Below, piece by piece: positions 1-64,000 of a stretch of 64,000 bases of DNA. The translations under genes and the position numbers were made by a program. Positions within the stretch are counted from its first letter, which is position 1, and every line of letters begins with the position of its first letter. The stretch is taken from contig NZ_CP141606.1 in the NCBI RefSeq assembly GCF_035593345.1, positions 2,852,001 to 2,916,000 of the forward strand. Direction: 5' to 3'. Source of the stretch: Lelliottia sp. JS-SCA-14. GTDB lineage: Bacteria; Pseudomonadota; Gammaproteobacteria; Enterobacterales; Enterobacteriaceae. The notes beneath the pieces are model-generated. The model did not search any database and was not told the origin of the DNA. It worked only from the letters and a program-made list of their open reading frames with translations.

Positions 1-57
1 GGCAAACATGATAATGGCTATGAAAAGACTCAGTAGAAATATCAAAAATGTTCTCAT
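1..57 (-). CDS. Partial immunity protein (Tldi1-like), N-terminal 19 codons only
   Basis: Only the first 19 codons lie in the window; the rest runs off the left edge. The ATG (57..55) overlaps the TGA stop of the effector gene in an ATGA arrangement, so translation is probably coupled. The visible peptide starts MRTFLIFLLSLFIAIIMFA, one basic residue and then an unbroken hydrophobic run, that is, a signal peptide or membrane anchor. A periplasm-directed product directly after an L,D-transpeptidase-type T6SS effector is what is expected of its immunity protein. The function is inferred from position and signal sequence; the domain itself cannot be seen. Confidence 0.72.
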   Translation of the reverse strand, partial: MRTFLIFLLSLFIAIIMFA

Positions 58-533
58 GTTACGGTTATCGTTCCATGTGCTTTAAAGCTCGTACAGGGAA
101 CTGGCATCATCGTGGTGTTTAGCAATGCTTCCCGCAAATAGTCAAAATCTGACAAGCTGCAAAGCGTTATACACCCTTCACTCAACCCGCGCGGGCCAAT
201 CGGATGCAATCTAAAACTAGAGCGTTTAACACCCTCGACAAAAACTGCGTCGTCTATCTGCCAGTCCTCTTTATAAAGAGCGAACCATGTAGAACGGTCT
301 GTGCCGTAGAAATTTTTCAGGCCGAAATCAGTTATTGCACCCAACCGACCACCGCTTTGCCTACTTAAAATAAAGTAGCGACCCGGGGGGATTGGGCCAA
401 TTTCCTTTCTGCCAGCCATTGTCACGTTATTGCGCCCAAATAGCTGACCTGAAAATGCGGGAAAGTTTCCCACTCCCGCTACGGTCAATATAGAGGTCGG
501 CAAGCCATTCAGTGCAAACCTGGCAATTATCAC
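54..533 (-). CDS. tlde1: T6SS effector, Tlde1/DUF2778 L,D-transpeptidase-like
   Basis: A 159-residue protein of the DUF2778 (Tlde1) type. These effectors go to the periplasm of rival bacteria and cut or exchange D-amino acids on peptidoglycan peptides with a His/Cys L,D-transpeptidase-like site. Here the motif HPIGPRGLSEGC supplies His near residue 110 and Cys near residue 121; the N-terminal block RFALNG and the central IPPGRYFIL are also typical. The open frame extends further upstream, but the chosen GTG start (533..531) overlaps the hcp stop codon (GTGA) and begins just before the conserved N-terminal block. It is the second gene of an hcp-effector-immunity operon, so Hcp is its probable carrier. 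Family is clear; target chemistry is inferred from the family. Confidence 0.83.
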   Translation of the reverse strand: MIIARFALNGLPTSILTVAGVGNFPAFSGQLFGRNNVTMAGRKEIGPIPPGRYFILSRQSGGRLGAITDFGLKNFYGTDRSTWFALYKEDWQIDDAVFVEGVKRSSFRLHPIGPRGLSEGCITLCSLSDFDYLREALLNTTMMPVPCTSFKAHGTITVT

Positions 534-1021
534 GCTGTAACCCTCATGTTCCAGCCGTCTGTAAACTTGATGTTGCCGTCGCAATATTTCCAGGTGATTT
601 TTTCATAACGCAGCTCGACTGATTCAAGATGATTATGTTTTTCCATAGCCTGGTTTTTTACGTTGTGCATGACTGGTGTTACACCAACCACCTTCACCCC
701 TTCGAGGAACATGTTGAAATATTCAACCTCCTGCCCTGCATCGTTAATGCGATACCACTTTATTTCAGCAGACTTGAGCGTTTGGCCTGATGCCACCGCG
801 CGATACAGATAAGGTGAGGAGGAGTCAAACTCCTTTTCTATTGTGAGAGGGGAATGAATACGGGTGCCAGTGAGTTTGCCTGTATTCCCATCAGTTGGAA
901 TATGAAGGCCATGGCCGAAGGATAAAACCTCAACACTACCCTCTCGATCCTTCACATCGACAGAACCCTTAATATCCGCGCCACCGTCATCTTTCAGCCA
1001 CAAATAAGCTGGTATAGCCAT
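530..1021 (-). CDS. hcp: T6SS tube protein Hcp (TssD), orphan copy
   Basis: A 163-residue Hcp, the ring-forming protein that stacks into the T6SS tube and carries small effectors in its lumen. The N-terminus MAIPAYLWLKDDGGADIKGS and internal LSFGHGLHIPTD and RIHSPLTIEKEFD are standard for enterobacterial Hcp, and the length is normal. The ATG is preceded by AAGGAG at good spacing, though that site lies in an inverted repeat. No other T6SS structural gene is in the window, so this looks like an orphan hcp delivering the adjacent Tlde1 effector; sheath and membrane complex must be encoded elsewhere. First gene of a three-gene minus-strand operon. Confidence 0.95.
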   Translation of the reverse strand: MAIPAYLWLKDDGGADIKGSVDVKDREGSVEVLSFGHGLHIPTDGNTGKLTGTRIHSPLTIEKEFDSSSPYLYRAVASGQTLKSAEIKWYRINDAGQEVEYFNMFLEGVKVVGVTPVMHNVKNQAMEKHNHLESVELRYEKITWKYCDGNIKFTDGWNMRVTA

Positions 1022-1028
1022 GATTTAT

Positions 1029-1047
1029 CTCCTTATAAAAAAAGGAG
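1029..1047 (-). promoter_or_regulatory. Inverted repeat covering the hcp ribosome binding site
   Basis: On the minus strand CTCCTT (1047..1042), a 7-nt spacer, then AAGGAG (1034..1029), the Shine-Dalgarno sequence of hcp. The two 6-nt arms are perfectly complementary, so the leader could fold and hide the ribosome binding site. The stem is short and could be coincidental in an A/T-rich leader. Confidence 0.45.
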
Positions 1048-1101
1048 TATACTCATGCTAGTTTCGAGGCCCAGAACTTTTTGTGCGGAAAGATTTCTCA
1101 T

Positions 1102-1131
1102 AATAAAACCCGCACAGAGGCGGGTTTTATT
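1102..1131. terminator. Rho-independent terminator upstream of hcp
   Basis: A perfect 12-bp stem AATAAAACCCGC/GCGGGTTTTATT with a 6-nt loop, with T-rich tracts on both sides and thus potentially bidirectional. It insulates hcp from upstream minus-strand transcription and places the hcp promoter within about 80 bp upstream of its start codon. Confidence 0.8.
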
Positions 1132-1225
1132 ATTTCGGCAACATCCAAAATTAGCCTTAAAAATCAGTCATTCTATTGCATTTTGTAACCACACTTAGAA
1201 TTTTTAATGTGGTTATCGTGCTTTA

Positions 1226-1411
1226 TCACAGAAAAAGCCTCAACTGATTAATCAACGACATCTTTGCTGGCCACATGGCGGCAATTTGCTCCTCAAGGAG
1301 AACAAGTGTTTGTATCAGCGCCGTTTTATCCAGTGCGACTACCTCCTCTTTCATCAACTGCCAGTCTGGTGCGTACACGCGAAGCCAGGCGCCAATGTTA
1401 ACACGTTGCAA
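1226..1411 (-). CDS. Small hypothetical protein
   Basis: A 61-codon open frame starting MQRVNIGAWLRVYAPDWQLM, with a leucine/alanine-rich helical middle part. I do not recognise it. It lies between the hcp module and the integrase remnant and ends just upstream of the terminator at 1102-1131. It may be a leftover small phage gene or a chance frame in a decayed prophage end. Confidence 0.3.
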   Translation of the reverse strand: MQRVNIGAWLRVYAPDWQLMKEEVVALDKTALIQTLVLLEEQIAAMWPAKMSLINQLRLFL

Positions 1412-1508
1412 AAAAACACTGGCTTCAGGCGTTGCCGAGGTCAGTGTATTTTAATTGTAACTGTGCCATCGGTTTATCGAATGTTGCGCGATGCCGAAGG
1501 CACTATGA

Positions 1509-1712
1509 TCAGCGAGCTGCGCCACACCGTCAGGATCCGGCGAAACGTTCAGTAATACCCCGCCAACTTTTCACGAGATCCGCAGCCTTTCCGGGCGGCT
1601 GTATGAAGCAGCCTATGGCAAAGAATTTACCCAAAAACTTTTCGGTCACAAGTCCGAGAAGATGACCAAAAAGTACCTCGATAAGCGCCAGAAAGAGTAC
1701 GTGATGATTTAA
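1509..1712 (+). pseudogene. Remnant of phage tyrosine integrase (C-terminal fragment)
   Basis: An open frame without a start encodes the C-terminal end of a lambda-type tyrosine recombinase: PPTFHEIRSLSGRLYEAAYG (from 1560), then LFGHKSEKMTKKYL and a TAA stop at 1710-1712. The box II HxxR, the later His of GHK and the nucleophile Tyr in KKYL are present, but the N-terminal DNA-binding part and the first catalytic Arg region are not in frame upstream (stop codon at 1506), so this is a decayed gene. It points at SdsR and ends about 130 bp before the SdsR 3' end, the usual place for an integrase next to its attachment site. Confidence 0.85.
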
Positions 1713-1840
1713 ATTTTCCTTGTGAAAAAAATGTTAAGGCCGATTTTGTTGTGATATAAAAGGAAAAGACCGGATATCGAAATTCGAGGAAATTTCGAGG
1801 ATTTTCGGGGCGGTCTCTGTAATTTACTGATGTGACTTAC

Positions 1841-1878
1841 AAATAAAAAGAGACCGAATACGATTCCTGTATTCGGTC
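1841..1878. other. Probable attachment-site boundary (attL/attR-like) in the SdsR terminator
   Basis: The SdsR terminator stem (GACCGAATAC paired with its complement, 1852-1878) and T-tract (1841-1851) form the junction between conserved backbone and acquired DNA carrying the integrase remnant. In Salmonella, insertions at this locus duplicate the sRNA 3' end; the matching second copy would lie left of this window. The call rests on position and published behaviour of the locus, not on a visible direct repeat. Confidence 0.5.
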
Positions 1879-1947
1879 CAGGGAAATGGCTCTTGGGAGA
1901 GAGCCGTGCGCTAAAAGTTGGCATTAATGCAGGCTCAAGTCGCCTGA
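1843..1947 (-). ncRNA. sdsR: SdsR (RyeB) small RNA
   Basis: Sequence and location, immediately beyond yebY, match the conserved sigma-S-dependent Hfq-binding sRNA SdsR. On the minus strand it runs from GGCGACTTGAGCCTGCAT through GCACGGCTCTCTCCCAAGAG to a terminator stem with loop AGGAAT and a T-rich tail ending near 1843. SdsR represses mRNAs such as ompD, tolC and mutS in related bacteria. The 5' end is estimated by alignment to the remembered E. coli sequence and may be a few bases off. Confidence 0.92.
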
Positions 1948-2031
1948 CACTTTAAGAATAGATGACGACGCCAGGTTTTCCAGTCCGCAGCAAAAGTGGT
2001 CAGAAAATTTCGCGATTGAGCATCCCAAAAC

Positions 2032-2074
2032 AAAAAAACCGCACTGCTTCCTGTCAGAAGCCTGCGGTTTTTTT
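2032..2074. terminator. Bidirectional terminator between RyeA and yebY
   Basis: A7-CCGCA, an inner GCTTC/GAAGC stem and loop, then TGCGG-T7. A tracts on one side and T tracts on the other make it a rho-independent terminator in both directions: it ends RyeA on the plus strand and the yobA-yebZ-yebY operon on the minus strand. Confidence 0.85.
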
Positions 2075-2089
2075 ATTGGAAACCTGAAA

Positions 2090-2443
<354 letters not shown>

Positions 2444-3316
2444 TCAGAAAGGCTCCCAGGTCGCGAACAGACTGACGATTGCCAGCACCAGCGCCCCCAG
2501 AACCACCTCAGCCTGTGTCATCCAGATAAAGAATTGTTGTTCGCGCCCCGATTCAGGACGAAATCGTGGAACCAGAAGATACCGATTCAGCAGCGCAATG
2601 ACCACCATCATCGCCACCAGCGCACATTTCAACAACAGCAACTGCCCATATTCCGTGCGCCACGGCCAGTTCAGGCCGAGGATCAGCAGCATATTGACCA
2701 CACCGGTCAGGATCACGCCCGCCACCGCATAGTGCCCGATACGCGAAAAACGCATCATGGTATAGATAGCCGGAACGCGCCAGCGCCCTTTTGCCAGCCG
2801 CATGCAAAACACCAGCGGGAGCAACGCGCCGACCCAGGTCGCTGCGCTGAGCAAATGAATCGCGTGATTAACCCGCTGCAGAACGCCCGGAACGCCGTCG
2901 CGCATCGCCGCATGACCGACACCCGCGAGTAAAATAAACTGGCCGATGGCGAGCAACAGCAACAGGCGCGCGCTTTTCGCGGGTGCGATCCAGGCCGCAC
3001 AGGCGGTGAGGAGCGCCAGGACGATTTGCCACAGCCACACGCCACCAAACCGCGTGCTGGCGACCGCCTGCCAGATCTCTGGCTGAACCACGTCACGCCA
3101 GCCGTCACCCATCTGCCCGCCCTGCACCGCCAGCATCAGCAGCGCCGTCAGCAGACTGACCAGCGCCGCGATTTTTTGCTGCCGCTGAAAACGGCGGGTC
3201 ATCAGCCGTTGCAGGGAGAACGGAGCCAGCCACGCGCTGTAAAACGCATTGCCGAAAATCAGCATCAGCGCCGCAAAATGGACGAAGCGCAGGGCGACGT
3301 AACTGAACGCCAGCAT
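2444..3316 (-). CDS. yebZ: CopD family inner-membrane copper protein YebZ
   Basis: A 290-residue multi-spanning membrane protein with the CopD domain in its C-terminal half ([20 protein letters not shown], then [15 protein letters not shown]). Histidines in membrane segments are typical of the family, which moves or handles copper together with a periplasmic CopC. It starts 1 nt after the yobA stop, so the genes are co-transcribed and probably translationally coupled. Length equals E. coli YebZ. Confidence 0.93.
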
Positions 3317-3317
3317 C

Positions 3318-3692
3318 TTATTTCACGCTAAAGTGATAGCTGCCTTTGGTTTTGTGACCGTCGACGGAGACCACGTGCCAGTCAACGGCATACGTCCCCG
3401 GCGTCAGGGGTTGTTCGAGAGGAACGATGAGCTGGGTGTTGTCATTCTCCGCGCGTTTCACCGCACCAATTTTGACGATTTGCTGCTTATCACCGGTGAC
3501 GGATACGCCGCTGAATTTCGGTTCGATACCTTCCGAGAAATTGAGCGTCAGCGCCTGCGGCGCAGCAGTGACGGCGGCGTCGGCAGCCGGGTACTGATGT
3601 TTAAGATGGGCATGAGCCAGCGCAGCCGGAGCTGTCGCCATAGAAAGCAGAAAGGTCAGTGCGCAGGCCGCGCGGGATGGGGTGAATACCAT
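3318..3692 (-). CDS. yobA: CopC-like periplasmic copper-binding protein YobA
   Basis: A 124-residue secreted CopC-domain protein: signal peptide ending ALAHA, then the mature N-terminus [15 protein letters not shown] with histidines for Cu(II), and the closing [20 protein letters not shown] with the second metal-binding His/Asp set. An upstream ATG at 3701 is in frame, but AAGGA sits almost against it and at good distance from the ATG at 3692, which also gives the E. coli length; I chose 3692. First gene of the operon with yebZ and yebY. Confidence 0.93.
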
Positions 3693-3829
3693 ATCAATCA
3701 TTCCTTTTTGTTATGTCTATATGACAGAGGATAACTCTGTATAATATCTGAGTCGAGGATGATCCTGCGCAGGCTTGTCAACGCAGGGCAACCGCGGTAA
3801 GGTCAGCGCCGCATAATCAGGAGAAGGCA

Positions 3830-4060
3830 ATGAAGATTAATCTGGCGACCATCCCTCAGGATGAAATGGACAAAGTGAATGTCGATCTCGCGGCCGCAGG
3901 CGTGGCGTTCAAAGAGCGCTATAACATGCCGGTGATCGCCGAAGTCGTTGAGCGCGAACAGCCCCCTCACCTGCGAGACTGGTTTCGCGAGCGTTTAATT
4001 GCGCATCGCCTGAAGTCCGTCACGCTGTCGCGTCTCCCGTACGAACCTAAAGTTAAGTAA
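3830..4060 (+). CDS. holE: DNA polymerase III theta subunit
   Basis: A 76-residue protein colinear with E. coli theta, the small subunit that binds and stabilises the epsilon proofreading subunit in the polymerase III core. It starts [20 protein letters not shown] and carries the conserved [10 protein letters not shown] helix. A good ribosome binding site (GGAGAAGG) precedes the ATG. Single gene, divergent from yobA. Confidence 0.97.
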
Positions 4061-4169
4061 ACGCGGCTTTTCGTTACACTTCCTTACAGGGTTTGTGGCA
4101 GGATAAGAAAACCCTGAAGTATTCAGGGGAATTATCGAATCCCTGAGACGAGTGTATAAGGAAGTCACG

Positions 4170-4826
4170 ATGTCCCAATGGAATATTGCCGCCGCGCAGT
4201 ATGCTCCCCGGCATAACTGCATTGATGCTCACGTTCAGCATCACCTTCGTTTTATCGACGCTGCTGCCCGCCAGCAGTGCAATCTGCTCGTTTTCCCTGA
4301 ACTTTCGCTGACCGGCCCTGCCGTCGATGGCGTGACGTTGCCTGAGCCGCCTGACGAACAGACACTGGCTCCGATTGTTGACGCCGCACACACCCTTTCC
4401 ATCACGGTGATCGCCGGAATGACCCTGGAGACGCACGGCGTGCGGCAGAAAGGACTGGCCCTTTTTTCCCCGAATCACACTCAGGCCATGCGCTACCCGC
4501 AGGGCAGCGGCGCATGTCTGATACCCGGCAAACCCCAGCTCACTATCGTGGAGGGGCAAACGGAACTGCCGAGTCTCGATCCTCTCGCCGCGCTATTCAC
4601 CTGCAGCCAGGCCGTCGGTGAGAGCAGCTGGCGCGACGCCATCAGTCGTCTGCAGCGTTTTTCCCATAAATACGCTATTGCAGTGCTGATGGCGAACTCG
4701 CTCGGCCACAGCGCCCTGTGGGATGCGAGCGGGCAATTGATTGTTCGCGCCGACAGCGGCGAGCTGTTATTAACCGGAACATGGGGTAAGCAGGGTTGGC
4801 AAGGTGATATCATTCCATTACGCTAA
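4170..4826 (+). CDS. yobB: Carbon-nitrogen hydrolase family protein YobB
   Basis: A 218-residue nitrilase-superfamily protein. The Glu of the usual Glu-Lys-Cys triad is visible in LLVFPELSLTG; a Cys follows in LFTCSQAV, but the normal Lys and CYDxRFP contexts are not conserved, so activity is doubtful or specialised. The start at 4170 is preferred over 4152 because AAGGA precedes it and the length then equals E. coli YobB. It sits between holE and exoX as in E. coli. No substrate is known. Confidence 0.88.
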   Translation: MSQWNIAAAQYAPRHNCIDAHVQHHLRFIDAAARQQCNLLVFPELSLTGPAVDGVTLPEPPDEQTLAPIVDAAHTLSITVIAGMTLETHGVRQKGLALFSPNHTQAMRYPQGSGACLIPGKPQLTIVEGQTELPSLDPLAALFTCSQAVGESSWRDAISRLQRFSHKYAIAVLMANSLGHSALWDASGQLIVRADSGELLLTGTWGKQGWQGDIIPLR

Positions 4827-4850
4827 TGTTTTTAAGGCCAGGAGTGAGCC

Positions 4851-5513
4851 ATGCTGCGTGTAATCGACACCGAAACCTGTGATCTTCAGGGCGGGATTGT
4901 AGAGGTCGCGTCCGTTGACGTGATTGACGGACAGATCGTCAACCCCATGAGCCATTTGGTTCGCCCCGACCGTCCTATCAGCGCGCAGGCGATGGCCATT
5001 CACCGCATCACGGAATCGATGGTGGCGGATAAACCCTGGATTGAGGAAGTGATCCCGAACTACTTCGGTAGCCCGTGGTACGTGGCGCATAACGCCAGCT
5101 TTGACCGCCGCGTATTGCCGGAGATGCCCGGCGAGTGGATCTGCACCATGAAGCTGGCGCGCCGCGCCTGGCCGGGGATTAAATACAGCAATATGGCGCT
5201 GTATAAATCCCGCAAGCTCAGCGTGAAAACGCCGGAAGGGTTACATCATCACCGCGCGTTGTACGATTGCTATATCACGGCGGCGTTACTCATTGATATC
5301 ATGAATAACACCGGCTGGACGCCGGATGAGATGGCGACCATCACCGGACGCCCCGCCCTGTTAACCACCTTTACCTTTGGTAAATATCGCGGCAAACCGG
5401 TCTCCGAAGTGGCCGAGCGCGATCCGGGCTATCTGCGCTGGCTGTACAACAACCTCGACCGCATGAGCCCGGAGCTGCGTCTCACGCTCCGCCATTACCT
5501 CGACGACGCCTAA
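4851..5513 (+). CDS. exoX: Exodeoxyribonuclease X
   Basis: A 220-residue DEDDh-type 3'-5' exonuclease acting in DNA repair and mismatch correction. Exo I motif [13 protein letters not shown] gives the first Asp/Glu pair, HNASFDRR is the Exo II region, and [15 protein letters not shown] carries the His and Asp of Exo III. The C-terminal extension [20 protein letters not shown] is the feature seen in E. coli ExoX. Its 3' end overlaps the convergent ptrB gene by 4 nt. Confidence 0.96.
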
Positions 5514-7573
5514 TCCGCGGCAACATGGCCTGGCAGCGTCCCCTGCGCCAGGCCAATCAGGAAGGCATACTCCAGCGCCACCCCTTCGTAGGATTTAAAG
5601 CGTCCCGATTTCCCACCGTGACCGGAGTCCATATCCGTGCACAGCAGTAGCAGGTTGTCGTCGGTTTTCAGCTCCCGCAGTTTCGCCACCCATTTTGCCG
5701 GTTCCCAGTACTGCACCTGAGAATCGTGCAGACCGGTGGTCACCAGCATGTGCGGATAAGCCTTCGCTTCGACGTTATCGTACGGGCTGTATTCTTTCAT
5801 GTAGCGATAGTAGGTCTCGTCCTGTGGATTGCCCCACTCTTCAAATTCACCGGTGGTTAACGGGATCGACTCGTCGAGCATAGTCGTGACCACATCAACG
5901 AACGGTACCTGGGCGACGATGCCTTTAAACAGCTCAGGACGCAGATTGATTACCGTCCCCATCAGCATACCGCCCGCGCTGCCGCCCATGCCAAAACACA
6001 GTTTCGGATCGCCGTAGCCCTGAGCAATCAGCTCGTCACACACGTCCAGATAGTCGTTAAAGGTATTTTTCTTTTTCAGGAATTTCCCTTCTTCGTACCA
6101 ATGCTGGCCCAATTCCCCGCCGCCGCGCACGTGGGCGATGGCGAAGACAAATCCCCGGTCGAGCAGGCTTAGTCGGCTGCTGCTGAAATCGGCGTCCATG
6201 CTGGCGCCGTAAGAGCCGTAGCCGTACACCAGCAGCGGGTTTTTACGCTTCTGGAAATGGTCTTTGTGATACACCAGCGACACCGGGACCTCCACGCCAT
6301 CGCGCGCGGTGATCCACAGGTGTTCGCTGCGGTAATGGCTGGCGTCAAACCCGGCCACTTCGGCCTGCTTGAGCACTTTCCGCTGGCCGGAATTCATATC
6401 GAGTTCAAACAGCGTGTCGGGCGTGGTCATCGACGAATATCCGTAGCGCAGCCGGGAGGATTCGGGCTCAGGATTGTAGCCAATCCAGGTCACGTACGCC
6501 GGATCGTCAAAGGCAATCCCCACCACTTCGCGCGTTTTACGGTTGATTTGCCGGATGCTGGTCAGCCCTCGCTGACGCTCTTCCACCACCAGCCAGTCGG
6601 TAAACAGGGTGAAGCCTTCGAGCATCACCTGTTCACGTGCCGGGATCAGCACTTCCCATTTACGCTCGTCGCGCACTTTGGTTTTATACAGGCCAAAGTT
6701 TTTGCCTTCGCGGTTGGAGCGCAGATAGAAGGTATGCTGGAAATGGTCGAGGCTGTACTCGTGGTCTTTACGGCGCGGGAGAAAACAGAGCGGCTGGGCG
6801 TCGGGCAGCTCCGCATCAAGCAGCAGCACTTCGGTGGTCGTGGCGCTGGCAAGCGAAATAATCACATAGTGGCGCGAGGTGGTTTTGTGCAGGCTGACGT
6901 AAAAGGTGTCGTCCTGTTCTTCGTACACCAGCTCATCGGTACCCGAAGAGGTGCCGACCGTATGTCGCCAGACCTGATAAGGCAGCAGCGTTGAGGCGTG
7001 CTTTTTGACGTAATAGACGGTTTCAGAGTCGTTCGCCCAGACAAAATCCGACGAAACGTTATCGAGCATTTCCGGATACCAGTTCCCGGTGTCCAGATTG
7101 CGAAAGCGCAGGCCGTACTGGCGGCGTGACAGGTAATCTTCCGCCAGCGCCATGATGGTGTTATCCGGCGAAATACCCATCCCGCCGAGGGTATAGAACT
7201 CGCTGTGCGCCGCGCGCTGGTTGGCATCGAGCAGGGTCTCCCAGTCGTCCCATTCGGCACAAAGCACAGACTGGCGCTGATAGATGGCGTATTCGCTGCC
7301 CGGCTCGTAGAGATGACGATAGCGGTAGCCGTTTTTGGTCCAGGGCGCCGAGATGTCGCGCTGCGGAACCCGCGCGACCATCTCTTCCAGCAGACGATCC
7401 TGGAGCGCCTGCTGCGAGGACATCACCTTGCGGCCGTAATCATTTTCCTGATGAAGGTAATCAAGCACTTCCGGCTGCGAGCGTTCGTCGTCCCGCAGCC
7501 AGTAGTAATTATCGATGCGCGTGTCACCGTGAGTGGTGAGCGCTTTGGGAATGCGTCGGGCTTTTGGCAGCAT
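5510..7573 (-). CDS. ptrB: Oligopeptidase B
   Basis: A 687-residue serine peptidase of family S9A (prolyl oligopeptidase) that cuts short peptides after basic residues in the cytoplasm. An N-terminal beta-propeller half is followed by an alpha/beta-hydrolase domain with nucleophile Ser in [12 protein letters not shown] and catalytic His in [10 protein letters not shown]; the Asp lies in the [15 protein letters not shown] region. Length matches E. coli PtrB (686). Convergent with exoX. Confidence 0.97.
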
Positions 7574-7660
7574 GTCAGTTTTTCTTTTTGGTTTTACACC
7601 CTATAAGGGTGGCAAAACGCGCGCACGATGCAAGCGAAACGTGACAGCCGTCAGATAAAA

Positions 7661-8311
7661 TTACCCCTGTAATGCCTGTTTTTGCTGCTTAATATCCTGT
7701 TCGATCCCTTCCCGAACATCTTGCGGAATTTTCAGCGCGTCGCCGAGGGCGTTCAGATAGCTGCGCTCCATAAAGTGATCGATATCGATGGCTGCGGCAC
7801 TCAGGAAATAGAGTTCCAGCGCCTCCTCCTCGTTTTTCACACTCTGCGCCAGACGGTTTGGATCGAGCGGCTGTTCAATCGCCTGCGCCACCAGCGCTCG
7901 GCCCTGCGCTTCCACGCCCGCTTCCCGCATCTGCTGCTCGATGGCGGATCGCTCTTTGTCATCGATGTGGCCGTCGCTTTTCGCGGCAAACACTAGGGCC
8001 AGGATCAGGCGTTCAGTACGCAGATCCATCGGTGAAATTTGCTCACCAAAGTGCGGTTCATCCTGATGGGCCGTCCGCACTTTCTCTTTGTACTTGTTCC
8101 AGAGCACCGTTCCGGCAATAGCCCCACCACCGGCCAGCAGCGCGCCGGTGCCGTATTTGGTCAGCAGTTTGCGCGAGGATTTATTGGCGACCAGCAGGCC
8201 CGCCAGCCCGCCGAGCGCACCGGGCACCAGCAGCTTGCTCAGCCCCTCGCCGCCCGATGACGACGCTTTCTGTCCTAACATGGATTGCAGTTGATTCAAC
8301 CAGCCTGACAT
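7661..8311 (-). CDS. yebE: DUF533 inner-membrane protein YebE
   Basis: A 216-residue DUF533 family protein. The N-terminal part has a glycine/alanine-rich hydrophobic stretch ([16 protein letters not shown], then [16 protein letters not shown]) and the rest is a tellurite-resistance-like helical domain. An in-frame ATG exists at 8323, but GGGGA is well placed for the ATG at 8311 and the protein then begins [15 protein letters not shown] like its homologues. Function is unknown; in E. coli yebE belongs to the Cpx envelope-stress regulon, but I saw no clear CpxR box here. Confidence 0.9.
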
Positions 8312-8439
8312 GATTTTCCCCACTTAACGGTTCGCAATGGGTACAGCCTATGCGAGGTGATGTCAGGAAATGTCTGTCCGCGCTAAAGAAGCGCAAATTT
8401 CCCCCGCCCATCATCACGCTGTCCGTTGAGGGAAGACAG

Positions 8440-8455
8440 ACGCAAACGTTTTCGT
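8440..8455 (+). promoter_or_regulatory. PurR operator of purT
   Basis: ACGCAAACGTTTTCGT fits the PurR consensus ANGCAANCGNTTNCNT at every fixed position. It lies 33 bp before the purT start codon, consistent with purine-dependent repression of purT. Confidence 0.88.
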
Positions 8456-8488
8456 TTATACTGCGCGCAACTTTTTCAGGGGGATTTT

Positions 8489-9667
8489 ATGACTCTTTTA
8501 GGAACTGCTCTGCGTCCGGCCGCGACGCGCGTCATGCTGTTGGGTTCTGGCGAACTGGGAAAAGAGGTGGCTATCGAGTGCCAGCGCCTGGGGATTGAAG
8601 TGATCGCCGTCGATCGCTATGCCGACGCCCCGGCGATGCACGTCGCCCACCGCTCACATGTGATCAATATGCTGGATGGGAACGCCCTTCGCGCTCTGAT
8701 TGCCGAGGAAAAACCGGACTTTGTGGTACCGGAAATCGAAGCCATCGCCACCGATACGCTGATTGCCCTCGAGCAGGAAGGCCAGCGCGTGGTGCCCTGC
8801 GCCCGCGCCGCTAAACTGACCATGAACCGGGAAGGCATTCGTCGTCTGGCCGCCGAGGAGTTAGCGATTCCGACGTCGAGCTACCGCTTTGCCGATGGGA
8901 AAGATGAGTTTCTGCAGGCCGTCGAACAGATTGGCTACCCGTGCATCATTAAGCCGGTAATGAGCTCCTCCGGGAAAGGTCAGAGTTTTATCCGTGACGC
9001 CTCCGCGCTCGATAAGGCGTGGGATTACGCCCAGCAGGGTGGCCGCGCGGGCGCCGGTCGCGTCATCGTCGAAGGTGTGGTGAAGTTTGATTTTGAAATC
9101 ACCCTGCTGACAGTCAGCGCCGTGGACGGCGTGCATTTCTGCGATCCGATTGGTCATCGTCAGGAGGATGGCGATTATCGTGAATCCTGGCAGCCGCAGC
9201 AGATGAGTGCCCTGGCGCTGGAACGCGCGCAGGAGATGGCCCGCAAAGTGGTGCTGGCGCTCGGCGGTTACGGCCTGTTTGGCGTTGAACTGTTCGTCTG
9301 CGGCGATGAGGTGATTTTCAGCGAAGTCTCCCCGCGTCCGCACGACACCGGAATGGTGACGCTGATTTCCCAGGATCTCTCGGAGTTCGCCCTGCACGTG
9401 CGCGCGTTCCTCGGTCTGCCGGTTGGCGGCATCCGTCAGTACGGCCCGGCCGCGTCGGCGGTGATCCTGCCGCAGCTGACCAGCCAGAACGTCACCTTTG
9501 ATAATGTTGAGGCCGCCGTCGGCGCGGGTCTGCAACTGCGTCTGTTTGGTAAACCGGAAATTGACGGCACCCGTCGTCTCGGCGTGGCGTTAGCCACCGG
9601 GGATAGCGTGGAAAGTGCGGTTGAGCGCGCGAAAAGTGCAGCGCAGGCCGTCAGTGTGAAGGGATAA
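8489..9667 (+). CDS. purT: Formate-dependent phosphoribosylglycinamide formyltransferase
   Basis: A 392-residue ATP-grasp enzyme that makes formyl-GAR from GAR, formate and ATP, the folate-free third step of purine synthesis. Visible landmarks: [15 protein letters not shown] nucleotide-fold start, [15 protein letters not shown]-grasp glycine loop near residues 150-170, and [15 protein letters not shown] metal/nucleotide site. The start at 8489 gives the exact E. coli length; the frame extends upstream without a supporting start. Preceded by a PurR box. Confidence 0.97.
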
Positions 9668-9670
9668 AAA

Positions 9671-9697
9671 AACCGGGCAACAGATGTTTGCCCGGTT
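9671..9697. terminator. Terminator between purT and eda
   Basis: A 10-bp stem AACCGGGCAA/TTGCCCGGTT. On the minus strand it is followed by seven T residues and so ends edd-eda transcripts well; on the plus strand the tail is weaker (AGATTTTG) but it probably also ends purT. Confidence 0.8.
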
Positions 9698-9703
9698 AGA
9701 TTT

Positions 9704-9738
9704 TGTAGGGCGGGTAAGGCGAAGCCGCCACCCGCCAC
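9704..9738. repeat. REP element
   Basis: A palindromic unit TGTAGGGCGGGTAAGGC/GAAGCCGCCACCCGCC, typical of Enterobacteriaceae REP sequences, directly after the purT terminator and before eda. A related unit is found at 34010-34044. Confidence 0.85.
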
Positions 9739-9747
9739 AGCAAAAAA

Positions 9748-10386
9748 TTACTTCGCGCCTTCCACTGCTTCGCGCGCCAGCTTAGTGATGCGATCCCAGT
9801 CGCCCGCTTCCAGCGCATCCGCCGGAACCAGCCAGGAGCCACCGATACACAGGACGCTTTTCAGCGCCAGGTAGTCGCGGTAGTTCGCCGGAGAGATACC
9901 GCCCGTCGGGCAGAAACGCACCTGAGAGAACGGGCCCGCAATCGCCTGCAGCGCTTTGGTGCCGCCATTGGCTTCAGCCGGGAAGAATTTGAACTCTTTC
10001 AGGCCGTAATCCATACCCAGCATCAGTTCAGACACGGTGCTGATACCTGGGATTAACGGAATCGTGCCTTCGGTTGCGGCTTTCAGCAGCGGCTCGGTCA
10101 GGCCCGGGCTGATGGCGAACTGTGCGCCCGCTTCGGTCACTTCAGCCAGCTGCTGAGGGTTGAGCACGGTACCGGCACCGATAATTGCGTCCGGCACTTC
10201 TTTGGCGATAGCGCGGATCGCATCCATCGCGCATGCGGTACGCAGCGTCACTTCCAGAACACGAACACCACCTGCAACCAGCGCTTTCGCCATCGGGACG
10301 GCGTGCTCCAGTTTGTTCACCACGATAACCGGCACTACCGGGCCAGTTGTCAGGATTGCTTCTGCACTTGTTTTCCAGTTTTTCAT
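9748..10386 (-). CDS. eda: KHG/KDPG aldolase
   Basis: A 212-residue class I aldolase that splits 2-keto-3-deoxy-6-phosphogluconate into pyruvate and glyceraldehyde 3-phosphate, the last Entner-Doudoroff step; it also cleaves 4-hydroxy-2-oxoglutarate. The Schiff-base lysine lies in [11 protein letters not shown], and VLEVTLRT and [10 protein letters not shown] are conserved barrel segments. It follows edd by 39 nt on the same strand, one operon. KDPG also comes from pectin and hexuronate breakdown, linking this operon to the rhi genes later in the window. Confidence 0.97.
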
Positions 10387-10425
10387 CAGTGTTTTTCTCT
10401 CGCCAGATCGTTAATTCTTGTCGTC

Positions 10426-12237
10426 TTAAAACGTAATACAGGTTGCGCCCTGTTCAGCACCGGAGAGCTTCTCGCGCAGTGCACTGAACATTTCGCGCCC
10501 TGTTCCCACACGCGACGCGCTCAGGTCAGGAATATGCGGCTTACGGGCGGCCAGTTCGGCTTCATCCACCAGCAGGGTCAGTTCGCCTGTCTGGCCATTC
10601 ACGCGGATCATATCGCCATCGCGGACTTTCGCCAGTAACCCACCGTCGTAAGCTTCGGGAGTGACGTGGATTGCTGATGGCACTTTACCTGATGCGCCGG
10701 AGAGTCGTCCATCGGTGACCAACGCAATTTTGAAACAGCGGTCCAATAATACACCAAGTGGTGGCATAAGTTTATGTAATTCTGGCATGCCGTTCGCTTT
10801 TGGTCCCTGGTGACGAACCACTACCACACAGTCTTTGTCCAGCAGGCCAGCTTCGAAGGCAGGCAGCACGTCGTGCTGGCTTTCGAAAATCACCGCTGGC
10901 GCTTCCACGATCTGGTTTTCAACCGGCACGGCGGAGGTTTTCATCACCGCGCGACCGAGGTTGCCGCTCAGCACTTTGGTGCCGCCGTGATGGGAGAATG
11001 GCTTCGCGAAGGTGGCGATCACCTGCTCGTCGAGGGAATCCTGCGCGCCTTCGCGCCAGTCGAGCTCGCCGTCATTCAGCCACGGCTCCATGGTGTAGCG
11101 TTGCAGACCGAAACCGGCCACCGTGTTGACGTCTTCATGCAGCAGGCCGCCTTTCAGCAGCTCGCGGATCAGTACCGGTACGCCGCCCGCCGCCTGGAAG
11201 TGGTTGATATCTGCCGGACCGTTCGGGTAGAGACGCGCCATCAGCGGCACGATTTCAGACAGGTCAGAGAAATCATCCCAGTTAATCTGGATCCCCGCCG
11301 CACGCGCCATCGCGACCAGGTGCATGGTGTGGTTGGTGGAACCGCCGGTCGCCAGCAGGGCGACGATCCCGTTGACGATCACTTTTTCGTCAACCATTTT
11401 ACCGAGCGGCATCCACTCGTTGCCGTTGCCGGTCAGACGCGTCACCTGACGCGCAGCCGCTTCGGTCAGGGCCTGACGCAGCGGCGCATCTGGCTGAACA
11501 AACGACGAACCAGGGAGCTGCATACCCATGAACTCCACCACCATCTGATTGGTGTTGGCAGTCCCGTAGAACGTACAGGTGCCTGGCGCGTGATATGAGG
11601 CGGCTTCCGCTTCCAGCAGCGCGCTGCGATCCACTTTGCCTTCCGCATACAGCTGGCGGATACGCACTTTTTCTTTATTCGGCAGACCGCTCGCCATCGG
11701 GCCAGACGGAACAAAAATCGCGGGCAGATGACCGAACGACAGGGCCGCCATTGCCAGGCCCGGGACAATTTTGTCGCACACGCCGAGGTACAGTGCGCCG
11801 TCGAACATATTGTGGGACAGGCCCACCGCCGCAGACATAGCGATAATTTCGCGGCTTAGCAGGGAGAGCTCCATCCCGTCCTGGCCTTGGGTTACGCCGT
11901 CGCACATGGCTGGCACGCCACCGGCCACCTGCCCGACCGCATTGGCGCTGTGCAGCGCTTTGCGAATAATTTCCGGGTAGTGTTCGTACGGCTGGTGTGC
12001 GGAGAGCATGTCGTTGTAGGAGGTGATGATCGCAATATTGTTACGCAGCATGCTTTTCAGCGAGGCTTTATCGTCCGGCTGGCAGGCGGCGAAACCGTGG
12101 GCCAGATTCCCGCAGGCGAGCTGTGAACGATGGACCGTGTCGGTTTTTGCCTGCTGGATGCGGGCGAGGTAGGCAGAACGTGTCTCTTTCGAGCGCTCAA
12201 CAATGCGCTGTGTTACGCGTAACAATACAGGATTCAT
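10426..12237 (-). CDS. edd: Phosphogluconate dehydratase
   Basis: A 603-residue IlvD/Edd family dehydratase turning 6-phosphogluconate into KDPG. It needs an Fe-S cluster; conserved cysteine contexts include [23 protein letters not shown] and [13 protein letters not shown]. Length equals E. coli Edd (603). First gene of edd-eda; a GntR-type operator lies about 190 bp upstream. Confidence 0.97.
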
Positions 12238-12356
12238 AGAAGCTCCTCTAATTTATCTGTCCAGGCGCAGGAGTTAACAAGATGAATCGCTTGTCTTAAC
12301 AAGGCTGAAACGCTTGCAGTCCGTAGCTCGGGGGCAAAATCGCTTCAGCCAGTGTA

Positions 12357-12394
12357 ATAAAAAAAGCTCCACGGGTGAATCCACGCGGAGCTTA
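12357..12394 (-). terminator. Terminator of zwf
   Basis: On the minus strand a long stem (AAGCTCC/GGAGCTT with inner CGTGG/CCACG pairing) is followed by a run of seven T residues. It ends zwf transcripts before edd, separating the two units. Confidence 0.8.
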
Positions 12395-12430
12395 AATGAT
12401 TAAAAATTGTGCCACAATCTGTGTTAGATC

Positions 12431-12446
12431 ATGTTACCGGTAAAAT
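12431..12446. promoter_or_regulatory. GntR-type operator in the edd-zwf gap
   Basis: ATGTTACCGGTAAAAT differs at one position from the GntR palindrome ATGTTACCGGTAACAT. GntR represses edd-eda and gluconate uptake in E. coli until gluconate is present. The site lies between the end of zwf and its terminator, upstream of edd. Confidence 0.75.
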
Positions 12447-12470
12447 AACCCGTTTGGATTAGCTTCCGTC

Positions 12471-13946
12471 TTACTCGAACTCGTTCCAGGAACGGCCATC
12501 GCGGGTGATCATCGCTACTGACGCGACCGGTCCCCAGGTGCCTGCCTGATACGGTTTTGGCGCATCCTGATCGGCTGCCCAGGCTTCGGTAATGGAGTCG
12601 ACCCACTTCCACGCCTCTTCCACTTCATCGCGACGCACGAACAGCGCCTGGATCCCACGCATGGTTTCCAGCAGCAGACGCTCGTAAGCATCGGCCAGGT
12701 GCGTTTCGTTGAAGGTTTCGGAGTAGCTCAGATCCAGCTTGGTGGTTTGCAGGTTGTGCTTGTGATCCAGGCCCGGCACTTTGTTCAGCACCTGAATATC
12801 CACGCCCTCATCAGGCTGCAGACGGATTGTCAGTTTGTTCTGCGGCAGCTCCTGCCAGGACTCTTTGAACAGGTTCAGTTCCGGGTTCTTGAAATAGACC
12901 ACGACTTCAGAGCATTTGGTCGGCAGACGTTTACCGGTGCGCAGATAGAACGGAACACCCGCCCAGCGCCAGTTGTCGATATCGACGCGGATCGCCACGA
13001 AAGTCTCGGTGTTGCTGGACTTGTTCGCGCCCTCTTCTTCCAGATAGCCAGGGACTTTTTTACCCTGCGCGAAACCGGAGGTGTACTGACCGCGGACGGT
13101 TTTCTCACGCACGTTCGAGCGATCGATGCGGCGCAGAGACTTCAGCACCTTCACTTTTTCGTCACGAATGTTATCCGCAGAGAGATCGGACGGCGGAGAC
13201 ATGGCGATCATGCAGAGGATTTGCAGCAGGTGGTTCTGGATCATGTCGCGCATCTGACCAGCCTGGTCAAAGTAACCCCAGCGCCCTTCGATGCCCACCT
13301 CTTCAGCCACGGTAATTTCCACGTGATCGATGGTGCGGTTGTCCCAGTTGTTCGCAAACAGGGAGTTCGCAAAACGCAGGGCCAGCAGGTTCAGCACCGT
13401 CTCTTTACCCAGATAGTGGTCGATACGGTAAACCTGGCACTCTTCGAAGTATTCCCCGACCTGGTCGTTGATTTCACGCGAAGTCGCAAGAGAAGTCCCC
13501 AGCGGTTTTTCCATGACTACACGCGCCGGTTTGGCGTTGAGTTTCGCTTCGCCCAGACCTTTGCAGATGGCGCCGAAGGTGCTTGGCGGCATCGCGAAGT
13601 AGTTGATGGTCACACGGTTTTGCTGGTCCAGCATCTTGCCCAGACGGCCAAACGACTTGGTATCGTTGACATCCAGGTTGCAGAAATCAAGACGACCGCT
13701 CAGCGCATCCCACAAACTTTCATCGATCTTCTCTTTCATGAACGTTTCGAGCGCTTCACGCACCACTTTGGTGTAGGCGTCTTTATCCCAGTCAGCGCGG
13801 CCCACGCCCAGGATGCGAGTGTCCGGGTGGATCTGGCCTGCTTTTTCCAGTTGATACAGGGAAGGCAGCAATTTACGGCGTGCAAGATCGCCTTTCGCGC
13901 CGAAAATGACCAGGTCACATGCCTGGGCTGTTTGCGTTACCGCCAT
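12471..13946 (-). CDS. zwf: Glucose-6-phosphate 1-dehydrogenase
   Basis: A 491-residue NADP-dependent enzyme for the first oxidative pentose-phosphate and Entner-Doudoroff step. N-terminal nucleotide fold [19 protein letters not shown] and the active-site signature [14 protein letters not shown] are present. Length equals E. coli Zwf. It is divergent from hexR, and a perfect HexR-type palindrome lies 47 bp upstream of its start. Confidence 0.98.
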
Positions 13947-13992
13947 GTCATTCTCCTCAGTTGGATATCCTGGTGCTTTTGCCAGAATATCG

Positions 13993-14009
13993 TTGTAATT
14001 TTATTACAA
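13993..14009. promoter_or_regulatory. HexR operator upstream of zwf
   Basis: TTGTAATTTTATTACAA is a perfect 17-bp palindrome matching the HexR pattern TGTAAT-W3-ATTACA. HexR bound here would repress zwf until KDPG releases it. The site lies in the zwf-hexR divergent region (13947-14304), whose remaining notable feature is the dyad at 14254-14279. Confidence 0.88.
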
Positions 14010-14253
14010 TGCACTGTACTGCTTTTACGTCATTCCCGAAACCATTAGCGCTTAACCTCGCGTGCGATAACGCGATTTTTGATTGTTTACACGCTTCAGT
14101 TACGGGAATCACGACGAATCCGTTGGATCTTTGCGCGGCCGGGCCGTTGCGAAAACCCGACCGCGATCAAGTAATGAAAAAAAACAACAACTTTTCGTGT
14201 TGTTCATTACCCTTCGACCAGGTCAGAGGGGTATATTCTTCCTAATTCGAATC

Positions 14254-14279
14254 ACGATTTCATCAATTAATGAAATCGT
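14254..14279. repeat. Perfect 10-bp inverted repeat in the hexR leader
   Basis: ACGATTTCAT and ATGAAATCGT separated by CAATTA, 25 bp before the hexR start codon. It does not fit the HexR palindrome. It could be an operator for another factor or an mRNA hairpin close to the ribosome binding region; no known site was recognised. Confidence 0.6.
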
Positions 14280-14304
14280 TTCCACCCATGAGCGTCTTGT
14301 CATC

Positions 14305-15174
14305 ATGAACATGCTGGAAAAAATCCAGTTTCAACTGGAACACCTTAGCAAATCCGAGCGTAAAGTGGCGGAAGTTATTCTCGCCTCACCGACTCAGGCC
14401 ATTCATTCCAGCATCGCCGCTCTGGCGCAGGAGTCGGGGGTCAGCGAGCCTACCGTCAACCGCTTTTGTCGCAGTCTTGAGACGCGCGGTTTTCCTGATT
14501 TTAAACTGCATCTGGCCCAAAGTCTGGCAAACGGCACGCCCTATGTAAATCGCAATGTCGATGAAGACGACAGCGTAGAGGCCTATACGGGCAAAATTTT
14601 TGAATCGGCGATGGCGACCCTCGACCATGTGCGCCAGTCGCTGGATAAAGCGTCGCTCAATCGCGCCGTGGATCTGCTCACCCAGGCGAAAAAAATCGCC
14701 TTCTTCGGGCTGGGCTCTTCCGCTGCCGTGGCCCACGACGCAATGAACAAATTTTTTCGCTTTAATGTCCCGGTGATTTACTCCGATGACATTGTGCTGC
14801 AACGCATGAGCTGTATGAATTGTAACGAAGATGACGTGGTGGTGCTGATCTCCCACACCGGGCGGACCAAAAGTCTGGTGGAGCTGGCGCAGCTGGCGCG
14901 TGAAAACGATGCCATGGTGATTGCCCTCACCACCGCCGGAACGCCGCTGGCGCGTGAAGCGACGCTGGCCATTACGCTGGATGTGCCGGAAGATACGGAC
15001 ATGTATATGCCGATGGTCTCCCGGCTGGCGCAGTTAACGGTCATCGACGTGCTGGCAACGGGATTTACCCTGCGTCGCGGCGCGAAATTCAGAGATAACT
15101 TGAAGCGGGTCAAAGAAGCGCTCAAGGAATCGCGTTTTGATAAAGAATTGCTCATTAAGGGCGATGTACCCTGA
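14305..15174 (+). CDS. hexR: HexR, RpiR-family repressor of central carbon genes
   Basis: A 289-residue regulator with an N-terminal RpiR helix-turn-helix (residues 1-75; ESGVSEPTVNRFCRSL) and a C-terminal SIS sugar-phosphate domain (KKIAFFGLGSSAAVAHDAM, then VVVLISHTGRTKSLVELA) that senses KDPG. The start MNMLEKIQFQLEHLSKSERK at 14305 gives the E. coli length; a longer open frame upstream is not supported. It is divergent from zwf and followed by pykA. Confidence 0.96.
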   Translation: MNMLEKIQFQLEHLSKSERKVAEVILASPTQAIHSSIAALAQESGVSEPTVNRFCRSLETRGFPDFKLHLAQSLANGTPYVNRNVDEDDSVEAYTGKIFESAMATLDHVRQSLDKASLNRAVDLLTQAKKIAFFGLGSSAAVAHDAMNKFFRFNVPVIYSDDIVLQRMSCMNCNEDDVVVLISHTGRTKSLVELAQLARENDAMVIALTTAGTPLAREATLAITLDVPEDTDMYMPMVSRLAQLTVIDVLATGFTLRRGAKFRDNLKRVKEALKESRFDKELLIKGDVP

Positions 15175-15279
15175 ATGTTTTTATAAGGTTGTTACTTTTT
15201 TCGGTATTCGGTAGTTTCTACACAGCGCCGAATCTATGTTCACGCAACACCAAAGTTGTTTCAGTCAACGGAGTATTAC

Positions 15280-16722
15280 ATGTCCAGAAGGCTTCGCAGA
15301 ACCAAGATCGTTACCACCTTAGGTCCGGCAACTGACCGCGATAATAACCTCGAGAAAATTATCGCCGCGGGCGCCAACGTGGTACGCATGAACTTCTCTC
15401 ACGGTACGCCAGAAGACCACAAATTACGTGCAGACAAGGTCCGTGAGATCGCGGCAAAACTGGGACGTCACGTGGCTATCCTCGGCGACCTGCAGGGTCC
15501 GAAGATTCGCGTTTCGACGTTTAAAGAAGGCAAAGTTTTCCTTAACATCGGCGATAAATTCCTCCTCGACGCCAACCTGGGTAAAGGCGAAGGCGACAAG
15601 GAGCGAGTGGGCATCGACTATAAAGGTCTGCCTGCTGACGTGGTGCCGGGCGATATCCTGCTGCTCGACGATGGTCGCGTGCAGCTGAAAGTGATCGAAG
15701 TCCAGGGCATGAAAGTGTTCACCGAAGTGACCGTGGGCGGCCCGCTTTCCAACAACAAAGGCATCAACAAACTCGGCGGTGGTCTCTCCGCTGAAGCCCT
15801 GACCGAAAAAGACAAAGCCGACATCATCACGGCCGCGCAGATTGGCGTCGACTATTTGGCCGTCTCCTTCCCGCGCTGCGGCGAAGACCTGAACTACGCT
15901 CGCCGTCTGGCGCGTGATGCAGGCTGCGACGCCAGCATCGTGGCTAAAGTGGAACGTGCGGAAGCCGTCTGCAGCCAGGAAGCGATGGATGATGTGATCC
16001 TGGCGTCTGACGTGGTAATGGTTGCCCGTGGCGACCTGGGCGTTGAAATCGGCGACCCTGAGCTGGTCGGCATCCAGAAAGCGCTGATCCGTCGTGCGCG
16101 TCAGCTGAACCGCTCCGTGATCACCGCGACCCAGATGATGGAGTCGATGATCACTAACCCAATGCCAACCCGTGCGGAAGTGATGGACGTCGCCAACGCC
16201 GTGCTGGATGGTACCGATGCGGTGATGCTCTCTGCGGAAACGGCAGCGGGTCAGTATCCGGCTGAAACCGTGGCCGCGATGGCGCGCGTGTGCCTGGGCG
16301 CTGAGAAGATCCCAAGCATCAACGTCTCCAAACACCGTCTGGACATTCAGTTTGATAACGTGGAAGAAGCGATTTCCATGTCCGCCATGTACGCGGCGAA
16401 CCACCTGAAAGGCGTGACTGCGATCATCACCATGACCGAATCCGGCCGCACCGCGCTGATGACTTCCCGTATCAGCTCCGGCCTGCCGATCTTCGCCATG
16501 TCCCGTCATGAACGCACCCTGAACCTGACGGCCCTGTATCGTGGCGTGACTCCGGTCTTCTTCGACAGCACCAACGACGGTGTTGCCGCAGCGAACGACG
16601 CGGTCAATCTGCTGCGCGATAAAGGCTATCTGGTCTCTGGTGATATCGTAATCGTCACCCAGGGCGATGTGATGAGCACCATTGGCTCGACCAACACCAC
16701 TCGCGTGATGACTGTCGAGTAA
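15280..16722 (+). CDS. pykA: Pyruvate kinase II
   Basis: A 480-residue pyruvate kinase making pyruvate and ATP from phosphoenolpyruvate. Conserved blocks: [28 protein letters not shown], metal/substrate region [14 protein letters not shown], and [13 protein letters not shown] with the catalytic lysine region before it ([12 protein letters not shown]). The start at 15280 gives the E. coli length. Preceded by hexR, followed by a T6SS islet that replaces the usual lpxM neighbour. Confidence 0.98.
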
Positions 16723-16736
16723 TACTGTTATATCCT

Positions 16737-16765
16737 GGACTGCCGGAGATTCTCTCCGTCAGTCC
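16737..16765 (+). terminator. Terminator of pykA
   Basis: A stem GGACTGCCGGAGA/TCTCCGTCAGTCC with one mismatch and a 3-nt loop, followed by a pyrimidine-rich tail (ATCTTCCCCCTTTCTT). It ends pykA 15 bp after its stop codon. The rest of the gap to 16960 is A/T-rich; a second weak stem with a T tract lies near 16808-16840. Confidence 0.65.
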
Positions 16766-16960
16766 ATCTTCCCCCTTTCTTAGTTGCAACCTCTTTCATA
16801 CTGATATCCGGAAGTGGAAACCCACTCCTCTGGCAATTTTTTATTTTCTTATTCCAGGATATTGCCAATAACTCTCCGCCGATTAAATACATTACACTTC
16901 CAACTTGATTGGATAATCACTTCTGATTATTTAGCTGAACAATGAAAAGGACGTCATTGA

Positions 16961-18952
16961 ATGAGCAACGTTATCTATTTAACGCTGACGGGAGAGCATC
17001 AGGGACAAATATCTTCTGGCTGTGGCACGGAAAAATCGATCGGCAACCGCTTTCAGTACCGACATGAAAACGAAATCCTTGTTTATCAGCTCTCATCCAG
17101 CAGCGTCAGCACCACAGGTGGTGCGCATCACCAGGGGCTGAGTTTCACCAAGCCGGTCGACAAAAGCTCACCGCTTCTGATGGCGGCGATTAATGAAAAT
17201 GAAAAACTGCGGCTGAGTTTTGATTATTACCGTACCAATCGCTTTGGCCGTCAGGAAAAGTATTTTCATATTGAACTGCGCGGCGCGTCGATTCAGGCTA
17301 TATCGAGCTCAGTGACGAAGGATATGTTGGATACTGAAAGTATCAGCGTGAGTTATGATTATATTCGCAGTAAACATCTTATTGCGAACACCGAATTTAG
17401 CGATCTGGTGTTGCCGGAAAAGTATAATGAAATATTCCCTCCGACTGAACAAAAGCAACCTGAAAAACGGGATATTACCCTGACGCTCGGGGTATTTTTT
17501 GACGGGACCGGTAATAACGCCGTCAACACGCAAAACATGCTTGCCGCCTGTACCGCCGCGCACTTTGACCTCTCCGACCCGGACGCCGAGAGCATTCTGG
17601 CGCGTACAGCGCAGGAACAGATGGGCGTCTCCGGCACGGGGGCCACCAGCTATACCGGCGGGTACACCAATATTCACTGGTTAAATACCTTGTACAAAAC
17701 GGATCTGCCCATTGATTCAGGGCAAGCACAGGCAGCCATTTACGTTGAGGGGATCGGCACCGAGGCGGGAAAACCGGACAGCATGATTGGGCTTAGCTTA
17801 GGCGTGGCAGATACCGGGGTGATTGCGAAGACGGATCTGGCGGTGAAGCAGATAGCTGAGGCCATAAAAGACGCATTGCGTAAGTTACAGCAGAAAATGC
17901 ACGGATGCGTTATTGCGGTCACATCTTTCCAGTTCGATATTTTCGGTTTCAGCCGCGGCGCGGCGGCGGCACGCCACTTCGCTAATCGAGTTCAGGCGGA
18001 GGACCGCCCTGTTATTAATGCCATTCGTCAGGGTATGAATGATTTTAAATACTCTGGTACTCCGGCAGGAAAAACCCGCTTTATTGGTATTTTTGATACG
18101 GTCGCTGCCATCGGCACACCGCAAAACGGTCTCAATCCTCACACGGCGAACACCGGTGACGTCAATATCGTACTGCGTCCCGGTGTGGCGGAGAACGTGT
18201 TCCATATCACGGCGCAGCACGAGTGCCGTTTTAACTTCGCCCTGAACAGCGTGCAGCCCGCCTGGCCGGAACTGGCTCTGCCCGGAGCGCACTCTGATAT
18301 CGGCGGTGGTTATCTGCCCGTGATGCGGGAAAACCTCTATCTGACGCGCCCTGAAGTGGAAACCGTGCCGCTGGATACACCGCTTGCCAGCTCACGCGCT
18401 TATCAACATGCTCTGAATCAATTGAAAATACTGGAATCTTCAGCGGTTGCGGCCCCGCTCATCCGTACCAATGACATCACGGCTGATGCCTGGGAGGACA
18501 CGAAGATGCCTGCTCATCCGAGAGAAGGGATGCAGAAGCGCGCGTTTGCCGCTCTGGCAATGAAAAAGCGCATCGTGAAGAACGACTGGTCGAAGGTGGT
18601 GCTGAGGGTAATGCTCGATGCGGCGCAGAATGCGGGGGCTGTGTTTAAACCGATTAAAAAAGAAGACAAAGAGCTAAGTATCACTTCCGATCTTTTACCG
18701 TTGTGCTCAAAGGTTATGGCTTTAGGGGCTGCAATACGTTGCGGTTTATCAGCGACTCACCTCGATCCTTCGGAAATTGACCTTTTGGCGAAGGACTATA
18801 TCCACTGCTCAGCAAACTGGAACAGCATTGTTCTTGATAGCGCAAGAAAACCCTACGGCGGCGCGTCCGTGTCCGAGACCCTAAGTTTTGTTAACCGGCC
18901 AGATGAAAACTGGCGGCGCACAACGTACAACATGGACGGTAATAAAAAATGA
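16961..18952 (+). CDS. Hcp-Tle1 fusion: Hcp domain with DUF2235 phospholipase effector
   Basis: A 663-residue extended Hcp. Residues 1 to about 140 are a complete Hcp domain (MSNVIYLTLTGEHQGQISSG, FTKPVDKSSPLL, YYRTNRFGRQEKYFHIELRG). From about residue 170 a DUF2235 (Tle1) hydrolase begins with TLGVFFDGTGNNAVNT, has nucleophile Ser331 in FGFSRGAAAARHF, and a probable catalytic Asp in LPGAHSDIGGGY. Tle1 enzymes are T6SS phospholipases that break membranes of competing cells; fused to Hcp the toxin rides as part of the tube. It sits alone with its immunity gene between pykA and lpxM, so it is an orphan cargo islet. Lipid specificity cannot be told. Confidence 0.9.
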   Translation: MSNVIYLTLTGEHQGQISSGCGTEKSIGNRFQYRHENEILVYQLSSSSVSTTGGAHHQGLSFTKPVDKSSPLLMAAINENEKLRLSFDYYRTNRFGRQEKYFHIELRGASIQAISSSVTKDMLDTESISVSYDYIRSKHLIANTEFSDLVLPEKYNEIFPPTEQKQPEKRDITLTLGVFFDGTGNNAVNTQNMLAACTAAHFDLSDPDAESILARTAQEQMGVSGTGATSYTGGYTNIHWLNTLYKTDLPIDSGQAQAAIYVEGIGTEAGKPDSMIGLSLGVADTGVIAKTDLAVKQIAEAIKDALRKLQQKMHGCVIAVTSFQFDIFGFSRGAAAARHFANRVQAEDRPVINAIRQGMNDFKYSGTPAGKTRFIGIFDTVAAIGTPQNGLNPHTANTGDVNIVLRPGVAENVFHITAQHECRFNFALNSVQPAWPELALPGAHSDIGGGYLPVMRENLYLTRPEVETVPLDTPLASSRAYQHALNQLKILESSAVAAPLIRTNDITADAWEDTKMPAHPREGMQKRAFAALAMKKRIVKNDWSKVVLRVMLDAAQNAGAVFKPIKKEDKELSITSDLLPLCSKVMALGAAIRCGLSATHLDPSEIDLLAKDYIHCSANWNSIVLDSARKPYGGASVSETLSFVNRPDENWRRTTYNMDGNKK

Positions 18953-19617
18953 GACATGGAAAAATATTCACCCTCGTTCTGATGCTGACGACAACAGCCT
19001 GTCATTCCAGCATCCCACCCTCTTCGGAAGAAGCAGGAGAAATGCCTTACGGAAAATGGGGTTTCGTTTTTTTCACACCTAAGGAACTGCCCGCTTTCGT
19101 CAATTATGTTGGCATTATCGACGAAAACAACATCCTCTATTCATTCAGAAATTTAGACAGTACAGATGAGGATGATGCAAGTGTTTCCTCGTGGGATAAA
19201 AGGTACATGCGTTTTGCAATGTTTAACAAAGCACTTCATCCCCCTGTAAACATGCTGTTTTGCTGGGATTCCATTATTGATAAACGCACCTATGAAACGA
19301 GAATTACTCTTCCTAAATCGGTGCGTACGCAAATGAGTGTGTCGACAGGGATAGATATATTCGGCGAAAAGGCATGGTACAGCACGATGTTATTTGGTCT
19401 GGCTCCTGAGGGTAAGGTCAGAATCTGGCTCCAAAATAGTGGTGGGGGTGACAATCTTCTCGTGCAACCAGAAAAAATAACTACATTGTCTGGAGATAAA
19501 CTGGATGGCTGTAAAGGTATTAGCCGCCTTGAGATGTCTTATACCATCCCTGATGGATACGACCAAAGCATCAAAAATTTCATCAAAGGCAAAACCTATC
19601 CGTACGGAAAATGGTAA
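18949..19617 (+). CDS. DUF2931-type lipoprotein, immunity to the Hcp-Tle1 effector
   Basis: A 222-residue predicted lipoprotein: signal MRHGKIFTLVLMLTTTAC with lipobox Cys18, then a soluble domain resembling DUF2931 (YGKWGFVFFTPKELPAFV near the N-terminus, GCKGISRLEMSYTIP near the end). DUF2931 lipoproteins regularly follow Tle1 phospholipase genes and protect the producer in the periplasm. The start overlaps the effector stop by 4 nt (ATGA), so the pair is translated together. The role is inferred from context and lipoprotein signal. Confidence 0.82.
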   Translation: MRHGKIFTLVLMLTTTACHSSIPPSSEEAGEMPYGKWGFVFFTPKELPAFVNYVGIIDENNILYSFRNLDSTDEDDASVSSWDKRYMRFAMFNKALHPPVNMLFCWDSIIDKRTYETRITLPKSVRTQMSVSTGIDIFGEKAWYSTMLFGLAPEGKVRIWLQNSGGGDNLLVQPEKITTLSGDKLDGCKGISRLEMSYTIPDGYDQSIKNFIKGKTYPYGKW

Positions 19618-19669
19618 GGTGAGATACAGCAGATTAGCGCGTATAAAACCTCTTATACGCGCTTAGCAT

Positions 19670-20641
19670 CTATCGCTTAGGGTACAACTCATTGCGCTTA
19701 TACGGCTCTGTCTCACCGGGCTTGCGCGTCTTAAGCAGCTTCAGGATCCAGGTGTACTGCTCGAGATGCGGACCCACGAAAATTTCGACCTCTTCGTTCA
19801 TCCGGCGCGCGATGGTGTTGTCGTCTGCTTCCAGCAGGTCGTCCATCGGCGGGCGCACTTCGATGGTCAGGCGATGGGTTTTGCCGTCGTAAACAGGGAA
19901 AAGTGGCACCACGCGTGCGCGACAGACTTTCATCAGACGGCCAATCGCGGGCAGTGTCGCTTTATAGGTGGCAAAGAAATCGACAAATTCGCTGTGCTCG
20001 GCCCCGTGATCCTGATCCGGCAGGTAATAGCCCCAGTAGCCTTCACGCACTGACTTGATGAACGGTTTGATCCCGTCGTTACGCGCATGCAGTCGGCCAC
20101 CGAACCGGCGGCGGACGGTGTTCCAGACGTAGTCGAAGATTTTGTTGCCCTGGTTGTGGAACATGGCCGCCATCTTCTGCCCCTGCGAGGCCATCAGCAT
20201 GGCCGGAATATCCACACCCCAGCCGTGCGGCACGAGGAAGATCACCTTTTCGTCGTTGCGACGCATCTCCTCAATAATCTCCAGCCCTTTCCAGTCCACG
20301 CGATCCTTAATCTTGTCCGGCCCGCGCAGCGCCAGCTCGCCCATCATCGCCATCGCCTGCGGCGCAGTGGTGAACATGGCGTCGATAATCGCTTCCCGCT
20401 CGGCGTCGCTTTTTTCCGGGAAACAGTAGAAGAGATTAATTTGCGCGCGACGGCGCGCGCTTTTGCCCACTCGGCCGGCGATCAGGCCGATTTTACCAAG
20501 GACCGGATCGCGCACGGAGGCAGGAAGCAGTGCGATGCCCGCAAACGCATAAACGCCCAGCCAGGCGCCCCAGTTGCGCGGATGGCGAAAAGATTTCTCA
20601 AACTCGGGAATGAATTCACTATTGTTTTTTTGGGTTTCCAT
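19670..20641 (-). CDS. lpxM: Lipid A myristoyl-acyltransferase
   Basis: A 323-residue LpxL/LpxM family late acyltransferase that adds the secondary myristoyl chain to Kdo2-lipid A at the inner membrane. One N-terminal membrane segment, then the HX4D/E catalytic motif in VPHGWGVDIPAML, and the conserved FHNQGNKIFDYVWN and LPDQDHG blocks. Length equals E. coli LpxM. Convergent with the T6SS immunity gene. Confidence 0.97.
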   Translation of the reverse strand: METQKNNSEFIPEFEKSFRHPRNWGAWLGVYAFAGIALLPASVRDPVLGKIGLIAGRVGKSARRRAQINLFYCFPEKSDAEREAIIDAMFTTAPQAMAMMGELALRGPDKIKDRVDWKGLEIIEEMRRNDEKVIFLVPHGWGVDIPAMLMASQGQKMAAMFHNQGNKIFDYVWNTVRRRFGGRLHARNDGIKPFIKSVREGYWGYYLPDQDHGAEHSEFVDFFATYKATLPAIGRLMKVCRARVVPLFPVYDGKTHRLTIEVRPPMDDLLEADDNTIARRMNEEVEIFVGPHLEQYTWILKLLKTRKPGETEPYKRNELYPKR

Positions 20642-20715
20642 GCGGGTTCCAGGGTCTGGTGAAGCTAAAAATAATCATCAGTTAGTGTAGCGAGGCAGGC
20701 TGCATCGCACAAAAG

Positions 20716-20746
20716 AAAAAGCCGGCGCATCTCTGCACCGGCTTTA
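20716..20746 (-). terminator. Terminator of mepM
   Basis: A stem AAAGCCGG/CCGGCTTT with inner GC pairs, followed on the minus strand by TTTTTCTTTT. It ends the minus-strand transcript of mepM upstream of the lpxM promoter region. Confidence 0.82.
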
Positions 20747-20759
20747 AGATAACGAAAGG

Positions 20760-22079
20760 TTAGTCGAAGCGCAGTTGCGGCATAACCTCTTTGACCTGAG
20801 CCAGATAATCGGTGCGATCTTTACCGGTCAGGCCTTCGGTGCGCGGCAGTTTCGCCGTCAGCGGGTTCACGGCCTGCTGGTTGATCCACACTTCATAGTG
20901 CAGGTGCGGGCCCGTAGAGCGGCCGGTGTTGCCCGACAGCGCGATACGGTCGCCACGTTTCACTTTCTGACCCGGCTGGACCAGCAGTTTGCGAAGGTGC
21001 ATGTAGCGGGTGGTGTAGGTGCGACCGTGACGAACGGCGACGTAGTACCCTGCCGCGCCGCTGCGTTTGGCGATAACCACTTCACCGTCACCGACAGAGA
21101 GCACTGGCGTGCCCTGCGGCATCGCGAAGTCAACGCCACGGTGCGGCGCCACGCGGCCGGTAACCGGGTTCAGACGACGCGGGTTAAAGTTGGATGAAAC
21201 GCGGAACTGTTTCGCTGTCGGGAAGCGCAGGAAGCCTTTCGCCAGGCCCGTACCGTTGCGGTCGTAGAACTTACCGTCTTCAGCGCGGATGGCGTAATAG
21301 TCTTTTCCTTCGGAGCGCAGACGCACGCCCATCAGCTGGCTCTGCTCGCGCTTGCCGTCCAGCATTTCGCGGGACATCAGGATCGAGAATTCATCGCCCT
21401 TTTTCAGTTTGCGGAAGTCCATCTGCCACTGCATGGCCTTGATAACTGAGCTGATTTCACCGCTCGTTAACCCGGCTTCGCGCGCGCTGGCGACAAAGCT
21501 ACCGCCCACGGTGCCTTTCAGTACATTGTTGACCCAGTCGCCCTGCTGCATTTCGCTGGTCATCTTGAAACCGTTTTCAGTACGATCGTAGGTACGGGTT
21601 TCGCGACGCGAGACTTCCCAGGTCAGACGCTGTAAATCGCCATCGCTGGTAAGTGTCCAGGAGAGTTGCTGACCAATTTTCAGGTTACGCAGATCTTTAT
21701 CGGATGCGGCGAGCTGGCTGATATCACCCATCTCAATACCGTACTGATTGAGCACGCTGCTCAGGGTATCGCCCGTAGAGACTACATACTCGTGGATGCC
21801 CGCTTCGTTCGCGGTTTTGTCATCCAGCTCATCCTGAGGAATGGCTTCGTCTTCCTGAGCGGCCTGATCGATAGGCTCACTGGCATCGGGCAGCAAGGAG
21901 CGGATTTCGCTCTTTTCCAGTTCGATGGTTTTAATGATGGGGGCTGAATGTGGGTGGTACACATAGGGCCGCCAGACGGCGACCGCTAATGTAAGAACTG
22001 TAAGGGACCCCAGCATTACGCGGTGGGGTCGAGGCAGATTATTAAATGCCAGGGCGACAGAGCGGGCTATCTGTTGCAC
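20760..22079 (-). CDS. mepM: Murein DD-endopeptidase MepM
   Basis: A 439-residue peptidoglycan hydrolase that cuts D-Ala-mDAP cross-links so that new strands can be inserted. An N-terminal membrane anchor (about residues 20-40), a LysM-type segment (HEYVVSTGDTLSSVLNQYG), then a C-terminal M23 metallopeptidase with zinc ligands in HRGVDFAMPQGTP and GPHLHYEVW. Only 15 nt separate it from znuA, so some co-transcription is likely. Confidence 0.97.
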   Translation of the reverse strand: MQQIARSVALAFNNLPRPHRVMLGSLTVLTLAVAVWRPYVYHPHSAPIIKTIELEKSEIRSLLPDASEPIDQAAQEDEAIPQDELDDKTANEAGIHEYVVSTGDTLSSVLNQYGIEMGDISQLAASDKDLRNLKIGQQLSWTLTSDGDLQRLTWEVSRRETRTYDRTENGFKMTSEMQQGDWVNNVLKGTVGGSFVASAREAGLTSGEISSVIKAMQWQMDFRKLKKGDEFSILMSREMLDGKREQSQLMGVRLRSEGKDYYAIRAEDGKFYDRNGTGLAKGFLRFPTAKQFRVSSNFNPRRLNPVTGRVAPHRGVDFAMPQGTPVLSVGDGEVVIAKRSGAAGYYVAVRHGRTYTTRYMHLRKLLVQPGQKVKRGDRIALSGNTGRSTGPHLHYEVWINQQAVNPLTAKLPRTEGLTGKDRTDYLAQVKEVMPQLRFD

Positions 22080-22094
22080 GTGTTCACTTCCTCG

Positions 22095-23039
22095 TTAATC
22101 TCCTTTCAGGCAGCTCGAATACTGGTTCGCCAATTGGCTGAGGAACTGCGAATAACTCGCCTTGCTCAGCTGAATATTGGTTCCAAGCGGGTCCAGGGTC
22201 CCCATGCGCACGGACGTTCCCCTGGCCACGGCTTCAACGACCGCTGGCCTGAACTGTGGCTCAGCAAAAACGCATGTCGCTTTTTGCTCAACCAACTGTG
22301 TTCTGATTTCATGTAAACGCTGCGCACCAGGCTGAATTTCCGGGTTGACGGTAAAGTGACCCAGCGGGGTCAGGCCGTAGTGTTTTTCGTAGTAGCCATA
22401 GGCATCATGAAAAACGAAATACCCTTTTCCTTTCAACGGTGCGAGCTCGTTACCCACCTGCTTATCGGTTGCGGCTAATTGTGCCTCAAAATCCTTCAGG
22501 TTGGCGTCTAGTTTGGCTCGACTTTGCGGCATAAGTTCCACTAATTTGTCATGGATTGCAACCGCTGAGAGCCGCGCTATCTCTGGGGAGAGCCAAAGAT
22601 GCATGTTGTACTCGCCGTGATGGTGATGGTCGTCACCTTTTTCGCCATCGGCGTGATCATGGTCGTGATCGCCATCGTCGTCGTCAGCCCCTTTCATGAG
22701 CAGCGGTTTCACGCCGGAAAGCTCGGCGATGGTCACCTGTTTTTGCGGCGGAACTTTGCTTGCGGACTTTTGCATGAAGGCTTCCATCTCTGGACCAATC
22801 CAGACCACTAAGTCCGCGTTCTGTAAGCGTTTTACATCGGATGGGCGCAGAGAATAATCATGCTCGGAGGCACCGTCAGGCAGTAAAACCTGGGTTTTTG
22901 TCACGCCATCAGCGATGGCCGAAGCGATGAATCCCAGTGGTTTAAGCGAAGCGACAACGGCGGCGTTAACATCTTGTGCTGCTGAACCCCAAAGGCCAGC
23001 GGATAATGCTGCGAAAAGAAGCGTATTTTTATGTAACAT
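22095..23039 (-). CDS. znuA: Zinc ABC transporter substrate-binding protein
   Basis: A 314-residue periplasmic zinc receptor. Signal peptide ends DVNAA; mature part starts [17 protein letters not shown]. Zinc ligands lie in [24 protein letters not shown] and [11 protein letters not shown] charged His/Asp-rich loop (about residues 118-143, with HDHDHAD and HHHHGEY) is the family's zinc-collecting loop. Divergent from znuCB with a shared Zur box. Confidence 0.97.
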
Positions 23040-23068
23040 AATGCAACTTATGATCGTAATGAATGCGT

Positions 23069-23091
23069 GGAATGTGATATTATAACATTCG
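23069..23091. promoter_or_regulatory. Zur operator between znuA and znuC
   Basis: A near-perfect palindrome with core AATGTGATATTATAACATT fits the enterobacterial Zur box. It lies in the 77-bp divergent gap, placed to repress both znuA and znuCB when zinc is sufficient. Confidence 0.88.
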
Positions 23092-23116
23092 TTGACTTCT
23101 GCAAGCTTAAATTGAC

Positions 23117-23872
23117 ATGACGAATTTAGTTTCTCTCGAAAATATCTCGGTTTCTTTTGGTCAGCGCCGCGTCCTCTCTGACGTATCGCTGGACCTCAAA
23201 CCCGGCAAAATTTTAACTTTGCTCGGCCCAAACGGCGCGGGCAAATCGACGCTGGTGCGCGTGGTTCTCGGGCTGGTAGCACCTGATTCCGGCGTCATCA
23301 AGCGCGACGAAAAGCTGCGAATCGGCTACGTCCCACAAAAAATTCATCTCGACGCCACCCTGCCCTTAACGGTGGGTCGTTTTCTGCGACTGCGTCCTGG
23401 CACCCGCAAAGACGATATCCTTCCCGCGCTGAAGCGCGTTCAGGCCGGGCATCTGGTCGAAGCGCCGATGCAGAAACTCTCCGGCGGTGAAACCCAGCGC
23501 GTTCTGCTGGCGCGCGCCTTGCTGAGCAAGCCGCAGCTGCTGGTACTCGACGAGCCAACCCAGGGCGTTGACGTCAACGGCCAGGTCGCCCTGTACGACC
23601 TGATCGATCAGCTGCGCCGCGAGCTGGACTGCGCCGTTCTGATGGTATCGCACGACTTGCACCTGGTGATGGCGAAGACCGACGAAGTGCTGTGCCTGAA
23701 TCACCACATCTGCTGCTCCGGCACGCCGGAAGTGGTGTCGATGCATCCTGAATTTATCTCCATGTTTGGCTCTCGCGGGGCTGAACAGTTGGGGATTTAT
23801 CGCCACAACCATAATCATCGCCATGATTTACAGGGACGGATTGTCCTGCGTCGAGGAAATGGACACTCATGA
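23117..23872 (+). CDS. znuC: Zinc ABC transporter ATPase
   Basis: A 251-residue ABC ATPase: Walker [10 protein letters not shown], signature [15 protein letters not shown], Walker [13 protein letters not shown], and switch His in VSHDLHLV. The C-terminus is His-rich ([11 protein letters not shown]), usual for ZnuC. Overlaps znuB by 4 nt. It energises zinc import with ZnuA and ZnuB. Confidence 0.97.
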
Positions 23873-24654
23873 TTGAATTGTTATTACCCGGCTGGTTAGC
23901 CGGGGTGATGCTCGCCTGTGCCGCGGGTCCGCTGGGCTCTTTTGTCGTCTGGCGCCGGATGTCCTATTTTGGCGATACTCTGGCCCATGCCTCATTGCTG
24001 GGCGTGGCCTTTGGCCTGCTGCTGGATGTGAATCCGTTCTACGCGGTCATCGCCGTGACGCTGCTGCTTGCCGCCGGTCTGGTGTGGCTGGAGAAGCGCC
24101 CTCACCTCGCGGTGGATACATTGCTGGGCATTATGGCCCACAGTGCGCTGTCGCTCGGTCTGGTGGTGGTGAGCCTGATGTCGAACATTCGCGTCGATTT
24201 AATGGCGTATCTGTTTGGCGACCTGCTGGCGGTGACGCCAGAAGATCTGATCTCTATCGCCATTGGCGTGGCGATCGTGCTCGGGATTTTGCTGTGGCAA
24301 TGGCGCAATCTGCTGGCGATGACCGTCAGTGCTGATTTGGCCTTTGTGGATGGCGTTAAACTGCAGCGCGTGAAGCTGCTGCTGATGCTGGTGACCGCAT
24401 TGACGATTGGGGTGGCGATGAAGTTTGTCGGCGCGCTGATTATTACGTCGCTGCTGATTATCCCGGCCGCAACCGCGCGTCGTTTCGCCCGTACGCCGGA
24501 GCAGATGGCGGGTGTGGCGGTGATTGTCGGCATCATTGCCGTGACCGGTGGATTAACCTTCTCGGCGTTTTACGACACGCCAGCCGGCCCGTCAGTTGTC
24601 CTGTGCGCTGCGCTGATGTTTATCTTCAGTATGATGAAGAAACCCGCGAGCTAA
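23869..24654 (+). CDS. znuB: Zinc ABC transporter permease
   Basis: A 261-residue inner-membrane permease of the ABC-3 family with about seven or eight hydrophobic segments, starting [20 protein letters not shown] and including the family block [19 protein letters not shown]. Start overlaps the znuC stop (ATGA). A REP/T-tract terminator follows. Confidence 0.97.
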
Positions 24655-24699
24655 CTCTTTTCCCCGGTGGCGCTGCGCGTACCGGGCGACATGTTTCAT

Positions 24700-24733
24700 T
24701 GTAGGCCGGATAAGGCGTCAGCCGCCATCCGGC
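24700..24733. repeat. REP element acting as znuCB terminator
   Basis: TGTAGGCCGGATAAGG and GCCGCCATCCGGC form a REP palindrome, followed on the plus strand by seven or more T residues, so it may also terminate znuCB before the convergent ruvB. Confidence 0.85.
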
Positions 24734-24750
24734 TTTTTTTCGGCTGCGAA

Positions 24751-25764
<1,014 letters not shown>

Positions 25765-25772
25765 CTACTACC

Positions 25773-26384
25773 TCACAATGCCGCGCGGAGCGCTTCACGA
25801 ATCAGGGTTTCACTGCTGGCATCCGGTTTAGCGATTTTGCTCACCATCCGGCTGGCTTCCTGTGGTTTATAGCCCAGCGCCACCAGCGCAGCCACCGCTT
25901 CTTGCTCTGCGTCGTCATCCGTCGGACCGTTCGGCGAGGTCAGCACCAGATCGGACGCCGGTGTGAACAGGTCGCCATGAAGACCTTTGAAGCGGTCTTT
26001 CATTTCGACAATCAGGCGCTCAGCGGTTTTTTTGCCGATGCCCGGGAGTTTGATAAGCGCAGCGGGATCTTCACGCTCAACGGCATTCACAAACTGCTGC
26101 GCCGACATGCCGGACAAAATTGCCAGCGCCAGCTTAGGCCCGACGCCGTTGGTTTTAATCAGCTCGCGGAACAGCATGCGTTCCTGCTTGTTATTGAAGC
26201 CATACAGAAGCTGGGCATCTTCACGCACCACGAACTGGGTGAAAACAATCGCCTCTTTACCCGACTCCGGAAGTTCATAGAAACAGGTCATCGGCATATG
26301 GACTTCATACCCCACGCCTCCCGCTTCCAGCAGAACTAACGGGGGTTGTTTTTCAATGATGATGCCTCTGAGTCTGCCAATCAC
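25773..26384 (-). CDS. ruvA: Holliday junction DNA-binding protein RuvA
   Basis: A 203-residue RuvA that binds four-way junctions as a tetramer and loads RuvB. N-terminal OB-fold ([20 protein letters not shown]), two helix-hairpin-helix motifs ([15 protein letters not shown] and [16 protein letters not shown]), and the C-terminal RuvB-binding domain. First gene of ruvAB. Confidence 0.98.
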
Positions 26385-26434
26385 ATGATGCTCCTGCGTG
26401 AGATGCGAAATTAACTTCCGTCATCATAAAAAAA

Positions 26435-26454
26435 GGCTGGATGTTTATCCAGCC
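26435..26454. promoter_or_regulatory. LexA (SOS) box of ruvAB overlapping the ruvC terminator
   Basis: GGCTGGATGTTTATCCAGCC has the LexA CTG-N10-CAG form and lies 51 bp upstream of ruvA, corresponding to the known SOS box of E. coli ruvAB. Read on the minus strand the same palindrome is followed by seven T residues and so is also the rho-independent terminator of ruvC, which ends at 26465. Confidence 0.82.
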
Positions 26455-26464
26455 TGATTTGTGA

Positions 26465-26986
26465 TTATCGTAACCGGCCTCGCGCCAGATTGAGCCTCGA
26501 ATCGCTCATTTGCATGGCGTTTTGGCTCACATGGCAATGGGTTATCGCAATCGCCAGCGCATCGGCGGCATCCGCCTGCGGGTTGGCCGGGAGTTTAAGC
26601 AAGGTCCGCACCATGTGCTGGACCTGGACTTTGTCTGCCCCGCCGTTGCCCACCACCGTCTGCTTGACCTGACGCGCCGCGTATTCAAACACCGGCAAAT
26701 CCTGGTTGACCGCCGCGACAATCGCCACGCCGCGCGCCTGGCCCAGCTTTAACGCCGAGTCGGCATTTTTCGCCATAAAGACCTGCTCAATGGCAAAAAA
26801 GTCGGGCTGAAACTGGGTGATGATTTCCGACACGCCTGCGTAAATGAGCTTCAGACGCGACGGTAAATCATCGACTTTGGTGCGAATACAGCCGCTGCCG
26901 AGGTAGGTCAGCTGGCGACCCACCTGGCGGATAACGCCGTAACCGGTAATGCGCGAGCCGGGGTCAATCCCGAGAATAATCGACAT
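26465..26986 (-). CDS. ruvC: Holliday junction resolvase RuvC
   Basis: A 173-residue RNase H-like endonuclease. Catalytic acidic residues are visible in [26 protein letters not shown] and [13 protein letters not shown]. An in-frame GTG precedes the ATG, but the ATG at 26986 has GGAG at 7-nt spacing and gives the E. coli length. It follows yebC. Confidence 0.97.
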
Positions 26987-27020
26987 CACGCGTCTCCGGT
27001 TAGAGGTTCAATGACTCTCA

Positions 27021-27761
27021 TTAGAGAGTCGCGGCGACCTCATCAGAGATCTCACCGTTATGATAAACTTCCTGCACGTCATCGCAGTCTTCGAGCATGT
27101 CGATCAGACGCAGCAGTTTTGGCGCGGTTTCCGCATCCATATCGGCTTTGGTCGATGGGATCATCGACACTTCAGCGTTGTCTGCTTTGAGACCTGCCGC
27201 TTCCAGCGCATCACGCACCGCGCCCATCTCTTCCCAGGCGGTGTAAACGTCAATCGCGCCGTCGTCGAAGGTCACCACGTCTTCAGCGCCCGCTTCCAGC
27301 GCCGCTTCCATGATCACATCTTCATCGCCTTTCTCGAAGGAGATCACGCCTTTTTTGCTGAACAGGTAAGCCACGGAACCGTCGGTGCCCAGGTTGCCAC
27401 CGGTTTTGGTGAACGCATGGCGCACTTCGGCAACGGTACGGTTACGGTTGTCGGACAGACACTCAACCATGACCGCTGTACCGCCAGGACCGTAACCTTC
27501 ATAAATGATGGTTTCCATGTTCGCGTCGTCATCGCCGCCCACGCCACGTGCAATCGCACGGTTCAGGGTGTCACGCGTCATGTTATTAGACAGTGCTTTA
27601 TCAATCGCTGCGCGCAGACGTGGGTTAGAACCCGCATCGCCGCCGCCCAGACGGGCTGCCGTCACCAGCTCACGAATGATTTTGGTAAAGATCTTACCGC
27701 GTTTGGCATCCTGTGCTGCTTTGCGATGCTTCGTGTTGGCCCACTTACTATGACCTGCCAT
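27021..27761 (-). CDS. yebC: YebC family protein
   Basis: A 246-residue YebC/TACO1 family protein starting [20 protein letters not shown], with three domains and the conserved [17 protein letters not shown] block. Family members bind DNA as regulators or help ribosomes at proline stretches; which applies to this copy is not visible. Upstream neighbour of ruvC as in E. coli. Confidence 0.95.
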
Positions 27762-27775
27762 AAAAAGTTCTCCAT

Positions 27776-27896
27776 TTCCCGTCGCCTTTCAGCCCTCAGG
27801 TGCGTTGGCTGCGCCCGCTCGCACCCATCACTTACTGAAGTAAGCTCAGGGTGACTCTCGGTCTTGCCGCCTTCCTGAGAACTGAAATTCTTGGGA
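27776..27896. repeat. ERIC (IRU) element between yebC and nudB
   Basis: The segment contains GTGCGTTGGCTGCGCCCGCT, then ACCCATCACTTAC and GTAAGCTCAGGGTGA, which align with the reverse complement of the ERIC consensus core. Nearly the whole 138-bp gap between nudB and yebC is this element, so it would be transcribed in the nudB-yebC message. Confidence 0.8.
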
Positions 27897-27899
27897 AAA

Positions 27900-28343
27900 C
27901 TAATTAACGTTAATTACAAATTCTTCAATCGCCTGCCGGTTGCTCCACGACTTGGTTAAGGTGGCCGCTTCGGCCGCCTCAACCCAGCGGTAGGTCAGAT
28001 GTTCGGTGAACACGATCTGCCGTTCATGGGGAAGCGCAAGACAGAACCACGATTCTTTATTGCGCTTGATTCCCGGAGCATAGCGATGACGTAAATGGCT
28101 AAAAATTTCAAACTCCACCGTGCGCTGACAGTCCTTCAGGGTCAGTTGCTCCTGAGCAACATTAATGGTGACCTCTTCATTTACTTCACGCGCGGCGGCC
28201 TGCGACGCGGTTTCGCCCTCTTCCAGGCTGCCGGTAACCGACTGCCAGAAATCGGGATCGTCGCGCCGCTGCAACATCAGCACCCGCTTCGTATCTTCTG
28301 CATAGATGACCACCAGAACAGAAACGGGAAGCTTATATGACAT
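27900..28343 (-). CDS. nudB: Dihydroneopterin triphosphate pyrophosphohydrolase
   Basis: A 147-residue Nudix hydrolase removing pyrophosphate from dihydroneopterin triphosphate in folate synthesis. The Nudix box GSLEEGETASQAAAREVNEE is complete (about residues 38-57). It starts 1 nt after the aspS stop and is probably co-transcribed with aspS. Confidence 0.95.
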   Translation of the reverse strand: MSYKLPVSVLVVIYAEDTKRVLMLQRRDDPDFWQSVTGSLEEGETASQAAAREVNEEVTINVAQEQLTLKDCQRTVEFEIFSHLRHRYAPGIKRNKESWFCLALPHERQIVFTEHLTYRWVEAAEAATLTKSWSNRQAIEEFVINVN

Positions 28344-28344
28344 G

Positions 28345-30132
28345 CTAGTCGTTCGCCTCTAACTCACCTTTATCTTTCGGCTTAACCTGAATGCCCAACT
28401 CAGCCAGAGAGGCCGGGTTAGCAAAGCTTGGCGCTTCGGTCATCAGACACGCAGCGGCGGTGGTTTTCGGGAAGGCAATCACATCACGAATGTTATCCGT
28501 GCCGGTCAGCAGCATGGTCAGACGATCCAGACCAAACGCCAGGCCCGCGTGCGGAGGCGTGCCGTATTTCAGGGCATCCAGCAGGAAGCCGAACTTCTCG
28601 CGCTGCTCTTGCTCGTTAATGCCCAGAATGCCGAACACGGTCTGCTGCATTTCGCCGCTGTGGATACGCACGGAACCGCCGCCTACTTCATAACCGTTAA
28701 TCACCATATCGTAGGCGTTCGCAACCGCCTCTTCCGGTGCAGCTTTCAGTTCGCTCGCGGTCATGTCTTTCGGTGCGGTGAACGGGTGGTGCATCGCCGT
28801 CAGGCCGCCTTCACCGTCATCTTCAAACATTGGGAAGTCGATCACCCACAGCGGAGCCCATTTGGCTTCGTCAGTCAGGTTCAGGTCTTTACCCAGTTTG
28901 AGGCGCAGAGCGCCCAGCGCATCGGCAACCACTTTCTTGTTGTCTGCGCCGAAGAAGATCATGTCGCCGTCCTGTGCGCCGGTGCGCTCAAGGATCGCTT
29001 CCACGATGTCTGCGTTCAGGAATTTCGCCACCGGGCTGGTGATGCCTTCGATGCCTTTCGCACGTTCGGTGACTTTAATATAAGCCAGGCCTTTCGCGCC
29101 GTAGATTTTGACGAAATTGCCGTAGTCATCAATTTGTTTACGGCTCAGTTGCGCACCGCCTGGTACGCGCAGAGCAGCCACACGACCTTTCGCATCGTTA
29201 GCCGGGCCGGAGAAGACCGCAAACTCAACCGCTTTCAGCAGGTCAGCAACGTCCACCAGTTCCATCGGGTTACGCAGGTCTGGTTTGTCAGAGCCGTAAC
29301 GACGTTCTGCTTCGGCGAAGGTCATGATCGGGAAATCGCCCAGATCCACACCCTTCACGTCCTGCCACAGGCCGCGCACCAGCGCTTCCATGATTTCGCG
29401 CACCTGAGGTGCGGTCATGAAGGAGGTCTCGACGTCGATTTGGGTGAATTCAGGCTGACGGTCAGCGCGCAGGTCTTCGTCACGGAAGCATTTCACGATC
29501 TGATAGTAGCGGTCGAAACCGGACATCATCAGCAGCTGTTTGAACAACTGAGGAGACTGCGGCAGCGCGTAGAACTTGCCTTTATGCACACGAGACGGGA
29601 CCAGGTAATCGCGCGCGCCTTCCGGCGTGGCTTTGGTCAGCATCGGGGTTTCGATATCGAGGAAACCGTGGTCGTCCATGAAACGACGCACCAGGCTTGT
29701 GATCTTCGCGCGGGTTTTCAGGCGCTGAGCCATTTCCGGGCGACGCAGATCCAGATAGCGATATTTCAGACGCGCTTCTTCGGTGTTGACGTGGTTGGAG
29801 TCAAGCGGCAGCGATTCTGAACGGTTGATGATAGTCAGGTCGGACGCCAGCACTTCGATGGCACCCGTCGCCATGTCGGCGTTGATATTTTTTTCGTCAC
29901 GCGCACGCACGGTGCCGGTGACCTGGATGCAGAACTCATTACGCAGTTCGGAGGCCAGTTTTAACGCGTCCGCACGATCCGGATCGAAGAACACCTGCAC
30001 GATGCCTTCACGGTCACGCAAATCGATGAAGATAAGGCTACCGAGATCACGACGACGGTTGACCCAACCACACAGGGTCACCTGCTGTCCAACGTGGGAC
30101 TGACGCAACTGCCCGCAATATTCTGTACGCAT
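28345..30132 (-). CDS. aspS: Aspartyl-tRNA synthetase
   Basis: A 595-residue class IIb synthetase: N-terminal OB-fold anticodon domain ([20 protein letters not shown]), class II motif 2 [20 protein letters not shown], the bacterial insertion domain in the middle, and motif 3 [13 protein letters not shown] near the end. Length is close to E. coli AspRS (590). Divergent from yecD. Confidence 0.98.
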
Positions 30133-30396
30133 GAGATATCCCTTAATTTAGCCGCAGGCTAAATGTCGCCTGAGTTACAGGCTACTATGTCGCAGCTTTC
30201 TGTATGTCACAACTGGATGAAAAAAGGCGGCTATTATACTGGAAATTCCGCCGTACGATAAGAGAGAAGCTTGCCAGACGCGCGATTGCTGCGCTCTTAT
30301 TGCGCATTCTCACAAAAATTAACAAAATTATCCGATCTTACTTACCCTGTATCATCGTAAGGTGTGACGGACGCTAATCTTTTGACTGGAGTAATG

Positions 30397-30963
30397 ATGT
30401 TAACACTTGATGCCACCAAAACCGCACTTGTCGTGATCGATTTGCAGGAAGGCATTCTGCCGTTCGCCGGAGGCCCGCATACGGCTTCGGATGTGGTCAG
30501 CCGCAGCGCACGTCTTGCGGATAAATGCCGCGCCAGCGGATCGCCGGTGGTCATGGTGCGCGTGGGCTGGTCAGCGGATTTCGCCGAAGCGCTGAAACAG
30601 CCGGTGGATGCGCAAGCCCCTGCTGCCGCGCTGCCGGCAAACTGGTGGACCTATCCTGAAACGCTCGGCAAACAGGATAGCGATATCGAAGTCACCAAAC
30701 GCCAGTGGGGCGCGTTTTACGGCACCGATCTGGAACTCCAGCTGCGCCGTCGTGGGATCGACACCATCATCCTGTGCGGGATTTCCACCAACATCGGCGT
30801 GGAATCCACCGCGCGTAACGCCTGGGAGCTGGGCTTTAACCTGGTGATTGCCGAAGACGCGTGCAGCGCCGCCTCGGCGGATCAGCATCAGGGCAGCATG
30901 ACCCATATCTTCCCGCGTATCGGTCGCGTGCGCAGCACCGACGAGATCCTCAGCGCGCTATGA
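30397..30963 (+). CDS. yecD: Isochorismatase-family hydrolase YecD
   Basis: A 188-residue cysteine-hydrolase-fold protein. The Asp ([11 protein letters not shown]) and Lys ([12 protein letters not shown]) positions are conserved, but the usual nucleophile Cys is absent in [15 protein letters not shown], as in isochorismatases that work without a cysteine. GGAG sits 5 nt before the ATG at 30397, against only 2 nt for the ATG at 30394, so 30397 is chosen; it also gives the E. coli length. The stop overlaps the yecE start (ATGA). Confidence 0.93.
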
Positions 30964-31778
30964 TTTACCTGGGCCTGCCCCAATGGTCGCACCCGAAATG
31001 GGTGCGCCTTGGCATTACCAGCCTTGAAGAGTATGCCCGCCATTTTAACTGTGTGGAGGGCAATACCACGCTGTACGCCCTGCCGCGCGCGGAGATCGTC
31101 GCGCGCTGGCGTGAGCAGACCACCGATGATTTCCGCTTCTGCTTTAAATTTCCGGCGACCATTTCCCACCAGGCCGCGCTGCGCCAGTGCGGAGATTTAA
31201 CCGAGGAGTTTTTCGAAAGGATGTCGCCCCTGGCGAACCGCATCGGCCAGTACTGGCTGCAACTCCCTGCAACCTTTGGCCCGCGCGATCTGCCCGCCCT
31301 TTGGGCATTTCTCGACGCCCTTCCCCGCGAATTCACCTACGGCGTGGAAGTGCGTCATCCGGAATTTTTCGCCAAAGGCGAAGCGGAACAAGCGCTTAAC
31401 CGTGGGCTGCATGAACGCGGTGTGAATCGGGTCATTCTGGACAGCCGCCCGGTCCACAGCGCCGTGGCGCATAACGAAGCCATTATCGACGCCCAGCGCA
31501 AAAAACCGAAAGTGCCGGTTCACGCCGTGGTGACGGCCAACAATCCGATGGTACGGTTCATCGGCAGCGACAATATGCAGCAAAATCGCGAGATGTTCGC
31601 CGTCTGGCTGCAAACGCTGCCGAAGTGGGAGCAAACCACCACCCCTTACCTTTTCCTGCACACGCCGGATATCGCACAGGCACCTGAACTGGTCGATGCT
31701 CTGTGGCAAGCCTTGCAGGCTGCGGTTCCGTCCCTTGGCCCTGCCCCCTCCATCCCACAACAATCTTCTCTTTTCTGA
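30960..31778 (+). CDS. yecE: DUF72 family protein YecE
   Basis: A 272-residue DUF72 protein with a TIM-barrel-like fold, starting [19 protein letters not shown] and carrying the block [12 protein letters not shown]. No reaction has been established for the family. It overlaps yecD by 4 nt and precedes yecN. Confidence 0.93.
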
Positions 31779-31827
31779 CGTCAGCCCCTATCATAGAAGT
31801 GCCATCTGCCAAAAACAGGGAGTTTGT

Positions 31828-33972
<2,145 letters not shown>

Positions 33973-33973
33973 T

Positions 33974-34044
33974 TTGCCCGGCGGCGCTTCGCTTGCACGG
34001 GCCTACGATTTTGTAGGCCGGGTAAGGCGAAGCCGCCACCCGGC
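33974..34044. repeat. BIME: two REP units in opposite orientation after cmoB
   Basis: The first unit (33974-34006, TGCCCGGCGGCGCTTCGC, then GCACGGGCCTAC) and the second (34010-34044, TGTAGGCCGGGTAAGGCGAA, then GCCGCCACCCGGC) form a convergent REP pair. It probably ends or stabilises the cmoAB message. Confidence 0.85.
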
Positions 34045-34061
34045 AGTTAGCACGGTTTCTC

Positions 34062-34176
34062 CAAAATAGTTCAAGTTGCAGCAAGGCGGCAACGCAGCGA
34101 ATCGCCGGGAGCTGACATGAGTCAGTGACCGGTGTGAGCGAGGCAGCCAACGCAGCTGCGGCTTGAAATATGAAGG
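34062..34176. repeat. ERIC (IRU) element between cmoB and cutC
   Basis: The block contains GAATCGCCGGGAGCTGACAT, GAGTCAGTGACC and GTGTGAGCGAGGCAGCCAAC, matching the ERIC core. It lies between the cmoB BIME and the cutC/MicL terminator. Orientation is opposite to the ERIC at 27776-27896. Confidence 0.85.
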
Positions 34177-34180
34177 AGAA

Positions 34181-34487
34181 AAAAAGGCCCCTGTTGAAAT
34201 TGCAGGGGCCTGGTACAAGCAAGCATCATATTGGGCGACATGATGCGCGGTAAAAATCGCTGCTACACGTGAAACTGCTCAATCATTGATTTCATTACCG
34301 CAACCGACTCTCCATCTACCCCGTAGCGGGAGTACTCATCCGCTTCGGCATCTGTCGACATTGACAATCCTGTGTTGCGATAGCGCATAGGCGAAGGCGT
34401 CCACTTGCCTGCCGAACTGTGAAGCTCTTCTACCCCTGCGTTTAAAAACGTTTCCAGATTGCTGGCGCGGACTCCCGCACCTGCCAT
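34181..34487 (-). ncRNA. micL: MicL (RyeF) sRNA, from within cutC to its terminator
   Basis: In E. coli MicL is a sigma-E-dependent RNA of about 307 nt started inside cutC and processed to an 80-nt 3' form that represses lpp. Here a sigma-E-like promoter inside cutC has -35 GGAACTA (34521..34515) and, after 16 nt, TTCCAAT; start at about 34487 gives a 307-nt transcript to the terminator. The 3' part contains TTACCGCGC just after the cutC stop, complementary to the lpp segment GCGCGGUAA. Length, promoter and target match agree; the exact 5' end is inferred. Confidence 0.85.
34185..34211 (-). terminator. Terminator of cutC and MicL
   Basis: A 9-bp GC-rich stem AGGCCCCTG/CAGGGGCCT followed on the minus strand by seven T residues. 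It ends both the cutC mRNA and MicL. Confidence 0.9.
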
Positions 34488-35006
34488 TATTATTGGAACA
34501 CCAGAATGCGCTTTTAGTTCCATAATTAATTGCAGTCCTTTTTCAGCGCTCGACTGCTGGCCGGATGTCAGGATGCGCGCCACGCCCAGTTCTGCCAGAT
34601 TTTCAAAGGCTTGAATCGGATCTTTACACATATCAAACGCACGATGAAAAGTCACCGCCATCCCTTTTGCCGCCGCCATAATCTGGCGCATACGCGGCAT
34701 ATCGACGTTACCCTCTTCATCGAGCAGGCCGATCACAAGACCCGGGAAGCCCAGTTCGCGAACACATGTCACATCTTCCAGCATGGCGTCAAATTCACCC
34801 GCCGAGTAACAAAAGTCTCCGCCGCGCGGGCGAATAATCGGGTGGACGGGAATGGTCACCGCCTCGCGGACAGATTTCAGCACGCCGTATGACGGCGTCA
34901 GACCGCCCTCTTTCGGCGCGGCGCACAGTTCAACGCGATCGGCCCCGTTTTGTTGCGCCGTGACAGCACATTCCATGCTGTAACAACAGATCTCCAGTAG
35001 CGCCAC
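34263..35006 (-). CDS. cutC: CutC family protein
   Basis: A 247-residue TIM-barrel protein starting [20 protein letters not shown] with the conserved block [17 protein letters not shown] and VTFHRAFDM. It was named for copper sensitivity, but in E. coli that phenotype has been traced to the MicL RNA encoded in its 3' part; the protein's own function is unknown. The terminal third also serves as MicL template, which may constrain its codons. Confidence 0.96.
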
Positions 35007-35091
35007 ACTTCCTCCTTAAATCCACGGTAATAAACCATCATGCCACGCCGCTCGACGGCGGACTCAGCGTGAGTTCACACTCTTTTGCGGG

Positions 35092-35652
35092 TTATGCTTC
35101 ACTGGCGACGATTTGCTCGATGGTCCAGGGGTGAAATTTCACCGTCACTTTTCCATCGGTCACCGCCAGCGTCGGGTTCGGCAGACGCTCGCGCTCCCCT
35201 TTTGGCGAACTGGTTTTCACAAAGATACCGGGTTGGCTAAGGCCGTCGTCCGACAGCAGCGCCAGCGCGCGGGCATTCAGGGTGTCGGGGTCGCCAGGCA
35301 GTACGATTTCGATATGCTCCCAACCCTCGATCGGATAGCGCTTTTCGCCCGGCCACGGCAATTCAACCACGTGAAATGTCCAGTGCGCCACGCAGACGGG
35401 CTCATGGAGTTTGAACAGGCAAATCGGGCGACCGTTGATGACATTTTCCGACAGCAGTTCGCCGCACTGTTCAAACCCGCGACGCCAGCGCTCCGCCGTT
35501 GCGTCCTGATGACAGCGCAGGGAAATGTGATCGGCGTCGAGCGGAGCGATATCCAGCCCCAGCCGGGTGGCAAGTTCTGTGAACGCCTGGGTGAAACGCG
35601 GTAAATCTGCGGAAATATCATGCAGTTCGTCAATGGATTGCCAGTTCGTCAT
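35092..35652 (-). CDS. yecM: VOC-family protein YecM
   Basis: A 186-residue YecM protein of the vicinal-oxygen-chelate fold. Metal-ligand-like residues lie in DADHISLRCH and GWEHIEIVLPG. The reaction is unknown. It lies between cutC and argS, as in E. coli, and reads divergently from argS. Confidence 0.93.
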   Translation of the reverse strand: MTNWQSIDELHDISADLPRFTQAFTELATRLGLDIAPLDADHISLRCHQDATAERWRRGFEQCGELLSENVINGRPICLFKLHEPVCVAHWTFHVVELPWPGEKRYPIEGWEHIEIVLPGDPDTLNARALALLSDDGLSQPGIFVKTSSPKGERERLPNPTLAVTDGKVTVKFHPWTIEQIVASEA

Positions 35653-35890
35653 CAGCGGTTCTCTTATCCTGTCGCAAAGCCGCTAATTTACTCTGTTGCA
35701 TGGCTGCAACCAACCGCAGATTTCACGATTTTCCCACTGCATGCTTATGCACTATTTCATCGCCTGTTTTCTGAGCGCTCTTCAGCCTGTGCAATGCTGA
35801 CGCCAGAGGGCATTTGCAGTATACTCCGGCCCTAAATTCTCAAACTGGTGTGGGTTCAACTCGCCCGCAGCAAAAAAGTAAGGTATCCAG

Positions 35891-37624
35891 GTGAATATTC
35901 AGGCTCTTCTCTCCGAAAAAGTCAGTCAGGCACTGATTGCCGCAGGTGCTCCTGCGGATTGCGAACCGCAGGTTCGTCAGTCAGCAAAAGTACAGTTTGG
36001 CGACTATCAGGCTAATGGCGTGATGGCAGTGGCTAAAAAACTGGGCATGCCGCCGCGACAACTCGCTGAGCTGGTGCTGACTCATCTGGATCTCAACGGC
36101 ATTGCCAGTAAAGTTGAGATTGCAGGCCCGGGCTTTATCAACATTTTCCTCGACCCGGCCTTCCTCGCCGGTCACATCGACGCGGCACTGAAATCTGACC
36201 GTCTGGGCGTGTCCCAGCCGCAAGCGCAAACCGTCGTTATCGATTACTCTGCGCCAAACGTGGCGAAAGAGATGCACGTCGGTCACCTGCGCTCCACCAT
36301 CATCGGTGATGCCGCGGTGCGCACCCTGGAATTCCTCGGCCATAAAGTGATTCGTGCCAACCACGTCGGCGACTGGGGTACACAGTTCGGCATGCTGATT
36401 GCGTATCTTGAAAAGCAGCAGCAGGAAAACGCGGGCGAAATGGCGCTGGCCGACCTCGAAGGTTTCTACCGTGAAGCCAAAAAACATTACGACGAAGATG
36501 AAGTCTTCGCCGAGCGCGCGCGCAGCTACGTCGTAAAACTGCAGGGTGGCGACGCCTACTTCCGCGAAATGTGGCGCAAGCTGGTCGACATCACCATGTC
36601 TCAGAACCAGTTAACCTATGACCGTCTGAACGTTACCCTGACCCGCGACGACGTGATGGGCGAGAGTCTCTACAACCCAATGCTGCCGGGCATCGTGGCC
36701 GATCTGAAAGCCAAAAAACTGGCGGTGGAGAGCGAAGGCGCAACGGTGGTGTTCCTTGATGAGTACAAAAACAAGGAAGGCGAACCGATGGGCGTGATCA
36801 TCCAGAAAAAGGATGGCGGCTATCTCTACACCACCACCGATATCGCCTGCGCGAAATATCGCTACGAAACCCTGCATGCGGACCGCGTGCTGTACTACAT
36901 CGACTCCCGTCAGCATCAGCACCTGATGCAGGCGTGGACCATCGTACGTAAAGCCGGTTACGTGCCTGATTCCGTGCCGCTGGAACACCACATGTTCGGC
37001 ATGATGCTGGGTAAAGACGGTAAGCCGTTCAAAACCCGCGCCGGTGGCACCGTGAAACTTTCCGACCTGCTGGATGAAGCGCTGGAACGTGCGCGTCGTC
37101 TGGTCGCTGAGAAGAACCCGGATATGCCAGCCGACGAGCTGGAAAAACTGGCGACAGCGGTGGGTATCGGTGCGGTGAAATACGCGGATCTCTCCAAGAA
37201 CCGTACCACCGACTACATCTTCGACTGGGACAACATGTTGGCCTTCGAAGGCAATACCGCGCCGTACATGCAATATGCCTACACCCGCGTGCTGTCCGTG
37301 TTCCGTAAAGCCGACATCGACGAAAGCGCGCTGGCGAATGCGACCGTAGTGATCAACGAAGATCGCGAAGCGCAGCTGGCCGCCCGTCTGCTGCAGTTCG
37401 AAGAGACGCTGGCGGTGGTCGCGCGCGAAGGCACGCCGCACGTGATGTGTGCGTACCTGTACGATCTGGCCGGTCTGTTCTCTGGTTTCTACGAGCATTG
37501 CCCGATTCTCTCCGCCGAAAGCGAAGAAATTCGCAACAGCCGCCTGAAACTGGCACAGCTGACCGCGAAGACGCTGAAGCTGGGGCTGGATACCCTCGGG
37601 ATCGAAACCGTAGAACGTATGTAA
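35891..37624 (+). CDS. argS: Arginyl-tRNA synthetase
   Basis: A 577-residue class I synthetase. N-terminal additional domain, HIGH-type signature [15 protein letters not shown] (about residues 122-136), the [13 protein letters not shown] region that replaces a canonical KMSKS, and the C-terminal DALR anticodon-binding domain. Starts with GTG, as in E. coli, where the length is the same. The 238-bp region upstream to yecM shows no further gene. Confidence 0.98.
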
Positions 37625-37659
37625 AAACAAACCCGGCGATGGCTTAATGCCAGTCAGTT

Positions 37660-37695
37660 AAGCAAAATAATGAGTTTAAATTCATTATTTTGCTT
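37660..37695. terminator. Perfect 14-bp hairpin after argS, probable terminator
   Basis: AAGCAAAATAATGA and TCATTATTTTGCTT pair perfectly around an 8-nt loop, 35 bp after argS. There is no T tract after the stem (GCCCC follows), so termination is not certain; it may instead protect the 3' end of the message. Confidence 0.5.
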
Positions 37696-37711
37696 GCCCC
37701 AGGACCTTTAT

Positions 37712-38288
37712 GGCATCAGTGGAATTGTTCCGTTCACTTTCGTTCCTCTGCTTCCGGTCCATCTCTCTGCGGTGAACGTGCCAGGGTGGCTCAATCGCCA
37801 CCACCCTGGCAACCCCGGCTCCCGGCAAAGAAAATCGCCGCTTCGCGGTGCCCTCAGCTTATTCCTTGCGGCTATCGGGTCGGGCGCGATCCTGCATCCA
37901 TGCAGGTCGCACCCTCTCGGCGCTTCCCTGCGCCTCGACCCGGCCTCCAGGAAACGCTTCGGCGATTTTCAGCCGGACTCACGTTCCCTCAACCTTTTCA
38001 GCCGTCTGAATGTGGCACCGGTGTGGGTCCCCGCTGAAATCGGCGAACCGAAGGCCGGATGACAAGGGCTGGACGCCAGGGATGGCGGCCAGAGGCGAAA
38101 CGAGACAGGAAGTCGAGTCGAGCCGACCGCAGGCAGATGGCCGGGAGGTGAGCGCAGTGCGAAGCACCGATTTCATGGCGGGGCGCGGGGATTGCAAAGG
38201 GGGCCGCGTAGCCCCCTTTGCACGTTCACAGGTTGTGACGCGATTATATTCTGCTGAACATAAGGTGAACGGAACAACCTCAGATGCT
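37712..38288. repeat. Hairpin-rich non-coding element with imperfect terminal inverted repeats
   Basis: About 577 bp between argS and the yhf cluster. The ends are inverted repeats sharing TTGTTCCGTTCAC (37725-37737 and complement at 38265-38277) within roughly 33-bp arms (37712-37745 and 38256-38288). Inside are strong dyads: GCCAGGGTGG/CCACCCTGGC (37780-37810), GCGATCCTGCAT/ATGCAGGTCGC (37886-37910), a 21-bp imperfect repeat pair at 37958-37978 and 38027-38047, and an 11-bp perfect stem GCAAAGGGGGC/GCCCCCTTTGC (38194-38221). Open frames inside have no ribosome binding site and protein-like character is lacking. Best described as a non-autonomous (MITE-like) or structured-RNA repeat; not identified by name. 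Confidence 0.65.
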
Positions 38289-38323
38289 TCACTGACCAGC
38301 ATTAGGCGATGGCCGGTTTTTTT

Positions 38324-38378
38324 GTAAGCGCAGCGCCACCGGGGAAAATGCCTGATGGCGCTTCGCTTATCAGGCCTA
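38324..38378. repeat. REP-type direct repeat, copy 1 (3' side of yhf cluster)
   Basis: A 55-bp sequence (GTAAGCGCAGCGCCACCGGG through CTTATCAGGCCTA) identical to 45977-46031 in the same orientation. It contains two REP palindromes. Its last three bases, read on the minus strand, are the TAG stop codon of yhfS. Confidence 0.9.
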
Positions 38379-39461
38379 CAGGTCTCTGCAACTTTCCCGC
38401 AAAATGCGCAGTACCGTCTCAGCCCCACTGCGATTCGGGTTGATGCGGATCATGCGCTGGGAAAGCGTGGGGTCGGACTGGCGAAACGTCCCGGAAAGCC
38501 GGTAAAACAGCGGCGGAATTTCATATTTCGATTCAGCTCCAACCGGGTAAGGCAGCGCCCCCAGCTGATGGGCACGGGCCAGCACTTTCTCCGCAATCGG
38601 CTGATGAAACTCCACCAGCAGCACTTTGGACTGCGCGTTCGCTATCATCGCCTGCTTCACCTGCGGGATCGCCCCGCTTTGCAGTGCCGCCACCACACGA
38701 TCATTTACCAGCGCTTGCACCGCGTGCATCACGGGCGCGAAAACTAACCCGCGCAGGACCTCCATCGCCTGAACGCCCTGAACCTGGCTGCCACCGGAGT
38801 ACATGCTTTGGCGCACGCGGCTCACGGCATTTTCGTCACCCACAACCACCCCCACTCCCGCCGGGCCAAAGAGCTTGAAGCTCGAGAAGGTGGACAGGCC
38901 AGAGCCGCACTCGCAGCCGATCTTCTCAACCTTCATCACCGCGTAGTTATCGTCCGTCAGCGAGGGAATGCCGTAATGATTCAGGCAGGCGATGACGTCC
39001 TCCAGGGAGTAGGCATCGTCCATTTTCTGGCGCGTATGCTGGATCAGCGCCGCCTGCGGGCGGTGTGCCTCAATCGCTTTCGCCACCTCATCAAGCTGAT
39101 TGAAATCGGCACGAATCAGGCGAAGGCCCATCTGTTCAACAATCACCGCCGTGGTCGGGTAAACCGGCGCATCGTGGATCAACAGCGTCTCCCCCGCTTT
39201 GAGCAAAGCCGCGAGGCCGCTTCGAATCGCGCCCGTCCCCGCCCCCTGCACCAGCGCCGCTTTAGGCGCATTAAAAAAATCAGCGATGACGGCTTCGATC
39301 CGCTGGGTCATCTGCGGCTGGTTAAGCCCCGGAACCAGACCCAAATCTCCGCCGCTGAGGAAATCGCTTCCCGGAAAATGACGGCAGATAATATCCACCA
39401 GCTGAAACTGTTTTTGCTGCGCCTGTTCCATGGTCAGGCTCTGCAAAGGCCAGGTATTCAT
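38376..39461 (-). CDS. yhfS: YhfS, fold-type I PLP-dependent aminotransferase-like protein
   Basis: A 361-residue PLP enzyme of the aspartate aminotransferase fold. The PLP-lysine is probably in STFSSFKLFGPAG, with the Asp contact in SLTDDNYAVMKVEKIG and LVQGAGTGAIRSGLAAL binding the cofactor phosphate. The start at 39461 has GGAGTGAACCT before it and gives the E. coli length; a longer frame upstream is not supported. Last gene of the yhf cluster; its stop codon comes from the REP repeat. Substrate unknown. Confidence 0.92.
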   Translation of the reverse strand: MNTWPLQSLTMEQAQQKQFQLVDIICRHFPGSDFLSGGDLGLVPGLNQPQMTQRIEAVIADFFNAPKAALVQGAGTGAIRSGLAALLKAGETLLIHDAPVYPTTAVIVEQMGLRLIRADFNQLDEVAKAIEAHRPQAALIQHTRQKMDDAYSLEDVIACLNHYGIPSLTDDNYAVMKVEKIGCECGSGLSTFSSFKLFGPAGVGVVVGDENAVSRVRQSMYSGGSQVQGVQAMEVLRGLVFAPVMHAVQALVNDRVVAALQSGAIPQVKQAMIANAQSKVLLVEFHQPIAEKVLARAHQLGALPYPVGAESKYEIPPLFYRLSGTFRQSDPTLSQRMIRINPNRSGAETVLRILRESCRDL

Positions 39462-39511
39462 AGGTTCACTCCATGAAGACCTGCCGCCGAAGCAGCAGGT
39501 TTCGCAAGGGA

Positions 39512-40816
39512 TCAGGCCGGAACGAACAGCCCGCACCAGAAGAGAATGTTGAGCACAATCCCGGTGATTAATACCGCCACCACCGGAGACGCCATCTTCT
39601 GAACCGGACGACCCAGAGATTCGTTCAGGAAGTAAAGCGCCGCCGCGATGGTAAAGCCGGTGTAACCGGCCATTTTGATGGCTGCAAAGATAGACCCGAC
39701 CAGCAGCGCCATCTCCATCAGCATGTTCATCGCATTACGGATATTGTCCGACGCGTTACGCACCGACGGGTAACGGCCCAGCCATTTGCCAATCGAGCGC
39801 AGGAGCAGCACTTCGGCAGAGATGATCAGCGCCCCCACCACAAAGGCAATCAGCGGATTGGCGATCAAATAACCTGCCGCAAACACAAAGGTAAAGCCCG
39901 CAACAGCATAAACGCCGGTCGCCAGCGCCGTAGTGGCAATCATCGGCACGAAGCCCAGACCGCGCATGAATTCTGCCAGCGCCGCCTGATTGATCAGGGT
40001 CTGAGATTGCGCCGGATCGAGTCCTGCATGGTAGGCTTTTTCAAGGGTGAAAATGGAGACTTCGGAACCGGCGAAGATCTTCATGCTGGCCACGGCAGCA
40101 ATCAGCCCGCCGACGATGGCAATATACGGCAGGTTCTTAATGATCCGCGAGGTTCGTTCTTCAAACACTGACAGCCCGGCGTCGTCATGTTCACGCTCCC
40201 CGCGGGTACGGTGATCCTGAGTAATCGCGATGCCTAACAGCATCACCATCCCCACGAAAATCTCTATGGATTCCGGGTTCAGGTGCGGGAAGTAGCGCAC
40301 GATAATCACGCGAGTCATCAGCACCACAAACGCGGCGAAGAGGCTGTTTTTCCAGCCGAACTGATAGAAAATCGCCACCAGCGGGAACAGCGCAAAGGCC
40401 GACACCACCGGCGAGCTCAGTTCGCCCAGCGAGCCCAGCACGTCAACCGGAAGCGCCGTCAGCAGATGGTTCACCGGCAGCAGACAGGTGAGGATCAGCA
40501 CGCCCCAGACTGCGCCGAGCCCAAAAGCCAGCGCGCCGTTAAAGGCCAGCACGCCAATAATGTCCGTCGGCAAGAACAGCAGCCAGGTGTTCAGCAGCCC
40601 GGTTTTCAGGGTGAATGAGATGCCCACGGACGCCACAAAACCGATGCTCAGACCGAACGCGATACTCCCCGCTTCGCGGCGGTTCATATTGCCTTCGATG
40701 AGCTGCGGCAGGATCGGGCGGATACCGTCGTGGAAGACCGCCGCAGATTTGTGCGCCAGCAGCGCCGTCATCCCGGTGAGGCAAGCCACGACTAAAATTT
40801 GAATATAGAAATCCAT
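39512..40816 (-). CDS. yhfT: YhfT, polytopic membrane protein, probable transporter
   Basis: A 434-residue protein with about twelve hydrophobic segments, starting MDFYIQILVVACLTGMTALL and ending LFWCGLFVPA. Belongs to the YhfT family; no transported substrate is known. It sits between yhfU (10-nt gap) and yhfS, suggesting it imports the compound processed by the other yhf products. Confidence 0.92.
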   Translation of the reverse strand: MDFYIQILVVACLTGMTALLAHKSAAVFHDGIRPILPQLIEGNMNRREAGSIAFGLSIGFVASVGISFTLKTGLLNTWLLFLPTDIIGVLAFNGALAFGLGAVWGVLILTCLLPVNHLLTALPVDVLGSLGELSSPVVSAFALFPLVAIFYQFGWKNSLFAAFVVLMTRVIIVRYFPHLNPESIEIFVGMVMLLGIAITQDHRTRGEREHDDAGLSVFEERTSRIIKNLPYIAIVGGLIAAVASMKIFAGSEVSIFTLEKAYHAGLDPAQSQTLINQAALAEFMRGLGFVPMIATTALATGVYAVAGFTFVFAAGYLIANPLIAFVVGALIISAEVLLLRSIGKWLGRYPSVRNASDNIRNAMNMLMEMALLVGSIFAAIKMAGYTGFTIAAALYFLNESLGRPVQKMASPVVAVLITGIVLNILFWCGLFVPA

Positions 40817-40826
40817 AGCGCGGCCT

Positions 40827-41180
40827 CTATTTTAAATGCGCAATCAGCATCGGGATGGCGTGTTCGATATGCTCTACCGACAGGCCAAAGGCGACTTTGC
40901 CGTCCGCCACCATTTTGGCGACCTGATCTTCCTTCGCCTTAATGCCGGGTTTGGCGATAGTGCCGCTTTTGTTGTAGCCAATCACCGCAATCGCAATGGA
41001 TAACGCCGCGCCAGCACCGGTATTACAGGCACCGATGTAGTAGTCGAGCTGGCCGGATTTCACCTTCATCGCGGCTTCCATATCGTTATAAATAAACACC
41101 TCAAAGCAGCCAGGCGCGGCGGATTCGATGGTCTTTTTCATCAGTTCGCGCTGTAAGCCAGCAACACCGATCTTTTTCAT
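40827..41180 (-). CDS. yhfU: YhfU, DUF2620 small cytoplasmic protein
   Basis: A 117-residue DUF2620 protein with an alpha/beta look: KKIGVAGLQRELMKKTIES, then DYYIGACNTGAGAALSIAIA, a Gly/Ala-rich loop with one Cys. The small size and position directly upstream of the membrane protein YhfT suggest a partner subunit, but no PTS EIIB-type N-terminal cysteine loop is seen. Function unknown. Confidence 0.9.
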   Translation of the reverse strand: MKKIGVAGLQRELMKKTIESAAPGCFEVFIYNDMEAAMKVKSGQLDYYIGACNTGAGAALSIAIAVIGYNKSGTIAKPGIKAKEDQVAKMVADGKVAFGLSVEHIEHAIPMLIAHLK

Positions 41181-41189
41181 GGGAGATCC

Positions 41190-42080
41190 TTATTTAAAGA
41201 AGACAGAGGGGTTATCACGTAACATCAAATCAATGTCGGCCTGGGTAAAACCGGCCTCGCGCAACAGAGGCACAAAGGTGGTCAGCAGATAGCCAAAGCC
41301 GGGGCCGCCGTTCGCTTTCAGATGCGAGCGTCGGGTGATATCCATGGAGAGCATCACATGCCCGAGCAGGCCGCGGCGAGCAATCTCGACCAGCATCGCC
41401 ACGCGCTTTTCGTCCGGGTAGTAGTTGTTTTTGCCGATGGTATCGAACTGAACAAAAGCCCCCTGATCGATCATCCGCAGGATGTTGTCGAGGTTGTCTT
41501 TCAGGTCGCAGTGCCCGATGACCACGCGGGAGAGATCCACGCCGTGGCTTTTCAGCAGCGCCAGTTGCTCAAGGCCCATGGTGCTGAATGAGGTGTGTGT
41601 GGAGATGGGGCGGCCCGTTTCCCGGTGCGCGATTGCCGCGGCGGCAAACACTTTGGCCTCAATCGGGGTGATGACATCCACGCTCGAGCCAATTTCCGCA
41701 ATGATCCCGGCTTTCAGTTCGGTGCCGTCAATACCGAGGGTGATCTCGTTGATCATCTCTTGTGCCAGGGCCTCTACCGGCGTGGTCGCAACGTGGGCCG
41801 GGAAAAAATCATGCTGGTAATAACCGGTGCAGGCGACCACGTTCATCCCCGTATCGCCCATAATATCCAGCATAAACTGCGGGTTACGCCCCATGTAGCG
41901 ATTGGTCATCTCAATGATGTTGCGCACGCCCTGAGTGTAGAGCGTCTTCATCTCCGCACAAATCAACGCATACTGATCCAGGCGGCAGTCGATGTTGTTT
42001 TTGAACGAGGACAAATCGATATGCAGATGTTCGTGGGCATAGGTATAGCCCGACGCATCAAAACGAATCTGTTCAGCCAT
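41190..42080 (-). CDS. php: Phosphotriesterase homology protein
   Basis: A 296-residue amidohydrolase-fold protein of the phosphotriesterase family. The first metal pair is in [11 protein letters not shown], further ligands in [11 protein letters not shown] and [10 protein letters not shown]; the glutamate in [10 protein letters not shown] takes the place of the carboxylated lysine bridge. E. coli Php lacks clear phosphotriesterase activity; lactonase or other ester/phosphoester activity is possible. Overlaps yhfW by 8 nt. Confidence 0.94.
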
Positions 42081-43308
42081 GATGGCCTCCGTTGTCAGTC
42101 ATATGTAGCGAAGCGAGGAATGACGTGCCGTTTTGCGGCGCGGCGGCGTGGAAAAAGTCACAGACCGTGGCCCCTACGTCAGAGAGGGTTTTCCTCGCCC
42201 CCAGTTGCGCAGGCGCTATGCCCGGCTGCCAGACCAGCAGAGGGACCTTTTCACGCGTGTGTTTGCTGTGGCCGATCGTCGGGTCATTGCCGTGATCGGC
42301 CATCACCACCAGACAGTCCCCGAGTTGCATGGCCTCCATCAGGCGCTCAAGATTGCTGTCCACCAGCTGCAAGCGGTCGGCGTAGCGCGCCACGTCCTGG
42401 GCGTGTCCGGCGAGATCGGTTTCCTGAATATTGGTGCAGATAAAGGCATCACCCGGCTGGCACACTTCATCGAGCGTGATGTCCAGAATGCGCTGGCTGT
42501 CGACCAGATTCTGGTAACTCACGCCGTGCGGGTTGATGGCGATATCCGCCACTTTGCCGACCAGCACGGTTTTGATGCCTGCCTCGTGCAGCTTTTGTGG
42601 AACCTGAACGCTGGCATTCACGCCGTAGCCCATGTGCACGACCTGAAAACCGTTGTTATATACACCCGAACGCGGGGCGTTAATCCCGATATAAACGCCC
42701 TGTTTTTCTTCCACGGCGTCCAGGATCTGCTGGCTGCTTTCCAGCAGGCCGCCAAAGGCGATCACGCGCCCCACTTGCACCTGGCGGCGAACGATCTCGC
42801 CGATGGTGCGGACTTCCTCAAAGGAGATATCCGTGAGATTGGCGCTGATGTTAAACACCTGCCCCAGATCCGCCTCGAGGTTGTCACCAATCGCCACCGC
42901 CTGGTTCACCCACAGAAATTGCAGCCCCTCTCCCCGGCGTTCGACCTGCCAGCAATCGGCGATCAGCGCCTGTTCAACCTCATCAATTACCGTGGAAAAA
43001 GGCATTCGCAGCGGCGATTTGGGAAGCGTACCGAGGATCTCCTGATGACCCATGAAAGTGTCGCCCCCTTCGTGCTGCAACGCCGCGGTGCCATAAACCG
43101 CACTCGCTGATGGCTTCATCACGCCCACGTCCTGCCCAAGCGCATTCATCAGGCCAAGCTTCTCCAGCACGGGTAAACGAAGCCGGGGGAAATGCTGCAA
43201 AATGTGCCCGCAGGTGTTGGCCCCGATATCCTGCGGCCTGACCTGCGGCACATCGTCCATTGCCCCGACGCCAAAACTGTCTATCACCACCACCACAAAC
43301 TTACTCAT
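42073..43308 (-). CDS. yhfW: YhfW, phosphopentomutase-like metalloenzyme
   Basis: A 411-residue alkaline-phosphatase superfamily protein similar to phosphopentomutase (DeoB). Metal sites are visible in [31 protein letters not shown] and [19 protein letters not shown]; the phosphorylated Thr region is GANTCGHIL. The start at 43308 has GGAGG and matches homologues; the frame extends further upstream. Overlaps yhfX and php by 8 nt each. Its sugar phosphate is unknown. Confidence 0.92.
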
Positions 43309-44476
43309 TGCCACCTCCTGACACCGGGTTGCCGAGACTGTCATACACGGCTTCCAGCACCGGCGCGCCGCGGGAGATCCCGGACACCAGCGCTACATCG
43401 CTGCGTGTGACGAAAATTTGCGTGCGAAAACACATCACCACCGGACTGCCGACCGGGAACTCACCGGCCAGCGGAATGTGATAATCAATGCTGCTCTCAT
43501 CCATGGGCAGCAGGCTGGCGGGAATGCCGGTGTGGCCCTGAAGCGGATAAACCAGCGCGTTCTGCGCATGCCCGCGCCGATAGTACCCGCCGCCGAAGCA
43601 GTAGCTGTTGCCCTGAAAATGGTGAGAAACTTCCGTGAGATAGAGCATGGCGATGCGCTCGGGCTGATCGCCGTGCTGGTTCGCCGGAATGGTGCCCGTC
43701 AGGGCGTGGCCTGGCTCCGCATGCGTCACGCCAAAACTGGCCAGCAGCGCAAGGGTGCTACAGCTCGAGGCCGATGGCGCATTCAGTTGCTCAAGTTCAA
43801 CACCCTGGGCGAGCAGACGATCGCGGGCCTTCAGCAGAGTGTGTAAGTTGGGCGTAGGCAGGGTTTGCTGCTGCTCGTCATCCCACAGCAGGCAGGGAAA
43901 ATGCGTCAGCCCCGCCAGTTTCACCCCGGCAAGCGAGCGGATCACTGGTACCACTTCATCCAGCACCGCGAGCGAAAAACCGGCTTCCTGACCCGGATAA
44001 AGCCTGTCCTGTGGGTCGAACACTTTTAGCATGATGGGCTGAACGCGTCCGTTCTCCAGCGCCGCAGCCGAAATCTCCCGCGCCTTTTCCAGTGAGAACA
44101 CGGTGATCATCTCGACCGGCGCGAGGACGTTTTCCGTTATCTGGCTTTTCGGGATCTGCACCAGATGGCCCACGTGCGAGACTGGCACGTCAGCCTTACG
44201 CAGGGTGCGAGCCTCTTTAAAATCCACCGCTACGGTGCCGTGGAAACCGAGTTCAATCAGCTTTTGTGCCAGCCACGGGTTGCGCCCGAGCTGCTTGGTC
44301 ATCAGATAGAGCGTGATGCCGTGCCGGGCTGCGGTCTCGAGCAGGAGACGGCCATTCTCCATCACCCGATCGACGTCGATAACCCAGGTATCCGGCAGGA
44401 TGGCTCCCTGCCGCCATAATTCACACGCGGCCTCTATCAGCGCCGGGTTCTGTGCCTTAAGTGCTCCAGTAAACAT
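43301..44476 (-). CDS. yhfX: YhfX, alanine racemase-like PLP enzyme
   Basis: A 391-residue protein with an alanine-racemase-type N-terminal barrel. The candidate PLP lysine is in [16 protein letters not shown], with [10 protein letters not shown] and [16 protein letters not shown] further on. Start at 44476 ([17 protein letters not shown]) matches E. coli; an in-frame ATG 21 nt upstream is less likely. It is unlikely to be the housekeeping racemase. The role in the yhf pathway is unknown. Confidence 0.91.
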
Positions 44477-44569
44477 GCCCTTGCCTCTCGACTCCATGCA
44501 GATGATAACAACTTAAATCATCATTTTTTTGAATATTTAATGCGTAGACGCTGGTTCCTGACGCACCGT

Positions 44570-44926
44570 TTAGCCTTTGCTGGCCATCCACAAACTAAAG
44601 AGATTCGCCAGCAGGTAGCCTTCCTCGTTGGGATGGAGCCGGACATCGAACGGCGCGAGCACCGCCTGGTGTACAGACTCGACCTGCGGCCAGATGTCAC
44701 AGCTTTGCATTTCGTCCAGAATACCCGCGTCCAGCGGACCAATCTCCTCGCCACGGCGGCTGCGCATCAGCGCATTCGCCATATGGGTGATCGCCATCTC
44801 GCCCTGCTCGTTGTGCACGGAAATGGCCCATACCGTTTCGAGCTGCGTGACGACACCTGACATGCCGTCACAGATATCCTTATCAATGATCCCCGCCTGA
44901 CACAGCAGGTTGAGCCTCTCTTCCAT
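44570..44926 (-). CDS. yhfY: YhfY, PRD-domain protein
   Basis: A 118-residue protein consisting of one PTS-regulation-type domain (PRD), with conserved His in MAITHMANALMRSRRGEEI and RLHPNEEGYLLANLF. PRDs are usually phosphorylated by PTS proteins to control regulators; a free-standing PRD next to the regulator YhfZ suggests a signalling role, which is inference. 93 nt separate it from yhfX. Confidence 0.9.
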   Translation of the reverse strand: MEERLNLLCQAGIIDKDICDGMSGVVTQLETVWAISVHNEQGEMAITHMANALMRSRRGEEIGPLDAGILDEMQSCDIWPQVESVHQAVLAPFDVRLHPNEEGYLLANLFSLWMASKG

Positions 44927-44950
44927 CGCCTTACCTCATTTAATCAACAC

Positions 44951-45853
44951 TCAATAACTGGGTTCTTGTTCGCCCACCAGAACGCGCTGCTGATGAGCCA
45001 GTAATGCAGATTTGTTCACCACCGTGCGCAGTAGCTGCTGGATGGGGATGTCGTCCACCCGCGTCAACACCACCGCTTCCGAGGCATCTTCAAAACGCGG
45101 GTCGCCTTTCAGAGGCTGCGCCACCAGCCCGTGGGTATCGAGTTCGATCTCGTTCGCGACGTTCCAGATCACCGCGTCGATATCTCCTTTGACGATCCGG
45201 GCGAGACACTCGTGATACGGCACATCGAGCAGCTCGACGGATTGCCCGGCGAAATACACATCCGTCATGATGCGCTGGTCGGCAGAGCGCGGGTCGAGAC
45301 CCACCCGTTTGATCTGTTGCGCACCCGCGCGGCAAATCAGCTTGTGCTCGCCCACATAGGTATGGAGGCCGAGTTCCAGGGCCATGTGCACATCCCCTCT
45401 GTCGACATAGCTTTGCGCCGCCAGGCGAGAGACCACCGCCAGATCGTAAACGCCGTTGAGCAGGCACTCCACGCGGACATCTGAACCCCGCATGTGGGCG
45501 TAGTAAAACGGGATGCCGTCGAACTGCGCTTTCAGCCCGCTGGCCAGCCCTTCATACAGTCGGGTATAGGGCAGCGGCATCGCACAGACGACGTTGCCGA
45601 TATCGGCGAAATCCAGTAACAGTTTGTGGTCCATGTTGACCAGAAAGCTGCCGTTACGCCCACGGCGTTCCACCGCTACTGCTCCGGCGCTTTCAAGGGT
45701 TTTTAACGCCGCCTGGATCAGGCCGACGGAAAACCCGCACTCGCCGGCCAGTTCGTCAATGGTCTTCAGACGGTTCCCGGTTTTTTCGCCGAGTAAATAG
45801 CGCGCCAGGCTGTTCTGCGCGACGCCCTCTTTCTTGATAAAGTTACGGCTCAT
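44951..45853 (-). CDS. yhfZ: YhfZ, winged-helix regulator with substrate-binding-like domain
   Basis: A 300-residue protein. The first 70 residues form a GntR-like helix-turn-helix (KTIDELAGECGFSVGLIQAAL, then KTLESAGAVAVERRGRNGSF); the rest resembles a periplasmic-binding-protein-type sensor domain. It is the first gene of the yhf cluster and probably its regulator; two similar inverted repeats lie just upstream of its start codon and are candidate operators. Confidence 0.91.
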   Translation of the reverse strand: MSRNFIKKEGVAQNSLARYLLGEKTGNRLKTIDELAGECGFSVGLIQAALKTLESAGAVAVERRGRNGSFLVNMDHKLLLDFADIGNVVCAMPLPYTRLYEGLASGLKAQFDGIPFYYAHMRGSDVRVECLLNGVYDLAVVSRLAAQSYVDRGDVHMALELGLHTYVGEHKLICRAGAQQIKRVGLDPRSADQRIMTDVYFAGQSVELLDVPYHECLARIVKGDIDAVIWNVANEIELDTHGLVAQPLKGDPRFEDASEAVVLTRVDDIPIQQLLRTVVNKSALLAHQQRVLVGEQEPSY

Positions 45854-45861
45854 TATTTATC

Positions 45862-45899
45862 TTCATTTTATTGAATGGTTATATCTTCATTAAAATGAA
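45862..45899. promoter_or_regulatory. Tandem inverted repeats upstream of yhfZ, candidate YhfZ operators
   Basis: TTCATTTTATTGAA (45862-45875, one mismatch) and TTCATTAAAATGAA (45886-45899, perfect) are two related TTCATT-N2-AATGAA dyads, start-to-start distance 24 bp, right before the yhfZ start. Position and pairing suggest an autoregulatory operator; no consensus for YhfZ is known to me. Confidence 0.55.
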
Positions 45900-45965
45900 C
45901 ATAAATGGCAAATGCGGAAGATGGAAAGGGAGAAGATCATCACAAAATGATGTGAGGGCCAGGTT

Positions 45966-46031
45966 TTGTAGCCCCGGTAAGCGCAGCGCCACCGGGGAAA
46001 ATGCCTGATGGCGCTTCGCTTATCAGGCCTA
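45966..46031. repeat. REP pair, direct repeat copy 2 (5' side of yhf cluster)
   Basis: A REP pair TGTAGCCCCGGTAAGCGCAG, GCCACCGGGG, then GCCTGATGGCGCTTCGCTTA, TCAGGCCTA. Bases 45977-46031 are identical to 38324-38378. Copy 1 lacks the 9 bp that complete the left REP arm here. It fills the gap between the end of rhiN and the yhfZ promoter. Confidence 0.9.
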
Positions 46032-46049
46032 TAAAAGCACAAAATATAA

Positions 46050-47189
46050 TTAGAAATACTTCCGCAGATATTCCGTCAGGCACAAAATCGCCATCGCCTG
46101 GCCGTACGGCATGGAGGTCAGCGGGATCTGGCGATAAAACTCCAGATCGCTGCCCATCCCGGTGCCGAACGAGGTTTGCAGTAACTCCCCTTCCGGCGAG
46201 ATGTTTTTCACGATGCCGCGAATCGCCTTCTCTGCCACTTCCGCGTATTCCGCGCTGACGTAACGCTTACGCACAGCTTTCAGAATTCCGTAGGCAAAAC
46301 CGGCCGTTGCCGACGCTTCCAGATACGAATCTGGATCGTCGAGCAGCGTATGCCACAGGCCGCTTTCGTCCTGACAGGTTGCCAGCGCGGCAATCTGCGC
46401 GTTCAGCACCTGCACCAGATAGCGGCGCACGGCGTTGTTTTCCGGCAGATCCACCAGCTCGAGGAAATCCGGGATAACGATCGTCAGCCAGCTGTTGCCG
46501 CGCGCCCAACGGGCTTTCGCAAAGTTGTGCTGCCCGTCGTAGTTCCAGCCGTGGAACCACAGGCCGGTTTCCCGATCCATCAGATTCTGCACGTGCAGCA
46601 GGAACTGATAGACAGCCTCTTCCACGTACTCCGGGCGGTTGAGCAGCTTGCCGATTTTTGCCAGCGGCAGAACCGTCATCATCAGCGTGTCATCCCACAT
46701 CTGCTGATGATTCTCTTCGGCCAGCGTAATGTGCTGCATCCCACCGTGCGTCGTGCGCGGCATGTCGTTCATCGCCCACTCCGCCCAGCTCTCCAGCCAC
46801 GGCAGCCAGGTGGCGTTTTTCGTCTCTTCATAGCGACAGGCCAGCGTCAGGAACGGGGCCATGGTGTTGACGTTTTTGGTAGTCGCGCCTTCGGCAAAGC
46901 GGTCGGCAAACCAGCCGTCGATGATGTCACGCATCTCGCTCGCGCCGGTCTGGCAGTAATACTGCCAGATACCGTACAACCCGACGCCGTGCGTCCACTC
47001 CCATCCCGCCCAGCCTTTGGTGTCGATCACCCGCCCGTCGTCCAGTCGCAGCAAAAATTCGCCGGTTTTATCGTGAATGTTCACCAGATTGTGCGTCACC
47101 TTTTCAATCAGTGATTTCAGTTCATCCCTGGCAATAAAGTGCTCAGGCTGACGCAGTAGCGGGCTATGTTTGACAGGCCAAACCTTCAT
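46050..47189 (-). CDS. rhiN: Unsaturated rhamnogalacturonyl hydrolase (GH105)
   Basis: A 379-residue alpha/alpha-barrel hydrolase of family GH105 (YteR/RhiN). It removes the unsaturated galacturonyl unit from rhamnogalacturonan lyase products in the cytoplasm. The likely catalytic Asp is in QMWDDTLMM (about residue 165), and WARGNSWLTI and WEWTHGVGLYG are conserved. It follows rhiT by 4 nt, forming a rhiT-rhiN operon as in plant-associated enterobacteria. The products feed hexuronate breakdown to KDPG. Confidence 0.92.
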   Translation of the reverse strand: MKVWPVKHSPLLRQPEHFIARDELKSLIEKVTHNLVNIHDKTGEFLLRLDDGRVIDTKGWAGWEWTHGVGLYGIWQYYCQTGASEMRDIIDGWFADRFAEGATTKNVNTMAPFLTLACRYEETKNATWLPWLESWAEWAMNDMPRTTHGGMQHITLAEENHQQMWDDTLMMTVLPLAKIGKLLNRPEYVEEAVYQFLLHVQNLMDRETGLWFHGWNYDGQHNFAKARWARGNSWLTIVIPDFLELVDLPENNAVRRYLVQVLNAQIAALATCQDESGLWHTLLDDPDSYLEASATAGFAYGILKAVRKRYVSAEYAEVAEKAIRGIVKNISPEGELLQTSFGTGMGSDLEFYRQIPLTSMPYGQAMAILCLTEYLRKYF

Positions 47190-47193
47190 AATC

Positions 47194-48777
47194 TTAACCT
47201 CTGTGATATGTCGAATTCAGTACCGCGCGATCCTTCAGGGAAGGTGCCGCCGGTTTGTTGCGATTCAGGTAACCAATGTTGTTGTTGCCCCACAGGGATT
47301 CGTACGGCATCCCGGCCAGCAGTTCGACGGTGGCGCGGGCCTGCGGCGTCGCGGTTTCCGGCATCGCACGGCCAGACTCGCGCATTTTGGCGGTCTCTTC
47401 CCGCAGGGTGCTGTGGGTGTGTAAGTTCAGTTTGAAGCGCAGGGAGACCAGGAAGCCGCAGATCAGCACCAGAATGGTGCCCACGCTCAGGATCATCAGA
47501 ATGGTGTGGCTCACTTCCGCAGGCTGGACTTTCTGCCCGCTGACAAAGCCGGACATCTGCATCACAATCCCGACCAGCATGATGGCACCCGCCTGCGAGG
47601 CTTTACGCGTCAGGGTCATGATCCCGGCGAAAATCCCTTCGCGACGTTGACCGGTGATGACTTCATCCACGTCGGCAATGTAGGTGTAGATGTTCCACGG
47701 CACATAGTTGATACCGCCGCGCCCCAGGCCGGCAACCGCAGAGATCAGCAGCAACAGAGAGTAAACGTCGCTCAGCCCGGCATAGTAGAGCATCGCGTAG
47801 GAGAGCGAGGCCAGCCCAAACAGCACGACGACCATGCGATAAGACGGAGCCGGTCCGAAGCGGATGCAGAGCGGGATCATGGCGATAACGGCGATGAACT
47901 GGAAGATCGCCATCGTGCCCAGCAGATTCGAAGCCATCGACGCTTCCTGCATCAGGACGAACACCACGTAGTAGGTAAACACGGCGTTGAACACGTCCTG
48001 CGCAATGTAGCCCCCGAGGTACATCCCCAGATGCTGGCGGAAAATCTTCACCCGCAGGGTGGAGCTTAATTCAACGAACAGACGGTTCAGACTCTGACTG
48101 AGGTTGAGTTTTTTCTTCTCCTCTTCGGCACGCAGCGCCGCTTCCGACCACTCTTCCCGTGGACGTTCCCAGGTGAAGATCCACACAAACGTGAGCATCA
48201 TCGCGCACAGCACCGAGAAGACCAGGCTCGCGTAGAAGAACGAGATAGCGTTGTCTTTCCCGAAGTGGGTCAGCAGAATGCCCGGCAGGAAGGAGGCCAG
48301 AATCGCTGACATCTGCGCCATGGAGATGCGCGCCCCGGAGAATTTGGTTTTCTGTTTGAAATCGTCGGTCATTTCCGGGACTAAGGTTTCGTACGGCACC
48401 AGAATCATGGTGTAGACGATGTCGAAGATCAGATAGGTGACCAGGTAATACCAGAAGCCCATGTCTCCGACCCACATCATCGAGTAGCTAAAGACGCAGG
48501 GAATACCGAGCAGGATAAAGAACTTACGGCGGCCAAAGCGTTTGCCGAGCCAGGTGGTGCCGAAGTTATCGGTCAGGAAGCCCATCAGCGGGCTGACGAC
48601 CGCGTCCAGCACCCTGGCGGCGGCGAAGATAAAGGTCGCCTCAATCGGCGAGAGTCCACAGAAGGTGGTATAAAAATATAACAGCCAGGCCGCCGTCAGC
48701 GCGGTGGTCCCTGCCCCAAGGAAATCGCCCGACCCGTAGGCCAGGTAATTTGCGAGTCCAATTTTACGTGTTTTCAT
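47194..48777 (-). CDS. rhiT: GPH-family rhamnogalacturonide transporter
   Basis: A 527-residue cation symporter of the glycoside-pentoside-hexuronide family with about twelve membrane segments: AYGSGDFLGAGTTALTAAWL at the N-terminus, the family block VSPLMGFLTDNFGTTWLGKR, and a longer hydrophilic C-terminal tail. Placed first in an operon with rhiN, it is best read as RhiT, importer of rhamnogalacturonan oligosaccharides. Start 48777 chosen by homologue alignment (MKTRKIGLANYLAYG). A KdgR-type box lies 158 bp upstream. Confidence 0.86.
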   Translation of the reverse strand: MKTRKIGLANYLAYGSGDFLGAGTTALTAAWLLYFYTTFCGLSPIEATFIFAAARVLDAVVSPLMGFLTDNFGTTWLGKRFGRRKFFILLGIPCVFSYSMMWVGDMGFWYYLVTYLIFDIVYTMILVPYETLVPEMTDDFKQKTKFSGARISMAQMSAILASFLPGILLTHFGKDNAISFFYASLVFSVLCAMMLTFVWIFTWERPREEWSEAALRAEEEKKKLNLSQSLNRLFVELSSTLRVKIFRQHLGMYLGGYIAQDVFNAVFTYYVVFVLMQEASMASNLLGTMAIFQFIAVIAMIPLCIRFGPAPSYRMVVVLFGLASLSYAMLYYAGLSDVYSLLLLISAVAGLGRGGINYVPWNIYTYIADVDEVITGQRREGIFAGIMTLTRKASQAGAIMLVGIVMQMSGFVSGQKVQPAEVSHTILMILSVGTILVLICGFLVSLRFKLNLHTHSTLREETAKMRESGRAMPETATPQARATVELLAGMPYESLWGNNNIGYLNRNKPAAPSLKDRAVLNSTYHRG

Positions 48778-48935
48778 TGCCGTCAACCCTTTCAGTGTTG
48801 GGAGACTCCCCCTCATCCGGGAGTTTTTACACGGCTACAGTAAAAGCATCGTCATATTGATACCTTTCTGTTTCTGCCACCGCGCAAGGGCAAATGGCAA
48901 TAATGCAAAGAGATTCCATACGCGTGTCACTGATT

Positions 48936-48954
48936 TATAAAACAGCGTTTCTTT
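48936..48954. promoter_or_regulatory. KdgR-type operator upstream of rhiT
   Basis: TATAAAACAGCGTTTCTTT matches the KdgR consensus AATRAAAYRNYRTTTYATT at 17 of 19 positions by hand count. KdgR represses pectin and hexuronate genes until KDG or related intermediates appear. The 251-bp gap to flhE holds no gene. Confidence 0.68.
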
Positions 48955-48985
48955 TGCATCAAAAGGCGGGGTCATTTTTTGCGAG

Positions 48986-49013
48986 CCAGCCGTCAGTTTC
49001 GTCTGACGGCTGG
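48986..49013. terminator. Hairpin after flhE
   Basis: A perfect 11-bp stem CCAGCCGTCAG/CTGACGGCTGG with loop TTTCGT, 15 bp after the flhE stop. There is no T tract on either side, so it may be a processing or stability element rather than an intrinsic terminator. Confidence 0.45.
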
Positions 49014-49028
49014 TGAAAAGGCAGGCAA

Positions 49029-49424
49029 TTAGCGGTAGTTGACGATCACTTCGTTACTTTGAACTTTCAGGGCCGGGATCAGACGTCCTCCCCCCGGCAC
49101 TTCCCAGACAAAGCGCAGCGGCTCTATGGCAGGCACGCCGTTGAAGGCATGCGTGGTGCCGTTTTCGCCATCCAGCTCGGTGCAGCGCGTCTGCGAACAA
49201 AGTCGCACAAGCAGCCCGGCAGGCGTCGGGCCGATCAGCTGATAGCGCCAGACCACCAGCGTCATCAAACCGGAGACCGGCTCTGAGGCGGACAGCGGTC
49301 GCGACGAGGCCGATACGCCGCGATTACTCAGCGTGATGCCGATACTGCTCGCCTGCCAGGTCCCCTCCCCTGCGGCCTGGGCCATCAGCGGGAAGAGTAA
49401 GATCCACAACCAGTGGCGCATCAT
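49029..49424 (-). CDS. flhE: Flagellar protein FlhE
   Basis: A 131-residue secreted protein with an N-terminal signal (MMRHWLWILLFPLMAQAA) and a beta-rich mature part with a Cys pair (RLCSQTRC). FlhE is a periplasmic factor that limits proton leak through the flagellar export apparatus in related bacteria. Overlaps flhA by 4 nt; last gene of flhBAE. Confidence 0.94.
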   Translation of the reverse strand: MMRHWLWILLFPLMAQAAGEGTWQASSIGITLSNRGVSASSRPLSASEPVSGLMTLVVWRYQLIGPTPAGLLVRLCSQTRCTELDGENGTTHAFNGVPAIEPLRFVWEVPGGGRLIPALKVQSNEVIVNYR

Positions 49425-51499
49425 TTGCCTCCGATGGTCGCCGTCATACGAATATGGCGGTTATCCGACAGTTCCAGATTCGACAGCACCACCAGCTGCG
49501 TCAGGCTGCGGCGCAGGAAGCGCGACAGCAGCGGACGCAACGCATGGTTCACCAGCAGCACCGGCGGTGCGCCGAGCATCTCCTGACGGGCCAGCGCCTC
49601 TTGCGTCTGGGCCAGCAGACGGTCTGCCAGACCCGGCTCCAGCCCGCCGCCGCCCTGCAACGCCTGCAACAGCAGACGCTCAAGCGGCGTGTCGAGACCA
49701 ATCACCTGCACTTCGCCGGTACCCGGGAACCACTGCTGGGTGATCGCCCGGCCTAAGGCCACGCGCACCACAGCGGTCAGTTCGTGCGGATCGCTTTGCA
49801 GCGGCGCATGTTCCGCCAGGGTTTCCAGAATGGTGCGCATATCGCGGATCGGCACTTTTTCGTCGAGCAGATTTTGCAGCACTTTGTGCAGCGTGGTCAG
49901 CGTCACCACGCCCGGCACCAGATCTTCCGTCAGCTTCGGCATCTCCTGGGTGACACGGTCGAGAAGCTGCTGGGCTTCCTGGCGGCCAAACAGCTCCGCC
50001 GAGAACTGGCCGATCAGGTGATTGAGGTGCGTCGCAACCACGGTACTGGCTTCCACCACCGTGTAGCCCTGGATCTGCGCCTGCTCTTTCAGGGCGCTCT
50101 CAATCCAGATTGCCGCCAGGCCAAAGGCCGGGTCAATCGTCTGTTCGCCCGGCAGCGTGCCCGCCGCGGTGCCAGGGTTAATCGCCAGCCAGCGGCCAGG
50201 ATAGGCGTCGCCGCTGCCGATCTCCACGCCTTTCATTAATATGCGATAGCGCGCAGGCGGCAGATCCATGTTGTCGCGGATGTGCACCACCGGCGGCAGG
50301 AAGCCCATGTCCTGAGCGAATTTTTTACGGATACTGCGGATACGACCCAGCAGCTCGCCGTCCTGCTGGAAATCGACCATCGGGATCAGGCGGTAACCCA
50401 CTTCCATCCCGAGAGAATCTTCCAGCTGAACGTCATTCCAGGTCGCTTCCACCGCCTGATTGTTTTCCGGCATTTTGACCGGCATCGGTTCTGCCGCCGG
50501 TTTGATGTCGCGCCCGCGCAGCCACCAGGCCAGACCCAGTAAGGCTGCGGTAAACAGCAGGAAGACGAAGTTAGGCATGCCCGGCACCATCCCCAGCAGG
50601 CCAAGCACTGCCGCGGAGAGCATCAGCACGTTCGGGTTGGTGAACAGCTGGCTGACCATCTGCTGACCGACGTCTTCGTCGGTGCTGACGCGGGTCACGA
50701 TAACACCCGCCGCGGTCGAGATAACCAGCGCCGGGATCTGGGCGACCAGGCCGTCACCGATGGTCAGCAGCGTATAGCTTTCCGCCGCGTGGCCCATGTC
50801 CATCCCGTGCTGGAGAACACCCACCAGCAGGCCGCCGACGATGTTGATCACCATGATCAGGATCCCGGCGATGGCATCCCCGCGAACGAACTTACTCGCA
50901 CCGTCCATCGAACCGTAGAAGTCCGCTTCCTGGGTCACGTCGGAGCGGCGTTTTTTCGCTTCGTCTTCACCAATCAGACCGGCGTTCAGATCGGCGTCAA
51001 TCGCCATCTGTTTGCCCGGCATCCCGTCGAGCACGAAACGCGCGCCCACTTCGGCGATACGGCCCGCACCTTTGGTGATAACCATAAAGTTGATGATCAC
51101 GAGGATGACGAACACCACGATACCGATGGCAAAGTTGCCGCCGACGAGGAAGTGACCGAAGGCCTCAACCACTTTACCCGCCGCCGCGCCGCCCGTATGC
51201 CCTTCCATCAGGATGATACGCGTCGAGGCCACGTTCAGCGCCAGACGCAGCAAGGTGGTGAACAGCAGGATGGTCGGGAACGCCGCAAACTCCAGCGTAC
51301 GCTGGGTGAACATCGCCACCAGCAGCACCATAATCGAGAGCGCAATGTTGAAGGTGAAAAGCAGATCGAGGATAAATGCTGGCAACGGCAGCACCATCAT
51401 CGACAAAATTAGCAGGATGAGAATCGGCCCGGCAAGGATCTGCCATTGCGTCGATTTAATGTTGCTCGGCAGGCGCAACATTGCCACCAGATTAGCCAT
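49421..51499 (-). CDS. flhA: Flagellar export gate protein FlhA
   Basis: A 692-residue FHIPEP family protein: about eight membrane segments in the first 320 residues, the FHIPEP loop region around GARFVLDGMPGKQMAIDADL, and a large cytoplasmic domain that docks substrates and chaperones. Colinear with E. coli FlhA at the same length. Start overlaps the flhB stop by 8 nt. Confidence 0.98.
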   Translation of the reverse strand: MANLVAMLRLPSNIKSTQWQILAGPILILLILSMMVLPLPAFILDLLFTFNIALSIMVLLVAMFTQRTLEFAAFPTILLFTTLLRLALNVASTRIILMEGHTGGAAAGKVVEAFGHFLVGGNFAIGIVVFVILVIINFMVITKGAGRIAEVGARFVLDGMPGKQMAIDADLNAGLIGEDEAKKRRSDVTQEADFYGSMDGASKFVRGDAIAGILIMVINIVGGLLVGVLQHGMDMGHAAESYTLLTIGDGLVAQIPALVISTAAGVIVTRVSTDEDVGQQMVSQLFTNPNVLMLSAAVLGLLGMVPGMPNFVFLLFTAALLGLAWWLRGRDIKPAAEPMPVKMPENNQAVEATWNDVQLEDSLGMEVGYRLIPMVDFQQDGELLGRIRSIRKKFAQDMGFLPPVVHIRDNMDLPPARYRILMKGVEIGSGDAYPGRWLAINPGTAAGTLPGEQTIDPAFGLAAIWIESALKEQAQIQGYTVVEASTVVATHLNHLIGQFSAELFGRQEAQQLLDRVTQEMPKLTEDLVPGVVTLTTLHKVLQNLLDEKVPIRDMRTILETLAEHAPLQSDPHELTAVVRVALGRAITQQWFPGTGEVQVIGLDTPLERLLLQALQGGGGLEPGLADRLLAQTQEALARQEMLGAPPVLLVNHALRPLLSRFLRRSLTQLVVLSNLELSDNRHIRMTATIGGK

Positions 51500-52640
51500 C
51501 AGTGTCCTTCTTGTTCATAAAATCCAGTGCTTCAGGCACCGGAAGATTTTTAGGTTTACCAGGTCGTTGACCGCCTGCCAAACGCCAGCGTTTCAGCTGC
51601 CATACCCATGCCAGCACTTCCGCCACGGCGGCGTAAAGCTGACCTGGAATTTGCTGTCCAATTTCTGCATGACGATACAGGGCACGCGCCAGCGGTGGCG
51701 CCTCGAGTACCGGCACGCGGTGTTCTGCACCAATTTCACGGATGCGCAGCGCGATAAGTCCCGCCCCTTTCGCCACCACTTTTGGCGCAGACATTTTGTT
51801 TTCGTCGTATTTCAGCGCCACGGAGTAGTGCGTCGGGTTGGTCACGATCACGTCCGCTTTCGGCACATCTTCCATCATGCGACGACGCGCCGCCTGGCGC
51901 TGCATCTGGCGAATACGCCCTTTGACGTGCGGGTCGCCTTCGTTCTGTTTGTATTCGTCGCGCAGGTCCTGACGGGACATACGCAGCTTTTTGATGTGGC
52001 TGTAGATCTGGAAGAACACGTCAAATCCCACCATCGGGATAATGCTGAGCACCACCAGCACCGCGCACATTCCCACCAGGTCCATGGCGTTGATCATGGC
52101 CGTCAGCGGCGATTCACTGATTAGCCGCATCATGTCTGGCCAGTGGAACCAAAGATAAAATCCGGCGGTGCTGCCCATCAGCGTCGATTTGAGGATCGCC
52201 TTCAGCAGTTCCGCGCCCGTTTGCGCCGAGAACATCTTCTTAATGCCCGGGAGCGGATTGAGTTTAGAGAATTTGGGCTGCAGCGATTTGCCGCTGAATA
52301 TCAATCCGCCCAGCATCACAGGCGAGACCAGCGCGACAATCACCACGCCGGAGATCAGCGGCAACAGCGCGATCATGGCGTCTTTGAGCAGCAGAATGAT
52401 TTGGCTGAGGATCAGATTCTGGTCGTTGACCATACTGTGATCGAAACGCAGGCCAGCCGAGAGCATGCCCGCCAGCCTGCGGGCAAACGACTCCCCTCCC
52501 ATCCAGATAATGCAAACCCCAATGATTAAAATCAGCAGGGATGTCAGTTCTCGGGATCGGGGGACTTGCCCGTCCTCACGCGCCTTTTCTAGTCGGTGGG
52601 GTGAGGGGGCTTCTGTTTTGTCGTCGCTGTCTTCTGACAC
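51492..52640 (-). CDS. flhB: Flagellar export switch protein FlhB
   Basis: A 382-residue protein: four membrane segments and a C-terminal cytoplasmic domain with the self-cleaving NPTH motif in VIVTNPTHYSVALKYD, which controls the switch from hook to filament export. The N-terminal DDKTEAPSPHRLEKAREDGQ is the family signature. Same length as E. coli. First gene of flhBAE. Confidence 0.98.
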   Translation of the reverse strand: MSEDSDDKTEAPSPHRLEKAREDGQVPRSRELTSLLILIIGVCIIWMGGESFARRLAGMLSAGLRFDHSMVNDQNLILSQIILLLKDAMIALLPLISGVVIVALVSPVMLGGLIFSGKSLQPKFSKLNPLPGIKKMFSAQTGAELLKAILKSTLMGSTAGFYLWFHWPDMMRLISESPLTAMINAMDLVGMCAVLVVLSIIPMVGFDVFFQIYSHIKKLRMSRQDLRDEYKQNEGDPHVKGRIRQMQRQAARRRMMEDVPKADVIVTNPTHYSVALKYDENKMSAPKVVAKGAGLIALRIREIGAEHRVPVLEAPPLARALYRHAEIGQQIPGQLYAAVAEVLAWVWQLKRWRLAGGQRPGKPKNLPVPEALDFMNKKDTDG

Positions 52641-53156
52641 AGTTCGTACTCTTTGCCCATTTCGTCACGCGTATCATGTCAGAGCCGGGTGGATTCAATG
52701 GACGGAAAAGCCTGTAAAACTGGTCGTTTTTATCCTCTTTAAAGTGAAATAACTCGATTCAGATAAACTTTTCGATCTAATTTTAGACCCCAGAGGATCA
52801 AATTTGAATTTGCCGAAACAGGAAAAAGCATCCTGATCTTTTATTTTAAAACACTACAAACACCATTTCTCGCCAATCTCAACAAATCAAATGCAACATA
52901 AAAAATACAATTTACATCTTAACAATAATATTTAACAGTACATTTAACATCACTAAGATAATGATTATAGAATTGACTCATAATTGTTGGTTTCACTATT
53001 TTCGAGAAACCCATTATCATGCAAACAATATCAATTAAGCCACACTTCCGCCTGAGGCAAATATCTTTGTATACTCTCCGAGGAATAATTTTATTTATTG
53101 GGATTATTCTCTAAAACAGTGTCTATATGGATTATATTGCTAAGGAACGTCATACC
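52641..53156. other. Intergenic region between flhB and the fimbrial operon
   Basis: A 516-bp divergent region. The flhB side holds the usual place for a class II flagellar promoter, but I could not define an FlhDC site by eye. From about 52840 onward it is very A/T-rich, unlike the backbone, fitting an acquired, silencing-prone promoter region of the fimbrial operon. A short dyad (GAGGAATAAT and ATTATTCTC, 53080-53111) lies before the pilin gene. No gene and no invertible-switch repeats were seen. Confidence 0.7.
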
Positions 53157-53732
53157 ATGAACATCAGGAACAATATCATTTCGGGATCCTTGCTGGCATT
53201 AGCCTCAATGAGTGGATTCGCCGCTGAAATGAATGCAGGTACGATTCACTTTACAGGTGAGATAATCGAACCGAGCTGTGTTATCGAAGGCGATGATGGT
53301 ACAGACAGTACCGTTCCTTTGGGAACCTATCCGACGTCGTTATTTACTGACGTTGGCGTGGAATCTACACTGGTGCCTTTCTCCATTTCACTGAAAGATT
53401 GCCCATTAAAAAGCGACGGTCTGCCCTCAGTTCAATTAACGTTCACTGGCACCACTACATTGACGGGGGTAAATAATCTGCTTGATGTAAGCAAAAAAAC
53501 CACCGCAGGAACGACGGCGGCTTTAGGCGTGGGTGTTGCGGTCAGCCTTGACGGAAAAGATACGAATCTTATCACTATGGACGGTGCTGAAGGTCAGGTT
53601 AAAGTGCCACTCACAAATAAGGTGGATGACATTCTTACCACCAATTTCAACGCTCGGTATAGGTCATTCACTAAAACAGTCGAAGCAGGCCCTGCAGATG
53701 CTGATATGACCGTAAATATTATTTACCGTTAA
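53157..53732 (+). CDS. Major fimbrial subunit
   Basis: A 191-residue type 1-like pilin. Signal peptide MNIRNNIISGSLLALASMSG ending FAA; mature part starts with GTIHFTGEIIEPSC, the usual donor strand and first Cys, second Cys in LKDCPLKSDG, and ends with a penultimate Tyr (VNIIYR). The start at 53157 has AAGGAA before it. First gene of a pilin-chaperone-usher-adhesin operon; a strong hairpin follows, probably limiting read-through to the downstream genes. Confidence 0.9.
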   Translation: MNIRNNIISGSLLALASMSGFAAEMNAGTIHFTGEIIEPSCVIEGDDGTDSTVPLGTYPTSLFTDVGVESTLVPFSISLKDCPLKSDGLPSVQLTFTGTTTLTGVNNLLDVSKKTTAGTTAALGVGVAVSLDGKDTNLITMDGAEGQVKVPLTNKVDDILTTNFNARYRSFTKTVEAGPADADMTVNIIYR

Positions 53733-53800
53733 TATTTATACTTTATCCATTCTTGATATCAATTATTTCCCAGAAAATATTGATGTAAATGGGTGTATGT

Positions 53801-53845
53801 AAGGAAATCCCAACCTTATAGTGAGCTTGGGATTTCCTTTATTTT
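53801..53845 (+). terminator. Attenuating hairpin between pilin and chaperone genes
   Basis: A perfect 13-bp stem AAGGAAATCCCAA/TTGGGATTTCCTT followed by TATTTT, 68 bp after the pilin stop. It should act as a partial terminator or 3'-end protector, giving more pilin than chaperone, usher and adhesin mRNA. Confidence 0.75.
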
Positions 53846-53867
53846 AAAAACCGGAACAGGTATTGCC

Positions 53868-54560
53868 ATGCGTATTTCCCCGCTAGCTGTATTGTTAACC
53901 CCCGTTATTTTCATCTCACTAAGCCATGCAGCAGGCATTCAGGTTGGGCGCACGCGAATCATCTATGATGCCGGCAAGAAAGAGATCTCACTACCGCTTA
54001 TCAATAAAGAAAATGCCCTACCCTGGTTGATACAATCCTGGACCGATACGGGCGATGGAAAAACCCGTGGTCCCTTTATTGTCACCCCTCCACTATTTCG
54101 CCTTGAGCCACAGAAAGAACAAAGCCTGAGAATAGCGTGGAATGGCACGGCATTGCCCGAAAACAAAGAATCGTTGTTTTACATGAACGTTCGTACCATT
54201 CCCGCCACCGCGGCGGAAGACGACGATAAGAACGTTTTACGACTGATCTACAAAACCCGAATCAAGCTCTTCTGGCGCCCTAAGGGGCTGAAAGGCTCGC
54301 CGGAGGAGACGTGCCAAAATCTGCGTTTTTCCCGCAGCGGCAATCAATTGACGATCACCAATGACGGCGCCTTCCACAGCACCTTCGACAGTCTGCTGCT
54401 GGGCAGCACAAAAATCGTTAAAGCTGACATGGTCAATCCTCAGTCCAGCGTTCAGATCCCGTTACCGGACACGGCTTCCGGTTCGCAGGTGAGCTGGCGA
54501 TGCATCACGGATTACGGCAATGCTTCCGACAAATACGTTTCCACGCTGGTTCAGGAATAG
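53868..54560 (+). CDS. Periplasmic fimbrial chaperone (PapD family)
   Basis: A 230-residue chaperone with signal MRISPLAVLLTPVIFISLSH and the family pattern AGIQVGRTRIIYDAGKKEIS, PWLIQSWTD, and FIVTPPLFRLEP with the short F1-G1 loop, followed by ESLFYMNVRTIP. A Cys pair (ETCQNLRF, SWRCITDY) is in the second domain. The frame opens at 53793, inside the hairpin; 53868 begins the signal peptide and is chosen. Delivers subunits to the usher encoded 6 nt downstream. Confidence 0.94.
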   Translation: MRISPLAVLLTPVIFISLSHAAGIQVGRTRIIYDAGKKEISLPLINKENALPWLIQSWTDTGDGKTRGPFIVTPPLFRLEPQKEQSLRIAWNGTALPENKESLFYMNVRTIPATAAEDDDKNVLRLIYKTRIKLFWRPKGLKGSPEETCQNLRFSRSGNQLTITNDGAFHSTFDSLLLGSTKIVKADMVNPQSSVQIPLPDTASGSQVSWRCITDYGNASDKYVSTLVQE

Positions 54561-54566
54561 AACAAA

Positions 54567-57122
54567 ATGGCAAAAGGACTGCATGATGTGTCCCGCCAGC
54601 GTTTCTGGCGTCTTAACCCGCTGGTACGTTGTCTGAGTGGTGTTTTACTCGTGACGTCAGTCGGCGCTGAGGCCCGGGAGTACCATTTCGCCGCCTCGTC
54701 ACTGGAAGGCGATATGCTCTCGCAGCAGGACATCGACCTGTCGCTGTTTTCACACGCCAATACCCAGCTGCCGGGCGTCTATCCCTCCCGAATCATGTTC
54801 AACGATCGGCGGGCAGGCGATGCCAGTATCACCTATCTGGGGACCAAAAACGGCGAACTGGCACCACAGCTGACGCCGGATATGCTGCGCAACTGGGGTG
54901 TGGATATCGATAAATATCCAAAGCTTGCCGCGCTGGATGCGGTGGTTCCGCTCCCTCACCCGTTAGGGGATTACATCCCGCAGGCTTCGGCCACGCTCGA
55001 CTTCTCGACCATGACGCTGCATCTCAGCATCCCGCAGGCCGCCGTAGCCGGGAATGGCAGAGACTATATCGCCCCTTCACGCTGGGATGACGGTGTCCCT
55101 GTCGCGTTCGCTGATTATTCGTTTTCCGGCTCACAGAACCAGGACAGTGGCCAAAATACAACAACGAATCAGTATCTTAATATGCGAAGCGGCGCCAATC
55201 TCGGCGGCTGGCGCGTGCGCAACTACTCCACGTGGAGTAAAACGGACGACGCCAACAGCTGGGACACGGTCAATACCTACGTACAACATGATATCGATGC
55301 GATAAAAGCGCAGTTCACGGGCGGCGAGAGCAGCACTCAGGGTGAAGTGTTCGACAGCCTGCAGTATCGCGGCATCAACGTGGCCTCCGATGAAGAGATG
55401 CTACCTTACAGCCAGCGCGGTTTCGCGCCGGTGATTCGTGGTATCGCCAGCTCGAATGCCGAAGTGTCGGTGCGCCAGAATGGGTATCTGATCTATCAGC
55501 AGAACGTCGCGCCGGGCGCGTTCGAGATTAACGATCTCTACTCCACCACCAACAGCGGCGACCTGGAAGTGACCGTCAAAGAGGCCGACGGGACCGAGCA
55601 CCACTTCACCCAGCCCTACTCCAGCATCGCGGTGATGCAGCGGCCTGGACACATGAAATATGAGATCACGGCGGCCCGCTATCGCGCGGACAGCGGCAGC
55701 GATCAAAACGAACCGCTCTTTGCTCAGGGAAGTCTAATCTATGGTCTGAACAACAGCATGACGCTGTTTGGCGGTCTGACCGCGTCGGATGACTATCAGG
55801 CGGTGAACAGCGGCGCGGGTATCGCCCTGGGATCGCTCGGTACCCTGTCAGCGGATGTGACCGCCGCGAAAACGCAGCTCGACAATGGTACCCAGAGCAC
55901 CGGGCAGTCTTATCGCCTGCTCTACTCTGGTAAAATTGATACCACTGACACTAACTTTACCCTTGCCAGCTATCGCTACTCCACCAGCGGCTACTACAGC
56001 TTTGCCGATGCCAATCAGAAATACGATGAGCACGAAGAGGATCTGCTGTTCAATTACAACAAGCGTAACCGCATCCAGGCCAGCGTCAGCCAGAACATCT
56101 CCGGCGTCAGTTTTTATCTCAATGGCTATCAGCAGGACTATTGGCATACCTCGCAAAAAGAACGAAGTGTCTCTGCGGGCCTGAACACTGTCGTTGAAGG
56201 CATCAGCCTTCATGTGGCGTACACCTACAGCAAAACAGACGAGGATCAGAGTGACCAGATGGTCTCTTTCGGCTTTAGTATGCCGCTAAGCCGCTTCCTG
56301 CCGCGCGCCTGGAGCAGCTATAACCTGAGCAACAGCAAACACGGCTATACCCGCCAAAGCCTGGGGCTCAACGGAACACTGCTGGATGACGAGCGCCTGA
56401 GCTACTCGCTGCAGCAAAGCCATTCGAATCACGATGGCGACGACACCAGCAGTCTGTACGGCAGCTATCGCTCGCAGTACGCCAATATGAATGCCGGGTA
56501 TTACTACTCCTCCGATAATTCCCGGCAGTTGAGCTACGGTTTGAGCGGTGCCGTTGTCGCGCACCCGCATGGGGTCACCCTCGCCCAACCGCTGGGCAGC
56601 CAGTTCGCTATCGTCAACGCGAACCACGCGTCAGGCGTGCGTTTCCAGAACCAGCGCGGCATTCAGACCGACTGGCAGGGCAATGCGGTGATTCCGTCCC
56701 TGAGTCCGTATCAGGAAAACAGCATCCGTGTTGATACCACCAGTCTGCCGGAAGATGTCGATACGACCGAAACGGCGGTCACGGTTATCCCTTCCCGCAA
56801 TGCCGCGGTCGTCGCGAATTTCGATGCCCATGTCGGCTATCGCGTCCTGATCACGCTCATGCGCCCGGATGGCAAAACGGTACCTTTCGGCGCCATCGTT
56901 ACCGCTCTCTCGCCGGTCATCAGCGGTATCGTTGATGATAAGGGCACTGTTTATCTGGCAGGGGTTTCTGACACCGTTCAGTTAAGCGTGAAATGGGGAA
57001 GTGCAGCGGATCAGCAATGCACCGCCCATGTCTCTCTCGGTGCGGCAGTACAGGCTTCAAATCCGGCGGGAATTCGCTCCGTCAATGCCCTTTGTCAGCA
57101 GGAACCACAACATGTTAATTAA
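54567..57122 (+). CDS. Fimbrial outer-membrane usher
   Basis: An 851-residue FimD/PapC-type usher: N-terminal signal, periplasmic N-domain starting REYHFAASSLEGDMLSQQDI, 24-strand barrel with plug (RGIASSNAEVSVRQNGYLIY, APGAFEINDLYSTTNSGDL), and C-terminal domains with a Cys pair (QQCTAHVSLG, VNALCQQ). Length is normal. It secretes and orders the subunits. Its 3' end overlaps the adhesin gene by 11 nt. Confidence 0.96.
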   Translation: MAKGLHDVSRQRFWRLNPLVRCLSGVLLVTSVGAEAREYHFAASSLEGDMLSQQDIDLSLFSHANTQLPGVYPSRIMFNDRRAGDASITYLGTKNGELAPQLTPDMLRNWGVDIDKYPKLAALDAVVPLPHPLGDYIPQASATLDFSTMTLHLSIPQAAVAGNGRDYIAPSRWDDGVPVAFADYSFSGSQNQDSGQNTTTNQYLNMRSGANLGGWRVRNYSTWSKTDDANSWDTVNTYVQHDIDAIKAQFTGGESSTQGEVFDSLQYRGINVASDEEMLPYSQRGFAPVIRGIASSNAEVSVRQNGYLIYQQNVAPGAFEINDLYSTTNSGDLEVTVKEADGTEHHFTQPYSSIAVMQRPGHMKYEITAARYRADSGSDQNEPLFAQGSLIYGLNNSMTLFGGLTASDDYQAVNSGAGIALGSLGTLSADVTAAKTQLDNGTQSTGQSYRLLYSGKIDTTDTNFTLASYRYSTSGYYSFADANQKYDEHEEDLLFNYNKRNRIQASVSQNISGVSFYLNGYQQDYWHTSQKERSVSAGLNTVVEGISLHVAYTYSKTDEDQSDQMVSFGFSMPLSRFLPRAWSSYNLSNSKHGYTRQSLGLNGTLLDDERLSYSLQQSHSNHDGDDTSSLYGSYRSQYANMNAGYYYSSDNSRQLSYGLSGAVVAHPHGVTLAQPLGSQFAIVNANHASGVRFQNQRGIQTDWQGNAVIPSLSPYQENSIRVDTTSLPEDVDTTETAVTVIPSRNAAVVANFDAHVGYRVLITLMRPDGKTVPFGAIVTALSPVISGIVDDKGTVYLAGVSDTVQLSVKWGSAADQQCTAHVSLGAAVQASNPAGIRSVNALCQQEPQHVN

Positions 57123-58260
57123 TTCAATTTCACGTTTTTTTTCAGGAGTGTTGTTCCTGTGCCTCTGCATTCCAGTTTCGGCGCAAGCCGTGACGATTTT
57201 GCACAACTGTTTTGTCCCTGTGGATTACCACATCGCATACGACCGTGATCTCACGACGAATGAAAATCTGGCTGGTCACGACGTTGATGTTCCGGGACAT
57301 CTGGTTGCAGAGAGTACGGTCATGGAGGCTAATTGTACTTGCCCTTCTTCAATGGATGAGACAATTGCGGTCAAGGAATTAACATTGGCAGGAAGCCCGC
57401 TTCCGCCTGGAAGCGACGACTATGGTTATCTCACCGATAAGTTTGATATTGACGTTGGGGGGTATGACGATGCGATCAATTCTCCTGACGGATCGGGGTT
57501 ACACCCGTTAAGCATAAATCAATATCCAACCCCCATCGCTTCGATGTCAAAATTTGCGGACAATAGAATTGTCCCAGAAAACACAAACAGCGTATGCAGC
57601 GAAAGCACTCGTCCGGAGAAGTCTCCCCCTGCAAAACGCCAGTTCCGCTGGAACGTCATGAATGCCACGTTTCACATTAAAAAACCGATTCTCGGCAAAG
57701 AGATTATTCCCCCTACCCTGGTGGTTCAGAACTATGCCTGCCTCTATTACGATACTGGGAGCTGTGATGCTGCAAGCGCACAACTGGTATCCAACATCTG
57801 GCTCAGCGGATCCCTTTCCGCTCCCCTCAGTTGCACAATCAACGAAGGCAGCACCATCGAGGTCGATTTTGGCAATATCGTCAGCAAGCAGTTCAAAGTC
57901 AAAGGGGTTATGCCGCAGGGCTATACGCTGAAAAACGTGGACATCTCCTACCACTGCGACGACAACGCCGTCGGGAATGATAACCGCATAAAACTCACGC
58001 TCAGCGCCGATCAGGGCGTCGAGGACAGTAGCAATCCGCTGATTGCAAAAATGCTCAACCGGGACGATGTTGGGGTCAGGGTCTTTACGCAAGACGATAA
58101 GAACGTACAACTCGACGGCAGCTACGAGTTTCCGGTCACCATGGACGAGCAGGGAAATGGTTCAGTGAAGATCAAAGCGGCGCCCGTGAGCACAACCCGT
58201 GCCACGCCGGAACCGGGTAAATTTGAAGGGAACGTGACGGTAAAAATGGACTTGCGATAA
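57112..58260 (+). CDS. Two-domain fimbrial tip adhesin
   Basis: A 382-residue secreted protein starting MLINSISRFFSGVLFLCLCI with cleavage after SAQA. The N-terminal part (to about residue 235) is cysteine-rich (HNCFVPVDY, EANCTCPSS, NYACLYYDTGSCDAAS) and is probably the receptor-binding domain; the C-terminal part is a pilin domain with Cys pair (PLSCTINEG, ISYHCDDNA) ending KMDLR. The receptor is unknown. The upstream in-frame extension within usher is rejected because the signal peptide starts at 57112. Confidence 0.88.
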   Translation: MLINSISRFFSGVLFLCLCIPVSAQAVTILHNCFVPVDYHIAYDRDLTTNENLAGHDVDVPGHLVAESTVMEANCTCPSSMDETIAVKELTLAGSPLPPGSDDYGYLTDKFDIDVGGYDDAINSPDGSGLHPLSINQYPTPIASMSKFADNRIVPENTNSVCSESTRPEKSPPAKRQFRWNVMNATFHIKKPILGKEIIPPTLVVQNYACLYYDTGSCDAASAQLVSNIWLSGSLSAPLSCTINEGSTIEVDFGNIVSKQFKVKGVMPQGYTLKNVDISYHCDDNAVGNDNRIKLTLSADQGVEDSSNPLIAKMLNRDDVGVRVFTQDDKNVQLDGSYEFPVTMDEQGNGSVKIKAAPVSTTRATPEPGKFEGNVTVKMDLR

Positions 58261-58266
58261 AGGCTC

Positions 58267-58290
58267 CTCAGGCTGCGCACGCAGCCTGAG
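58267..58290. terminator. Hairpin between the convergent adhesin and cheZ genes
   Basis: A perfect 10-bp stem CTCAGGCTGC/GCAGCCTGAG with a 4-nt loop between two convergent genes. T tracts are weak on both sides (TTTATC on the minus strand), so it is a candidate terminator only. Confidence 0.5.
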
Positions 58291-58305
58291 AAAACCTCGC
58301 CGGGA

Positions 58306-58950
58306 TTAGAAGCCGAGACTGTCCAGCAGATCGTCCACCTGATCCTGGCTGGCCACCACGCCCGCCTTGGTGGTGTCGAGCTGCGGGCCATTGAGCAGGC
58401 TTTCGTTCTCGCGTTTCGGACGCGCCGCAGGCTCTGGCATATTCTCCAGCAGCACCATCAGCAGCTGACGTTCGATCTCCTGAATCACATCCATCATGCG
58501 CTTGATCACCTGACCCGTCAGGTCCTGGAAATCCTGCGCCATCATGATGTCCAGCAGCTGCGCGTTGGTGAAGCTGGTGTGTCCCGGGACATCGCCCAGA
58601 TATTGACGGGTATCCGTCACTAGCTCACGGGCATCCGCGAGTTCGATTGGATTTTCGAACCACTCGTCCCAGCGTTTGCTCAGGGCTTTCGCCCCCTTTT
58701 CCATCTCATCCTGGTGCGGTTGAGAGGCTTCAACGCTGTTCAGCGCGCGCTCTGCCGCCTGAGCGGTCATCTGCACAACATAGTCGAGACGGTCGCGCGC
58801 ATCGGGGATGGCTTCTGCCGCTTCGGCAATCGCCTGATCTAAGCCCAGCTCGCGCAGGCTGTCGCGCAACATACGCGTCAGGCTGCCGATACGGACAATA
58901 ATCTCATTGGCCGAATGTTCCTCGACCGGTTTCATAGCAGGTTTTATCAT
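58306..58950 (-). CDS. cheZ: Chemotaxis CheY-P phosphatase CheZ
   Basis: A 214-residue four-helix-bundle phosphatase. The catalytic Gln is in [19 protein letters not shown]; the C-terminal CheY-binding peptide [12 protein letters not shown] is intact. Upstream GTG (58959) is possible, but the ATG at 58950 has GAGG at 8 nt and gives the E. coli length. Last gene of the tar-tap-cheRBYZ unit. Confidence 0.97.
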
Positions 58951-58960
58951 CACCAGCACC

Positions 58961-60412
<1,452 letters not shown>

Positions 60413-60416
<4 letters not shown>

Positions 60417-61279
60417 GCTTTTTCCTTACTCAGCGCATATACCGTCTGGCCGCGCAGAACAAATTCGCGGGCGAGGTTGCTGAAGTTCTCCGAATGCCCG
60501 GCAAACAGCAAGCCATCGGGCTTGAGCAGCGGAGCAAAACGGCGCAGGATCTCCTGCTGCGTCGTTTTATCAAAATAAATCATTACGTTACGGCAAAATA
60601 TCGCGTCGAAAGGACCCGGTACGTTGTACTGTTTATCGAGCAAATTGACCGGAGCGAACTCCACGCAATTCGCCAGCTCCTGACGCACGCGAACCAGCCC
60701 TTCATGCGGGCCTGTGCCGCGCATGAAGTAACGCTGCAGCTGCTGCGGCGACAGGGTTTTCAGCTCGTCCTGGCGATAGACGCCGTTGCGCGCTTTCTCC
60801 AGCACTTCGGTGTCGATATCGCTGGCGTACACCTTCCAGCGGCCGGGCGCCATGCCCAGCGTATCGGCAAGGGTAATCGCCAGCGAGTAAGGCTCTTCGC
60901 CCGTCGACGCCGCCGCGCTCCAGACACGATATTCCCCGCTACGACGGCGGGCATGTTCCGCCAGTACCGGGAAGTGGTGACCTTCGCGGAAAAATGCCGT
61001 CAGGTTCGTGGTCAGCGAGTTGATAAAGGCCTGCCACTCGGCGCTGTTAGGGTTAGCCTCCAGCATGCCCAGATAACGACCAAAATCATCAAGCTCCAGG
61101 GTGCGTAAGCGCCGGACCAGTCGGTTGTAGACCATGTCTCGCTTATGGTCGGCAAGCACAATCCCTGCACGCTGGTAAATCAACTGACATATCCGACGAA
61201 AATGCGCGTCGGACAGCGCGAGGCGCTGGGTCATTTGCTGCAATAATGACGATTGCCCCGAGGGGTTTGGTGAGGTCAT
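60413..61279 (-). CDS. cheR: Chemotaxis receptor methyltransferase CheR
   Basis: A 288-residue SAM-dependent glutamate methyltransferase with an N-terminal helical domain ([19 protein letters not shown]) and a catalytic domain with [20 protein letters not shown] and [12 protein letters not shown]. The beta-subdomain that binds the receptor NWETF tail is present by length. Adds methyl groups opposite to CheB. Confidence 0.97.
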
Positions 61280-61298
61280 AGCGCCTTCTTTATCACTT

Positions 61299-62900
61299 TC
61301 AGGTTACAACTGGCACGGCCTGTGACCGCCCGACTTCTGCTACTTTTTCGACTTGCTCTTTTACGTTAAAAACGGCGACCAGACCCGTCAGATGATCGGC
61401 CTGGTTTGCGAGCTGGTCGGTAGCGGCAGCCGCTTCTTCAACAAGAGAAGCGTTCTGTTGCGTTACCTGATCCATCTGCGTCACGGCCAGTGCGACCTGT
61501 TCGATGCCGCGACGCTGTTCGTCTGAGGCGGAAGCAATTTCGCCCATAATGTCGTTTACACGCGTCACCGAGGTGACAATTTCCGTCATCGTGTGGGCAG
61601 CGGTATCCACCAGCTGAGAACCCTGTTGCACCCGAGAGACGGACTCTTCAATCAATACCTTGATCTCTTTCGCCGCGTTCGCGCTGCGGCTGGCGAGATT
61701 GCGCACTTCGCCTGCCACCACCGCAAAACCACGGCCCTGTTCACCGGCACGCGCCGCTTCAACGGCGGCGTTCAATGCCAGAATGTTCGTCTGAAACGCG
61801 ATACCGTCGATCACGCTAATAATGTCGCCAATTTTCTGCGAGCTGGTGGCGATCTGCTGCATGGTGCTGGCCACATGCGACGCCTGATCCCCGCCCTTTT
61901 TCGCTGTTAAAGCCGCCTGTTTCGCCAGGTCCGATGCCTGCCGGGCGTTGTCGGCGTTCTGGCTGACGGTGGCCGTCAGCTCTTCCATACTGGCCGCTGT
62001 TTGCGCCAGAGACGCAGCCTGCTGCTCAGTACGGGACGACAAATCGTTGTTCCCCGCCGCGATTTCGGAAATACCGGTGTGCATCGCATAACTGCCCTGT
62101 CGCACATCGGTCACCGTTTCGCGAAGCGATCCCTGCATTGCTTTCAGGCTGGCAAAAATGGCTGAAATTTCGTTCTTACCAAATACCGCGACCGGACGCG
62201 CCAGATTGCCTTTGGCGATGCTGTCAAAATGGCTGCTGATAATCGCCAGCGGCAGGACGATCATCTTGCGCGACCAGAGCAGCGCCCCGCCGGTGAGAAG
62301 CAGCGCCAGGATCACCACGGTGGCGAAAATCACCCCCGACATGTGATAGCTGGTGCGGCTGTCGCTGCTCGCCTCTTCAACGAACTGGTTCATGTCCTGC
62401 TGCCAGGCGTTAAAGCTTTTATCGAACGCGGCCTGGGAGTCCTGTACCGGCGCCGTCAGAAAATCTGACAGCTGGTTGTTCTCAAGCCAGGTGGCCTGAT
62501 GCTCCAGATCGCTATGCCACTGGCTATAGCCCTTTTGCATCTCGGCTTTCAGCGCTTTGGCTTTGTCGCTGAGCGCCTCCTGCGCGCCGAAGGCGTTAAA
62601 CTGCGCTTCGGCCTGTTTCAGGCTGTCACGCGCGGTGGTCATCAGCGCCTTGATGTCATCAGGCGGATAACTTAATGCCGTTAATGTGCCCGCTTTATTC
62701 AGCGCGGTGCTGGCCTGCAAAAGCACCGCGCGGGTTTGCGCGAGCGAGGAGCGCTGCTGATTACTCGTCTCAACTTCCTGTAAGTTCTGATAGCCATCGC
62801 GAAAAGCCCAGAAAGACAATCCATTACTGCCAACTTGCAACACACCGCAAAGGATCAGAATCAAAAACAGTGTGGTCGAGATACGAATACGATTTAACAT
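61299..62900 (-). CDS. tap: Methyl-accepting chemotaxis protein Tap (dipeptide)
   Basis: A 533-residue chemoreceptor colinear with E. coli Tap: N-terminus [20 protein letters not shown] with TM1, a periplasmic sensor with [22 protein letters not shown]2 near residue 195, HAMP, and a signalling domain with the hairpin tip [20 protein letters not shown]. It lacks the C-terminal NWETF pentapeptide, as Tap does, so it needs a major receptor for efficient methylation. Tap senses dipeptides via DppA. Confidence 0.95.
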
Positions 62901-62943
62901 CCACGCTCCCATCAAGCGGTCATTAGCCGCGGTTAAATGTCAG

Positions 62944-64000
62944 TCAAAATGTTTCCCAGTTTTCTTCTTGTCCGGCGGCCTGCGCGCGGGTGTTGTTCAT
63001 CCTTGCGGCAGGCGCGGCCCCGGCAGAGATTGCCCGGGACGCCACCGTATTTTGTGGTCCAGAGGTAAGGCGAAACGCCGAGACGGCCATCTTCAGACGG
63101 CTCGCCTGGTCTTCCAGCGCAGCGGCCGCGGCCGCGGACTCCTGCACCAGCGCGGCGTTTTGTTGTGTGACACGATCCATTTCTGACACCGCCAGCGCCA
63201 CCTGGTCGATCCCGCGACTCTGCTCATCGGACGCAGAGGCGATTTCGCCCATGATGTCGGTCACGCGCGTCACCGCGTTGACGATGTCGTTCATGGTTTC
63301 ACCCGCGCTTTCAACCAGCACGGAGCCGGTATCGACGCGAGCGACAGAATCTTCTATCAGGGATTTGATCTCTTTTGCCGCGTTGGCGCTGCGGCTCGCC
63401 AGGTTGCGCACTTCCCCGGCGACGACGGCAAAGCCACGCCCCTGCTCGCCCGCACGCGCCGCTTCAACGGCGGCGTTCAGGGCGAGGATGTTGGTCTGGA
63501 AGGCAATCCCGTCGATCACGCTGATGATATCGGCGATTTTTTTCGAGCTTCCGGCGATCTCGTGCATGGTTTTCACCACGCCATCCACCACCTTGCCGCC
63601 GCGCTGTGCGGTTTCGGAGGCGCTTTCTGCCAGATGTGCCGCCTGACGGGCGTTATCGGCGTTTTGCTTCACGGTCGCGGTGAGTTCTTCCATGCTGGCG
63701 GCTGTCTCTTCCAGGGCAGAGGCCTGCTCTTCGGTACGCGAGGAGAGATCGTTGTTGCCCATGGCGATTTCACTGGTGCCGGTGTAGATCGCATCCGATC
63801 CCTGACGCACGTTGGTGACGGTGTCGGTCAGAGAGCGCTGCATGTGATCGACGCTGCCCGCCAGCTCGGTGATTTCGTTACGACCAGAAATCACCAGCGT
63901 TTTGGTCAGGTCGCCACTGGCGATTTCACGAATGTGACCGATCACTCGCGCCAGCGGGTTGAGCAGAATGGCGCGAATGCCGTACCACACGGCCACCAGC
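62944..64000 (-). CDS. tar: Methyl-accepting chemotaxis protein Tar, C-terminal part
   Basis: The cytoplasmic half of a major chemoreceptor; the periplasmic ligand domain lies beyond the right edge. From [20 protein letters not shown] (end of TM2/HAMP) through methylation helices and signalling tip to the C-terminal CheR/CheB-binding NWETF. The gene position directly before tap and the helix sequence favour Tar, but the aspartate-binding domain cannot be checked here. Confidence 0.88.

Follow-up and report, generated by a model that had tools for sequence, protein, structure and literature searches.

What is the hairpin-rich stretch downstream of argS in Lelliottia sp. JS-SCA-14? In the window (the whole stretch of 64,000 nucleotides of contig NZ_CP141606.1 that was analyzed), a preliminary description had marked a 577-bp segment at 37712..38288 with inverted repeats, internal dyads and no credible gene, and had proposed either a non-autonomous mobile element or a structured non-coding RNA. 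The name argS of the upstream gene was taken from that description and from general knowledge, and presumably is correct. The segment was found to be the inner part of a non-autonomous IS4-type element that is aimed at terminators and carries repeats of the TRIP1 family, which is a known kind of element in a new variant. Very probably, it is a 660-bp transposon with IS4 ends which would be moved in trans by an IS4-subgroup transposase, is centered on the axes of terminator hairpins and holds an inverted L/R pair of folded units. The features are listed in Table 1.

Table 1. Features of the element and its surroundings (window coordinates).
Feature	Position	Strand	Basis and remarks
argS	35891..37624	+	577-aa ORF; terminator hit by the element
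Split argS terminator, left arm	37633..37644	+	holds the left target duplication; terminator intact in 10/11 relatives examined
Left target-site duplication GGCGATGGCT	37635..37644	.	9/10 bases as in the right copy
Element, non-autonomous, IS4-type ends	37645..38304	+	660 bp; copy alignment, TIR pattern search, duplications
Left terminal inverted repeat (TIR) TAATGCCAGTCAGTTAAGCA	37645..37664	+	20/20 identical to one K-12 IS4 end
A+T-rich palindrome GCAAAATAATGAGTTTAAATTCATTATTTTGC	37662..37693	+	missing in some copies
Left folded unit (L type)	37725..37985 (approximate limits)	+	TRIP1 match, fold
Outward end of left unit TTGTTCCGTTCAC	37725..37737	+	inverted-repeat search; left TIR of the preliminary description
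Hairpin b, left unit	37891..37906	-	fold, loop count; loop AUGGA on - strand
Hairpin c, left unit	37919..37934	-	fold, loop count; loop AGGGA on - strand
Right folded unit (R type)	38011..38277 (approximate limits)	-	inverted, homologous to left unit; fold
Hairpin c', right unit	38069..38092	+	fold, loop count; loop AGGGAT on + strand
Hairpin b', right unit	38103..38115	+	fold, loop count; loop with AGGA on + strand; extra-arm site
Outward end of right unit GTGAACGGAACAA	38265..38277	-	inverted-repeat search; right TIR of the preliminary description
Right terminal inverted repeat TAATGCTGGTCAGTGAAGCA (inward reading)	38285..38304	-	TIR pattern search
Right target-site duplication GGCGATGGCC	38305..38314	.	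10 bp
Split argS terminator, right arm with T run (38317-38323)	38305..38323	+	sequence

Ends and Extent of the Element

The inverted-repeat search recovered the repeats described before (TTGTTCCGTTCACTTT and AAGGTGAACGGAACAA, 16 nt, 94%). Four further inverted-repeat pairs lie inside the element, and the sixth listed pair falls outside. The ends had to be revised. TTGTTCCGTTCAC is subterminal and not a transposition end, and in the alignment of the copies the similarity extends past 37712..38288, out to TAATGCCAGTCAGTTAAGCA at the left end and to the inverted counterpart of this sequence at the right end. Both ends are flanked by a target duplication of 10 bp (GGCGATGGCY).

The absence of a credible gene was confirmed. 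The ORFs of at least 80 aa in the element overlap each other, are 105-149 aa in length and lie in several frames, and the ORF list held no single-ORF DDE/YREK transposase inside the element. Since it has no transposase ORF, the element is regarded as an IS4 derivative and not as an IS. Over the element, no Rfam family reached its gathering score; the best match at a relaxed threshold had 25.5 bits (cut-off 43; E 0.17).

The location between argS and a cluster of ORFs on the opposite strand would also suit a mere boundary or scar of the neighboring 11-kb insertion. This is next to impossible, as the element has TIRs and a target duplication of its own, the same element occurs at many unrelated loci, and two relatives carry part of the right flank at an argS locus that is free of the element (L139 and L141). 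The cluster itself consists of long ORFs of the - strand (38376-48816), located between argS and genes that we presume to be of flagellar type; it corresponds to the 11-kb insertion of the preliminary description.

Copies in the Genome and in Other Genomes

The search of the own genome with the stretch 37600-38400 resulted in at least 76 matches (best 40 of 224 candidates scored), many of which cover only the short right-flank repeat (query positions 725-792) or short palindromes of the interior. When the pieces were merged, at least 24 places were found to carry related repeats, which is incompatible with a single-copy sequence. Near-full-length copies are 90-96% identical to the argS copy. 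The TIR pattern TAATGCYRGTCAGTTAAGCA was identified, with up to three mismatches, at 23 places of the own genome vs. 2 for the reversed control; these hits form nine pairs spaced by the length of the element, and five of them are single ends. The ends are common to the copies, and all nine both-ended copies are flanked by target duplications of 10-14 bp (one of 14 bp), four of them perfect and five with one mismatch. Six further loci (L007, L008, L009, L016, L032, L078) were left out of this scoring, since the pattern gave one end or none. Judged by eye, a perfect 12-bp duplication is present at L032 and one with two mismatches at L078, and both resemble the hairpin-centered sites described below.

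Six own copies (L012, L015, L017, L018, L027, L029) are longer in the loop of hairpin b' (window 38110-38114) by an additional arm of about 80 bp, which consists of several small hairpins and whose sequence was observed in L105. Older copies that have no recognizable ends (e.g., L011, L017, L018, L029) lie approximately 10-55 bases from the ends of flanking ORFs.

The mobile-element alternative of the preliminary description is backed by the terminal repeats, the target duplications, the copies and the empty sites. Presence in multiple copies, TIRs, target duplications and the lack of a gene, by which MITEs are recognized, were all found, and a transposase that is presumably encoded elsewhere would be a further likeness to the bacterial MITEs. 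The element differs from these in its two large conserved folds and in going to terminator axes.

Matches to the element were obtained in 57 of 60 genomes of the genus. For the right-end pattern, the named matches are confined to Lelliottia sp. V86_10 (six stretches), and the flanks of all six correspond to copies in the analyzed genomes. For E. coli, 5375 of 5426 genomes match at 1-9 places each, and the matches listed all fall into the left half of the element. With strict filters, a covariance model built on the L-type core had matches at E 0.001 in 17 of the 247 genomes that represent the order; 11 of these belong to the same family and the other 6 to four further families (best of these 6: E 2e-9). 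The element had no match in 50,697 phage records at E 1e-5. Among the 72,556 records of the plasmid collection 23 match, several of which are of chromosome size and therefore probably mislabelled; one such record is NZ_CP141089.1 (4.9 Mb).

Relationship to IS4

The K-12 IS4 (L064, 1426 bp) has one end that is identical to TAATGCCAGTCAGTTAAGCA in 20 of 20 positions, and its other end starts with TAATGCCGATCAGTTAAGGA. The ends of the element fit the pattern -AATR--------WTW---- given for the IS4 subgroup in PMC2266710 (Table 1, section 6), and the duplications fit the 10-13 bp stated there, save for the one own copy at 14 bp. IS4 relatives are moreover found at the same kind of target (see below). 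In contrast to IS4, which encodes a transposase within its 1426 bp, the 660-bp element has no transposase gene and contains two folded repeat units.

A transposase with the same TIRs had been suggested as a partner. This was answered in part: the IS4 end is identical, whereas no homologue of InsG, the K-12 IS4 protein, was found in the own genome, nor was one present in the second genome of the species. In the genus, the InsG query matched 7 of 61 genomes, for the most part by fragments (in G204 the match is near-complete, with 94%), and in the family it matched 48 of 295. A partner therefore seems to be absent here now and may be present nearby, and the element should at present be immobile in its own genome, unless another transposase serves it.

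For the comparison of target sites, 16 loci with IS4 relatives were scanned, of which 11 showed both ends by pattern; one of these (L112) adjoins the edge of a contig and is not counted among the ten testable ones. Eight of the ten have duplications of 11-13 bp, and the other two (L111, L121) have no duplication but lie in hairpins. Some of the IS4 relatives carry damaged genes.

Insertion at Terminator Hairpins

At argS, the element is inserted at the very axis of the terminator. Among the argS loci of the genus (40 genomes searched), 10 of the 11 fetched have an intact terminator with a T run, e.g., AAAACCCGGCGCAAGCCGGGTTTT, and no element; the eleventh relative has a different hairpin. In order to describe this position at the other copies, the empty sites were rebuilt and the hairpin center was compared with the center of the duplication. 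The distance was at most 0.5 bp in 8 of 9 own copies, the exception being L013 (8.5 bp), and within 0.5 bp for both elements of other genomes (L075, L081). The same holds for 7 of the 8 IS4 relatives with a duplication; the remaining site (L117) has no hairpin (dG -3.0). The mean folding energy of the 22 rebuilt sites was -16.1 kcal/mol, including L112 as a contig-edge artefact scored 0, compared to -8.3 kcal/mol in random 42-nt windows of the same loci, of which 2.6% reach the observed median. On visual inspection, the K-12 IS4 itself does not lie in an obvious terminator. An IS4 insertion is known from the pheST attenuator. In the titles and opening lines of abstracts of the papers listed, no description of IS4 aiming at terminator axes was found.

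The 90 unit-bearing loci are located between convergent (54), codirectional (33) and divergent (3) ORFs, whereby these counts are rough because genes were called by ORF length and the loci are partly orthologous.

In the proposed mechanism, an IS4-subgroup transposase acting in trans would move the element, and its insertion would be centered on the dyad axis of an intrinsic-terminator hairpin. Thereby 10-14 bp of the hairpin would be duplicated and half a terminator would be left on each side. Since the insides form an inverted homologous pair (L and R units), the structure predicted for a read-through transcript is a single long hairpin, which would bring both terminator halves together beside the T run. 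In the predicted read-through fold of the argS copy, 37633-37644 pairs with 38305-38316, adjoining the T run. A simple terminator scan of 37600-38400 detected no terminator-like site and thus gives no support for a working split terminator. Terminator function may nevertheless survive the insertion, and the inverted design may be retained for that reason. It becomes testable whether the IS4 transposase reads terminator hairpins and whether a giant inverted repeat inside a terminator leaves the latter undestroyed.

The Folded Units and Their Relationship to TRIP1

The left unit and the inverted right unit are 72% identical over 88 nt (E 6e-8, two-sequence search). Window positions 37784-37969 match the TRIP1a and TRIP1c stretches of K-12 as given in PMC10888264 with 75% over 187 nt (E 4e-31). 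The right unit showed no significant match to TRIP1a from the same source (best E 0.7). Judged by its sequence and by these published stretches, the left unit is related to TRIP1 of E. coli. The element was therefore only in part rightly called undescribed, as its left half has this relative.

According to the consulted part of PMC10888264, TRIP1 is present in 96% of 6725 E. coli genomes at five loci, has a predicted "double-Y" fold and has no known function; the repeats go back to Rudd (1999), as cited there. The element shares with TRIP1 the homologous left unit, a strong predicted fold and sites downstream of genes. While TRIP1 in E. coli occupies five fixed loci, for which that part of the paper gives no mobility mechanism, the element has an inverted R partner, IS4-type ends with target duplications, terminator sites and many copies. 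L and R units were each also found alone or in arrays in other genomes. Many of these units, like the E. coli TRIP1, have no IS4 ends, and hence IS4 does not explain the whole family. Three subjects that are otherwise treated apart in the consulted literature meet in this element: transposons of the IS4 group, the use of intrinsic terminators as landing sites, and TRIP1. The last of these is, as far as the consulted text of PMC10888264 goes, a repeat of E. coli without known function or spreading mechanism. As relatives of TRIP1 exist in many genomes and share a conserved fold with marked loops, a function of TRIP1 can now be tested.

At E 0.01, the K-12 ryfA stretch did not match the units, which speaks against an identity with RyfA/PAIR. 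Clean empty sites of single units were not obtained in E. coli, where the strains differ at proX-ygaY and sstT-alx by a replaced stretch and not by a clean insertion.

Alternating arrays of L and R units were observed at three loci, with the orders L+R-L+R- (L095), R+L-R+L-L- (L096) and R+L-R+ (L050). At two E. coli loci, aqpZ-lysO and dusC-yohP, IS110-family elements are located in the same hairpin loop of a TRIP1 unit (L151 near 600, L069 near 1610 and 2990; strains MMC-J-0091 and CFIAFB20120266). Their right junctions (ATCC) agree, and the left junction is visible in L069 only. In their organization, the units resemble REP/BIME arrays, which likewise consist of folded intergenic units, sometimes alternating, lie near gene ends and are entered by IS110-family elements; the L/R units differ from them by their length of about 260 nt. 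A parallel to the IS110-family elements in the TRIP1 loop is IS621 in REP, as cited in the consulted part of PMC10888264.

Conservation of the Fold

For the analysis of the fold, 76 L-type units were found, of which 52 were kept after length and similarity filters and 49 were folded; A1 denotes a subset of 43 of these sequences (6 of 49 left out). For the R type, L094, L101 and L105 were left out and 36 sequences were folded. In the 43 L-type sequences, 93.2% of the cells pair compared to 84.2% in shuffles, whereby the structure was derived from the same, related sequences and the controls flatter the fold somewhat. Changes on both sides were found at 28 of 50 pairs, a number reached in 0 of 500 shuffles and compared to 5-11 in slid structures. 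The number of double-change cells was 201 vs. at most 40 in the slid versions, which is a large margin, and the evidence for compensatory change is strong. Further pair types (44 vs. 45.4) were not above the shuffles.

The compensatory change in the stems would agree with the second alternative of the preliminary description, a putative structured non-coding RNA. The L and R units could be functional RNAs, transcribed from the strand opposite TTGTTCC and kept for a role at the RNA level, e.g., CsrA binding via GGA loops, with the IS4 ends as one route of spreading. The strand bias agrees with this. On pairs common to the folds of both strands, the ratio of G-U to A-C for the strand opposite TTGTTCC was 72/28 in L (49 sequences) and 28/18 in R (36 sequences), and in A1 it was 38/9 (43 sequences). 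The alifold energy was also lower for this strand in both cleaned alignments (-189.9 vs. -180.7 and -161.1 vs. -150.0). For R, however, the signal is weak and depends on the fold, since the + fold reverses it (68 G-U vs. 51 A-C on the + strand), and in the uncleaned R alignment the strands are alike (-40.6 vs. -40.1). Moreover, wobble pairs are rare on either strand: the favored strand has 38 in 2146 cells (A1) beside the 201 double changes, which is unusual for an RNA gene. One promoter-like site was found vs. 0.3 expected, and single units occur in mixed orientations with respect to codirectional genes. Such an RNA role is unlikely.

The rarity of wobble pairs is explained by maintenance at the DNA level, or by a correction of palindromes, no less well than by an RNA. 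The stems could then be kept by a recombinase acting on cruciforms or single-strand hairpins, or by template-switch correction of palindromes, with no role for an RNA. The double changes with hardly any wobble intermediates point in this direction, as do the alternating arrays, which recall BIMEs, and the entry of IS110-family elements into the unit loop. The asymmetry of G-U and A-C between the strands is not expected of a purely double-strand process, and the loops are conserved while the stems vary. Maintenance at the DNA level is a serious possibility that we would stop short of calling probable.

Two hairpins of each unit type have conserved loops with UCC in the written strand, which reads as GGA in the strand opposite TTGTTCC. 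The motif was identified in 48/49 loops of hairpin b, 49/49 of c, 32/36 of b' and 34/36 of c', i.e., in 163 of 170 loops compared to 2 of 170 in two other loop classes. Over whole units, GGA was not enriched relative to dinucleotide shuffles (8.4 vs. 8.2 in L and 8.2 vs. 9.1 in R), so that the GGA loops are to be seen as a lead and not as a result. Several E. coli units have UUACAGGGAUGU at the GGA loop, which is close to the SELEX consensus of CsrA (RUACARGGAUGU) given in PMC7652899, where the CsrB motifs are given as CAGGA(U/A/C)G in hairpin loops. No CsrB/CsrC family was among the Rfam matches over the window, which argues against an RNA of that kind.

More broadly, the TRIP1-family units might be dispersed protein-binding RNA hairpins, with CsrA as the candidate protein, attached to many enterobacterial genes at their 3' ends, and the terminator-aiming IS4-type ends might be a vehicle for them. 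We consider this quite improbable. If true, a selfish element would set up a network of post-transcriptional control while leaving genes and terminators unbroken. The description of the element as a non-autonomous, terminator-aimed transposon with IS4 ends is the one we prefer.

Among the Rfam matches above the gathering cut-offs, the MicL sRNA and the SraC/SdsR pair were located in the window at 34179-34488 and 1841-1986, respectively.
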